From Chloroflexota bacterium (lineage in GTDB: Bacteria > Chloroflexota > Limnocylindria > Limnocylindrales > CSP1-4): 42,271 bases of DNA. The position numbers and the translations under genes are program-made. The stretch is from positions 80,054-122,324 of the forward strand of contig PMYK01000029.1 of assembly GCA_003171255.1 (NCBI GenBank), written 5' to 3'. Below, in pieces: positions 1 through 42,271 of this stretch. The notes under the pieces are model-generated. The model ran no database searches. It was not told the origin of the DNA and saw only the letters and a list, made by a program, of their open reading frames with translations. Numbering within the stretch: position 1 is the first letter of the stretch; every line of letters begins with the position of its first letter.

Positions 1-547
1 TGTAGATGATGCCGCGCTGGGCGCGGGCCACATCGAAGTCGGCGGACTGGATCAGGCGCAGCAGGATGTTCTCGACGTCCTCACCGACGTAGCCGGCCTC
101 GGTCAGAGACGTGGCGTCGGCGATGCAGAACGGTACGTCCAGGATCTTGGCGAGGGTCTGGGCAAGCAGGGTCTTGCCGGAGCCGGTTGGACCGACGAGC
201 AGGACGTTCGACTTCTGGAGCTCGACGTCGTCGATCTGATGGCCCGCGTTGACCCGCTTGTAGTGGTTGTGAACCGCTACCGAGAGAACCTTCTTGGGCT
301 TGTCCTGGCTGATGACGTACTGATCGAGGGCGAGCTTGATCCCGCGCGGATTCGGAAGCTTGGCCACCTGCGGCTTGGTCCGCGGCGCCTCGAGCATCTC
401 CTCTTCGATGATCTCCTGGCAGAGGTTGATGCACTCGTCGCAGATGTAGACGCCCTGACCCGCAATGAGCTTGCGAACCTGCTCCTGGCTCTTGCCGCAG
501 AAGCTGCAGCGATATGGAATCTTGGGGCCGCTCTTGGTCGTCGTCAC
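1..547 (-). CDS. clpX: ATP-dependent Clp protease ATP-binding subunit ClpX (partial)
   Basis: This is the N-terminal part of ClpX, the AAA+ unfoldase that recognises substrates and feeds them to ClpP in the cytoplasm. About 182 residues are visible and the rest runs off the left edge. The N-terminal zinc-binding domain is clear (CSFC near residues 14-17 and CDEC about 20 residues later), followed by the linker and the Walker A motif GPTGSGKT with [13 protein letters not shown] context. The frame ends with [10 protein letters not shown], the stretch after Walker A that is typical of ClpX. I chose the GTG at 545-547 because upstream ATGs in this frame are closed by stops and translation from it gives [17 protein letters not shown]. 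The gene lies 40 bases downstream of clpP on the same strand, so the two are probably co-transcribed with tig. The family assignment is secure. Confidence 0.96.
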
Positions 548-587
548 GCGCCTTGACCCATCCTTCGCGCCTGCGCCTTGTTACCCG

Positions 588-1268
588 CTACTCCGTGGCC
601 GCTGCGGGACCTTTTCCGTCGCCCGAGTCTTCCGTTGCCTCCCCAGAGCTTGTCGCGTCGCCGGGGCCATCCTTGCCCGCCAACGGCGATGCCGAGGCCG
701 AGTAGACAGCGTCGATTATGCCGTAGTCCTTGGCCTCCGGTGGGGACATGAAGTGGTCCCTGGAGGTATCGGCAATGATCCTCTCGATCGTTTGCCCCGT
801 GTGGCGGCTGAGAATCTCGTGATTTGTGTTGACCAGAGTCTCCATCTCCTTGACCTGGATGAAGACGTCCGGCGTGTTGCCCCGGAAACCACCCGAACCC
901 TGGTGGATCATGATCCGGGCGTTCCGCAGGGCGAACCGCTTCCCGGGAGCCCCGGCGGCGAGCAGAACCGCCGCCATGCTGGCCGCCATGCCGATGCAGA
1001 TCGTGCTGACGGGTGCCCGCACGTATTGCATCGTGTCGTAGATGGCCAGACCGCTGGTGATGACCCCGCCGGGCGAGTTGATGTACAGGCTGATGTCGCG
1101 TTCCGGATCTTCGGCGTCGAGGAAGAGAAGCTGGGCGATGACAAGGTTGGCGACGTTGTCCTCGATCGCATCGCCCAAGAAGATGATCCGCTCACGCAGA
1201 AGCCGCGAGTAGATGTCGTAGGCGCGCTCGCCACGGCTCGAGGACTCGATCACCATCGGCACGAGCAT
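588..1268 (-). CDS. clpP: ATP-dependent Clp protease proteolytic subunit ClpP
   Basis: ClpP is the tetradecameric serine peptidase that degrades proteins unfolded by ClpX. The protein is 226 residues with the start chosen here. The triad is complete: Ser97 in GMAASMA, His122 in MIHQ and Asp171 in SRDHF, with the same spacing as in E. coli ClpP. A longer frame opens at TTG 1289, but the ATG at 1268 is preceded by CAGGAG with about 9 bases of spacing, so I prefer it. The C-terminus has an acidic, Ser/Gly/Ala-rich tail of about 30 residues (after DAVYSAS) that is longer than in most ClpPs and is probably disordered. It sits between tig (29 bases upstream) and clpX (40 bases downstream), the classical tig-clpP-clpX order. 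Confidence 0.96.
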
Positions 1269-1297
1269 TCGGATCGTCTCCTGTCGCAACTCTTGGG

Positions 1298-2728
1298 TTA
1301 GGCGCCCGTCGGGGCGGCCGTTTCAGGCGTCAGGCTGCCCGGGTCAGTCGCCCCGATCGAGGCCGTGGCCTCTGCCGAGGCGCCGGTGACCGGGGAGCTC
1401 TCTTCTGAATCCTCGAGATGGGGCAGCCGCGGCGACTCGGGGTGGGCGGCGAGCCACTCGTCGACGAGCTGCTCCACCGTCCGCGACCGCCGGAAGGTGC
1501 TCCTGATGTAGTTTCGGCCGCGTTCCGACTCGAAGTAGCGCATCAGGTTGGGATTGGTCGCGTAGCGAGACCGCGCGCGGTCGATCTCGCCATCGACGTC
1601 CTTCTCCGGGACCTCGACGCCCGTCGCCTTGGCGATCTCCGACAGAACCAGGAGCGTCTTGACGCGCTTCTCTGCCTGGGGCCGGAACTCGGCGTGGATC
1701 TCCTCTTCGGTCTTGGACACGACCTTGAGGTACGCCTCTTCGCTGATGCCCTGGCGGGCCAGCGCCGAACGCAGCTCGTCGTGCATGACCTCGACCTCCT
1801 GGTCGATCAGCACGTCCGGCAGCTCGACGGTGGCGTTGGCCACGGCGTATTCGATGATCTTGTCGGCGAACTCGTGCCGGGCGTGGTCGAGGGCATTGAC
1901 CTCGAGCCGCTTGCGCAGCTCGGTCGTGAGGGCGGCCAGATCGTCGAACTTGCCGACCGACCGGGCGAACTCATCGTTGGCCTCGGGCATTGCCTTGTGG
2001 CGAAGTTCCTTGATCGTGACCTTGAAGTGGGCCGTCTGGCCACGCAGCGACTCTTCCTGGTAGTCCTCCGGGAAGACGATGTCGAACTCGCGCTCCTCGC
2101 CCTTGCCGGCGCCCATGAGATGGTCTTCGAAACCCGGGATGAGGCGGTCCTCACCCAGGATCAACGGCATGCGCTCGGACGAGCCGCCATCGAAGGCGGC
2201 GCCGTCGCGCGTGCCGACGAAGGAGATCACGGCGTAGTCGCCCTTCTCTCCGCCCCGATCGGTGACGGGCTCCAGGGTGGCCTGGCCGTCGCGCAGCTCG
2301 TCTAGAACCTGCTCGACCATCGTCTCGTCGACGGCCTTGATCTCGGGCTTGAAGCTGAAGTGGTCGTAGTCACCGAGCGCGACTTCGGGTCGAACCTGCA
2401 CGACGGCCTTGAAGATGAGCGGCTTGCCTTCCTCACTCTGAGTGACCTCGACCTCGGGCGAGGTGAGCGGCACGAGGTCCTGCTCGCGCATGGCCTCGCG
2501 GAAGGCGTCGTCGATCAGTTGCTCGACTGCCTCGTCCATGATCGCCGTGGGGCCGAGCACACGCTCCAGCATCACTCGTGGTGCCTTGCCGGGCCGAAAG
2601 CCCGGGACGCGAGCCTGGCGCCCTAACCGACCGACGGCCAGACCGATGGCCTTGGTGAGGCGCTCGGGCGGGAGCTTGAACTCGATCTGAAGGCGTGACT
2701 TGGGAAGGGGTGTGTTGGTGGTCTGCAT
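1298..2728 (-). CDS. tig: Trigger factor, ribosome-associated chaperone/PPIase
   Basis: Trigger factor binds near the ribosome exit tunnel and shields nascent chains. The 476-residue protein has the three expected parts: an N-terminal ribosome-binding domain with the signature GFRPGKAP at 43-50, an FKBP-type peptidyl-prolyl isomerase domain (roughly 160-250, containing [10 protein letters not shown] and [10 protein letters not shown]), and a helical C-terminal chaperone domain. The last 45 or so residues are Ser/Ala/Pro/Thr-rich and look like a disordered tail. The ATG at 2728 has no Shine-Dalgarno sequence but lies 9 bases after a perfect TATAAT, so the mRNA is probably leaderless. It is the first gene of the tig-clpP-clpX operon. 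Confidence 0.96.
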
Positions 2729-2737
2729 CGTCGGGCG

Positions 2738-2743
2738 ATTATA
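2738..2743 (-). promoter_or_regulatory. -10 box of the tig promoter (TATAAT)
   Basis: On the minus strand a perfect TATAAT lies 9 bases before the tig ATG. No convincing -35 hexamer is visible 17 bases further upstream. The predicted transcription start falls within 2-3 bases of the ATG, consistent with a leaderless message for the tig-clpP-clpX operon. Confidence 0.6.
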
Positions 2744-2920
2744 GGCGGCGGGGCCTTCGGGGACCGGGGCGGTGGCGTGCCTCGTCGAAATGCTCGACCG
2801 TTGCCGGCTTCGTCCTCACTGTTGTCGCCGCGGACATGTTTGTGGCCACGTTCGGCGATCTCTGGCGGTAGGCGCCCACCCGGACTGGCCGCGCAGGCGG
2901 TTGACGTGCCGCAGCCGATT

Positions 2921-3008
2921 TGGTGGGCGAGGCGGGACTTGAACCCGCACGCCGCGTAAGCGGCACCAGCTCCTAAGGCTGACGCGTCTGCCATTCCGCC
3001 ACTCGCCC
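2921..3008 (-). tRNA. tRNA-Leu (anticodon UAG)
   Basis: A class II tRNA with a perfect 7-bp acceptor stem (GGGCGAG at the 5' end with CTCGCCC) and an encoded CCA (plus-strand TGG at 2921-2923). It has a GGCAGACGC D-arm and an anticodon stem TCAGC/GCTGG around the loop CTTAGGA, giving anticodon UAG. A long variable arm follows (TGCCGCTTACGCGGCGT), then a T-arm GCGGG-TTCAAGT-CCCGC. The long variable arm and anticodon both indicate leucine. It lies between the tig promoter region and the membrane-protein pair. Confidence 0.96.
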
Positions 3009-3223
3009 GCGGCCACAGAGTCTAGCGGGGGCAACGTCGGACGGCGCAGACGATGCGCGAGAGCTGCGTCCGCAGGCCCGGCGGCCGACTCGATTGCTCA
3101 TCTTCACCGGACCACCCCGCTGCTAGCAATGCCCGGAGTGATGATGAGCAACACACGAACGTAACGGCGTGGAACGCGCGGAACGCTCGGAACGGGCGCG
3201 CGGGCCGAACTTCCGGGCATGGA

Positions 3224-3862
3224 CTATCGAGGACGTGGCCCTTTGCCGCCGCCGATCGGACGCCGCTCCCAACGCGACTGTTTCGGAGCAGGCTCATGCG
3301 CAGCATCGGCTGTGTCAGTCGAGCCGTCGGACTTGCGGCCGGCACGGCGAGCCTGGATCCGATCCATGACATCGTTGAAGCTGCCGCCCTCGGGCTTGAA
3401 CAACTCCTGTGCGAGTCGCTTGCCGGCCTCGGCCGTGACCGGTCGCAGGACGTTGCCGCCCAATTCCGAGATCGTGCCGCGAACGTCGCGCGCCTCCCGG
3501 ACCGGCTTGTTCTTCTCCAGGTAGCCGACGAACTCGCGCTCCAACAACCCGCGAACGCGGTCGCCGTCGTCGCCGAGTCCCCGCAGAACCTTGTCAATCT
3601 GCTTCGGCAGCATCGACTTCGGCAGGTCGGCCTTCGGTCCGAAGACCGCACGTCGGACGGCGCGATAGGTTCTCTTGGGCCCACCAAGAACGACGAACGC
3701 CGCTCCTGCCGCCAGCGCAACCGTCTTGGCCGGCGCACGCCGGATCTTGGCGGGAATGTCGATTGCCGAGCGACCGGCAGCCTCGAGCCTTCCGACCTCG
3801 TCCAGCAGAAGCTGGCGCTGGGCTACGACTTCCGCCCGAGCGGCATCTGTTCGCGCACCCAC
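3224..3862 (-). CDS. Hypothetical single-span membrane protein with coiled-coil segments
   Basis: I do not recognise a named family with confidence. The 212-residue protein starts with a charged, Ala/Arg/Glu-rich helix (about 1-35), has one hydrophobic segment (TVALAAGAAFVVLGG, about 48-62) and a long charged C-terminal half with a Lys/Arg-rich end. This resembles the small anchor proteins (DUF3618/YtxH style) that often accompany holin-X-like proteins. The GTG at 3862 has an ideal AAGGAG 8 bases upstream, and that site lies inside the end of the preceding gene, overlapping it by 40 bases. The pair is therefore almost certainly translationally coupled. The reading frame stays open further upstream, but only as a shadow of the neighbour. 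Confidence 0.72.
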   Translation of the reverse strand: MGARTDAARAEVVAQRQLLLDEVGRLEAAGRSAIDIPAKIRRAPAKTVALAAGAAFVVLGGPKRTYRAVRRAVFGPKADLPKSMLPKQIDKVLRGLGDDGDRVRGLLEREFVGYLEKNKPVREARDVRGTISELGGNVLRPVTAEAGKRLAQELFKPEGGSFNDVMDRIQARRAGRKSDGSTDTADAAHEPAPKQSRWERRPIGGGKGPRPR

Positions 3863-4656
3863 TCGATGGTCTCCTTGGTTGTCTCGATGGTCTGCGTTGG
3901 TATGAAGCGTTTCTTCAGCTTGGCGGTGTCGATACCGTGCCGGAAGACGAATACTGCCGCGACGATCGGCCAGAACAGGAGCAGCGCGGCGACACCGAGT
4001 GCGGCAGCTACGCGCCATCCGGGTCCGGCTGACGCCAGCCACCCGAGCAAAGCCCCGCAGACCGCGCCGGCGACGAACCCGGCCATCGCTGCACCGCGTC
4101 CGAAGCTCGATCCGAGGATGATCCCGAGCCCGCCCACCAGAACCACGCCGGCGACGACGGCAAGCACGAGCGCAGCCGGCGTACCCGAGTAGTGGTGATT
4201 GACGTACGTCCAGTCGACGCCGACCAGGCCCCCGACAATCAGGCCGACGCCGAGGGCGACGGTGAGAGCCGCCAGGGCTCGGCTCCAGCTCAGATCGATG
4301 ATGGCGAAGACAAGCAACACGGCTACGCCGATGAGCAGCAGCGCGCCGTCGAGAACACCCCAGCCGATCGAGCCGAAGATCGCCTCGCCCAGGAACAGCA
4401 GGCTTCCGACGACGATGAGCATCCCTGCCAGGACGAGCAGGAGCAGGGCGAAGCCGCCGAGCGCTGCGGCACGCTTCAACTCGTTGGCGATCTCTGCGAA
4501 CTCGGCTTTGGCCAGCTTGATGTGCGAGGCGATCAGGCCGAAAAGCGCGCTCCGCGTTCGACCGAACTGCTCGCCCAGGCCGGGCGGCGGCTCTTTCGAC
4601 GCGCCGCGAGGGTCAGAACCGGACGCGGACTCGGTCGAGGAGGACCGGTCAGGCAA
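3823..4656 (-). CDS. Phage-holin-X-like multi-span membrane protein
   Basis: A 277-residue integral membrane protein. After a polar Ser/Pro-rich N-terminus there is an amphipathic helix (SHIKLAKAEFAEIANELKRAA, about 44-64). Two tight hydrophobic hairpins follow, then further spans to about residue 245, and the tail is charged. The helix plus first hairpin is the arrangement seen in the actinobacterial 'putative holin superfamily III / holin-X' proteins, which are chromosomal and not phage lysis genes. The function is unknown; a role in envelope organisation is plausible. The TTG start at 4656 follows AAGGAGG with 5 bases of spacing. Its 3' end overlaps the next gene by 40 bases. The extra C-terminal spans make it longer than the usual 130-160 residue family members. 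Confidence 0.72.
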   Translation of the reverse strand: MPDRSSSTESASGSDPRGASKEPPPGLGEQFGRTRSALFGLIASHIKLAKAEFAEIANELKRAAALGGFALLLLVLAGMLIVVGSLLFLGEAIFGSIGWGVLDGALLLIGVAVLLVFAIIDLSWSRALAALTVALGVGLIVGGLVGVDWTYVNHHYSGTPAALVLAVVAGVVLVGGLGIILGSSFGRGAAMAGFVAGAVCGALLGWLASAGPGWRVAAALGVAALLLFWPIVAAVFVFRHGIDTAKLKKRFIPTQTIETTKETIEWVREQMPLGRKS

Positions 4657-4837
4657 GGGACCTCCTTCGGGTAGGTGCCAAACAGCACACGGATCATAGC
4701 AGCGGCAGGTCGTTGCGAGGAGCCGGCTCTCGTCCAGCGGGTGTCAAGGCGAAATCGCGGACGGCGGAGGCGCCAGGCTAGCGCCGCGCTGCCGCGCCGC
4801 CGAGCCCCGGGGCGCGGCCGTGCCGAACGTCTGACCG

Positions 4838-4843
4838 TACACT
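4838..4843 (+). promoter_or_regulatory. Candidate -10 box for the cinA-like gene (TACACT)
   Basis: TACACT ends 6 bases before the ATG at 4850 and there is no Shine-Dalgarno sequence. This fits a leaderless start like those of several other genes in the window. No clear -35 hexamer is visible. Confidence 0.4.
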
Positions 4844-4849
4844 CCAGCA

Positions 4850-6049
4850 ATGGAGACCCCCGAGTCGACCGCAAGACCCATTCGAACGGCAGTCCTGCTG
4901 GCGATCGGCAGCGAGCTGACCGTCGGTGAAACGCGCGACACCAACAGCGGCGACCTCGCCAGATCGTTGTCCGAGGCCGGCGTCGACGTGGCGTGGATCT
5001 CGGCGCTGCCGGATCGACTCGGAACGGTCACGGCGGCGCTGCGCGACGCCCTGGCCGCAGCCGACGTGGTCGTCACGACGGGCGGCCTCGGCCCGACGCC
5101 CGACGACCTCACTCGCGAGGCGATTGCCGATCTGTGCGGCGAGGTGCCCGCGGTCGACCCGGAACTCGAACGCTGGCTGCGGCACCTGTTCGAGCGGCGC
5201 GGATTGGCGTTCGCCAGAACGAATCTCAAACAGGCCTGGTTGATACCGTCTGCCTCCGCGATCCCCAACGAGCGAGGAACGGCCCCGGGTTGGTGGGTCG
5301 ATCGTCCGGAGGGGCGCGTGATCGTGGCCTTGCCGGGTCCGCCCAGCGAGATGCGGCCGATGTGGCAGGGCTGGGTCATGCCACGCCTTCGAGAGCGCGG
5401 TCTCGGACAGGACCGGGTCACACGCACGTACCGGCTGGCAGGGATCGGCGAGTCGGCCGTTGCCGCCCTCCTGGGAGAGCGGCTGCTCAGGACCGAGAAC
5501 CCCGTCGTGGCCACGTACGCGCGATCCGACGCGGTCGACGTCCGAATCTCGGCCGTGGCCGGAGCCGGTCGCTCGGCGGCGGCGCTCGTGGACGAGGCCG
5601 CGGCCGCGGTCCTGGCTGCGATCGGCGAGCACGTCTGGGGCCTCGACGACGACACATGGCCGGCGGCTATCGGCCGCGAGCTCCTGGCACATGGCTGGGA
5701 CGCCGCGCTCGTTGAGGTCGGCACGGGCGGAGCCACTGCCAGGCTCCTTGGCGAGGCCACGTGGCTTCGGACAGCCCGAGTCATCGCCGCCGGCTCTTCG
5801 GGTGCGGACGCGGCCATCTCGGAGGTGGCGACACAGGCCCGAGGGGATTCGGGCGCTTCGATCGGGTTGGCCGTCCGAGCCATCGAGACAGCCGAAGACA
5901 CCAGAGTCGAGCTGGCCGCGGCCGGGCCGTGGGGCGTGTCGGAGACGAGCCAGACTGCCTTCCTCGGCGGCTCCGAGGGCCGGAGACGAGCCGGTCTGGC
6001 GGCCGCGGCATTTCTGTACGGCATCCTCCACGAAGCGGCCGGCGGCTGA
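4850..6049 (+). CDS. CinA family protein with a degenerate C-terminal domain
   Basis: CinA proteins couple an N-terminal MoaB/MogA-like (COG1058) domain to a C-terminal NMN deamidase (PncC) domain and act in NAD-related salvage. This 399-residue protein keeps the N-terminal hallmarks: AIGSELTVGETRDTNS (18-33), TTGGLGPTPDDLTREA (77-92) and LPGPPSEM (161-168). The C-terminal part lines up in position, but its ESCTGG catalytic motif reads EVGTGG (289-294), so the nucleophilic Ser is replaced by Val. The usual VxYSNxxK block is also not recognisable. Deamidase activity is therefore doubtful, while the nucleotide/pyrophosphate-handling half looks intact. It is followed 72 bases later by a cyclic-nucleotide-binding gene on the same strand. 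Confidence 0.85.
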   Translation: METPESTARPIRTAVLLAIGSELTVGETRDTNSGDLARSLSEAGVDVAWISALPDRLGTVTAALRDALAAADVVVTTGGLGPTPDDLTREAIADLCGEVPAVDPELERWLRHLFERRGLAFARTNLKQAWLIPSASAIPNERGTAPGWWVDRPEGRVIVALPGPPSEMRPMWQGWVMPRLRERGLGQDRVTRTYRLAGIGESAVAALLGERLLRTENPVVATYARSDAVDVRISAVAGAGRSAAALVDEAAAAVLAAIGEHVWGLDDDTWPAAIGRELLAHGWDAALVEVGTGGATARLLGEATWLRTARVIAAGSSGADAAISEVATQARGDSGASIGLAVRAIETAEDTRVELAAAGPWGVSETSQTAFLGGSEGRRRAGLAAAAFLYGILHEAAGG

Positions 6050-6121
6050 CCGTCCAACATCCTGATCGCATCTGGCAGACAATAGGCGCGGCCATTCGGC
6101 AGCCCGGGAGTGGAGCGAGAG

Positions 6122-6604
6122 ATGGGCACGAGGGACAAAGTCAGCGCAGCCGAGCTAGCGGCCCTGCCGCTGTTCGATGGCCTGGACCTGACCGACCTGG
6201 AGGGGCTATCGATCGAGTCGTCCCGGCGCAGCCTTGCCGACGGCGAAACACTCGTCGACATGGGCGCCTCGATCTCCGAGATCCACTGGCTCGAGAAGGG
6301 TCAGCTGGCCCTGCGCGTTCGCCACGAACACCGCTGGGTGCTGGTGTCGACCCTCCACGCCGGAGATCTGCTCGGTTGGTCGGCGCTCCGCGAGGATCCA
6401 ACGGCCCTGTCGACTGCCCGAGCGATCGGTCCGGCGGTGCTTATCTCCATGCCGGCGGCCGGGCTGCTGGCGCTGCTCGCCGGCGGATCGGCTCAGTCTG
6501 AGCTGCTTCTCAAGCGGCTCTTCGGGATCGCCACGCACCACCTCGATGAGAGCCGGGGCCAGCTCCTGCAACTCGGCCGCGAGGGAGTGATCTCCACCGG
6601 CTGA
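6122..6604 (+). CDS. Stand-alone cyclic nucleotide-binding domain protein
   Basis: A 160-residue protein covering only a CRP-type effector domain. LPLFDGLDLTDLEGL (about 13-27) is the classic start of a cNMP-binding domain, followed by the jelly-roll strands and the phosphate-binding-cassette region HAGDLLGWSAL. The cassette is degenerate: GELALL is replaced by GDLLGW, and the Arg-Ser pair appears only as STARAIG, so ligand binding is uncertain. There is no helix-turn-helix, and the C-terminus is a helix that could dimerise. The ATG at 6122 has GGAG 6 bases upstream; an in-frame GTG at 6110 is a weaker alternative. It converges on the CRP/FNR gene 19 bases away. It could be an accessory sensor or a titrating partner. 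Confidence 0.75.
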   Translation: MGTRDKVSAAELAALPLFDGLDLTDLEGLSIESSRRSLADGETLVDMGASISEIHWLEKGQLALRVRHEHRWVLVSTLHAGDLLGWSALREDPTALSTARAIGPAVLISMPAAGLLALLAGGSAQSELLLKRLFGIATHHLDESRGQLLQLGREGVISTG

Positions 6605-6623
6605 GTCCCACGTCGGAGCGCGA

Positions 6624-7382
6624 CTACCGGCGCGCCGCCTGCCGCAGCGCCTCGATGTCCGGCACGACGATGCTGTCGCGTTCGACCCGGATCAGGCCGT
6701 CGGCCTCGAACTCGCCGAGGAGCTTGTTTACGCTTTGACGCGTCGCACCGATCATCGCCGCCAGGTCGCTTTGCGTCAGCGGCGCGTCCAATCGCATCCC
6801 GCCACCGGGTAGGCGCTCGCCATGCTCCTCGGCCAGCCGTGCCAGCCGCACTGCAAGCCGCCCGGTCAGGTCCAGGAAGTGCAGCTCGGCCACGTGCGTG
6901 GTGAGGCGCCGCAGCTCGCCCGACAGGGACGCGAGCAGGGCATCGCGAATCGCCGGCTCGCTGGCCACCAGGGCGTGGAACTGATCCCGCGGCAACGCCA
7001 GAGCCTCGGTCGGTTCGAGCGCAATCGCGCTCGCGGACCGAGGCGCGCCATCCAGCAGGGCCAGCTCCCCCAGGAAGTCGCCGCGCCGCAGCGTCGCCAG
7101 AATCGCCTCGTCGCCATCCTCGGACGGGATCACGACCTTGACCGCCCCCGAGGCCACAACGAAGAGAGCGTCGCCGGGATCTCCCTCGTGGAACAGGACC
7201 TCGCCCCGTCTGAACCGCCGCGCCCGGAGCGATCGAGCAATCGCCTGGAGCGAATCCGGACCCATTCCGGCAAAGAGACGGCAGCGGGCAAGGGCTTCGG
7301 TGGCGAAATCGGTCGGCAACACGGCCACATCGTAGCCGAGCGGCAGGGTGGCCCGGAGATCGGCCCACTCAGGTCGACTCAT
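6624..7382 (-). CDS. Crp/Fnr family transcriptional regulator
   Basis: A 252-residue cyclic-nucleotide-type regulator. The effector domain (about 20-140) has the phosphate-binding cassette GDFLGELALLDGAPRSASA, with Glu and the Arg-Ser pair conserved as in E. coli CAP, so cAMP or a similar ligand can be expected. A dimerisation helix follows, and then a winged helix-turn-helix with LTQSDLAAMIGATRQSVNKL as the recognition region. No Fe-S cysteine cluster of the FNR type is seen. I chose the ATG at 7382 because the frame further upstream overlaps the divergent hydrolase gene and reads as low-complexity shadow sequence. No Shine-Dalgarno is visible. A nucleotidyl cyclase gene lies about 1.2 kb away, which could supply the ligand. 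Confidence 0.88.
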   Translation of the reverse strand: MSRPEWADLRATLPLGYDVAVLPTDFATEALARCRLFAGMGPDSLQAIARSLRARRFRRGEVLFHEGDPGDALFVVASGAVKVVIPSEDGDEAILATLRRGDFLGELALLDGAPRSASAIALEPTEALALPRDQFHALVASEPAIRDALLASLSGELRRLTTHVAELHFLDLTGRLAVRLARLAEEHGERLPGGGMRLDAPLTQSDLAAMIGATRQSVNKLLGEFEADGLIRVERDSIVVPDIEALRQAARR

Positions 7383-7386
7383 CGCA

Positions 7387-7392
7387 TACGAT
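7387..7392 (+). promoter_or_regulatory. Candidate -10 box for the SGNH hydrolase gene (TACGAT)
   Basis: TACGAT lies 6 bases before the ATG at 7399, inside the 16-bp gap between the divergent crp-like and hydrolase genes. There is no Shine-Dalgarno, which points to a leaderless start. The CRP-like protein could control its own gene from here. Confidence 0.4.
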
Positions 7393-7398
7393 TCGGCG

Positions 7399-8547
7399 AT
7401 GGATCCCAACTCGACCGGACGCGACAGACCGCCCTCGCACGACCAAGAGGACGTCGCGCCGCGGCTTCGACCGCGCCGCGTTTCTGGCGCGGGCCGGCAG
7501 CGCGGCGCGATCGCCACGGCCATATTCATCGTCGTCCTCGTCGTCCTCGTCGCGGGAGTCGCCGTTGCCGGTGGCCTTTTCGCCGGCTCGAGCTCCGTCT
7601 CCCCTGCCCCAACCGGCCCGCAACTCGCGGCCGGCTCCCCCACCGCCGCCGGAAGATCAACGGTAACGACCTCGTCCATGCCAACCCCCTCGCCGACACC
7701 GCCCCAGACCAGCTCGCCCACGCCGGCGCCGACCGCACCGCCAGTGCCCGCGCTGCTCGGCGCCATCGGCGACTCGTACACTCAGGCCTGGAGCGTCTCG
7801 CCTCAATACCTGCTCGACCACACCCAGTTCTCGTGGGCGATTGGCACCGACAAGGGTGACGGAGTGTTCAGCCTTCGCGAGCGATTCGGGGCGCTGGGAG
7901 GCTCGCCCGTTGTGGTCGATGCCGCCACCTCGGGCAGGAAGATGGACGATGCGCCGCGCCAGGCCGACGCGGTGGTTGCGGCAGCCGCGAAGCTCGCCCC
8001 GGGCAAGACCGCCTACGTGACATTCGAGCTGGGCATAAACGACCTGTGCGCCTCGCCCGACCTGATGACAGATCCGGCCGTCTTCGCGGCGCAGCTCCAG
8101 ACGGCGATCTCGACCCTGAGGACGGGGCTGCCCGCGGGGAGTCGGATCCTCATGCTGCCGGTGCCCGACTTCCGCCATTTCCGAGACATCACCCAGGCCG
8201 ACCCTGCGGCCAAGGCGCTTCTCTCCCTTCCGCAGAACGTGTATCGCTGTGCGCCCTACCTTGGCACCAGCAGTCCGGCGACATTGACCCAGGCCGACGA
8301 CTACCTGAATCGGTACGACGCCAGCCTCGAGGCCGTGTGTGAGGACATCAACGCCCATGAAGGCGCGACCGGACGGCTCCTCTGCACCTATGACGCGTCG
8401 GCGCTCGCGGACGCCGACTTCACCATCGCGGACCTCAGCACCTACGACTACTTCCACCCGTCGCTGTCGGGGCAGCGCAGGATGGCCGATGATGCCTGGA
8501 TGGCCGACGCCTGGGCCTCCCTGCCTCTGCCATCGCAGCCAGCCTAG
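7399..8547 (+). CDS. Membrane-anchored SGNH/GDSL-type esterase
   Basis: A 382-residue predicted extracytoplasmic hydrolase. It has a charged cytoplasmic N-terminus, one membrane anchor (about 37-61, AIATAIFIVVLVVLVAGVAV) and a Pro/Thr/Ser-rich linker (about 65-117). The SGNH hydrolase domain then shows block I GDSYT with Ser126, block III GxND with Asn214 (ELGINDL), and block V DYFH with Asp350 and His353, so the catalytic residues are complete. Such enzymes deacylate lipids or acetylated polysaccharides; the substrate cannot be told. A frame opening at 7348 would overlap the divergent regulator gene, so ATG 7399 is preferred. The last 4 bases overlap the convergent cyclase gene. Confidence 0.87.
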   Translation: MDPNSTGRDRPPSHDQEDVAPRLRPRRVSGAGRQRGAIATAIFIVVLVVLVAGVAVAGGLFAGSSSVSPAPTGPQLAAGSPTAAGRSTVTTSSMPTPSPTPPQTSSPTPAPTAPPVPALLGAIGDSYTQAWSVSPQYLLDHTQFSWAIGTDKGDGVFSLRERFGALGGSPVVVDAATSGRKMDDAPRQADAVVAAAAKLAPGKTAYVTFELGINDLCASPDLMTDPAVFAAQLQTAISTLRTGLPAGSRILMLPVPDFRHFRDITQADPAAKALLSLPQNVYRCAPYLGTSSPATLTQADDYLNRYDASLEAVCEDINAHEGATGRLLCTYDASALADADFTIADLSTYDYFHPSLSGQRRMADDAWMADAWASLPLPSQPA

Positions 8548-10607
8548 AGGACGGCCGGCTCCGCCTGGCCCCTGAGTTCGGCCGCGGCGCTGGCGAAAGC
8601 CTCTGCCTCGGCCACGGCCCCAACCGCGGCCGCCTCGCGGGCAGCCTGCTCCAGGAGCGGCAGCGCTCGTTTGGCGTCTCCGGCCGCCATTCGATGCCGC
8701 GCCAGCTCGGCCACGTCGGTTCGCGGCTCTGATAACTCGAGATGGTCGGCCAGGGCCGCGTGGAGCTCCCTTCGCCTGTCGGCGAGGAGGCGTCCATAGG
8801 CCGCGTCTACGAAGAGCTGGTGGCGAAAGCGCCATTGGCCGGGTACAGCCCCGGCCTCGTCGGCGGCAACGATGCCCGCCTCCGTAAGCCCCTGAAGATC
8901 GACCTCGGCCACGACATCCCCGCAGAGGGTCAGCAAGAGCGGCTCCGAGAAGGTCATACCGATCACCGACGCGACTTCGACCGCTCCTCGCTGTGCCGGC
9001 GGCAGGGCATCGATGCGCGCTCCCAGCAACGCCCGCAGGCTGAGCGGCACACCCCTCCGGACGGCTCCGCGGTCGATCCGGACGCGCTTTCCGACCCGTT
9101 CGAGCCCGCCGGTCTCGCGCAGGGTCCTCATGATCTCGCTCACGAACAGGGCGTTGCCGGCTGTCCGCTGATGCAGCCAGCGGGCCGATTCGGTTTCGAG
9201 CGTTGCGCCCGCTACGGCCGTACCCAGTTCCTCGGTCGCGGCCTGGTCCAGGCCACCGAGCTCGATCACCTCGACGTGCGGCAGCCCGACCCAGTCCGGC
9301 ATCGCCGGAGGCCTGGACCCCGTCAGGACCACCAGCGGCAGGTCGGCCGCCATCCGAATCATGATGTCCATCAGGATCCGGCTGGACGGATCGACCCAGT
9401 GGATGTCGTCCATGACGATGACCAGCGGCTTGCGGGCGACCAGCCGGCTGACCCACCTTTCGGTGACCAATCGAACGCCGATCTGGAACTCCGCCGGATC
9501 GGTCAGGCCGGTCCAGCCCGACTCCCATCCCTCCTCGGGCAGGAGGTCCATCTCGGAGTCGCGGGCCAGCACGGCAATCGCCCCAAACAGCAGTCGGGCC
9601 GACTCGGGGTCGAGTTCCTGAGCCACCCCATCACCGAACATCAGCTCGCGATTGGCGATCCCGGCCGTGACCCCTTGATTGTCCCCAACCCAGTCGACCA
9701 TGTTGCGTACAGTTCGATAGGGCGATTCCATGCCGTGCGGCGTGCTATCGACCCACATCCAGCCGAAGCCGGCGGCCCTGGCGTCGTCCTCCATCTCGCA
9801 CAGCAGCCGCGACTTGCCGACACCCGGGTCTCCCCGAAGAAGGACCGCCCCGCCGCGGCCGGTCTCGGCGGTCCGACGCACCATCTCCACGATGCGCGCT
9901 TTCTCAGCGTCGCGACCGATAAGCGGCGCAGCTTTGCGGCAGGGGTGGCTAATCACTCGCCTCTCGACCCGAAGCCGGGCGACCGAGACGGGCCGGCGCT
10001 GGCCGCGCAGCAGGCGCTCGCCTATCCGGTCAACGCCAATGCGCGGCTCCGCGGCCGACGCGGTGGCTTCGTCGAGCAGAATCTCGTTTGGCTCGGCCAG
10101 CTGCTGCAGACGGGCGGCGGTGGTCATCGAATCGCCCGTCAAAGCCACGGAGCGAGTACCCGCCACTTCCCGCAGCGCCGCCACGACCTCGCCGGTGGCG
10201 ATGCCGACGCGAAGCTCCATCGGCTGATCGTCGCCCGTCCCGTAGCGAGAGAGGGCGGCCCGCATATCGAGCGCGCACAAACAGGCTCGCAGCGCGTCGT
10301 CGTCGTGGGCGACCGGCGTCCCGAAGATGGCCAGGACGGCGTCACCGATGAACTTCTCGACCGACCCGCCGAAGTGAAGGATCGCCTGACCCAGCAGCGT
10401 CAGCGCGCCGTCGACACGAGCCCGAACTTCCTCGGGATCCAGCTCGTCCACAAGGCGCGTATAGCCAACGAGATCGGCGAAGACCGCCGTGACCACGCGG
10501 CGATCGCCAATCTTGAGGCCGCTCGCCAGCGTCTCGAGCCGCGTGCCACAGTGGTGGCAGAAGCGAGCGCCGGGGGCCGTCGGAGTTGCACAGTCGGGGC
10601 AGGGCAT
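8544..10607 (-). CDS. Zinc-ribbon, class III nucleotidyl cyclase and AAA ATPase multidomain protein
   Basis: A 687-residue signalling protein. Residues 1-25 form a zinc ribbon (Cys3, Cys6, Cys17, Cys20). Residues 35-210 are a class III adenylate/guanylate cyclase domain with the metal aspartates Asp45 (VFADLVGYT) and Asp89 (KFIGDAVLAIFG). In the usual GDxVNxAAR motif the Asn is Thr (GDSMTTAARL, residue 162), while Arg166 is kept, so activity may be weak or lost. From about 228 there is a STAND/AAA-type ATPase (LIGRDAE; Walker A GDPGVGKS 259-266; Walker B VIVMDDIHWVD near 397-406), followed by a helical C-terminus. Proteins of this build often carry a C-terminal TPR or LuxR region; here the tail is short. 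The ATG follows GAGG with good spacing. Its location next to a CRP-like regulator suggests a shared second-messenger role. Confidence 0.9.
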   Translation of the reverse strand: MPCPDCATPTAPGARFCHHCGTRLETLASGLKIGDRRVVTAVFADLVGYTRLVDELDPEEVRARVDGALTLLGQAILHFGGSVEKFIGDAVLAIFGTPVAHDDDALRACLCALDMRAALSRYGTGDDQPMELRVGIATGEVVAALREVAGTRSVALTGDSMTTAARLQQLAEPNEILLDEATASAAEPRIGVDRIGERLLRGQRRPVSVARLRVERRVISHPCRKAAPLIGRDAEKARIVEMVRRTAETGRGGAVLLRGDPGVGKSRLLCEMEDDARAAGFGWMWVDSTPHGMESPYRTVRNMVDWVGDNQGVTAGIANRELMFGDGVAQELDPESARLLFGAIAVLARDSEMDLLPEEGWESGWTGLTDPAEFQIGVRLVTERWVSRLVARKPLVIVMDDIHWVDPSSRILMDIMIRMAADLPLVVLTGSRPPAMPDWVGLPHVEVIELGGLDQAATEELGTAVAGATLETESARWLHQRTAGNALFVSEIMRTLRETGGLERVGKRVRIDRGAVRRGVPLSLRALLGARIDALPPAQRGAVEVASVIGMTFSEPLLLTLCGDVVAEVDLQGLTEAGIVAADEAGAVPGQWRFRHQLFVDAAYGRLLADRRRELHAALADHLELSEPRTDVAELARHRMAAGDAKRALPLLEQAAREAAAVGAVAEAEAFASAAAELRGQAEPAVL

Positions 10608-10671
10608 CGGGACCTCGTCGGCGCCCCGAGCCTCGTCGGGACGCCCGAATGGTACGCCCCGGCGACCGCCG

Positions 10672-11742
10672 CTACGAGACGGTCAGGATCGGCTGCTCGC
10701 GTGCCGCCTGGATGCTGACTTTGCCGGCGATCGCCCGGGCGATGTGCTCGAGCGCCGCTGCGGCCGGGCCTGGCTGGCTCTGCGCCACGGCAGGAACGCC
10801 GACATCCGCGCCCTGGCGGACGGTGACATCCAGCGGCACGGCGCCCAGGAAATCGATACCGTTCTCCGCCGCGTAGCGCTCGCCGCCGCCCTTGCCGAAG
10901 ATGTCCGTCACCTCCCCGCAATGGGCGCACACGAAGCCCGACATGTTCTCGACCAATCCGAGGATAGGCACGCTGACACGCTTGAACATGGCCATCGCCT
11001 TGGCCACGTCGGCGAGGGCGACCGCCTGAGGAGTTGTGACGAGCACGGCCCCGGTCAGCGGCACCGACTGGGCCAGCGTGAGCTGCGCGTCCGACGTGCC
11101 GGGCGGCAGGTCCACGACGAGGTAGTCGAGGTCGCCCCAATCAACGTCTCGTAGGAACTGCTGGATCGCACCGCCGACGAGCGGACCGCGCCACACGATC
11201 GGCTGACCCTCGGGTACGAAGAACTGGATCGAGATGACCTTGACGCCGTTGGCCTCGATGGGCGTTATCTTGCCGGCCGGGCTGGCGATCGGCTGGCCTT
11301 CGGCCCCGATCATCATCGGGATGTTCGGGCCGGTGATGTCGGCATCGAGAAGTCCCACCGATGCCCCGGCCCGGGCCAGAGCAACGGCCAGGTTGACGCT
11401 GATCGTGGTCTTTCCCACCCCACCCTTGCCGGACGCGACGGCGACTATGTTCTTGACGCCCGGCAGCATCTGCGGCGTCGATGGCGTCGACCGCCGGACT
11501 GTCGCACCCCAGCTGACTTCGATCGGTTCGGCCCCGATTGGCTTGAGCGCCGCTTCCACTCGCGCCTGAATCTCGTCCTTGAGCGGGCAGGCTGGCGTCG
11601 TCAGCTCGATCGTGAACGACACGCGAGTGCCGTCGACGACGAGATCCTTGACCATCTTGCGGGAAACCAGATCGCCTCCGAGCTCGGGCTCCTGGACCGT
11701 GGCCAGGGCCTTGAGGACGGCGGCTTCGGTGAGTGTGGGCAT
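10672..11742 (-). CDS. mrp: Mrp/NBP35 family iron-sulfur cluster carrier ATPase
   Basis: Mrp (ApbC) proteins are P-loop ATPases that carry and transfer Fe-S clusters in the cytoplasm. The 356-residue protein has an N-terminal MIP18/DUF59 domain (about 1-80) and a deviant Walker A SGKGGVGKT (104-112). It also has the switch regions LLDADITGPN and DYLVVDLPPGTSDAQLT, and the cluster-binding pair CAHC (Cys272, Cys275). All key motifs are intact and the length is normal. It is preceded on the same strand, 60 bases away, by the HExxH gene and followed by the cyclase gene 64 bases on. There is no sign of a dedicated Suf or Isc operon nearby. Confidence 0.95.
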   Translation of the reverse strand: MPTLTEAAVLKALATVQEPELGGDLVSRKMVKDLVVDGTRVSFTIELTTPACPLKDEIQARVEAALKPIGAEPIEVSWGATVRRSTPSTPQMLPGVKNIVAVASGKGGVGKTTISVNLAVALARAGASVGLLDADITGPNIPMMIGAEGQPIASPAGKITPIEANGVKVISIQFFVPEGQPIVWRGPLVGGAIQQFLRDVDWGDLDYLVVDLPPGTSDAQLTLAQSVPLTGAVLVTTPQAVALADVAKAMAMFKRVSVPILGLVENMSGFVCAHCGEVTDIFGKGGGERYAAENGIDFLGAVPLDVTVRQGADVGVPAVAQSQPGPAAAALEHIARAIAGKVSIQAAREQPILTVS

Positions 11743-11802
11743 GTTCGGACGACTTCCTCGATTGGTCTGGGCAAGCTTCGGCCGGTGCGGTCGCTCGATA
11801 TC

Positions 11803-12306
11803 CTACGGCTTTGGTCGGGTTTTCGTCTTCGACGTCTCTCGGACGGCCCTGCTTCGAGCAGCAGCCTCGAAATGGTTCGCCCAGTACGCTTCCCGGCCGC
11901 GCAACAACGCAAGCGCCGACGAGCCAAAGTACAGCGCCAGGTAGAGCGGCCCGAACCTCTCCCACTGGCGGATGTGCTCGCATTCGTGGGCCAGGATGTC
12001 GGCCGGGACCCGGCCGCGCGCAAACACGTACCGACCCAGCGTCTGCGCCGTCACCGGCATCAGCTGCGTATCGAACCAGCGGCCGACCCGCGGATCCTCG
12101 ACCAGGACCGCCGTGACGTCGCCGGATTCGACCTCTCGCGTCGGCCTGGCGATGCCGCAGCCGCGCATGACGACGATGCCGAGGAGATCTCCCGGAAGAG
12201 CCCGCCACAGGCGCCGGACCCGCGCCGGACGGCCAAGCCACGCTCTCGCGCCGCGCCACGACGCAAGCCAGAAATCGAGGATCACGGCGGCCCAGTGGAA
12301 GACCAC
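11803..12306 (-). CDS. Putative HExxH-motif membrane-associated protein
   Basis: A 167-residue protein I can place only by its features. The stretch ILAHECEHIRQWERFGPLYLALYFGSSALALLRG carries an HECEH (HExxH) metal-site motif, followed by a hydrophobic segment and then YWANHFEAAAR. This pattern (HExxHxRQxExxGP followed by hydrophobic residues) recurs in small uncharacterised bacterial proteins that look like minimal zinc peptidases or remnants of them. The N-terminal half is basic with a hydrophobic start. The third zinc ligand could be the Glu in NHFEAAA. The GTG start lies 3 bases after the stop of the amidohydrolase gene, so the two are probably co-expressed. The substrate is unknown. Confidence 0.7.
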   Translation of the reverse strand: MVFHWAAVILDFWLASWRGARAWLGRPARVRRLWRALPGDLLGIVVMRGCGIARPTREVESGDVTAVLVEDPRVGRWFDTQLMPVTAQTLGRYVFARGRVPADILAHECEHIRQWERFGPLYLALYFGSSALALLRGREAYWANHFEAAARSRAVRETSKTKTRPKP

Positions 12307-12309
12307 CCG

Positions 12310-13563
12310 CTACGCCCCGCGGCGGTCCGCCACGATCCGCCCGCCCTGCATCACGAAGACAATCCGGGCTGGATCGCGCCACAGGCCCGGCTCGGCCAGG
12401 GGATCGCCGCTCACGGCGATCAGATCGGCCTGCTTGCCCGGCTCGAGAGTGCCCACCTGATCGGCCAGACCGAGGAGCGCGGCCGCATCCTTCGTGGCCG
12501 CCTGGATGGCCCGGAAGGGACCGAGACCAAAGTCGGACAGGTAGGCCAGTTCGGCCGGCGGATACATGCCACTGAAGCTGTCCGTACCCATGACGACCCG
12601 GACGCCCCGTTCGACGGCATGGCGGAAGTTGGTCTGCTGCCGATCGAACAGGTAGCGCATCTTCTCGATGGCCCAGGGCGGGACCTCGCCGCGGCTCACC
12701 CGGCCCTCATCCATGAGGGCGAAGTTGATGTTGAAAGTGGGCACGAGCGGGACGTCGCGCTCCAGCATGAGGTCTATCCCCTCGTCGTCGATGAGGTCGC
12801 CGTGCTCGACGCTGGTGATGCCGGCACGCAGCGCGTTCTTTATCCCGGCCGTTCCCTCGGCGTGGGCGAGGGTCCCTCTGATCCCCGCGGCCGTCGCCTC
12901 CTCGACGATGGCTCGGATCTCGTCGACCGTGAACTGGCTGGCGTCCGGAGTATCGGCCGCCGAAAGCACGCCGCCGGTGGCCATGACCTTGATCCAATCG
13001 GCGCCGGCCCGAATCTGGAGCCGCGCCGCCCGTCGAACCGCGTCCACGCCGTCGGCGATGCCCGGCGGCAGGTCTGAGACCTGGGTCTCCAGCACGGCGC
13101 CGGACGGGGTCCAGCCATCGCCATGCCCCCCGGTCTGCGAGAGCGGCGTACAGCTCACCTGCGTCCGTGGCCCCGGGAATGCACCCGAGGCAAAGGCACG
13201 CTTGATGCCCGCCGAGGTGTAGCCCGCATCGCGGATCGTGGTCACCCCGGCCTCGACGAAGTCGCGGCCGGTCTGGAGCGCACGCACGACCAGATCGGTG
13301 GCGGAACGCTGAGTCTGCTGCGCGACTGGTTCCAGGCGCAGGCTCAGGTGAACGTGACAGTCGATGAGTCCCGGCAGAATCGTGAGCCCCGAGGCGTCGA
13401 TTCGGTCGGCCTCGCGCGGAGCCCCGCCGGCGGCAGCCCGTCCCGAGACGGCTATACGACCGTTCTCATCGGTGACGAGCACGCCATCGGCGACTTCGTC
13501 CGGCGACCGACCGTCGAGCAGCCGCGCTCCAACGAGGACGGCGGGACGAACGGGCGCGAGCAT
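12310..13563 (-). CDS. Amidohydrolase (imidazolonepropionase/prolidase-like, COG1228 type)
   Basis: A 417-residue metal-dependent hydrolase of the amidohydrolase superfamily. The metal ligands are visible: His70 and His72 in DCHVHL, a candidate carboxylated Lys192 in DWIKVMATGG, His234 in LAHAEG, His254 in VEHGDLID, and Asp328 in MGTDSF. The flanking beta domain is present at both ends (LVGARLLDG near the N-terminus, GTLEPGKQADLI near the C-terminus). This set matches the Xaa-Pro dipeptidase/organophosphate-hydrolysing-like branch; the natural substrate is unknown. The ATG at 13563 follows GGAGGTCTC, an excellent ribosome binding site, which rules out the longer upstream frame. No signal peptide is seen, so it should be cytoplasmic. 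Confidence 0.9.
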   Translation of the reverse strand: MLAPVRPAVLVGARLLDGRSPDEVADGVLVTDENGRIAVSGRAAAGGAPREADRIDASGLTILPGLIDCHVHLSLRLEPVAQQTQRSATDLVVRALQTGRDFVEAGVTTIRDAGYTSAGIKRAFASGAFPGPRTQVSCTPLSQTGGHGDGWTPSGAVLETQVSDLPPGIADGVDAVRRAARLQIRAGADWIKVMATGGVLSAADTPDASQFTVDEIRAIVEEATAAGIRGTLAHAEGTAGIKNALRAGITSVEHGDLIDDEGIDLMLERDVPLVPTFNINFALMDEGRVSRGEVPPWAIEKMRYLFDRQQTNFRHAVERGVRVVMGTDSFSGMYPPAELAYLSDFGLGPFRAIQAATKDAAALLGLADQVGTLEPGKQADLIAVSGDPLAEPGLWRDPARIVFVMQGGRIVADRRGA

Positions 13564-13610
13564 GAGACCTCCGGCATTTCGATAGGCAGCGATCTGATGT
13601 CCAGGTCCGC

Positions 13611-13877
13611 TCAGTCGCGAGGCCTCGGCTCGGCGACTCGACGGCCGTGCGGCGCCACGGTGATGGCCTGTGGCTGCAGGCCGAACCGGATTGCGTGGCT
13701 GCTCCATTCGGCTTCGCCGGTCGCCCACGTCCCGACGGACTCGCCGGACGAATCAAGCTGACTGATTGAGCCATCGCCGTTGAGAACGAGCTTGCCGCCC
13801 TCCGCGAGCAGGATCTCGCGGCGCTTGAAGTGACGAGCCGCGGCCGTTGGCCGCGAGGGCTTCTCGCGCGGTGCCAC
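13611..13877 (-). CDS. Small hypothetical protein coupled to the 26-residue gene upstream
   Basis: An 88-residue protein with a basic, Pro/Ala-rich start (about 1-25). A compact region follows that looks like short beta strands (GGKLVLNGDGSISQLD, then SVGTWATGEAEWSSHAIRFGLQP). I do not recognise a named family. The GTG start overlaps the stop codon of the preceding tiny gene by one base in the sequence TAGTG, so translation is probably by termination-reinitiation. The frame is open further upstream to 14012, but that part is the antisense-like shadow of the 26-residue gene. It lies between the amidohydrolase gene and a small membrane-protein gene on the same strand. Confidence 0.6.
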   Translation of the reverse strand: MAPREKPSRPTAAARHFKRREILLAEGGKLVLNGDGSISQLDSSGESVGTWATGEAEWSSHAIRFGLQPQAITVAPHGRRVAEPRPRD

Positions 13878-13957
13878 TAAGCGCTCTTGGTCGGCGGCTG
13901 GGAAGCGGGCTTCGGCTTCTTCACCTTCGGCGGTCGCTTGGGTGTCTTGTCGCCCAT
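13877..13957 (-). CDS. 26-residue Lys/Pro-rich microprotein
   Basis: A very short gene: MGDKTPKRPPKVKKPK at the start, then ASQPPTKSA to the stop TAG at 13877-13879. It has a good ribosome binding site (GAGG six bases before the ATG). The protein is extremely basic and proline-rich. Very short proteins starting M-G/S-D-K-x-P-K and rich in Lys and Pro recur in many bacterial genomes as small hypothetical proteins, which is part of why I believe this one; the function is unknown. Its stop overlaps the GTG of the next gene, so it may also work as a leader controlling that gene. Confidence 0.65.
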   Translation of the reverse strand: MGDKTPKRPPKVKKPKPASQPPTKSA

Positions 13958-14036
13958 GATCTGCCTCACTTTTCTTATGGCGTATCTGCGGGCCTTGTTG
14001 GTCCACTAGCATCGTAGCCCAGCCGCGGGCACTCGA

Positions 14037-14471
14037 CTAATTCGGTGGGACAAGTCGCGATGGCACGAGCACTGGCAGAGCGACGGAATTCCGGCCGGAT
14101 GATGGATCGAGGCCGGTGCTCCATTCCACGATAAGCCTGCCGACCGATTCAGTATCGTCCGGCGTTGGTTCGGCGGCCAGAGTCCATTGGAGCTTGCCAT
14201 TCAGCGCGAAAATCCGTACCCGCGCCAGCGCCTCGCTGGGCGGCCTGCCGGACCACCGAACGGATAGGTCGAAGGCCGGCCCTGAGCCTTCGTTGGAGAC
14301 GATGAACTGGACGCCTTCGGGGGTGGTGTGCGCCTCGGCGACGAAACGAGGTTTCACGCGGTCCAGGGCGTGCCCTACCGCTGCCCGGACGGCCGTGTAG
14401 ATGATAAGCCAGGATACGGCCAACGAAATCAGCAGCCAGAGCGTCACGTTCGCGCTGTTGTCCTGGTACAA
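14037..14471 (-). CDS. Small N-terminally anchored hypothetical protein
   Basis: A 144-residue protein with one membrane segment near the N-terminus (VTLWLLISLAVSWLIIYTAV, about 9-28). It is followed by a soluble domain of alternating hydrophobic strands (PRFVAEAHTTPEGVQFIVSNEGSGPAFDL). That stretch looks like an immunoglobulin-like or DUF-type beta fold; I cannot name a family. The start is a TTG at 14471 with AGGGGG 5 bases upstream. It lies just downstream of the GH30 lipoprotein gene (34 bases), on the same strand. Confidence 0.6.
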   Translation of the reverse strand: MYQDNSANVTLWLLISLAVSWLIIYTAVRAAVGHALDRVKPRFVAEAHTTPEGVQFIVSNEGSGPAFDLSVRWSGRPPSEALARVRIFALNGKLQWTLAAEPTPDDTESVGRLIVEWSTGLDPSSGRNSVALPVLVPSRLVPPN

Positions 14472-14505
14472 GAGAACCCCCTATCTCCACTTTCCGTCTA
14501 TGCGC

Positions 14506-16290
14506 TCAGGGCGCCGGCTTGGCCTCATCCGAATTCGGGCTCTCGCCCAGCTTGTTGACGGCGCTCACGACGTAGAAGTAGGTGCTACCCGTCGTGACGG
14601 TCGTGTCGAAGTACTCGGGCAGGCCGACCCCGGAGGCAACCACCGTGTACGGGCCCCCGGCGTTGTCGGAGCGCTTGACCGTGTACGTGTCGGCCAGCGG
14701 GGAGAAGCCCCACTTCAGGTCGATCTTGGTCGGGTTGACCTTCTGGGTCATGTTCGCCGGCTGGGCAGGAGCAGCGGCGTCTTCCTGCACGCCGCTCCAA
14801 GTGAATGTCGCGGCCGACTGTGCCGGCACCGCGTACGCGAACGATCGATTGCCCCAATGAACCACGATATTGGCGTCGTAGTTGAACGGGTTGGTGGCCA
14901 CAAGCACCTTCGAGCCATCCGGGTTCTTGAAGGCGACGGTCCCGAAGCCGTGGAATGTGAACCCGGACGATGCGATCCGGTACGCACCCGGCAGCACGAA
15001 CTTGCTGACCTGCCCGATGGAGAAGTAGTCTCGGGTGTACGTATAGCCGGCGGGGGTCGACGGGTCGATCGTGGCAAAGCCGATGCAGGTGCCGCAGCCG
15101 CCGGTGTTGGGGCCGTTGGTGGTGTTGGTCACCATCGGCCACTTGATGATGGACTTGGCCCAGTAGCGCGTCGACCCGATCATCAGGTCCGACATGTCGT
15201 TCTTGAAGCCATCACCGAAACCGAGCGAGGTGAAGCCGCTGCACTCGGTTTCCCACATGGGCATGTCCGGGAAGGCGTCGTGCACGACTCCCTGGGCGAA
15301 GAAGCTACCCGCGTAGCAGTGCCACGCGGTGCCGGCGACGACGGCCTTGGCGGCCGGGTCGGACAGCACGTCGATGGCGTAGCTCGTGTTGTCCCAGTTG
15401 TGGTCCCAGATCATGATCCTGGTGTCGAGCCCGGCGGCCTTGAAGGCGGGGGCCAGATATGTCTTGGCGAGGGTGGCCTCGTCGGCGGGCTCGAGGCGCA
15501 TGCCGGGGTAGCTGCCCGGTTCGTAGTGCGGCTCGTTCTGCATCGTCACTGCCCAGACCGGCACCCCTTGGGCCTTGTAGGCCTGGACGAACTTGACGAA
15601 GTACTGGGCCCAGGCCGTGTAGTACTGCGGCAGGAGCGTGCCGTTGCCGAGCAGATCGCTGGTCTTCATCCATGCCGGCGGGCTCCAGGGGTTGGCCACG
15701 AGCTTCAAGTCCGGGTTGAGCTTGAAGGCGTCCTGGAGGGCCGGGATGATGTAGGCCATGTCGTGTTCGATCGAGAAGTGGGCGAGGCTCGGGTCGGCCT
15801 GTCCGACCGGCATGTCGTCATATGTGTAGGCCGGACCGTGGACCAGGTCGCTCGCGCCCATCGGGACTCGTAGCATGCTCACGCCGATGCCATCGGTGCG
15901 CGAGAACAGCTTGGACATGAGGTCTCTGCGCTGCGCCTCGGGCATCTGGGTATACAGGAGCCAGGCGGAACTGTCCGTCATGGCGCCGCCAAAGCCGTCC
16001 ATCTGCTGGTACTGGTTGTTCTCGTTGACGTCGATCGTCTGGTCGCCCTGCGCATCGGCCGCGAAGGCGACGTCGGGCTGGGCGGCGAGCAGCTTCGTCT
16101 GGTCGGCCGTCGTCACCCAAACCTTGACCGGAACGGGCGCCTGAGCGGTTGGGGTGGGCGCAGCGGTTGGTGAGACGGCCGGTGTGGGAGTCGTGGTGGG
16201 CGAGCAGCCGACGACGAAGGCGGCCAGAACTGCGGCCTTCCCGAGGCTGATCAGGGAATGGCGGTGCCCACGGAGGTATCTGCGCATCAT
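14506..16290 (-). CDS. Glycoside hydrolase family 30 lipoprotein with C-terminal fibronectin type III domain
   Basis: A 594-residue predicted surface lipoprotein. It has a signal peptide with lipobox (AAFVVGC, Cys29), a Thr/Pro-rich linker (30-55), then a GH30 (glucosylceramidase-like) catalytic barrel. QMDGFGGAMTDSSAW is the family's N-terminal signature, the acid/base is Glu253 in TMQNEPH, and the nucleophile is Glu349 in WETECSG. A beta-side domain follows (FVLPGAYRIASSGF, then ATNPFNYDANIVV), and the last 90 residues form a fibronectin type III-like domain (PTKIDLKWGFSPLADTYTVKRS). It probably cleaves beta-glucosidic or related glycans outside the cell. The start at 16290 (paired ATGs) has GAGG a few bases upstream; the frame continuing upstream is shadow sequence. 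Confidence 0.93.
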   Translation of the reverse strand: MMRRYLRGHRHSLISLGKAAVLAAFVVGCSPTTTPTPAVSPTAAPTPTAQAPVPVKVWVTTADQTKLLAAQPDVAFAADAQGDQTIDVNENNQYQQMDGFGGAMTDSSAWLLYTQMPEAQRRDLMSKLFSRTDGIGVSMLRVPMGASDLVHGPAYTYDDMPVGQADPSLAHFSIEHDMAYIIPALQDAFKLNPDLKLVANPWSPPAWMKTSDLLGNGTLLPQYYTAWAQYFVKFVQAYKAQGVPVWAVTMQNEPHYEPGSYPGMRLEPADEATLAKTYLAPAFKAAGLDTRIMIWDHNWDNTSYAIDVLSDPAAKAVVAGTAWHCYAGSFFAQGVVHDAFPDMPMWETECSGFTSLGFGDGFKNDMSDLMIGSTRYWAKSIIKWPMVTNTTNGPNTGGCGTCIGFATIDPSTPAGYTYTRDYFSIGQVSKFVLPGAYRIASSGFTFHGFGTVAFKNPDGSKVLVATNPFNYDANIVVHWGNRSFAYAVPAQSAATFTWSGVQEDAAAPAQPANMTQKVNPTKIDLKWGFSPLADTYTVKRSDNAGGPYTVVASGVGLPEYFDTTVTTGSTYFYVVSAVNKLGESPNSDEAKPAP

Positions 16291-16463
16291 CGTGGCCTCT
16301 TTCGGCGCATTGGGCCGGTCCGACGGATTGGGCCGGTCACGACGAGCCCTGCGTGTTCGACATGGAGCGGCGATGGTCAATCGCGCTGCCCTCCTTCACA
16401 TTCTGACACGCCCACAGGCGGTTCGTGACCGCGCCCAGCCGGGCCCCGGGCCGACGCCGGCGC

Positions 16464-17258
16464 CTATCGCTTCGTCTGCAGGCGCCGCAGCAAGTCGTCG
16501 TGGATCAGGCCGTTCGTGGCCACGGCCGAGGGCCCGTCGATCGCCCGCTCCCCCGTCGCCGTGGTGAAGCGCCCGCCCGCCTCCTCGACGACGACCAGCG
16601 GTGCGGCCCAGTCCCAGGGGTGCGCGCCCGTCTCCACCATGGCCTCGGCCGCCCCTTCGGCCACGAGCATATAGCCCCAGAAATCCCCGAAGCCACGCGT
16701 TCGCCAGGCTGCGTCCATCGCCGCGTCGAAGCCCGGCATCAGGCCCGACCGCACGTCGGCGCGGCGGCTGCCGTAGAGGAGCTGCGACTCCCCGATCGTG
16801 GCCACTTTGCTGACCGAGATCCGCTCCGAGCCGCGCCACGCTCCCCCGCCCCGCCACGCAACCCAACGCTCGTGCAGGGCCGGCGCGCTGACGACCGCCA
16901 GCTGCATCTCACCGTCGAGCGCGACCGCGAGCAGAGTGGCGAATACAGGTATCCCGCGAATGAAGTTGGCCGTGGCGTCGATCGGATCGACGTACCAGAG
17001 CATCGACGCATCGGCCCCCTCGGTTCCCTCCTCCTCGCCGACGAACCCGCAGCCCGGGAAGGCGCGCCGAAGTCGAGCGCGGACCATGTGCTCGATCGAC
17101 CGGTCGACCTCGGTCACGAACGTTCGATCGGGCTTGGTGTCGATGACGATGTCCCGCCGGAATCCGGCCAGGGCCATCTTGTCGGCCTCATCGCAGATGG
17201 CGATGGCGGAGTCGCGCCAGCGCGCCAGCTCGGCCGGGGTCGCGGTGATTTCGCTCAT
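16464..17258 (-). CDS. hisN: Inositol monophosphatase family protein, probably histidinol-phosphatase (HisN type)
   Basis: A 264-residue magnesium-dependent phosphomonoesterase. Metal-site motifs are present: GEEEG (Glu75-77), DPIDATANF (Asp91, Asp94; the usual Gly is Ala95) and WDWAAPLVVVEEAGG near the C-terminus. The stretches RGIPVFATLLAVALDG, VVSAPALHERWVAWRGGGAW and RGFGDFWGYMLVAEGAAEAM match the HisN branch better than generic inositol monophosphatases. In that branch the enzyme makes histidinol for histidine synthesis. No other his genes are nearby, so the assignment rests on sequence flavour alone. The ATG at 17258 begins the conserved part; the longer upstream frame is shadow. Confidence 0.85.
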   Translation of the reverse strand: MSEITATPAELARWRDSAIAICDEADKMALAGFRRDIVIDTKPDRTFVTEVDRSIEHMVRARLRRAFPGCGFVGEEEGTEGADASMLWYVDPIDATANFIRGIPVFATLLAVALDGEMQLAVVSAPALHERWVAWRGGGAWRGSERISVSKVATIGESQLLYGSRRADVRSGLMPGFDAAMDAAWRTRGFGDFWGYMLVAEGAAEAMVETGAHPWDWAAPLVVVEEAGGRFTTATGERAIDGPSAVATNGLIHDDLLRRLQTKR

Positions 17259-17412
17259 CGTCGAATCGTAGCCGCCGGAAGACCCGTCCGCGGCGCGTCG
17301 ACGTTTGTGACACTCGGCGCTTCCGCGGGGGCCCCTTCGGGTTCGACACTGCGGGCACCGTAAGTGCGGAACCCGTCGCGCGACAGTCGGCTGAGCACGA
17401 GTGGAGGAAGCG

Positions 17413-17847
17413 GTGGCTGGAACCCCATACCTGAGGCCGGGCCAAATCATGAGGTCGCTCATCGGCCCGATCATGATCCGGACCGGGCGCGTGCCGGTCC
17501 TGACGGTCGAGGGCCGCGTCAGCGGCCAACCCCGCAGCGTGCCGATTGGGGCGCCTGTCGATGTTGACGGGCACAAATACCTGCTTTCGGCGCGCGGCAA
17601 GACGCACTGGATCCTGAACCTGCGAGCCGCCGGCTGCGGCAGACTGCGCACGCGTGGCGTGACGGAGTCATTCCGCGCGGTGGAGGTACTGGGCGACGAG
17701 CGCGATCGCGCGATCGCCACCTACCGCGCCACGTACGGTAAGCGCTTCGAGAAGGCCTTCGAGAAGCTGCCGAACGCCGCGGACCACCCGACTTTCAGGC
17801 TCGAGGAGATGGCCGTGGTCTCGGCTCCCAAAGAACTGGGTCGCTGA
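17413..17847 (+). CDS. Deazaflavin (F420)-dependent nitroreductase/quinone reductase family protein (Ddn-like)
   Basis: A 144-residue protein with a split-barrel flavin fold. VLTVEGRVSGQPRSVPIGAPV is the signature of the Ddn/DUF385 family, which binds F420H2 and reduces quinones or nitro compounds. It continues with YLLSARGKTHWILNLRAAG and ends with FEKLPNAADHPTFRLEEM. It is therefore likely a small F420-dependent or cofactor-binding oxidoreductase; whether this organism makes F420 cannot be seen here. The GTG at 17413 has GGAGG 5 bases upstream; an in-frame GTG at 17401 lies in that site. It is transcribed away from the hisN-like gene. Confidence 0.82.
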   Translation: MAGTPYLRPGQIMRSLIGPIMIRTGRVPVLTVEGRVSGQPRSVPIGAPVDVDGHKYLLSARGKTHWILNLRAAGCGRLRTRGVTESFRAVEVLGDERDRAIATYRATYGKRFEKAFEKLPNAADHPTFRLEEMAVVSAPKELGR

Positions 17848-17973
17848 GGCGGTCTACCCGGCGCCACCGGTGCCCGCGTCCGTCGCCTCACGATTGTCGG
17901 GGCGCCGGCCAAGACTCACCGCAGGCGAACTCGCCGAACATGTTTTCCGCGCCTGCAGCATCGGAGGATCACC

Positions 17974-18444
17974 GTGGATCTGCCGCCCCTCGAGGATCTC
18001 GAGGCGTTCATCGTCGCCTCGAAACGGCTGAGCTACGTTGGCGGCGGAGCCCCGCTGCTCTCATACCGCCAGGGATCACATGACCTGCAGCATGCCGACG
18101 GCGAATTCGTCTACCACGACTCCTACTTCGGCGGCCCCGATTTCGCCGGCGAGGAGGTCGTCTACTGGCGCGGCCGGCCGGTCTGGGCCGAGAACTACTT
18201 CGGCCACATCCTCGAGCCGGACCAGATCACGGGCGAACGAACCGGGCAGGTCATCAAGTCGAGCCTGACGAAGATGTACGCCGAAGGCCGGTTCCTGGGC
18301 GGCTTCGAGTCGACCGACGGCGATTGCGACTACCACGACACGAGCGTGGGCGACGCCACGTGGTTCCAGGGCCGCGAGTGGATCCACCGCGCCGGCCGCA
18401 CCGTCTACGAGCTCCACTACCACGGCGGATTGGTGAGCGATTGA
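17974..18444 (+). CDS. DUF5680 domain-containing protein
   Basis: A 156-residue protein matching the DUF5680 pattern: YVGGGAPLLSYRQGSHDLQH, YHDSYFGGPDFAGEEVVYW, PVWAENYFGHIL, VIKSSLTKMYAEGRFLGG, and a C-terminal ELHYHGG. The function of this domain is unknown. It is rich in aromatic and acidic residues and in some bacteria is joined to a helix-turn-helix, which is absent here. The GTG start at 17974 has GGAGG with 6 bases of spacing. It converges with the lipoprotein gene downstream; a small hairpin (GTCGC-TGA-GCGAC, 18464-18476) lies between them and may help end transcription. Confidence 0.85.
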   Translation: MDLPPLEDLEAFIVASKRLSYVGGGAPLLSYRQGSHDLQHADGEFVYHDSYFGGPDFAGEEVVYWRGRPVWAENYFGHILEPDQITGERTGQVIKSSLTKMYAEGRFLGGFESTDGDCDYHDTSVGDATWFQGREWIHRAGRTVYELHYHGGLVSD

Positions 18445-18531
18445 GAATCCATAGAGCCCGACAGTCGCTGAGCGACGGGCCGGGATTGGCCGCCGCTCAC
18501 CACGCAGGGCAAAGGCCGCCGGTCGACAGCT

Positions 18532-19833
18532 CTACGACGCCGCTCCCCAGGAGCCTCCGACCAGCATCCCCGTCGGGAAGACCACGGCGTTGTATGTATC
18601 GGCGGGCCAATCGGGTTCGCCGCGCTCGGCCAGCCGAACCCAATCCTGTCCGTTCCACGACGTCCAGGCGGCTCCGGTCAGGCTCGAGCCGTCGTGGCTG
18701 TAGGCCAATGCCACAAAGCGATCGCCATCCGCCCGCAGAAACCCGATCGCGCGCTCGCCCTGGTCCTGCCCCTGCAACACCTCGCCACCCAACGGTCCGT
18801 AACTCGAGTCCATCTGCCACCTGGCTCCGTCGGTGGAACGCCACCACTGCTCGTCGCCGCCGGCACCCGGGATCCAACCCGTAGCCATCAAGCCGTTGCG
18901 CCCCACCAGGAGCGTATCCATGCTGGCCGGTCGTCCGGGAGTGGAAGGCGCAGAACCCACGCTCCACTCGAGGCCGCTCGCAGACCACTCCGGCTGGGTC
19001 GGAGTGTCGCCCAGATCGGTCGGCGTCTGGGCCGGGCACAGCAGCAGGTAACGGCCGCGGCCGAAGGCCGCATCCGAACACCAGAACTGCGGCGAGACCG
19101 CCGGTACCGAGACACTCTGCCATGAGATCCCATCCGCAGAAAACTCCAAGGCGGACTGGCTTGCCACGGTGACTACGATTACTCCCGCGCTCGACCCCGC
19201 CACCGAGGCGATCTGGCTCCCGGTCAGCCCGAGAGCAGGCCCGCGGTCTGTCCACGTGAGCCCGTCGGGGCTGGTCCACGCTGTCAACGCAAGACCCTCT
19301 ACCGCCGGACTGCACACGGCCTCGGGGTACGAGCACGAGCCTGGATCGTAGGCTAGGGCCACCAGACCCGTAGTTGTTTCGGCCACGAGGGCGGAGACAA
19401 CAGGAAGAGCGGCATTCAGTGGGGTCCACGTTCGGCCGTCGTCTGATGTCCAGATGCCGGTCTCACCCGTGGCAACGTAGCCGCCGCGCCACTTGACCAC
19501 GGCTCGCACGCCGAGGAGCGGGCTGTCTTTGGGCAGGGCCGTCCAGGCAATCGAGGTCCAGGGCTGGCCGGGCTCGGCACCTGGCGTATCGAACGGCTGC
19601 TGTGCGGCGAAGGTTTCCACGGCCGCCGGACCCGTTGAAGTTCGCGGGCTCGGCGTCACGGGCGTGCTTGACGTCTGAGTCCCGACGGCACTCGACATCG
19701 AGACCGCGACCAGCGTCGGAGAGGACACGACGCCGCTCGAAGACGAGCAGGCGGCAAACGTCACGAGCAGAGCGGCAACAGCCCATGGCGCCCGTCCGGC
19801 GGACCGATCCGACCGAGATCCGGTTGTCCTCAC
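18532..19833 (-). CDS. BNR/Asp-box repeat lipoprotein (beta-propeller)
   Basis: A 433-residue predicted lipoprotein: short signal peptide with lipobox TFAAC (Cys29), Ser/Thr/Pro-rich linker to about residue 75, then repeated Asp-box motifs. Examples are WTSDDGRTWT, WTSPDGLTWTDRG, FSADGISWQSV, WSASGLEWS, RSTDGARWQM and WTSWNGQDWV. These mark the turns of a six-bladed propeller as in sialidases and sortilin-like proteins. No sialidase RIP/arginine triad is obvious, so I expect a binding or scaffold role outside the membrane rather than a named enzyme. The GTG start at 19833 has GGAGG 7 bases upstream. Confidence 0.8.
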   Translation of the reverse strand: MRTTGSRSDRSAGRAPWAVAALLVTFAACSSSSGVVSSPTLVAVSMSSAVGTQTSSTPVTPSPRTSTGPAAVETFAAQQPFDTPGAEPGQPWTSIAWTALPKDSPLLGVRAVVKWRGGYVATGETGIWTSDDGRTWTPLNAALPVVSALVAETTTGLVALAYDPGSCSYPEAVCSPAVEGLALTAWTSPDGLTWTDRGPALGLTGSQIASVAGSSAGVIVVTVASQSALEFSADGISWQSVSVPAVSPQFWCSDAAFGRGRYLLLCPAQTPTDLGDTPTQPEWSASGLEWSVGSAPSTPGRPASMDTLLVGRNGLMATGWIPGAGGDEQWWRSTDGARWQMDSSYGPLGGEVLQGQDQGERAIGFLRADGDRFVALAYSHDGSSLTGAAWTSWNGQDWVRLAERGEPDWPADTYNAVVFPTGMLVGGSWGAAS

Positions 19834-19910
19834 GACATGCCCTCCCTGCCAGTCTTTCGAGCAATTCGATCCGCAGACGCGTCGGCGGCCAGGTCTGGTA
19901 CGGCGCGAAT

Positions 19911-19942
19911 CAAGAAGGGCACCCCTGCGGGCGCCCTTCTTG
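19911..19942 (-). terminator. Intrinsic terminator-like hairpin after the aldolase gene
   Basis: A perfect 10-bp inverted repeat, CAAGAAGGGC and GCCCTTCTTG, around a 12-base loop. It sits 18 bases past the aldolase stop on the minus strand. The U-rich stretch is weak (the stem ends TTCTTG then ATT), so termination may be moderate. Confidence 0.65.
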
Positions 19943-19960
19943 GTAATCGCGAGGACGGAG

Positions 19961-21364
19961 CTACTTGGCCGCGACGCTCTTGAGGGCCTCGGGCATGGGC
20001 TTGTGGAACTCGACGGGCTTGACGTACTTCTCGACGAGGGCGCGGCTGCCGGGGGTGCCGAGCTGCTTGAAAAGGAAGTCGACCTTGGCGGCCTGGCTGG
20101 CCAGGATCGCGTCCTTCGTGGCCAGATCCCAGAGCTGGCGCTTGAACGGGCCGATCGCCTTCTTGCGGCCGGTGTAGACGAACTGGATGTCCGTCTGGCC
20201 TTCCTTGCGCTCGTCCTGGCAGTTGGCGAAGACCCACTCCTCGATCGCCTTGTGCATCTCGGCCGGGAAGGCCGGGTGCTCGAACAGGGCGTTCTGGAAG
20301 CCCGTGGCGAGATGGATCTCGGCGCAGCCGGTGGCCGGGAACTTGTGGAACATGTCGTCCGGCAGGGTGCTCGCACCGTGCTGGACGGCGCCCGACAGGC
20401 CGTACTCGCGTGCAACGGTCGACAGCTGGGTCAGGACGTTGAAGTCGAGTGCGACTGCCGCGACGCCGCCGCCGGCCAGCGGCGTGCCGCCGTGGCTGGT
20501 GCCGGTCTGGACGGAGACCTTCGAAAGGCCGATCGCGCCCTTCGCCCGACCGTCGAGTTCGCGGCGATAGCCGTCGAGATAAGCCTTCAGCTCGTCCGGG
20601 GTGGAGTTCTTCTTGCCGACTTCGCCGATCTCGCCGCCGACGCTGACGGTCGCACCGTCGACCTCGAGCGAGCGGATGAGGGCGGTCAGCTCGGCCGCGC
20701 GCATGTAGTTCTGGTGCTGCTGCGCGTCGAGCGTCTCGGGGCCGAGGTCGACGAGCGTCGAGCTGTCGATGTCGATGTTCCGGTAGCCGGCTGCGATGGC
20801 ATCGCGGCAGGCCTTGCGGATCTCCTCGGTCACCTTCTCGGCATCGGCCGCGTACTTCTTAGCGTTGAACTGATAGTGGTCGCCCTGGATGAAGACGGGG
20901 CCCTTCCAGCCGGCGGCGATTGCGCCCGCCAGGACGCTGGTCGCATATTCGAAGACACGCTGGAACGTGTAGGTCTGCTCGGACCGCGCCAGCTCGAAGA
21001 TAACGGCCGCGGAGTCGTTCTTCTTGGCTGTCTCGAGGATGACGCGAGCCATGTCGAACGTCTGGGCGCGAAGGTTGATGGCCGGAACGGTCATGCCTTC
21101 GTACTCGCCGCGGGAGCGGGCCTTGTACAGGTCCTGGATGCTGGCGGAGCGGGCGCCCACTGCCTGGCTGGCTTCCCAGACTATCCAGCGAGCGGCCTCG
21201 ACCGTGGCCTCGTCCTCACTGAACGTGGCGGTCCAGGCGAGATCGTAGATGCCGCGCGTCCGAAGGCCGTCTTCGTCGACCACGACGAGGCGGTCACCCT
21301 CGATCCGCGCGATGCCGTCGAGGGCGGCGAGGAGCTCCTTGATGGAGCCGGCAACCTGGGGCAT
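19961..21364 (-). CDS. Class II fructose-bisphosphate aldolase-like protein
   Basis: A 467-residue member of the zinc-dependent class II aldolases, which cleave fructose or tagatose bisphosphate in central sugar metabolism. The metal-site motif GDHYQFN is at 161-167, with later motifs GGEIGEVG, SVQTGTSHGG and GAVQHGASTL as in the family. It is about 100 residues longer than usual class II aldolases because of an N-terminal extension (LAALDGIARIEGDRLVVVDEDGL, then an alpha/beta stretch to about 90) and a long C-terminus. The substrate cannot be fixed from sequence. Two ATGs occur, at 21373 and 21364; AGGAG abuts the first and is 9 bases from the second, so I chose 21364. A terminator-like hairpin follows. 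Confidence 0.88.
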   Translation of the reverse strand: MPQVAGSIKELLAALDGIARIEGDRLVVVDEDGLRTRGIYDLAWTATFSEDEATVEAARWIVWEASQAVGARSASIQDLYKARSRGEYEGMTVPAINLRAQTFDMARVILETAKKNDSAAVIFELARSEQTYTFQRVFEYATSVLAGAIAAGWKGPVFIQGDHYQFNAKKYAADAEKVTEEIRKACRDAIAAGYRNIDIDSSTLVDLGPETLDAQQHQNYMRAAELTALIRSLEVDGATVSVGGEIGEVGKKNSTPDELKAYLDGYRRELDGRAKGAIGLSKVSVQTGTSHGGTPLAGGGVAAVALDFNVLTQLSTVAREYGLSGAVQHGASTLPDDMFHKFPATGCAEIHLATGFQNALFEHPAFPAEMHKAIEEWVFANCQDERKEGQTDIQFVYTGRKKAIGPFKRQLWDLATKDAILASQAAKVDFLFKQLGTPGSRALVEKYVKPVEFHKPMPEALKSVAAK

Positions 21365-21607
21365 GCGTTTCATCTCCTGAGGATGCCCGGCGTCGGCGCG
21401 CGACCTGGAGGTGCGCAGGACGGCCGGGGAGTGATCTGCGAATAGCCCGTGAATGGTACACGGACCGACCTGCCGCTCACCCTGCCGCTTGTACCTTCCC
21501 GCGCCGCCGAGCGGACGGGCGCGGTCGGGTCGGTCGGACCGCCGGACCCGGGTCAGGTCGAGCGCGGCTCTGTGCCATCGACCGCCTCGCGGACGCGCCG
21601 CAACAGC

Positions 21608-21778
21608 TCATCGGGCTCCGACCAAAACCGAAACGAGAATCAGCAGGGGCACCCAGAAGTAGGCGGCTGCCTCACTGGCGCTCTGGTAGGCGAGATCTTC
21701 CTCAAAATAGCCCCACAGGCCCGCCGCCAGACACGGTATCCCGAGGACGGCGACCACGATCCGACAGACGCGGACCAT
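21608..21778 (-). CDS. Small two-span membrane protein
   Basis: A 56-residue frame: MVRVCRIVVAVLGIPCLAAG makes the first hydrophobic segment, then a short polar loop (YFEEDLAYQSASEAAAY), then FWVPLLILVSVLVGAR as the second. The amino-acid pattern (two clean membrane segments with an acidic loop, and a TGA stop) is much more protein-like than the shadow frames around it. There is no strong Shine-Dalgarno. The family is not recognised. It sits alone between the aldolase gene and the leader RNA region. Confidence 0.5.
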   Translation of the reverse strand: MVRVCRIVVAVLGIPCLAAGLWGYFEEDLAYQSASEAAAYFWVPLLILVSVLVGAR

Positions 21779-22002
21779 TGAGACTTGTCAGCCGGACCCT
21801 GGGCGGCCGCACCACCCCGTCTACCTCGCCACGTACGCCCCCGGGGAAGGATCGACCATGATCATGATACAAACCCGGGTCCGAGACTCCATCCTCAATG
21901 TTGTGGAGGCCGCAACAGAAAGTTGGTTCGGCGCGTTGCGCCCTGTCAATCCTCCGACCGGCGTGCGCTCGGGTGGCTCCGGCGCTCCCACACGCTCAGG
22001 CG
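21779..22002. other. Intergenic stretch without a convincing gene
   Basis: Between the small membrane-protein gene and the promoter at 22003 I see no supported coding frame. It contains a short hairpin (GGCGC-GTT-GCGCC near 21938-21950) and a TGATCATGAT run. The plus-strand frame across it continues into the leader RNA and lacks protein character. Confidence 0.4.
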
Positions 22003-22031
22003 TTGACAGCTCCGCCGTCGATCCGTACCAT
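22003..22031 (+). promoter_or_regulatory. Sigma70-type promoter of the leader RNA
   Basis: A consensus -35 TTGACA (22003-22008), a 17-base spacer, and a -10 TACCAT (22026-22031). This is the best -35/-10 pair in the window. Transcription should begin near 22038 and read into the structured leader. Confidence 0.7.
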
Positions 22032-22037
22032 CCGCGA

Positions 22038-22229
22038 GTCTGCCAGACAGGCAGCCGTACACGAGGTGTCTTGTGCGCAGTCTCACTAAGGTCCCGGCAG
22101 GAACCGCCCGAGCGGGCGGCGGCCTCGCCGTGTCCAGGAGATCTGTGCCCACCGAGAGGTAGCACCAGGCGGTAGAGCCGCCAGGACGAACCTCTGAGCC
22201 GTGGGCCAGATTGGGCCCCCGGCTTTTTT
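22038..22229 (+). ncRNA. Structured leader RNA (candidate attenuator/riboswitch or small RNA) of unknown class
   Basis: About 190 bases from the predicted start to an intrinsic terminator. Hairpins seen directly: CTGCC/GGCAG (22040-22054), CACGAG/CTTGTG (22060-22075) and CCGCCC/GGGCGG (22104-22119). A longer arm pairs AGAGGT (22155-22160) with ACCTCT (22190-22195) around an inner GGCGG/CCGCC stem. A further pairing joins ATCTG (22141-22145) to CAGAT (22207-22211) and GCCCAC (22147-22152) to GTGGGC (22201-22206). That pairing uses the left arm of the terminator, so the two folds exclude each other, as in a transcription attenuator. It precedes a truncated ABC ATPase gene and rsgA. I could not match it to T-box, SRP, 6S, RNase P, glycine, TPP, SAM-I or guanidine consensus features. 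An 8-codon frame (GTG at 22066 to TAA at 22089) might be a leader peptide. Confidence 0.55.
22197..22229 (+). terminator. Intrinsic terminator of the leader RNA
   Basis: AGCCGTGGGCC pairs with GGCCCCCGGCT (one mismatch, 10 pairs) around a short loop, followed by six T residues. This is the strongest rho-independent terminator in the window. Confidence 0.85.
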
Positions 22230-22345
22230 CATGCCCTCTCGCAGGCGCCCGGCGCCGCCGAGGGCAGGCTGGCCGCGAGTCCTTCCTCTTCCCACCCGGC
22301 TCGCGGTTCTCGATGCCGCGAGCGCCACCCACGAGGGAGGTGTCA

Positions 22346-22810
22346 ATGAGCATCGCGGTTCTCGAACCAACTCAATCGCCGGCAGTGAGCCGGCCCACCA
22401 TCAGGACGCTACCCGCGGGACCGGCTGCGCTCCTCGTCGAACACGCCACCAAGCGGTTCAAAGTGGACCGCCGCAAGCCCCCGGTGCTTGCCGTGGACGA
22501 CGTCTCGATCCGACTGGAGCGAGGCGAGATCTACGGTCTTCTGGGCACCAACGGCAGCGGCAAGTCGACGTTCATTCGTCTCGTCAGCGGGCTGCTCACG
22601 CTGGACGAAGGCCGGGTCGAGGTCTTCGGTCACGACCTGGTCCGCGAGGAGATGGCGGTCAAGCGGCTGATCAACCGGGTCAGCGTCGACGCCGCCTTCT
22701 TCAAGAAGCTCTCGCCCGCCGAGAACCTTTCGTTCGCGGCCCGGCTCTACGGCTTGGACCCACGACAGGCTCGCCGGCAGGCGGCGCCGAGCAGCGGAGG
22801 CCGCAAATGA
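22346..22810 (+). pseudogene. ABC transporter ATP-binding subunit, truncated after its N-terminal half
   Basis: A 154-residue frame with a strong ribosome binding site (GGGAGG before ATG 22346) and a clear ABC ATPase start: LLVEHATKRFKVDRRKPPVLAVDDVSIRLERGEIYGLLGTNGSGKST (Walker A). It continues through SGLLTLDEGRVEVFGHDL to KKLSPAENLSFAARLYGLDP. It then ends within about 15 residues (ARRQAAPSSGGRK). The ABC signature (LSGG), Walker B and H-loop are missing from all frames downstream, so this is a deletion and not a frameshift. The stop TGA overlaps the ATG of rsgA (ATGA). It may now serve only to carry translation into rsgA; a functional half-protein is unlikely but cannot be excluded. Confidence 0.75.
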
Positions 22811-23895
22811 TCGTCACCAACGGATCTGTCGGGGCACTCCAAGCCTGGGGCTGGGACAGCGCCTGGGCGACCGCGCTTGCCGGCATTTCGGCTGAGGACC
22901 GGTTCGTGGCCCGGGTCATCGCCCAGCATCGCGGGTTGTGGCTCGTCGCCGCCGAGTCGGGCGAGACGTCCGCGACACTGACCGGGCGATTCCGACACGA
23001 GGCGCTCGACGGCGATCTCCCGGCCGTCGGCGACTGGGTGGCGTGCGTCAACTCGCCGCACGACGGCGCGGCGCGCATCGATGCCGTGCTGCCGCGGCGG
23101 TCCGTCTTCCGGCGGCGAGCGGCGGGACCACGGGTCGCGGCCCAGATCGTGGCCGCCAACGTGGACACGCTGTTCGTGGCCACGTCCCTCAACGGCGACC
23201 TCAACCCGCGCCGCCTCGAACGATACGTGGCCATGGGCCGCGAGTCGGGCGCGGAGCCGGTCGTCCTGCTGACAAAGGCGGACCTCGTCGATGACCCGGA
23301 CGCGCCGGTTGAGCGCCTGGAGTCGGAGCTTCGGGTTCCGGTCGTGGCTCTGAGCTCGCGTACCGGAGCCGGGGTCGAGGCCGTGGCCCGCTGGTTCGAG
23401 CCGGGACGGACGATCGCCCTGGTCGGCTCGTCCGGCGTCGGCAAGTCGACCCTGCTCAACCGCCTGGCAGGCGAGGAGCTGATGGTCACGCGCGAGATCC
23501 GCGAGGACGACGCGCGAGGCCGCCACACCACCACCCATCGCGAGCTGTTCAGGCTGGCGAGCGGCGCGCTCATGCTCGATACGCCGGGCATGCGCGAGTT
23601 CGGATTGTGGGACGCGAACGAGGGGGTGGACGAGACCTTCGCCGAAATCGTGGAGCTCGTTTCGCGCTGCAGGTTCGCCGACTGCTCGCACCGGCTCGAG
23701 CCGGGGTGCGCGGTGCAGGCCGCGGTCACGGCCGGCCGGCTCGACGCGGGAAGGGTCAAGAGTTATCGCCGCCTCGCCCACGAGCTTGCGGAGCAGCCGT
23801 CGCCGGCGGACCGGCGCGAAAAGGAGCGGCGGTTCCACAAGGCAGTGCGCAACGCCTCGGCCGACAGCATGGCCCGCAAGTCGTATCGTGGATGA
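22807..23895 (+). CDS. rsgA: Ribosome small subunit-dependent GTPase A
   Basis: RsgA (YjeQ/EngC) is a circularly permuted GTPase that checks late maturation of the 30S subunit. The 362-residue protein has an N-terminal OB fold, then the permuted G motifs in the order G4 TKAD (156-159), G1 GSSGVGKS (207-214) and G3 DTPGMRE (258-264). The C-terminal zinc site is Cys288, Cys293, His295 and Cys301 (CRFADCSHRLEPGC). All are intact. The C-terminal helix ends in basic residues (RREKERRFHKAV). The ATG overlaps the stop of the truncated ABC ATPase frame, and no separate ribosome binding site is obvious, so translation is probably coupled. The upstream leader RNA may therefore now control rsgA. Confidence 0.96.
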   Translation: MIVTNGSVGALQAWGWDSAWATALAGISAEDRFVARVIAQHRGLWLVAAESGETSATLTGRFRHEALDGDLPAVGDWVACVNSPHDGAARIDAVLPRRSVFRRRAAGPRVAAQIVAANVDTLFVATSLNGDLNPRRLERYVAMGRESGAEPVVLLTKADLVDDPDAPVERLESELRVPVVALSSRTGAGVEAVARWFEPGRTIALVGSSGVGKSTLLNRLAGEELMVTREIREDDARGRHTTTHRELFRLASGALMLDTPGMREFGLWDANEGVDETFAEIVELVSRCRFADCSHRLEPGCAVQAAVTAGRLDAGRVKSYRRLAHELAEQPSPADRREKERRFHKAVRNASADSMARKSYRG

Positions 23896-24038
23896 GCGCT
23901 TTGCGACGGCGCGGGGGGCCCGCCGAGAGAGGGCTTACCGGCGGGCGCGGGACCGCCTCACGTGCTCCCTCCCGCCAATCGGCAAATCGCCATCGGCGCT
24001 CCTTGACCCCATGACCACGCCACCGCATCCTGCGCTCA

Positions 24039-24638
24039 ATGGGCAGTGATCGGAGGTCGGGCCTGGTTCTGGGAGCGGCGGCGGCTCTGGCAATCACTCT
24101 CGCGTCATGTTCAACCGGAGCGGGCTCGGCTGCGGATTGGTCCGCCGCGGGTTCCGCTCCGCCATTCGGTACAGCCGGGGAGACAGCGATGGCCGATTTC
24201 GTGCTCACGAGTCCTAGCTTCGACGAGAGTGGCGCCATGCCGGTGCGCCACTCGTGCGATGGCACCGACGTTTCGCCCGCGCTAGCGTGGCAGGGGGCGC
24301 CTCAGGGCACGGTCTCATTCGCGCTCATCGTCGACGACCCCGACGCTCGCGGCTTCATCCACTGGGTCGTCTTCGATATCGCGGGCGGCTCTGGCGGTTC
24401 GCTACCTGAGGGCCTGCGGCCGTCGGACGCCCCATCGCAGGGCCGCAACGACTTCGGACGGGCCGGCTACGGTGGGCCGTGCCCGCCCAGCGGCACCCAC
24501 CACTACCGATTCACACTGTGGGCACTGAAGTCGCGTCTCGGCCTGAGCGGGACTCCCTCGGCGGCGGAAGTGCGCACGGCGCTCACTACGAAGATCCTCA
24601 GCCAGACGACGCTATCGGGAACGTATACGCGACAGTAG
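24039..24638 (+). CDS. YbhB/YbcL (PEBP-like) family lipoprotein
   Basis: A 199-residue phosphatidylethanolamine-binding-protein-like protein exported as a lipoprotein (lipobox LASC, Cys24). The fold's signatures are present: MPVRHSCDGTDVSPALAWQGAP, FALIVDDPDARGFIHWVVFDI, and YGGPCPPSGTHHYRFTLWAL. The bacterial family is called Raf kinase inhibitor-like, but its role in bacteria is not settled; small-ligand or lipid binding is likely. The ATG at 24039 has no strong Shine-Dalgarno. It stands alone between rsgA and the CoxG-like gene, and is separated from the latter by about 200 bases in which I see nothing coding. Confidence 0.9.
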   Translation: MGSDRRSGLVLGAAAALAITLASCSTGAGSAADWSAAGSAPPFGTAGETAMADFVLTSPSFDESGAMPVRHSCDGTDVSPALAWQGAPQGTVSFALIVDDPDARGFIHWVVFDIAGGSGGSLPEGLRPSDAPSQGRNDFGRAGYGGPCPPSGTHHYRFTLWALKSRLGLSGTPSAAEVRTALTTKILSQTTLSGTYTRQ

Positions 24639-24845
24639 GCGCGGGCGGCGTCACTGATTCTCCGGAATACCAGTGCCCGTGGTCCTATGGGTAACCTGGC
24701 CGACGACGGCACGTCCTGCGTCGCCAGAAAGGGCGGCAATACTCGGAATGGGACTCATCAACGGCCGATCCGAGGCGGAGAAGGTGACACTCGGGGTGCC
24801 TCGCGCTGCGCGCCCCGCGCGCCGCGGCCCCGAACGGCCTCGAAC

Positions 24846-25307
24846 CTACGCTTCGGCGGCCGCTTCCTCGGCCTCGAGCCGCTCCTTCAGCGAGGCGAAG
24901 CCCTGATCCGCGCCCTGCTGAATCGGCCCCTGCACCATCCCCTCGAACCCGCCCAGGAGCCCACCGAGCGTGGCGTCGGCAACCCAGGTAGCACGCGTCA
25001 GCTTGGGTCCCAGCTCCTGCAGGTCGATCGAACCGGTGCCGTTGATCGGCCCGCCCATGACCATGCCCTCGATCGTAGCCGCGATCCGAGACGGCGCGTC
25101 GAGCTGGGTCAGCTGGAGATCCAGGACGACTTTCATCGGGATCATCCCGGCGGGGGGCGAGACGGTGACCCTGTAGTGCCGATCATCGATCTTCTCGATC
25201 TGCGCCTGACCCGTCGAACTCGAAGCCGCCGCGCGATTCGGGTTGCTGACGGTGTCCCAGACGCGCTGGCGCGTGGCCGCGATCTCGGTTTGTCCGGACA
25301 GATGCAT
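24846..25307 (-). CDS. SRPBCC superfamily protein, CoxG-like
   Basis: A 153-residue START/SRPBCC-fold protein. The beginning (MHLSGQTEIAATRQRVWDTVSNP) is characteristic of carbon monoxide dehydrogenase subunit G (CoxG) relatives, followed by KIDDRHYRVTVSPPAGMIPMK and ATIEGMVMGGPINGTGSIDL. It has a Gly-rich stretch (ATLGGLLGGFEGM) and an acidic Ala/Glu tail. CoxG proper anchors CO dehydrogenase to the membrane, but no coxSML genes are seen here, so the name only marks the family. The ATG at 25307 has AGGAGG 5 bases upstream. It is divergent from the two-component system genes. Confidence 0.82.
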   Translation of the reverse strand: MHLSGQTEIAATRQRVWDTVSNPNRAAASSSTGQAQIEKIDDRHYRVTVSPPAGMIPMKVVLDLQLTQLDAPSRIAATIEGMVMGGPINGTGSIDLQELGPKLTRATWVADATLGGLLGGFEGMVQGPIQQGADQGFASLKERLEAEEAAAEA

Positions 25308-25431
25308 GATTCCTCCTGACCGAGGGCCAAGCGGGGCAGGGCGGCCGCGGTTCGCGCCATCGTAGCCGGTCGGCCGTCGGTTCGGCCGTCGGGTCGGGCG
25401 TGCAGTCGCGCCGTCGAACGCCACCCTCGCC

Positions 25432-25447
25432 TTACATCGGCCTTACA
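25432..25447. promoter_or_regulatory. Direct-repeat operator (TTACA x2, 11-bp period)
   Basis: Two copies of CTTACA (TTACA at 25432-25436 and 25443-25447) spaced by 11 bases, about 30 bases upstream of the -10 box of the response regulator gene. Head-to-tail repeats at an 11-bp period are the usual binding sites of OmpR/PhoB-type regulators, so this is probably an autoregulatory site. Confidence 0.55.
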
Positions 25448-25477
25448 CAACCCCGGCGGACGACGCATCGCCGGACG

Positions 25478-25483
25478 TATGCT
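25478..25483 (+). promoter_or_regulatory. -10 box of the two-component operon (TATGCT)
   Basis: TATGCT ends 6 bases before the ATG at 25490. No Shine-Dalgarno is present, so the transcript is probably leaderless. The direct repeats lie upstream in a position fit for activation. Confidence 0.5.
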
Positions 25484-25489
25484 CCCCGC

Positions 25490-26206
25490 ATGAAGACCGT
25501 TCTCGTCGTAGACGACGAGCGCAACATCGTCGAACTCGTGCGGCTGTATCTGGAGAAGGAGGGCTTCAACGTCATCGCCGCGAGCGACGGCGAGCAGGCG
25601 CTCGTGCAGTACGAGCGAAGCGATCCGGACCTCGTGGTCCTGGATCTGATGCTGCCCAAGCTGGACGGGTTCGAAGTCTGTCGCGAGCTGCGGCGCCGCG
25701 GCAACGTGCCGATCCTGATGTTGACGGCACGATCCGAGGACGTCGACGCGATCGTCGGTCTGGAGCTCGGCGCCGACGACTACGTGACCAAGCCGTTCAA
25801 TCCGCGAGCCCTGGTCGCCCGCGTCAAGGCCATCATGCGGCGAACCGAAGTGATGGCAAAGGGCGGGCGGCCGATTCACGTCGGCAACCTCCGCATCGAC
25901 GGCCGGCGGCGCGAGGCCTGGGTCGGCGATCGGCCGCTGGATCTCCGGGCCCGCGAGTTCGACCTGCTGGCGGCGCTGGCCCGCGATCCAGGCGTGGTGC
26001 TCAGCCGCGATGCCCTGCTCGAGGACGTCTGGGGCACCGACTTCCCCGGCGAGACCCGCACCGTGGATGTCCATGTGGCCGAGGTCCGCAAGAAGCTCGG
26101 CGATGACGGCCCACAGGTGGAGACCGTCCGCGGAATCGGCTACCGGCTCGTGCCACCGCCGCGAGGGACGGCCGTGGCCGTGGGCCCCCCGGTCAGGGCC
26201 GATTAG
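25490..26206 (+). CDS. OmpR/PhoB family response regulator
   Basis: A 238-residue two-component response regulator. The receiver domain (1-120) has the acidic pair Asp8-Asp9, phosphoacceptor Asp52 (VVLDLMLPKLDG), Thr in LMLTARSE and Lys in VTKPFNPRAL. The C-terminal winged helix (about 130-225) shows LRAREFDLLAALARDPGVVLSRDALLEDVWG and RTVDVHVAEVRKKLGDDG. The ATG at 25490 begins right at MKTVLVVDDE; a longer frame upstream is shadow. The kinase gene follows 12 bases after the stop. Upstream direct repeats suggest the protein controls its own operon. The stimulus is unknown. Confidence 0.94.
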   Translation: MKTVLVVDDERNIVELVRLYLEKEGFNVIAASDGEQALVQYERSDPDLVVLDLMLPKLDGFEVCRELRRRGNVPILMLTARSEDVDAIVGLELGADDYVTKPFNPRALVARVKAIMRRTEVMAKGGRPIHVGNLRIDGRRREAWVGDRPLDLRAREFDLLAALARDPGVVLSRDALLEDVWGTDFPGETRTVDVHVAEVRKKLGDDGPQVETVRGIGYRLVPPPRGTAVAVGPPVRAD

Positions 26207-26218
26207 GTCGCCACGCCG

Positions 26219-27667
26219 ATGGTTCCTCGCAGCCTGACCAAGCGCATCTTCCTGGGCTTCGCAGCGCTCGGCACCGCCATCCTGGTCACCGTCAGTGCTT
26301 CGCTCTTCGTCGTCCTTCGCGATGGACACCAGGACGAACTCAAGCAATCGCTCGGGTATCAAGTCGTCTACTTCCAGGCGTCGCTGGTGCGCACCCCGGT
26401 CACCGGGCAGGGTGGGTTGGAGCAGAGGATCCAGGACACGACTACAGCGCTGGTGGATGACGGCGGTTTCGTGCTCGTTCAGGGCCCGAAGGGGGTGGTG
26501 CGAATAGTCGCCGGCAACCCCTCGTCAACGCCAATGCCTTCGGCTCCGGCCGGCGTGAAGAACTACATCGACACGCTCAAAACGACGGATGGCAAGCAGT
26601 ACGTCTTCATCGAGCCCAACGCCGGCGTCACCGGCGGTAGCAGGCTCCTCTTCGCCATTCCGGACACTTCGACCCAGCAAGCGCTTGGCGACCTCTACCG
26701 CACGCTCTTGCTGATCTTGATCGTTCTGCTGGCTGTTGGCCTGCCGATCGCCTGGCTGTTGGCTCGATCGGTGGCCGCGCCGATGCGGCGACTTGCCCAA
26801 GCGGCCCGCGACCTGCCGACGAGCACGAGCGAGGTACCGCTGCCTCTCGAAGGCCCGACGGAGGTGAGGGTCCTGACCGAACGCTTCAACGCCATGGCCT
26901 ACGAGCTGGCGTCCACACGCCACGAGGAAACGCAGATGCTGGCCAACCTGCGCCACGACCTGCGAACGCCGCTGACGAGCATCGACGGGTACGCGGAGGC
27001 GATCGCCGACGGGACTGCCTCGGGTGAGCACGCAACCGCGGCCGCAAGAACCATTGCCGAGGAGGCCCAACGTCTGGAGCGGCTTGTCGGAGAGCTCGGC
27101 CTGATCGAAAGGCTGCGCGAAGGCCCGGCGGCGCTTCGCCCCGAAGTCCTCGACGCGATCGTGCTGATGGAGGATTCGGCGGCGAGGTTCGAGGGCCGGG
27201 CCGCGACCCTGGGCGTTGCCTTCGAGGTGGCCGGCGCCTCGCCCGGCGAGCCTGCGCTGACCTTCACCGGCGATCGACTGGCGGTGGAGCGGATTCTGCA
27301 GAACCTTGTCGACAACGCTCTCTCGGTGCTGCCCAAGGGCGGCCACGTCTGGCTACGCGGGGCGACGTTGACCCTCCCGGGCCGGGCGCCAGGTATATCG
27401 ATGAGCATCACCGACGACGGGCCGGGATTCCCGCCGGGGACTGCAGAGAAGGTCTTCGAACGGTTCTTCCGAGCCGATCCGTCACGCACCGGCAGCGGCT
27501 CCGGGCTGGGCCTCGCGATCGTCCGAGAGATGGCCCGAGCCCATGGCGGCGACGCCTGGGCCGAGAACGTCGCCCCGCACGGCGCCCGCGTCACGGTCCT
27601 GATGCCGATCGTGCCGGTGATGCCGCCGGCCGGCCCCACTCCCGCCAACGAGCCGGCCAGGAACTAG
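26219..27667 (+). CDS. Two-component sensor histidine kinase
   Basis: A 482-residue membrane sensor kinase paired with the response regulator upstream. It has a first membrane span (about 12-33) and an extracytoplasmic sensor of roughly 125 residues (34-160) without a domain I can name. A second span (162-182), a HAMP linker (RSVAAPMRRLAQAARDLP) and a HisKA domain follow, with His246 in NLRHDLRTPLTSI. The ATPase region shows the N box NLVDNALSVLP, DDGPGFPPG, and GSGSGLGLAIVREM. All catalytic boxes are intact. The order and spacing show an operon with the regulator. Confidence 0.94.
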   Translation: MVPRSLTKRIFLGFAALGTAILVTVSASLFVVLRDGHQDELKQSLGYQVVYFQASLVRTPVTGQGGLEQRIQDTTTALVDDGGFVLVQGPKGVVRIVAGNPSSTPMPSAPAGVKNYIDTLKTTDGKQYVFIEPNAGVTGGSRLLFAIPDTSTQQALGDLYRTLLLILIVLLAVGLPIAWLLARSVAAPMRRLAQAARDLPTSTSEVPLPLEGPTEVRVLTERFNAMAYELASTRHEETQMLANLRHDLRTPLTSIDGYAEAIADGTASGEHATAAARTIAEEAQRLERLVGELGLIERLREGPAALRPEVLDAIVLMEDSAARFEGRAATLGVAFEVAGASPGEPALTFTGDRLAVERILQNLVDNALSVLPKGGHVWLRGATLTLPGRAPGISMSITDDGPGFPPGTAEKVFERFFRADPSRTGSGSGLGLAIVREMARAHGGDAWAENVAPHGARVTVLMPIVPVMPPAGPTPANEPARN

Positions 27668-27759
27668 GTCCTGGCGACGAAGTGCGAGTCGGCCGGCGAG
27701 TCGGTGGACGGTTTCGCCGCGACGCCATAGCCCTTCGACGGTAGACGGCGTCACACCGG

Positions 27760-27765
27760 TATCCT
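27760..27765 (+). promoter_or_regulatory. Candidate -10 box for the glycosyltransferase gene (TATCCT)
   Basis: TATCCT lies 7 bases before the GTG at 27773 and no Shine-Dalgarno is visible, again consistent with leaderless transcription. Confidence 0.4.
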
Positions 27766-27772
27766 TGGTTGT

Positions 27773-28873
27773 GTGAACGACTTGACTCCCCCGGCCGGCC
27801 CTCCGGCCGAGATAACCCACCTTGTCCGCGAGCGGACCGAAGCTCGGGCCCGTCGCGACTGGCCCCGAGCCGACGCCCTCAAGGTCCAGATCGAGGCCGC
27901 GGGCTGGCGACTCGTGGACCGTGGCAGCCATACCAGCGTCAGTCCGGCCGCTCCGTCAAGCGTGGACGTGGAGGGAGAGCTTCGCTATGGCTCGGCAGCG
28001 GCCGTGCCTTCACTCCTGAATTCACCCGTTGCCGCCGCCTGGACCGTCGTCATGGTCGCCTCGGAGCAGCCCGAGCGCGTGTCGCGGCTTCTGGAGGCGT
28101 TGCGCAACCATGCCCCGGCCGGAACGCAGGTCGTGGTCGTGGCCAACGATCCGAGCGACTCCCAGGTCACGGCGCTTGGACCCCAGGCGCCGGATCGCGC
28201 GCCGATCGGCGGCCGGGCGCCGGAGCTACTGCGCACCTCGACTCGACTTGGATATGCGGCGGCCCTCAACATCGGCCTGCACCGCTCCACCGGCGAGTTG
28301 GTGCTGATCGCCGACACCACGGCCTGGCCCACAGGCGATGCCCTGGGCCCGCTGGCGGCCGCGCTGGCCGATCCTGCGGTCGCGGCCGCGGGTGGATTCG
28401 GGCTCATTTCGGTCGAGCCAGGGCCACTGCGGCCGAACGCGCTGGTCCGGCTGGAAGCCGGCGCCACGGCCGGCGCCACGGCCGGCGCCACGGCCGACGC
28501 TACGGCTCTCGAGGCCGGGTGGCTCGCCTTCCGTCGCTCCGACTACCGCGACCTGGGGCCACTGGACGAACACTTCGTCACCCAGTCGTGGCTCGACGTG
28601 TGGTGGACGCTGCGTCTTCGGGCCGGCGCCGAACCTGAAGGCGCCGAGTACGTCGAGCCGGTCGAGCCGGCGGCGGGCAGCGATTTCGACGACTCGGTCG
28701 CGCCGGCCACGGAAGAGTCGGCGGTGGAGTTTCCCGCGCCGCGACGGGCCGTTCGGGTCGACCTCGCGCTGGAGCGCGATGACGTCTCGTGGCCGCCCGA
28801 TCGGTCCAGGCTCAACCGCCGGAACATGTATCGAGTGCTCGACCGATTCGGCTGGCGCGAAGACCTGTCCTGA
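27773..28873 (+). CDS. Glycosyltransferase family 2-like protein with a CysRS-type helical N-terminus
   Basis: A 366-residue protein. Residues 18-51 (VRERTEARARRDWPRADALK and on to GWRLVDRG) look like the C-terminal helical segment of cysteinyl-tRNA synthetases. Then, from about residue 88, comes a GT2-like Rossmann domain: TVVMVASEQPERVSRLLEAL, VVVVANDP, and TRLGYAAALNIGLHRSTGELVLIADTTAWP. The usual DxD is not clean (ADTTAWP), so catalysis is uncertain. A tandem repeat of AGAT units (residues 229-244) interrupts the domain, followed by WLAFRRSDYRDLGPLDEHF, a GT2-like C-terminal motif. The acidic Glu/Pro stretch after it appears disordered. The GTG start is 7 bases after a -10 box. Confidence 0.68.
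   Translation: MNDLTPPAGPPAEITHLVRERTEARARRDWPRADALKVQIEAAGWRLVDRGSHTSVSPAAPSSVDVEGELRYGSAAAVPSLLNSPVAAAWTVVMVASEQPERVSRLLEALRNHAPAGTQVVVVANDPSDSQVTALGPQAPDRAPIGGRAPELLRTSTRLGYAAALNIGLHRSTGELVLIADTTAWPTGDALGPLAAALADPAVAAAGGFGLISVEPGPLRPNALVRLEAGATAGATAGATADATALEAGWLAFRRSDYRDLGPLDEHFVTQSWLDVWWTLRLRAGAEPEGAEYVEPVEPAAGSDFDDSVAPATEESAVEFPAPRRAVRVDLALERDDVSWPPDRSRLNRRNMYRVLDRFGWREDLS
28457..28504 (+). repeat. 12-bp tandem repeat, four copies, inside the glycosyltransferase gene
   Basis: Three exact copies of GCCGGCGCCACG and a fourth with two changes. Being a multiple of three, it adds AGAT units in frame and could expand or contract without breaking the gene. Confidence 0.9.
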
Positions 28874-28879
28874 GCTAGC

Positions 28880-30226
28880 TCAGCGGACCATAGCGAGTCG
28901 CACCGGCGAAGCTGGGGGCAGTGCCGCCGCAATCGCGTGCGGCACAGGGGCCATGCCCTGCGGGAAGTTGTAGCGGTAGCTCGGGTCCGCCTGCCACTCG
29001 CTCGTACCGTAGGCAACGATCCCTCCCACGACCACAATCAGGGCCACGACGCCGACGACGCGCAGGACGGCGGCCCGAGCCGGCGAGGTGACGCCGCGCG
29101 GGGCTTGCCAGACCGATGCCATCGTCTGGACCTGGCCGGGTGGCAGAACCAAGGCCAACCACAAGCCGGCCAGCAATCCACCGACATGGGCGTAGTTGTC
29201 GACGTTCATGAAGCCGGAGAAGCCGATCACCAGGTTCAGGACGATCAGGATCCCGACCATCGAAGCCACGCTTCTCGATTGGGCATCGAGGATGGCGTGA
29301 TGGAAGCGCGTGGCGACCAGAACGATCCCAAACAGGCCGAAGATCGCCCCCGACGCCCCTACGCTCCAGCTGCCCGGCCCGAAGGCGTAGCTCACCGCGC
29401 TCGCGGCGACGCCGCAAGCCGCGTAAAGGCCAAGCATCAACCACGAGCCATACATCCGCTCGACCAGCTGCCCGGCGTACCAGAGGGCGTACATGTTGAA
29501 CAGCAGATGCAGGATGTCGCTCGGATCGTGGACCAGGGTGACCGACAGGAGCCGGTAGTAGTCGCCGTGGGCGATTAGGAGCGGATTGCTGGCCAGCTGC
29601 CATTCCAGCGACCCCGGAATGTGAAATCCATTCGGCGTCAGCGCGCCCGACATGGCCGAGAGCGACGTCACCACGGTCACCGCGATGATCAGGTAGGTCA
29701 TGAATGGCGGCAGCTTGTCGCCGCGGCTTCGGGCGAAGTAACGGTTGGCCGCCCCGGAGTTGCCGGTCTCCTTGTTTAACCAGCCGAGCCGCGAGGCGAT
29801 CTCAGCACGGTCCTGCCTGGGGGCGCGCTTCTCGCACTCTCGATAGGCGGCGACGGCGCCTCGTAGGTCGCCCTCGCGAACGCGCCCAGCGGCCACCTGA
29901 CGCCAGGCCCGGTACGCCGCGGGCGTCTCACCCAGGCTCGTCGCCCGCTCCCAGGCTTCGCGTGCCTCGGTCTCGCGATCGAGTCGGTACAGGGCGTTGC
30001 CGAGTCCGAAGTATCCGGCGGCCGAGACGTCACGATCGCCTACCGCCGTGGCCCGCGAGTAGAGCGGCAGCGCCCGGTCCGGCTCGCTCTGCTCCATCAA
30101 GTCGTCCGCCTGCGAGATTGCGGCGATGGCCGTGGTTCGATCCAGCGGTGTCTGGGCGGTCGGGTCGAAGCCGGGCGGCAGGCCGGCGGCGCTGTCGATT
30201 CGAAGACCGTTCGTTGCTCGATCCAT
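28880..30226 (-). CDS. Rhomboid family intramembrane serine protease with N-terminal TPR-like region
   Basis: A 448-residue protein. Residues 30-165 are helical repeats of TPR type (YFGLGNALYRLDRETEAREAWERA, then GRVREGDLRGAVAAYREC). The membrane domain (about 175-400) carries rhomboid hallmarks: HLLFNMYALW with Asn244, the catalytic Ser292 in VGASGAIFGLFG, and His347 in NYAHVGGLLAGLW. The catalytic pair is intact, so it should cleave membrane proteins within the bilayer. The TPR part would face the cytoplasm and recruit partners. The ATG at 30226 lacks a Shine-Dalgarno but lies 8 bases after TAGAGT. It converges with the glycosyltransferase gene and starts 97 bases past the M16 operon's end. 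Confidence 0.92.
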   Translation of the reverse strand: MDRATNGLRIDSAAGLPPGFDPTAQTPLDRTTAIAAISQADDLMEQSEPDRALPLYSRATAVGDRDVSAAGYFGLGNALYRLDRETEAREAWERATSLGETPAAYRAWRQVAAGRVREGDLRGAVAAYRECEKRAPRQDRAEIASRLGWLNKETGNSGAANRYFARSRGDKLPPFMTYLIIAVTVVTSLSAMSGALTPNGFHIPGSLEWQLASNPLLIAHGDYYRLLSVTLVHDPSDILHLLFNMYALWYAGQLVERMYGSWLMLGLYAACGVAASAVSYAFGPGSWSVGASGAIFGLFGIVLVATRFHHAILDAQSRSVASMVGILIVLNLVIGFSGFMNVDNYAHVGGLLAGLWLALVLPPGQVQTMASVWQAPRGVTSPARAAVLRVVGVVALIVVVGGIVAYGTSEWQADPSYRYNFPQGMAPVPHAIAAALPPASPVRLAMVR

Positions 30227-30234
30227 AGCCTGGC

Positions 30235-30240
30235 ACTCTA
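30235..30240 (-). promoter_or_regulatory. Candidate -10 box for the rhomboid gene (TAGAGT)
   Basis: On the minus strand TAGAGT lies 8 bases before the ATG at 30226. It overlaps the base of the hairpin region that ends the upstream operon. Confidence 0.35.
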
Positions 30241-30246
30241 CAGGAA

Positions 30247-30271
30247 GCGGGCGCTGCCTAGCAGCACCCGC
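30247..30271 (-). terminator. Terminator-like hairpin after the PfkB-like gene
   Basis: An 11-bp stem, GCGGGTGCTGC and GCAGCGCCCGC (one G-U pair), with a 3-base loop, on the minus strand 52 bases past the stop of the PfkB-like gene. Only a short U-rich stretch follows. Confidence 0.5.
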
Positions 30272-30322
30272 AGCTGCGGCCCCGCCTGCGCCCGCGGACC
30301 ACGCCCCTCACCCGCGGCGAGA

Positions 30323-30976
30323 CTAGTCTGGAGTGGGCTCCCAACCGGATGCCGATACGGCTTCGTTGAAGGCGGCCGCCGGATCGAGCCCCGCGTCGAG
30401 GGCGCCGGCGAACACACCGACCATCCGCCCGAACGAGCCGTCGTCATCGACCGGAGCCTCGAGCACCGTCGCGTCGACTGGAACCGCCGGCGGCGCCGAC
30501 CCGGCCGGCACCAGAACGATCAATCGGGCGCCGGCAAAGGCAGCGCCTTCGATCCCCGCCGCGATCGCGGAGTCGGAGATTGGATCGGCCAGCACCACCA
30601 CTCCAGCCTCAGGCAGGAAGCTAAGGGCCAGGTCCAGATCGGCGGCCTCGAGCGCCGGCCGAGCATCGGCGTCTTCGGGGAGCAGCCGTGCCGTCGGACT
30701 ATCTGCGTCCACTTCCGCGGCATCGTCGGCGGCATCAACCGCCAGCACGGGCGTGGGTCGGGCGGGGTCGCGGAGCAGCGCCGCATGGCCGATCCCCATG
30801 CGCCCGAGCGCCACCACCACGGCATCCCCTGCCCCATCGTTGCCGATCTTCCCCACAAGCTCGACCTGGGCGCCACGGCGCCTGGCCGAGGCGGCGACCT
30901 CGACGGCCAATCCGGCGGCGCACTTCTCGCCGTCCGGCGAATCGGCATAGGCGGGCAGCCCAACCACGACGATCAC
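30323..30976 (-). CDS. PfkB/ribokinase-like protein lacking the catalytic motif
   Basis: A 217-residue protein whose first half resembles PfkB-family sugar kinases: MIVVVGLPAYADSP, then AAGLAVEVAASARRRGAQVELVGKIGNDGAGDAVVVALGRMG, the family's N-terminal signature 1 region. The C-terminal signature (DTxGAGD) with the catalytic Asp is missing; the corresponding region reads VDDDGSFGRMVGVFAGALDAGLD. The protein is also about 80 residues shorter than usual. It is thus likely an inactive or repurposed nucleotide/sugar-binding protein. The GTG start overlaps the stop of the upstream peptidase gene by 4 bases, so it is coupled to the M16 pair. Confidence 0.72.
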   Translation of the reverse strand: MIVVVGLPAYADSPDGEKCAAGLAVEVAASARRRGAQVELVGKIGNDGAGDAVVVALGRMGIGHAALLRDPARPTPVLAVDAADDAAEVDADSPTARLLPEDADARPALEAADLDLALSFLPEAGVVVLADPISDSAIAAGIEGAAFAGARLIVLVPAGSAPPAVPVDATVLEAPVDDDGSFGRMVGVFAGALDAGLDPAAAFNEAVSASGWEPTPD

Positions 30977-32406
30977 TCGGCCTCCTCCTGGGTCTCGCCT
31001 GCCTCCGCATCGGCCGGCATCTCCTCGGTGATCACTTCAAGCTCGCCGAAGCCGGCAGACTCCAGGTCGGCTGCGACCGCATCGGCGTCGCCGACGGCAA
31101 CGATCGCCAGTCGATCGGGGTGTATGTGATCCTGCGCGGCCTTCTGAACCGCGGCGACGCTGACTCCCTCGACCTCTCGGCGGTAGCGGGTCAGCTCGTC
31201 ATCGGGCAGGTCGTGGACGAAGACGCCGGTCAGGGCCGCAACAACCGCCCCGGGAGTCTCGAAGCGCAACGGGAAGACGCCGACGAGGTAGTCGCGGGCG
31301 GCAGCAAGCTCGGCGGCTGTCACCTCCGTCTCGCGCATGCGACGCAACTCGGCCAGCGACTCGGAGATCGATGCGACGGTCGCCGCCGTCTGAACAGCCG
31401 TCCGCACCGAGAACGGGCCCGGGCCGCGGCGCATGTCAAAGCCCGCGCCGATGCCGTACGTATAGCCCTTGTCCTCGCGCAGGTTCATCTGGAGTCGCGA
31501 GTTGAACAGGCCCCCCAGGATCGCCGCCATGACCTGGACCGCGTGGAAGTCGGGCACTCGACGGGCCAGCCCGACGTGGCCGATCCGCAGTTCGGTCTGG
31601 ACGGAGCCGGGTCGGTGGTAGAAGCGGACTATCGGGCGGTCCACCGCCGAGGCGGCCCTGGGCGGCCTGGTGCCCGCGTCGGCCTCGACGCCGGCGGACG
31701 ACTCCACCGCTCCAAACGACCCGAGCGCAGCCCCGACCAGACGCGGCACGTTGAGCCCGCTCAAGTCGCCGCCGACGATGACGGCAGTTCGGTGCGGATC
31801 GAGCACCGTCCGGTGAACCCCGCGCAGAACGTCGGGCGTCAGCCGCGGAACAGTGTCCTCGTCACCCGCCGCGGGCCTGGCGTAGGGCGAGTCGGCGGTG
31901 TAGAGAGCGGCGGTGAAGGCTCGATCGACGCGCCGCCGCGGGTCGGCCTTGACTTGCAGCAAATCGTTCAGCCGCTCGTCGCGCAGACGCGCGACATCAG
32001 ATCCGGGGAACGTGGGCCGCTCCGCCAACTCGGCGAGCAGCTCCAACGCCGCGCGGAGACGGCTCGCGGCAACGTCGACAGACACGGTGAAGGCATCCCA
32101 GCCGGCGTCGACGTGGAGAGTCGCGCCCAACCGCTCCCCGGCCTCGATCAGTTCGACTCCGGGATAGTGCTGAGTACCTTCGGTCATTGCCCGCGCGGCC
32201 AGGACAGTGGCTCCCGCGATCTCGGCGGGCTCGTCGCTGGCTCCACGCCGCACGACCAGGTTCGCCGCCACGATTGGCCGGCCCGGCAGATTCACAGCCA
32301 GAACCTGCAGACCGGAGGGCAGGACCGTCCGCTCGAACTGCGGGAACTCGTAGGTTCGCGGCCGCCCTGGCGACGGACGCGCCGAGAGGATCTGCTCGAG
32401 CGTCAT
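30973..32406 (-). CDS. M16 family peptidase-like subunit without zinc-binding motif
   Basis: A 477-residue insulinase/processing-peptidase-type protein. The fold is clear (VLPSGLQVLAVNLPGRPIVAANLVVRRG, and the C-terminal M16C part with YTYGIGAGFDMRRGPGPFSV). The catalytic HxxEH is replaced by VLAAR in AGATVLAARAMTEGT, so it cannot bind the zinc. In two-subunit M16 enzymes an inactive subunit with the R/Y pair in the C-terminal half binds substrate; here RGPGPFS and KGYTYG fill that role. The ATG overlaps the stop of the active subunit gene (ATGA), and the end overlaps the PfkB-like gene. Confidence 0.9.
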   Translation of the reverse strand: MTLEQILSARPSPGRPRTYEFPQFERTVLPSGLQVLAVNLPGRPIVAANLVVRRGASDEPAEIAGATVLAARAMTEGTQHYPGVELIEAGERLGATLHVDAGWDAFTVSVDVAASRLRAALELLAELAERPTFPGSDVARLRDERLNDLLQVKADPRRRVDRAFTAALYTADSPYARPAAGDEDTVPRLTPDVLRGVHRTVLDPHRTAVIVGGDLSGLNVPRLVGAALGSFGAVESSAGVEADAGTRPPRAASAVDRPIVRFYHRPGSVQTELRIGHVGLARRVPDFHAVQVMAAILGGLFNSRLQMNLREDKGYTYGIGAGFDMRRGPGPFSVRTAVQTAATVASISESLAELRRMRETEVTAAELAAARDYLVGVFPLRFETPGAVVAALTGVFVHDLPDDELTRYRREVEGVSVAAVQKAAQDHIHPDRLAIVAVGDADAVAADLESAGFGELEVITEEMPADAEAGETQEEAE

Positions 32407-33716
32407 GCGGCCGTCTCCTCGTCGGTCGTACCGGTCGCGGTCTCAGTCAACGGGAGATACGTCAGCACGACCCGGTTGTCCGGCCGGAGCACCTCCGCCG
32501 CCGCCCTCTGGATATCCGCCGCGCTAACCGCGAGATACCGGCCGAGCTGGCGGTTGACCATGTCGGGGTCGTCGAGAAGGGTGGCGTACATGGACAGCCG
32601 ATCCGCCCGCTCGTCGACCCGCTGGAGGGATTCCATCTCGTAGGTCTCGATCAGAGCCCTAGCGCGTGAGAGCTCGTCATCGGTCACGGGCTCGCGGCCG
32701 ATACGCTCGAGCTCCTCCTCGAAGCCTCGCTCGAGGGCGGCCAGATCGGCGCCCGGGCGCGCAGTCGCATGGCCTGCCACCAATGACGCCCCACCTGTCA
32801 GGCCCAAGGTGAAGAACGCCACGTCCTGGGCAATACGCTCCTCTCGCACGAGCCGCCGATACAGACGGCTGCCCTTGCCACCGGCGAGAATCTGGGCCGC
32901 CACCTCCAGCGCGTCGTACCGTAGATCGCCCAGCACCGGCGCCCTAAAGCCGAAGAAGAGGCGCGGCAGCGGCACTCGATCCTCGACGACTTCACGCGAC
33001 TCTGCGCCAATGATGGGAGGCAGGCTCATGTCGCCGAGCACCGGGATTGCCGGGTTGGCCGGGATCTCGCCGAAGTAGCGCTCGACCCATGACCGGGCCT
33101 GGGCCGGCTCGACGTCGCCGACGATCGAGAGGACCGCGTTGTTCGGCGCGTAGTAGGTTCGGAAGAAGGCGGCCACGTCCTCGAGTGACGCGGCGTCGAG
33201 GTCCTCCATGGACCCGATCGTGGGGTGGTGGTAGGGGTGGTCCGGCGGGAACAGATGCTCACCCAGTTTGTGGAACCACGTCCCGTAGGGTCGGTTGTCG
33301 TACGAGGAACGCTTCTCGTTCTTGACGACGTCGCGCTGGTTGTCCAGGTTCTCCTGGTTGAGGGCATCGAGGAGCGTGGCCATTCGGTCCGCCTCGAGCC
33401 ACAGCGCAAGCTCGAGCTGGTGGCTCGGGACTGTCTCGAAGTAGTTGGTTCGGTCGAAGAAGGTCGTGCCGTTGAGGGTGCCGCCGGCGGCCTGGACGAG
33501 GGCCATGTGCTCGGTCTTGGCGACGTGGCCCGACCCCTGGAACATGACGTGCTCGAAGAGATGGGCGAAGCCGGTCTTGCCCGGCACCTCGTGCTTGGAG
33601 CCGACGTTGTACCAGATGCACACCGCCACGACGGGCGCCAGGTGGTCTTCCGAGATGATCAGGCGAAGGCCGTTGGCCAGTCGCTCGTCGGTGAACCTGA
33701 CGCTTGGGGCGGTCAT
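32403..33716 (-). CDS. M16 family zinc peptidase, catalytic subunit
   Basis: A 437-residue M16 metallopeptidase. The inverted zinc motif is HLFEH (His52, Glu55, His56) with the third ligand Glu134 in VVKNEKRS, so the site is complete. The later M16C half has YRRLVREERIAQDVAFFTLGL. No signal peptide is seen; it would act in the cytoplasm unless exported by another route. It pairs with the inactive subunit encoded immediately downstream, forming a heterodimer like bacterial processing peptidases. I chose the ATG at 33716 because GGAGGAG lies 9 bases upstream; ATG 33734 is an alternative. The region upstream is divergent from the ArsR-type gene. Confidence 0.93.
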   Translation of the reverse strand: MTAPSVRFTDERLANGLRLIISEDHLAPVVAVCIWYNVGSKHEVPGKTGFAHLFEHVMFQGSGHVAKTEHMALVQAAGGTLNGTTFFDRTNYFETVPSHQLELALWLEADRMATLLDALNQENLDNQRDVVKNEKRSSYDNRPYGTWFHKLGEHLFPPDHPYHHPTIGSMEDLDAASLEDVAAFFRTYYAPNNAVLSIVGDVEPAQARSWVERYFGEIPANPAIPVLGDMSLPPIIGAESREVVEDRVPLPRLFFGFRAPVLGDLRYDALEVAAQILAGGKGSRLYRRLVREERIAQDVAFFTLGLTGGASLVAGHATARPGADLAALERGFEEELERIGREPVTDDELSRARALIETYEMESLQRVDERADRLSMYATLLDDPDMVNRQLGRYLAVSAADIQRAAAEVLRPDNRVVLTYLPLTETATGTTDEETAA

Positions 33717-33853
33717 TCGATCCAGCTCCTCCATGGGCGCGCCGCTTTCTTCGCGACGGTCACGCGGGTTCTGGCATTGTACGGGCCAGGGCCCCATGTC
33801 TCAGAAGCAACGCCTTCCGTGACTCCCCCGACGCTCGACGTGTTAGGCTTCCA

Positions 33854-33869
33854 TCTAACAGATGTTAGA
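33854..33869. promoter_or_regulatory. Perfect 16-bp palindromic operator
   Basis: TCTAACAGATGTTAGA is fully self-complementary and lies 11 bases before the ATG of the ArsR-type regulator. A further half-site (GTTAG, 33842-33846) lies nearby. It fits an ArsR/winged-helix operator for autoregulation, and could also affect the divergent M16 operon. Confidence 0.65.
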
Positions 33870-33880
33870 GCAAGATACCA

Positions 33881-34966
33881 ATGGCCACCCTGCGTAACCC
33901 AATCAGCGCCCCGATTAGACCTGGCGGACTTGTCCGTCCAGGCCTGACGACTGCGCAGCTGCCGGCCGTGGACATGGATCCACGAACCTCTTACGACTTC
34001 CTGACGAGCGCCTGCCTCGAATGCGGCGAGCTCGCAGACCTCCTGCCCGAGGACCGACGCTGGCTCGAGGAATCGCGCGCTGCCCTCGCGACCCAGATTG
34101 GGTCCGAGACGTTCGTTCGAACGTGCACGGGTTTCGTGGCTGAACTCGGCCGAATGCTTGTGGAGCGTCCGGAGATTCGGACGGCTCGGGATGTCGTCGA
34201 TGCCATCGATGCCATGGCGGATGCCCAGCTGCTTGAAACGATGGTCGGCGAGCTCCTCGAGGATCCCGATCTGGGCGTGCTCACCCGCCGCGCAATCGAC
34301 GGCGATGCCGATGCCTACGGCGAGCTCGAGGCCAGACTCGACTCGTATAAAGGCCACCCGGTCCTGACCAGGCCGGCGGCCGAGCTTGCGCCCCTTGCCA
34401 GGTCGGTGGTTCATTTCTGGCTGCCCCGCTATGAGGTGGTCGAAGCCCGCATCGGCCGCATGCTCGACCAGGACGTTGCGGCCCGCGGCCAGGACGACAT
34501 TGCCCGCGATCCGATCGGCTTCGTGGAGCGGACCACCAACGGCATCCGTCTCGTACCTGAGCCGCGCATCCGCCGCATCGTCATGGCCCCCAGCTACTTC
34601 GGCCGTCCGTACAACTCGCTGACCAAAGTCGGCGACGTGCAGCTCATCTGCTATCCCATCGCGGATTCGGCCCTCGGCGCCGCGGACCGACTCGATCCCC
34701 CGGCCGCGACGGTGCGCCTGTACCGCGCCCTTGGCGACGACAGTCGCTTGCGAATACTGCGGCTCCTGGCCGAGCGCGAACGGTACCTGACCGAGCTTGC
34801 CAACGAGCTGGGGCTCAGCAAGCCGACCGTCAGCCATCACATGGCCCAGCTTCGCAGCGCAGGGCTAGTGACCGTTTCGAAGCAGGGCAACCTGACCTAC
34901 TACACCCTTCGCCGCGACCGTGCCGACGAGGCCGGCCCTGAACTGAGCGCTTACCTGGCGCACTGA
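33881..34966 (+). CDS. ArsR-type winged-helix regulator with a large N-terminal domain
   Basis: A 361-residue protein. The C-terminal 80 residues form an ArsR-like winged helix (LYRALGDDSRLRILRLLAER and ELGLSKPTVSHHMAQLRSAGL, about 280-345). The first 270 or so residues are a helical domain (CLECGELADLLPEDRRWLEE and on), which I cannot name beyond a similarity in layout to other large ArsR-type regulators with effector domains. No metal-binding Cys pair typical of ArsR/SmtB is evident in the winged helix. The ATG at 33881 follows a 16-bp palindrome that is probably its operator. The downstream small protein and MFS transporter on the same strand may be its targets. Confidence 0.85.
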   Translation: MATLRNPISAPIRPGGLVRPGLTTAQLPAVDMDPRTSYDFLTSACLECGELADLLPEDRRWLEESRAALATQIGSETFVRTCTGFVAELGRMLVERPEIRTARDVVDAIDAMADAQLLETMVGELLEDPDLGVLTRRAIDGDADAYGELEARLDSYKGHPVLTRPAAELAPLARSVVHFWLPRYEVVEARIGRMLDQDVAARGQDDIARDPIGFVERTTNGIRLVPEPRIRRIVMAPSYFGRPYNSLTKVGDVQLICYPIADSALGAADRLDPPAATVRLYRALGDDSRLRILRLLAERERYLTELANELGLSKPTVSHHMAQLRSAGLVTVSKQGNLTYYTLRRDRADEAGPELSAYLAH

Positions 34967-35024
34967 CCGATGAACCCATCGCCTGTTCCGCATCATCACT
35001 TCGCAGCACCGGGAGGACGCCGAG

Positions 35025-35261
35025 ATGTGGCGTGACGACCCAGAACTACGGCTCGGGATTGCCAACGAGAGAATCGCGCAGCTTCGCATTGAGGCCTCAG
35101 CGGCGTGTCTTGCGAAGCCGTGCCCGGAAGAAGACGAGCCGCCCCGCTTCGACGGCGTCCGCATTCAGGTCGGCCGGCTACTCATCATGGTGGGCCGGAT
35201 GAATGCCGAGTGGGCGCCTCCCTCCCCTACCGCCCCACCCAAGCGGCGCGCGATTGTCTGA
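35025..35261 (+). CDS. Small hypothetical protein
   Basis: A 78-residue protein: MWRDDPELRLGIANERIAQL, a charged helix, then an acidic linker (PCPEEDEPPRF) and a hydrophobic patch (GRLLIMVGRM). I do not know the family. The start has GGGAGG about 9 bases upstream, which is a good ribosome binding site. It lies 58 bases after the ArsR-type gene and 87 bases before the MFS gene, on the same strand. Confidence 0.55.
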   Translation: MWRDDPELRLGIANERIAQLRIEASAACLAKPCPEEDEPPRFDGVRIQVGRLLIMVGRMNAEWAPPSPTAPPKRRAIV

Positions 35262-35348
35262 AATGCGACAACCGCGACCCGCACCGCGTGCAACGACCCC
35301 TGCCCCGACTGCGCATAACGCTCCTAGCGGTCTGCCGCGGGGGGCCGC

Positions 35349-36668
35349 GTGACCGGGTCGCTGGCCCGGTACGTGCACAGCTTTACGGGATTCGGCCGCG
35401 ACGCACGACTCTTCCTTCTGACCACGATCGTCTACGGCGCGGCCGTAAGCCTGTACTGGATCGACTTCAACCTCTACCTCAAGTCGATCGGGGTCGACAA
35501 CTCGACGCTCGGCTGGATGCTGGCGCTGTCGATGCTGGCAGGCGTCGTGGTTGCGCTTCCGGCGAGCGCGCTCTCGGACAGATACGGGCGGCGTTCGGTC
35601 ATGGCCGCCGGCATGGCTCTGGTGGCGGCTGCGCTGTTCGCGTTTCTGCCGGGAAATCGGGCCCTGCTGGTCGTGGGCGTGATGGCCTATGGCGCGGGCT
35701 CGCAGATCGTGTCGGTGGTGCAAATACCGTTCATCGCAGAGCACACCCTGCCGGAGCAGCGGAATACGTACTTCTCCGTCTGGTCGGCCTTCGGCTTCCT
35801 GACCTCACTTATCTCGGCCGTGGTCGGCGCCCAGGTGGCGACCGCCCTCGCGGGCCAGTTGGGACTCACGTCCGAGGCCGCCCCGTACCAGATACTCCTG
35901 GCGGGCGTTGCCGTGCTGGGCGTGGTTGCGCTCGGAACCGTCTACCTGCTGACCAACGACCGACCGGCCGTCGACCGCGTGCGACATCCCGCCCGGAGCC
36001 GATTCGGCCTGGTGATCCTCGACCGGCGCCTCTTCTTTCGGCTCCTGCTGCCGGGCTTCCTGACCTCGCTCGGGGCGGGTCAGCTCATTCCGTTCCTCAA
36101 CGTCTTCATGCAGACGAAGTTCAACCTCGACCTGCCGGTCGTGAATCTCATATTTGCCGTGACCAGCCTGGGTACTGCCTTCGCCATCCTGGCGCAGCCC
36201 GCACTGGCCAGCCGGTTAGGCCGGATCGGCTCGATCGTACTCGTTCAGGGGGCCAGCATTCCGTTCCTGTTGGTGCTCGGATTCTCGCCGGTGCTGTGGA
36301 CGGTCGTGGTGGCCCTGACCGTGCGCAACTCGTTGATGAATGCGGGCAGCCCCATCTTTGATGCCTTCGCGATGGCGCGGGTCTCGCCCGCCGAACGCGC
36401 CACGCTCGCCGCCGGAATGACGATGCTGTGGTCGCTGGGCTGGATGTTCGCGATGCCCTACTACAGCCTGCTCCAGGCCACGCTCGGCTTCACGGCCGGC
36501 TACGCGGTGGACTTCATCACGATCATCGTCCTGTATACGATCGCGACGTCGCTGCTCTGGACATGGTTCCGGGACAGCGATCGAGCTGCCGCGGCGGAGT
36601 CAGCCGACGTGGAGCCGATGGTCCTGCCTGTCGCGACCGAGGCACCCGCTCTGCTGGACCACGCCTGA
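35349..36668 (+). CDS. Major facilitator superfamily transporter
   Basis: A 439-residue MFS permease with about 12 hydrophobic spans. The cytoplasmic loop between TM2 and TM3 reads ALSDRYGRRSVMAAGM, the MFS motif A (GxxxDRxGRR), and the central loop (NDRPAVDRVRHPARSRFG) separates the two halves. The substrate cannot be told; the drug-exporter-like layout would fit regulation by the ArsR-type protein. The GTG start at 35349 has only a G-rich stretch upstream. It converges with the anti-sigma-like gene 61 bases away. Confidence 0.9.
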   Translation: MTGSLARYVHSFTGFGRDARLFLLTTIVYGAAVSLYWIDFNLYLKSIGVDNSTLGWMLALSMLAGVVVALPASALSDRYGRRSVMAAGMALVAAALFAFLPGNRALLVVGVMAYGAGSQIVSVVQIPFIAEHTLPEQRNTYFSVWSAFGFLTSLISAVVGAQVATALAGQLGLTSEAAPYQILLAGVAVLGVVALGTVYLLTNDRPAVDRVRHPARSRFGLVILDRRLFFRLLLPGFLTSLGAGQLIPFLNVFMQTKFNLDLPVVNLIFAVTSLGTAFAILAQPALASRLGRIGSIVLVQGASIPFLLVLGFSPVLWTVVVALTVRNSLMNAGSPIFDAFAMARVSPAERATLAAGMTMLWSLGWMFAMPYYSLLQATLGFTAGYAVDFITIIVLYTIATSLLWTWFRDSDRAAAAESADVEPMVLPVATEAPALLDHA

Positions 36669-36729
36669 CCGAGTCAGGGCCTGACCCCACGGGCGAGCGG
36701 CCCGCCTCAATGCCGCCCGCCTGCGTGGA

Positions 36730-38454
36730 TCAGGGAGTGGCGGTTGCCGTTGGAGACGACGCGGCAGACGACTCCGGTTGGGGCACCAGCATCGTCGGCG
36801 CGGCAACGGTCGACGTGTCGCTCTGCAAGGGGCCGAGGACTTGGTTCAGAGCAGCGGAGATGGTCGCGTAGTCGTAGCTGTTGAGCACCGCGCCGCCGTC
36901 GATGGTGATTGCCGGCACTCCCAGCACGTCCAACGGCATCTGCGACTGTTCCGCAGTGATCTCGGCGTTGTGGCTGCCATTGTCGACACAGGAGTTGAAT
37001 GCGGTCAGGTCCGGGATGCCTGCCGCCGCCGCGATGGCCTTCAGTCGATCCTTGCTGAACGCTCCGGAGCCCTCGGTGTGCTGGTTGGCGAAGAGCCAAT
37101 CGTGATAGGGCCAGAACTTGCCCTGGTCGGCCGCGCACGTGGCGGCGTTGGCCGCGTCGAGCGATTCGGTGCCGCCGATGTTCTGGTCGATGACCAGGAA
37201 GTCGTGGAATACGAGCTTGGCTTTGCCGGTCGCGACGTAGTTCGCCACGACCACCGGCTGGATGTCAGTGGTGAAGTTCTTGCATAACGGGCACTGGAAG
37301 TCTTCGTAGACGTCGATCGTGTGCGGGGCGTTGGCGTTCCCGAGCGTCCGGCCGTTGGTCGGAATCGATGAAGGGGTCAGCACATCGGGGGCCCCAGGGT
37401 CGGCCACTTGCCCGACGCCCTGCGGACGGGGCGTGACCAGCGCGAAGTCGACTTCCGAGAGTGGCACCGGCAGCGTCCCGTGCGCGAGGAGCCAGTCCAG
37501 CGATTCCGCATCCGCCCGCGTGAGGCCAGTTGACAACTGGAGAAGACCGTTCTCGATTGAGCCCGTCATCAATACGGTTGTGCGCACCACTCCATCTACG
37601 GTCACCGCGAGGTAGTGGCCCCTGTTGGCTGTGGAGTAAGCGGCCAGCGTGGCGGCCGCGGCGCCCTTGAACGGGACTTGGGCCGCCACAACGTCGTTGG
37701 AACCCCAACCCCACCCGAGACCCGTCGTGTCCACATCGCTGCCCGTCAAGAGAGCGGGCAGGGCGTCGTCGAGAGTGTCGCCTTTCTGTGGAATCGACTT
37801 CGATCCCGGCGCTCCTGCCGTGCCATAGATGCCGGCGGGCAGATCGACGAACTCGACCTGGCCGGTCAGGCCAAGAGAGGCACGGATCGTGTCGGCGTCC
37901 CACGTAACCGTTCCTGCCACGATCCGATAGTCGGCCTGGTAAGTGACCACGACCCGGTCGGGCGGCTGGGCCGTCACCGAATAGCCCACCGGCCCAGAGG
38001 CATCGTTCGCTGGCAGGGGTGAGCCGCCCGAATCCACGACCCGGGCAACCTGGAATATGGCACTGAGCCTGGCCTCGAGGACCGTCACGGTGCCGTTCAG
38101 CTCTGCAGCCGACGGGCTGCCGCCACCCGGAGGCACCAGGCGGTAGGTGATGCTCACGGTCGAACCCGCGGGGTAGGGACCTCCGCCGGAGACGCCGGGC
38201 GACCCTCTCAAACCCAGACCGAAGCCCACGGCCACAGTCACGACGGCCACTACCAGGACCAGCGGCGCCAGCCCGGCGAAGCCGATCCGGGAGCGGATAA
38301 CGGTGCGCCGGGACCGTTCGGCGGTAACGGCCTGACTCCAGTCGCCCGTGGGCGGCGGCGGGACCAATGGTTCGATGTTGGACATGTGCTTGCGAACCCC
38401 CTCCAGGATTTCGGCGTCGGACGCCGCGTGGACGTTCAACTCGTTCTCTTTCAT
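36730..38454 (-). CDS. Putative anti-sigma factor fused to a SecD-P1-like region and a DsbA-like thioredoxin
   Basis: A 574-residue membrane protein with an unusual domain order. Residues 1-55 are a charged cytoplasmic segment (MKENELNVHAASDAEILEGV and on to IRSRIGF) that could hold the sigma factor. One membrane span follows (about 57-82). Residues 95-345 resemble the first periplasmic domain of SecD: ELNGTVTVLEARLSAI, then LTGQVEFVDLP, GHYLAVTVDG, and LTRADAESLDWLLAHGTLPV. Residues 365-545 are a DsbA-type thioredoxin with CPLC (Cys388, Cys391), further Cys440 and Cys489, and the cis-proline VPAIT (Pro514). A Ser/Thr/Pro tail ends it. No zinc anti-sigma motif (HxxxCxxC) is present. The ATG overlaps the sigma gene's stop by 4 bases, which strongly ties the two together. 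Confidence 0.8.
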   Translation of the reverse strand: MKENELNVHAASDAEILEGVRKHMSNIEPLVPPPPTGDWSQAVTAERSRRTVIRSRIGFAGLAPLVLVVAVVTVAVGFGLGLRGSPGVSGGGPYPAGSTVSITYRLVPPGGGSPSAAELNGTVTVLEARLSAIFQVARVVDSGGSPLPANDASGPVGYSVTAQPPDRVVVTYQADYRIVAGTVTWDADTIRASLGLTGQVEFVDLPAGIYGTAGAPGSKSIPQKGDTLDDALPALLTGSDVDTTGLGWGWGSNDVVAAQVPFKGAAAATLAAYSTANRGHYLAVTVDGVVRTTVLMTGSIENGLLQLSTGLTRADAESLDWLLAHGTLPVPLSEVDFALVTPRPQGVGQVADPGAPDVLTPSSIPTNGRTLGNANAPHTIDVYEDFQCPLCKNFTTDIQPVVVANYVATGKAKLVFHDFLVIDQNIGGTESLDAANAATCAADQGKFWPYHDWLFANQHTEGSGAFSKDRLKAIAAAAGIPDLTAFNSCVDNGSHNAEITAEQSQMPLDVLGVPAITIDGGAVLNSYDYATISAALNQVLGPLQSDTSTVAAPTMLVPQPESSAASSPTATATP

Positions 38455-39023
38455 CGCCAGATCTCCGGGTTTCGGCGCAGCGTCTTGCAGGCCCGCGCCA
38501 CGAGTGACCGCACGCCCGAGGCCGAGAGCCCCAGGATTTCGGCGATCGATTCATCATCGAGATCGCGCTGGTAGCGCAGGATCAGGACCTCGCGTTGCCG
38601 ATCGGGCAGCTCCCGCGCGAAGCGGTCGAACCAGAGCCAGAACTCCGTTCGACCGGTATCGGCGGCGTCCGACGGCTCGTGCGCCGGGCTCAATCCAGCC
38701 AGTGGCAGCCATGCGATCAGCCGCCGGCGGCGAACCTTGTCGATCACGAGGCGGCGGGTGATGAGCAGCAGCCACGGCAGCGCCTGCCCGGTTGGGCCGT
38801 GGCCCGAGCACCACGCGGCGTAGGCGCGATGGAACGCCTCGCCCGTCACGTCCTCGGCGTCTTCGGGGCGGCGCAGCATCAGCAGCGCGTACCGGTACAC
38901 GTCCCGATAGCGCTGCCGGTAAAGCGCCTCGAATGTCTCGCCCAGGGTATCGACCGCGCGAGCGTCCCTTACTCGCTCGAGCATCTGGTCAGTCCCTCTG
39001 TCGACGTCCACCAACTCCACCAT
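38451..39023 (-). CDS. ECF-type RNA polymerase sigma factor
   Basis: A 190-residue sigma70-family factor of the ECF group. Region 2 is LYRQRYRDVYRYALLMLRRPEDAEDVTGEAFHRAYAAW, with the usual EDAEDVT core. Region 4 is LPDRQREVLILRYQRDLDDESIAEILGLSASGVRSLVARACKTLRR, including its helix-turn-helix. ATG 39023 gives the full frame; ATG 38984 (13 codons in) has a better ribosome binding site (AGAGGGA) and may be the true start. The gene overlaps the putative anti-sigma gene by 4 bases and follows the site-2 protease gene by 43 bases. Confidence 0.92.
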   Translation of the reverse strand: MVELVDVDRGTDQMLERVRDARAVDTLGETFEALYRQRYRDVYRYALLMLRRPEDAEDVTGEAFHRAYAAWCSGHGPTGQALPWLLLITRRLVIDKVRRRRLIAWLPLAGLSPAHEPSDAADTGRTEFWLWFDRFARELPDRQREVLILRYQRDLDDESIAEILGLSASGVRSLVARACKTLRRNPEIWR

Positions 39024-39065
39024 GCTCTAATTGACGAAGCAGCGGCCCGCTGCGTCCCGCGTCGA

Positions 39066-40706
39066 TCAGGTTCCGGTCCCGGAGACGGCGGCGAGTGCGG
39101 CCCGGCGCGCCGGATCCGCCACCAGGACTCGGAACACAGGATCGACCCCGGCCCGAACGCCCAACTCCGGCCTGGAGGTGGCGGCCTGCTTCAGGAGCCC
39201 CACGGCGGCTGCGACGGCGCCGCCCGAAATCGCCAGCGCCGCCCGCGAATAGGCCACGAACGGGTCCCGCGCCGCCCAGCCCGGCAGGGTCTCGAGCGCG
39301 GCGTTCGCCTCCGAGACCCGACCGAGTTGCGCGTAGCAAATGATCAGCTCGCCTCGTGGTCGGGCGCCGTTCGGGCGGGCCACGGCCGACTCCACCAGAT
39401 GCGGCAGGGCGGCGGCCGCGTTGCCGGCCATTCGCTCGGTCAGGCCAAGCGTCTGGTGGAACTCGGGATGCTTCGGTGCCCCGGCGAGAGCCCGACGCGC
39501 CTCGCCAAGTGCCTCGTCAAAGCGGCCGAGATCGCACAGGATCAGGGCTCGCAATTCGTGCACGGCGGGGTCGCCAGGTTGAGAGTGGAGGAGCGCATCG
39601 ACCCGGCCGAGAGCCTCCTGCTCCTGGCCGAGCAGGTAGAGATACACAGCGTCGAGGTTCATCAGTGCGCGCTGGACCGGCAGACTTTGCGCCGATCCGA
39701 GAGCCTCCAGAACCAGCCGGCGGCTATCGGCCGGTCGATCGACTGCCGCCAGAGCGCTCGCCTGGAAGATCGCGTTCGTGTCGCGAGGGAGCGCCAGGAG
39801 CGCCTGCAGATCTGCGGCTGCCTCCGCGTCTCGTCCCATCGCCAGCCTCACGAGATGGCGTCCGCGCAGGATATGGCCCGATCCGGGATCGCGAAGGAGC
39901 GCCTGGTTGTAGCCCCACTCGGCGTCGGCGTAGCGGGTCATGAGCCGCAACGCGTCGGCGGCGAGGACGATCGGACCGAGGTCAGACGGCCTGTCGGCCA
40001 TGGCCAGCCGCGCGGCGTTGAACGCCTCCTGGTAGCGACCCTCGACGATCAAGTTGGCCGGCGAGTTGGCCGTGCTCTTGCCCACCATCACATCAGAGAG
40101 CGCACCCATCCGGATCGTGCTGAACACGGCCACGAAGCCGATGATGAAGGCCCAGTCGTACAGCCCGGCCAGGACCAGGCCGACGAAGACGGCACCGACA
40201 ACGACCAGACCGACGGCTCGGCCGGCTTGCTCGGCCGGGCGTCCGAGGACGATCGAGGTGATCTCGCTCAGGATCGCTCCGCCATCGACGCCGGGGAACG
40301 GCAGCAGGTTGATGAGGCTCCACCCGAGGTTGACCCACAGCAGATCCTGGACGATCGGTTCCGCCGCGAGGCGCGGAGCGGCCAGGGTTGCGACGGCTAC
40401 CATCCCGCCGACTGCCAGTCCCATGGCCGGACCCGCGGCCGCTACCAGGATGTGCTGGCGGGGAGGGACTCGCAGACCCGTGGTCATTCCGCCGCCGCCG
40501 TAGAGACGTATCGACGGCTTCACCCCGAAGAAGTCGAAGACGGCCGCGTGCCCCAGCTCGTGCAAGAGCACGGAACCTGTGACAACCGCCAGCCACTCGG
40601 GAAGCTGCTCGGGCGTGCGCCAGAACGTGCCCAGCACAACCATGATGATCGCGAAATCTGCCCCAATCGCGATCGGGACGCCGAGGAGCTTGAACCTCAG
40701 CGCCAC
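39066..40706 (-). CDS. Site-2-type zinc metalloprotease (M50) with C-terminal TPR tail
   Basis: A 546-residue intramembrane protease. The membrane part (about 1-245) has the zinc motif HELGH (His49, Glu50, His53) and the third-ligand motif NLLPFPGVDGG with Asp141. CBS and PDZ domains are absent. The rest (about 260-540) is made of helical TPR-like repeats (YQEAFNAARLAMADRPSDLGP, AEWGYNQALLRDPGSGHILRGRHL, LGRFDEALGEARRALAGAPKH and others). S2P enzymes of this type degrade membrane-bound anti-sigma factors after a first cut. The GTG at 40706 overlaps the end of carB by 10 bases; the frame beyond that is carB's shadow. The ECF sigma and anti-sigma genes follow on the same strand. Confidence 0.9.
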   Translation of the reverse strand: MALRFKLLGVPIAIGADFAIIMVVLGTFWRTPEQLPEWLAVVTGSVLLHELGHAAVFDFFGVKPSIRLYGGGGMTTGLRVPPRQHILVAAAGPAMGLAVGGMVAVATLAAPRLAAEPIVQDLLWVNLGWSLINLLPFPGVDGGAILSEITSIVLGRPAEQAGRAVGLVVVGAVFVGLVLAGLYDWAFIIGFVAVFSTIRMGALSDVMVGKSTANSPANLIVEGRYQEAFNAARLAMADRPSDLGPIVLAADALRLMTRYADAEWGYNQALLRDPGSGHILRGRHLVRLAMGRDAEAAADLQALLALPRDTNAIFQASALAAVDRPADSRRLVLEALGSAQSLPVQRALMNLDAVYLYLLGQEQEALGRVDALLHSQPGDPAVHELRALILCDLGRFDEALGEARRALAGAPKHPEFHQTLGLTERMAGNAAAALPHLVESAVARPNGARPRGELIICYAQLGRVSEANAALETLPGWAARDPFVAYSRAALAISGGAVAAAVGLLKQAATSRPELGVRAGVDPVFRVLVADPARRAALAAVSGTGT

Positions 40707-42271
40707 GGGACAGCGCTTCGGGGCGTCCCCGGCTCGGGGACCCACTCGCCGAGGGAGCGGACCTCCGCCAGTCGCCCTCGCAGGTCCGGATCGAGCGCCT
40801 CGGCCGCGGCCACGGCGGTCTCGATGGCGGTGAGGCACAGGATGCCTTCGGCTGTGGCCGCCAGCCGGATCTCGGCGGCGTCGCGGACCGGGCCCGACTT
40901 CGGGGCCGGCGTATTCACGACGAGCCGGACCGTGCCGCCGGCGATGAGATCGAGGATCGGCACGCGCCCGTCCACGGCCCGCTCCCCCACCTTGGCGACG
41001 ACCTGCGCGTCGTAGCCAAGCTTGGCCAGCTCCGCGGCCGTGCCCGATGTTGCAGCGAACCGATATCCAGCACGGGCCAGGGCGTGGGCCACTCGCGGCA
41101 GGACGTGATGGTCGCGGTCGGCGACGGAGATCAGGGCCAGCGCGCCGTCCGCGCCGGGTCGCGGCGGGATCAGCGCTGCGCCCTGCATGGCCTTGGCCAG
41201 AGCCACTCGAGGATCGGTGTGAATGCCGATGACCTCGCCCGTCGACTGCATTCCCGGGCCGACGCTCGGGTCCACGCCGCGCAGCTTGGCCGTGGAGAAG
41301 GCCGGCGCCTTGACCGCGACCAGAGGCGGCGGCGCCAGCAGCCCGTTCCCCCACCCCATCTCCCGCAGCGTCTCTCCGAGCGCGATCCGGACTGCCAGCT
41401 TCACCATCGGAACGCCCGTCACCTTGCTCATGAACGGCACGGTGCGGCTGGCCCGCGGATTCACTTCTATGAGATACACGCCGTCGTCGCGGACGATGAA
41501 CTGCGCGTTCACGAGGCCGTGGACGTCGAGCGCGCGCACGATCCGGTCCATCGCGGCCACGATCAGCTCCTGGTCCGACACCGAAACCGTCTGCGGCGGG
41601 AACATGCCGACCGAGTCGCCCGAGTGGACGCCGGCGCGTTCGATATGCTCGAGCAGACCCGGGATGAGGACAGTCTCGCCGTCGGCGATGGCGTCAACGT
41701 CCACCTCGACGCCTTCGAGATAGCGGTCGATCCGGACCGGTCGATCCGGGTCCACGACGGTCGCGCGCGCCAGCTGGTTCACGAGGTCCGACGGCGAGTA
41801 GCTGAAGTCGATGGCCAGGCCGCCGATGACGAACGACGGCCGAACGATGACCGGATAGCCGATCCGCTCGGCCAGCACCAGCGCCTCTTCGATCGATCGG
41901 GCCATGCCGCCTTCGGGCTGCGGGATGCCGACCGACTCGACCAGGTTCGCGAAACGGATGCGGTCCTCGGCCTGGTCGATGGTCTCGAGGTTTGCGCCGA
42001 GCAGCGGGATGCCGGCCGCGGCCAGATGCTCGGCCAGGTTGAGCGGTGTCTGGCCGCCGAACTGGACGAACGCTCCCATCAGCGGCCGCCCATTGGGCGA
42101 CTCGGCCTCGACGACGCTCCGCACCGACTCGGGGTCCAGCGGCTCGAAGTACAGCCGCGACGACGCGTCGAAGTCGGTCGAGACGGTCTCCGGGTTGGAG
42201 TTGATCATGACCGCCTGCCAGCCGCGTTCGCGCAGCTCGGCGGCGGCGTGGACCGCGCAGTAGTCGAACTC
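40697..42271 (-). CDS. carB: Carbamoyl-phosphate synthase large subunit (C-terminal part)
   Basis: CarB makes carbamoyl phosphate for pyrimidine and arginine synthesis. The visible 524 residues are the second half; the N-terminal half lies beyond the right edge, and the frame stays open to the end with EFDYCAVHAAAELRERGWQAV before MINSNPETVSTDFDASSRLYFEPL, a CarB signature. The second ATP-grasp domain (VPFMSKVTGVPMVKLAVRIALG region) and the allosteric MGS-like domain (ALISVADRDHHVLPRVAHALARAG, then RFAATSGTAAELAKLG) are both intact. The stop at 40697 overlaps the start of the S2P gene. No carA is visible. Confidence 0.96.
   Translation of the reverse strand, partial: EFDYCAVHAAAELRERGWQAVMINSNPETVSTDFDASSRLYFEPLDPESVRSVVEAESPNGRPLMGAFVQFGGQTPLNLAEHLAAAGIPLLGANLETIDQAEDRIRFANLVESVGIPQPEGGMARSIEEALVLAERIGYPVIVRPSFVIGGLAIDFSYSPSDLVNQLARATVVDPDRPVRIDRYLEGVEVDVDAIADGETVLIPGLLEHIERAGVHSGDSVGMFPPQTVSVSDQELIVAAMDRIVRALDVHGLVNAQFIVRDDGVYLIEVNPRASRTVPFMSKVTGVPMVKLAVRIALGETLREMGWGNGLLAPPPLVAVKAPAFSTAKLRGVDPSVGPGMQSTGEVIGIHTDPRVALAKAMQGAALIPPRPGADGALALISVADRDHHVLPRVAHALARAGYRFAATSGTAAELAKLGYDAQVVAKVGERAVDGRVPILDLIAGGTVRLVVNTPAPKSGPVRDAAEIRLAATAEGILCLTAIETAVAAAEALDPDLRGRLAEVRSLGEWVPEPGTPRSAVPWR

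Follow-up and report, generated by a model that had tools for sequence, protein, structure and literature searches.

Gene overlap and autoregulation are features of the sigma/anti-sigma pairs RpoE-RseA and SigW-RsiW. In both pairs, an ECF sigma factor is combined with a membrane-bound inhibitor that carries a class I anti-sigma domain, as outlined in parts of PMC8103513. In the case of RsiV, the outer part of the anti-sigma factor is the direct lysozyme receptor for SigV, according to excerpts of PMC4183432 and PMC5014341. A further arrangement is represented by RsgI of Clostridium thermocellum, in which a conserved inner part carries divergent outer sensors (i.e., CBM3, CBM42, PA14, GH10, protease-like, and NTF2-like); these membrane anti-sigma factors are released through intramembrane proteolysis (PMC12203970). 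Among the matches listed in our literature search, no title or opening of an abstract described an anti-sigma factor with a SecD-P1/DsbA architecture. The available text of a paper on Limnocylindria counts sigma factors, and the terms 'anti-sigma' and 'Dsb' are absent from it (PMC13212565).

The window (the whole stretch of 42,271 nucleotides of Chloroflexota DNA analysed here, from the genome numbered G000 among its relatives) holds on its minus strand the end of carB, an M50-TPR protease, a sigma factor and its membrane partner, followed by a convergent MFS transporter. The sigma gene (38451..39023, minus strand) encodes a short protein of 190 aa in which Pfam detects regions 2 and 4 above the cut-off (Sigma70_r2 1.2e-11, Sigma70_r4_2 7e-12) and which scores 74.5 bits against TIGR02937 (cut-off 42.9), thus identifying it as an ECF-type sigma factor. 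The SigE family model TIGR02983 was the best among the matches listed, though its 95.3 bits fall below the cut-off of 141.55. Core orthologues within the genus are 73-93% identical, and the sigma group of the genus constitutes one side of a tree branch with a support of 93/94. The stop of the sigma gene overlaps by 4 bases the start of the reading frame of the partner (36730..38454, minus strand; 574 aa), a proposed anti-sigma factor made up of a cytoplasmic N-terminus, a transmembrane span, SecD P1, and DsbA. With starts set at the aligned methionine, the 4-base overlap was computed for 10 of the 11 measurable pairs across genomes, and the eleventh (G017) also has 4. The partner therefore has the position and topology of an anti-sigma factor, directly after and overlapping the sigma gene, N-inside and with a single span, and the pair resembles RpoE-RseA and SigW-RsiW in joining a sigma factor to a proposed membrane-bound inhibitor. 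From RsiV, the partner differs in its outer domain and ligand.

The part of the partner proposed to bind sigma is the cytoplasmic N-terminus (residues 1-61; 38272..38454, minus strand), which was aligned in all 12 partners found and has a motif like SDxEILxGVRxRMSxxEPLVPxPP. It is followed by a single membrane span (residues 62-80; 38215..38271, minus strand), recognised by its hydropathy of 2.62 and the charge pattern; because the net charge is +4 before the span and +1 after it, the N-terminus is placed inside. Across this region, M1, D13, L17, R21, E28, P35, and G81 are invariant in the 12 sequences. The motif of class I zinc anti-sigma factors (ZAS) is HxxxCxxC, and it is absent from the cytoplasmic part of the partner, the first cysteine of which is residue 388. 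This, together with the SecD-P1/DsbA outer part, distinguishes the partner from RseA and RsiW. Besides, the N-terminus had no match in NCBIfam or, at E up to 1, in Pfam; Pfam contains an RsgI model, and the RsgI N-terminal domain was not detected in the partner at that threshold. With neither a zinc motif nor a Pfam or NCBIfam match in the N-terminus, the proposal of an anti-sigma role is based on the order of the genes, on topology, and on conservation. Between the sister genomes G000 and G011, the N-terminus and span change faster (dN/dS 0.44) than the fused DsbA (0.34) or sigma (0.13), which counts against the anti-sigma reading.

When the N-termini and spans of the 12 partners were made into a profile and 177 genomes of the class were scanned with it, without using sigma information, 24 matches in 18 genomes resulted. 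These comprised the 12 core partners, 8 further plausible proteins, and 4 that lie in frames with no sigma gene nearby and were judged spurious by eye. Each of the 8 further proteins is encoded immediately behind a sigma gene; because they form a few look-alike groups, they do not amount to 8 separate tests, and in three of them (L167, L174, L177) the similarity lies mostly over the span. It is mainly the inner part that is tied to sigma, as would be expected if the partner is an inhibitor. In these proteins and in other paralogous partners, the outer part is a propeller of the kelch or WD40 type, an Ig-like domain with a weak CAP match, or a region with no Pfam match. Together, the partners of SigE-like sigma factors may form an open-ended group of putative anti-sigma factors with a modular architecture. 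Under a simple rule, 6 of 19 other sigma loci had no convincing partner (L068, L069, L070, L073, L082, L084), and the partner of L069 surfaced later among the profile matches. Other SigE-like ECF sigma genes of the family, followed by single-span partners, were also observed at L067, L071, L075, L083, L169, L172, and L175, with kelch, WD40-like, Ig-like or (below the cut-off) CAP domains in the outer parts.

SecD P1 is thought to bind emerging protein chains. In the partner, residues about 100-337 (37444..38157, minus strand) were assigned to this domain by hhalign and by comparison with the SecD of the genome, and to a divergent subtype of it, P1b, by a tree. The Pfam model SecDF_P1_head matches residues 235-330 (6e-5; 23.3 bits, under the 27-bit cut-off), and the SecD encoded separately in the window's own genome (L003) matches residues 168-339 with 29% identity (E 3e-13). 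When hhalign was used to compare a pair of such regions with the P1 regions of 14 SecD sequences, the probability was 99.7% (E 3e-26, 209 columns), and PDB entry 3aqo (SecDF) matches the partner weakly (E 0.008). Of seven scanned relatives bearing P1, six matched SecDF_P1_head at 6e-18 to 3e-23 and the seventh (L041, of the window's divergent subtype) at 1.7e-4, below the cut-off; the P1 base, SecD_1st, was found in four of the seven. By these comparisons, the assignment of the region as a SecD P1 homologue with base and head holds. The homology to SecD covers the whole of P1, but, unlike SecD, the partner lacks the C-terminal transmembrane export domain, having one membrane window only and P1 followed by DsbA. 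An unrooted P1 tree of 34 rows splits the 12 P1 domains of the proposed anti-sigma factors from 22 SecD sequences (support 97/92). It also groups P1b (G000, G017, and the second copy of G004) with a support of 97/96, where G017 is a long branch and the second copy of G004 is under half filled. The sisters G000 and G011 have sigma factors that are 93% identical (dS 0.32) and a dS of 0.29 over the N-terminus and span, yet their P1 domains do not share a subtype, with identity at 74 of 215 residues and a dS of 1.5. This difference between sisters points either to an exchange of P1 or to the loss of one copy from a tandem pair; either recombination or loss from a tandem P1a-P1b, as in G004, could explain the switch.

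DsbA proteins are thiol-disulfide oxidoreductases. Residues 368-537 of the partner (36844..37353, minus strand) are a DsbA-like thioredoxin domain, matching the Pfam models Thioredoxin_4 (4e-26) and DSBA (2e-9). The cysteines of its CPLC active site (residues 388-391; 37282..37293, minus strand) are present in all 44 filled alignment rows, and a second cysteine pair (440/489) is kept in 43 of them. Residue 514 (36913..36915, minus strand), located by the motif GVPAI (512-516), is the cis-proline typical of DsbA. With a thioredoxin domain, CxxC, and cis-Pro, the domain is a predicted disulfide oxidoreductase. A VKOR gene followed by a DsbA gene lies at L002:673-2190 in the same bacteria; this DsbA is 63% identical to the fused domain of the window and differs in being a stand-alone anchored enzyme beside VKOR, with no sigma gene. 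Several genomes have two DsbA genes in tandem at the VKOR locus (L006, L007, L009, L010), and among the contigs on which a related DsbA part occurs, the three that carry names come from Chloroflexi/Candidatus Limnocylindrales MAGs, an order to which the window probably also belongs. At L053:1869-3629 (G033), a DsbA domain and a region resembling a metallo-hydrolase seem by eye to share a long frame, which may be two genes read as one.

DsbA is fused in 5 of the 12 partners (G000, G011, G001, G006, G020), with CxxC kept in all five. A single clade of fused DsbA domains was rejected (AU p=0.0004, 44 rows). In the 45-row tree, the domains of G000 and G011 fall among the DsbA of VKOR-bearing loci (support 100/99 for the grouping of the window's domain), that of G001 with DsbA genes of the same slot, and those of G006 and G020 apart. 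AU sub-tests, picked after the tree had been seen, set G000/G011 apart from the others (p 0.006 and 0.005). DsbA thus appears to have been captured at least twice; three separate captures, suggested by the tree, were dropped since G001 and G006/G020 were not separable (p 0.21). Alternatively, an older fused DsbA may have been replaced through gene conversion.

The search for relatives covered 61 genomes, their neighbourhoods, and a sigma search of 107 genomes of the family, 26 of which matched at 1e-35. An orthologous sigma gene followed by a partner with the same N-terminus was present in 12 genomes of one genus (21 genomes examined). G004 is counted among the 12 although its sigma gene is interrupted by N, and G005 has a thirteenth sigma gene, inside which a contig edge falls. 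A weak match to residues 12-123 in G016:C65 (L048) was rejected by eye, as it sits in an unrelated protein. The outer part is P1b-DsbA in G000, P1a-DsbA in G011 and G001, P1a-DsbA-LysM in G006 (LysM by eye), DsbA-LysM in G020 and P1a-LysM in G010 (both LysM by Pfam match), P1a-P1b-LysM in G004 (LysM by alignment), P1a with a propeller-like part in G018 (propeller by eye, with Pfam finding P1 only), P1b only in G017, and P1a only in G016, G012, and G007. P1 therefore occurs without a fused DsbA in 7 of the 12 relatives, and DsbA without P1 in one. The combination of SecD-P1 and DsbA is one variant among the outer parts that the conserved unit of sigma and anchor can carry: as read from the aligned loci, relatives keep the sigma factor, the anchor, and the promoter, and exchange the outer part.

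The original prediction for this DNA had described a 574-residue protein starting in a 4-base overlap with the sigma stop, comprising a short cytoplasmic N-terminus, a single span of the membrane, a region similar to SecD P1, and a DsbA-type thioredoxin with CPLC and a cis-Pro. The reading frames (38451-39023 and 36730-38454), the span at 62-80 with its N-in charge pattern, and the DsbA features (Thioredoxin_4 4e-26, CPLC 388-391, GVPAI 512-516) agree with this description, and the P1 assignment is borne out by sequence and profile comparison (own SecD E 3e-13, hhalign 99.7%). The predicted limits were close, with 95-345 against about 100-337 for P1 and 365-545 against 368-537 for DsbA. The coupling of this fusion to an ECF sigma gene also stood: the same architecture lies beside one in other genomes, e.g., in G011 with 57% identity over residues 1-574, and the fusion was not found away from sigma, all 12 partners with the shared N-terminus and P1 and/or DsbA being sigma-linked.

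In outline, the partner is like RsgI of the SigI/RsgI system, with a conserved inner part and divergent outer domains. On the other hand, the sigma factor here is of the ECF type, unlike SigI; the N-terminus of the partner has no Pfam match, so that no RsgI domain is detected; the outer parts resemble export and thiol-redox proteins; and the exchange of outer parts is seen between orthologues at one locus. By analogy, the partner most likely works like the RsgI of Clostridium, yet is not a member of the RsgI family.

An ECF-type promoter, GCGGGAC-N15-TTCGTC (39033..39060, minus strand), lies 9 bases before the start codon of sigma. The pattern GGGAC-N17-CGTC precedes 12 of 13 sigma starts, and the remaining sigma gene (G017) has a promoter with one mismatch to the strict pattern, found by a whole-genome search. 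In G004, G010, and G005, the called sigma frame begins upstream of the promoter, and an ATG matching that of the other genomes follows it. The conservation of the promoter 9 bases before the ATG indicates that sigma probably transcribes its own leaderless operon, i.e., autoregulation. Across 21 genomes, a 14-base promoter pattern had 15 exact matches, of which 12 precede sigma genes and the other 3 lie at different places in G008; allowing one mismatch raised the number to 89 matches versus 45 in a reversed control, 13 of them at sigma genes and 4 elsewhere in the window's genome. A looser exact pattern gave 38 matches in 12 genomes, 12 at sigma genes and 26 elsewhere, versus 13 in the reversed control. 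Several genomes share some of the nearly identical matches. In the window's genome, this looser pattern, GGRAC-N15-YTCGTCA, has a single site, at its own sigma operon. Among 50 loci with SecD or DsbA genes, the full promoter core was not found before these genes, and a loose pattern gave scattered matches in 22, one of which (L021) overlaps the DsbA start. A wider sigma regulon was not adopted, and no second target was established by these pattern matches. In G013, 19 of 20 promoter core bases occur at the same slot position inside the tail of an M50 gene (L090:3995-4025); no sigma pair was found in that slot, and the match is therefore read as the scar of a lost whole module.

The usual frame of the locus in the genus is carB, the slot, MFS, ArsR, M16, M16, with MFS missing there in G015 and G017. 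In the window, the M16 peptidase pair, an ArsR-type regulator, and the MFS transporter occupy 30973-36668 as this conserved frame, and the regulator has a long N-terminal part (HTH at 286-331 of 361). In G021, G024, G030, and G034, four genomes from other genera, the interval from carB to M16 had no recognisable M50, DsbA or sigma of this group; in G024, it includes a 3-kb stretch without assignment. Directly upstream of sigma, the window encodes an M50 (site-2 type) protease with HELGH and TPR repeats (39066..40706, minus strand; Peptidase_M50 1.2e-11, TPR_19 4e-12). M50 genes lie beside 9 of the 12 sigma pairs. They are missing beside the other 3, and 5 of the 6 slots that lack a sigma pair also have them (G002, G003, G008, G013, and G014, whose slot is cut by a contig end; not G015), and we rejected the neighbour as a proven release protease on these grounds; it is a possible processing protease. 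M50 genes with a long TPR tail beside carB come in two subtypes in the genus (the window, L038, L036, L041), and a second M50-TPR copy in G017 lies elsewhere (L098).

A thiol-redox part is present at 8 of the 12 sigma loci, as a fused DsbA in five and as a TlpA-CcdA-like pair in three; the two occur together at none of the 12, and at four loci (G017, G012, G007, G010) neither was found, nor any thiol-redox gene. These pairs, a redoxin/TlpA-like lipoprotein and a DsbD_TM/CcdA-like protein in the slots of G004, G018, and G016, were identified by Pfam in G004 and by identity in the other two. A TlpA-like lipoprotein with a CcdA-like neighbour occurs in 7 of 21 genomes, and in 3 of these 7 at the sigma slot; the probability of this co-location, 3e-7, assumes independence and a 6-kb slot and is a guide only. 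DsbA genes with a zinc-ribbon-like start, a call that is below the Pfam cut-off in the two scanned and by eye in G015, lie in the slots of G001 (beside the fusion), G008, and G015. In slot DsbA proteins, the zinc-ribbon-like stretch precedes a membrane span (L086:3431-4609, L087:1807-2802, L036:2174-3097).

These loci show paired genes, identifiable domains, a conserved anchor and promoter, exchanged outer parts, repeated capture of DsbA, and thiol-redox neighbours; we infer sigma binding, inhibition, the signal, proteolysis, and autoregulation in vivo. The conserved N-terminal region would hold sigma at the membrane, while the outer P1 and DsbA domains would touch newly exported proteins that are still unfolded or reduced. 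A change in export load or thiol state may cause the outer part to alter its shape or to be cut, after which a membrane protease, perhaps the neighbouring M50 protein, would free sigma. Freed sigma would then transcribe its own leaderless operon, giving more sigma and partner in a positive feedback. On the sequences at hand, we consider it reasonably probable that the partner is a membrane-bound sigma inhibitor whose outer part reads export or thiol state and which releases sigma by proteolysis. A tentative and rather doubtful extension would make the system a homeostat, in which the main or only target of sigma is its own two-gene operon and the partner is inhibitor, sensor, and effector at once. 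An export clamp (SecD P1) joined to a disulfide enzyme would then sense by engagement with its own substrates, and the anchor would offer an open sensor place onto which evolution re-plugs housekeeping domains for export, redox, and wall binding.

The main rival takes the outer domains as output, an anchored export chaperone/oxidoreductase made on demand, with the N-terminus as negative feedback and the signal entering elsewhere. The promoter pattern found once in the window's genome, on the operon itself, fits this explanation, as do the CxxC kept in all five fused DsbA and the redox function that forms a separate slot gene in some loci (TlpA-CcdA-like in three, the zinc-ribbon-like DsbA in G001); the kelch, WD40-type or (below the cut-off) CAP domains of the paralogous pairs, which resemble binding domains and not export enzymes, speak against it, and we hold it to be somewhat unlikely. 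It is less likely again that the partner is merely a co-transcribed envelope protein that depends on sigma for expression and does not regulate it. Such a protein would need no known anti-sigma domain, and none is detected, but if only the outer function mattered, the reverse of what is seen would be expected, since the cytoplasmic part and span are kept and the outer part replaced; the 8 further plausible profile matches directly after a sigma gene also argue against this. The source genomes are fragmented drafts, and the G004 and G006 copies are N-interrupted or read in two pieces, as would suit an error of assembly or gene calling, or a chimera that arose only once. The full open frames of G000, G011, and G001, in which sigma, overlap, and promoter are all conserved, refute this explanation, to which we give almost no weight, and the same architecture in G011 at 57% identity means that the fusion is not an assembly accident.

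For a membrane-bound inhibitor with an exchangeable outer part, the original reading of P1 and DsbA as the sensor, in which the CPLC pair or Sec load would be the signal, is thus partly supported, but too narrow, P1-DsbA being one of several outer arrangements. Its redox side gains pathway-level support from the separate DsbA captures and the TlpA-CcdA-like genes at the same locus. Because relatives keep the switch while swapping the outer pieces, our results suggest that conditions outside the cell, in terms of export or redox state, are passed directly to gene expression. With sigma, anchor, and promoter constant and the outer domains varying, the relatives form a natural series, which makes it testable which part senses what. 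If the proposed mechanism is true, RsgI would no longer be the single example of a sigma inhibitor with modular, exchangeable sensors but would be joined by a second one, and a SecD domain would have been recruited for signalling. The mechanism would also give this little-studied bacterial group a direct wire from the export and disulfide-forming steps outside the membrane to transcription.
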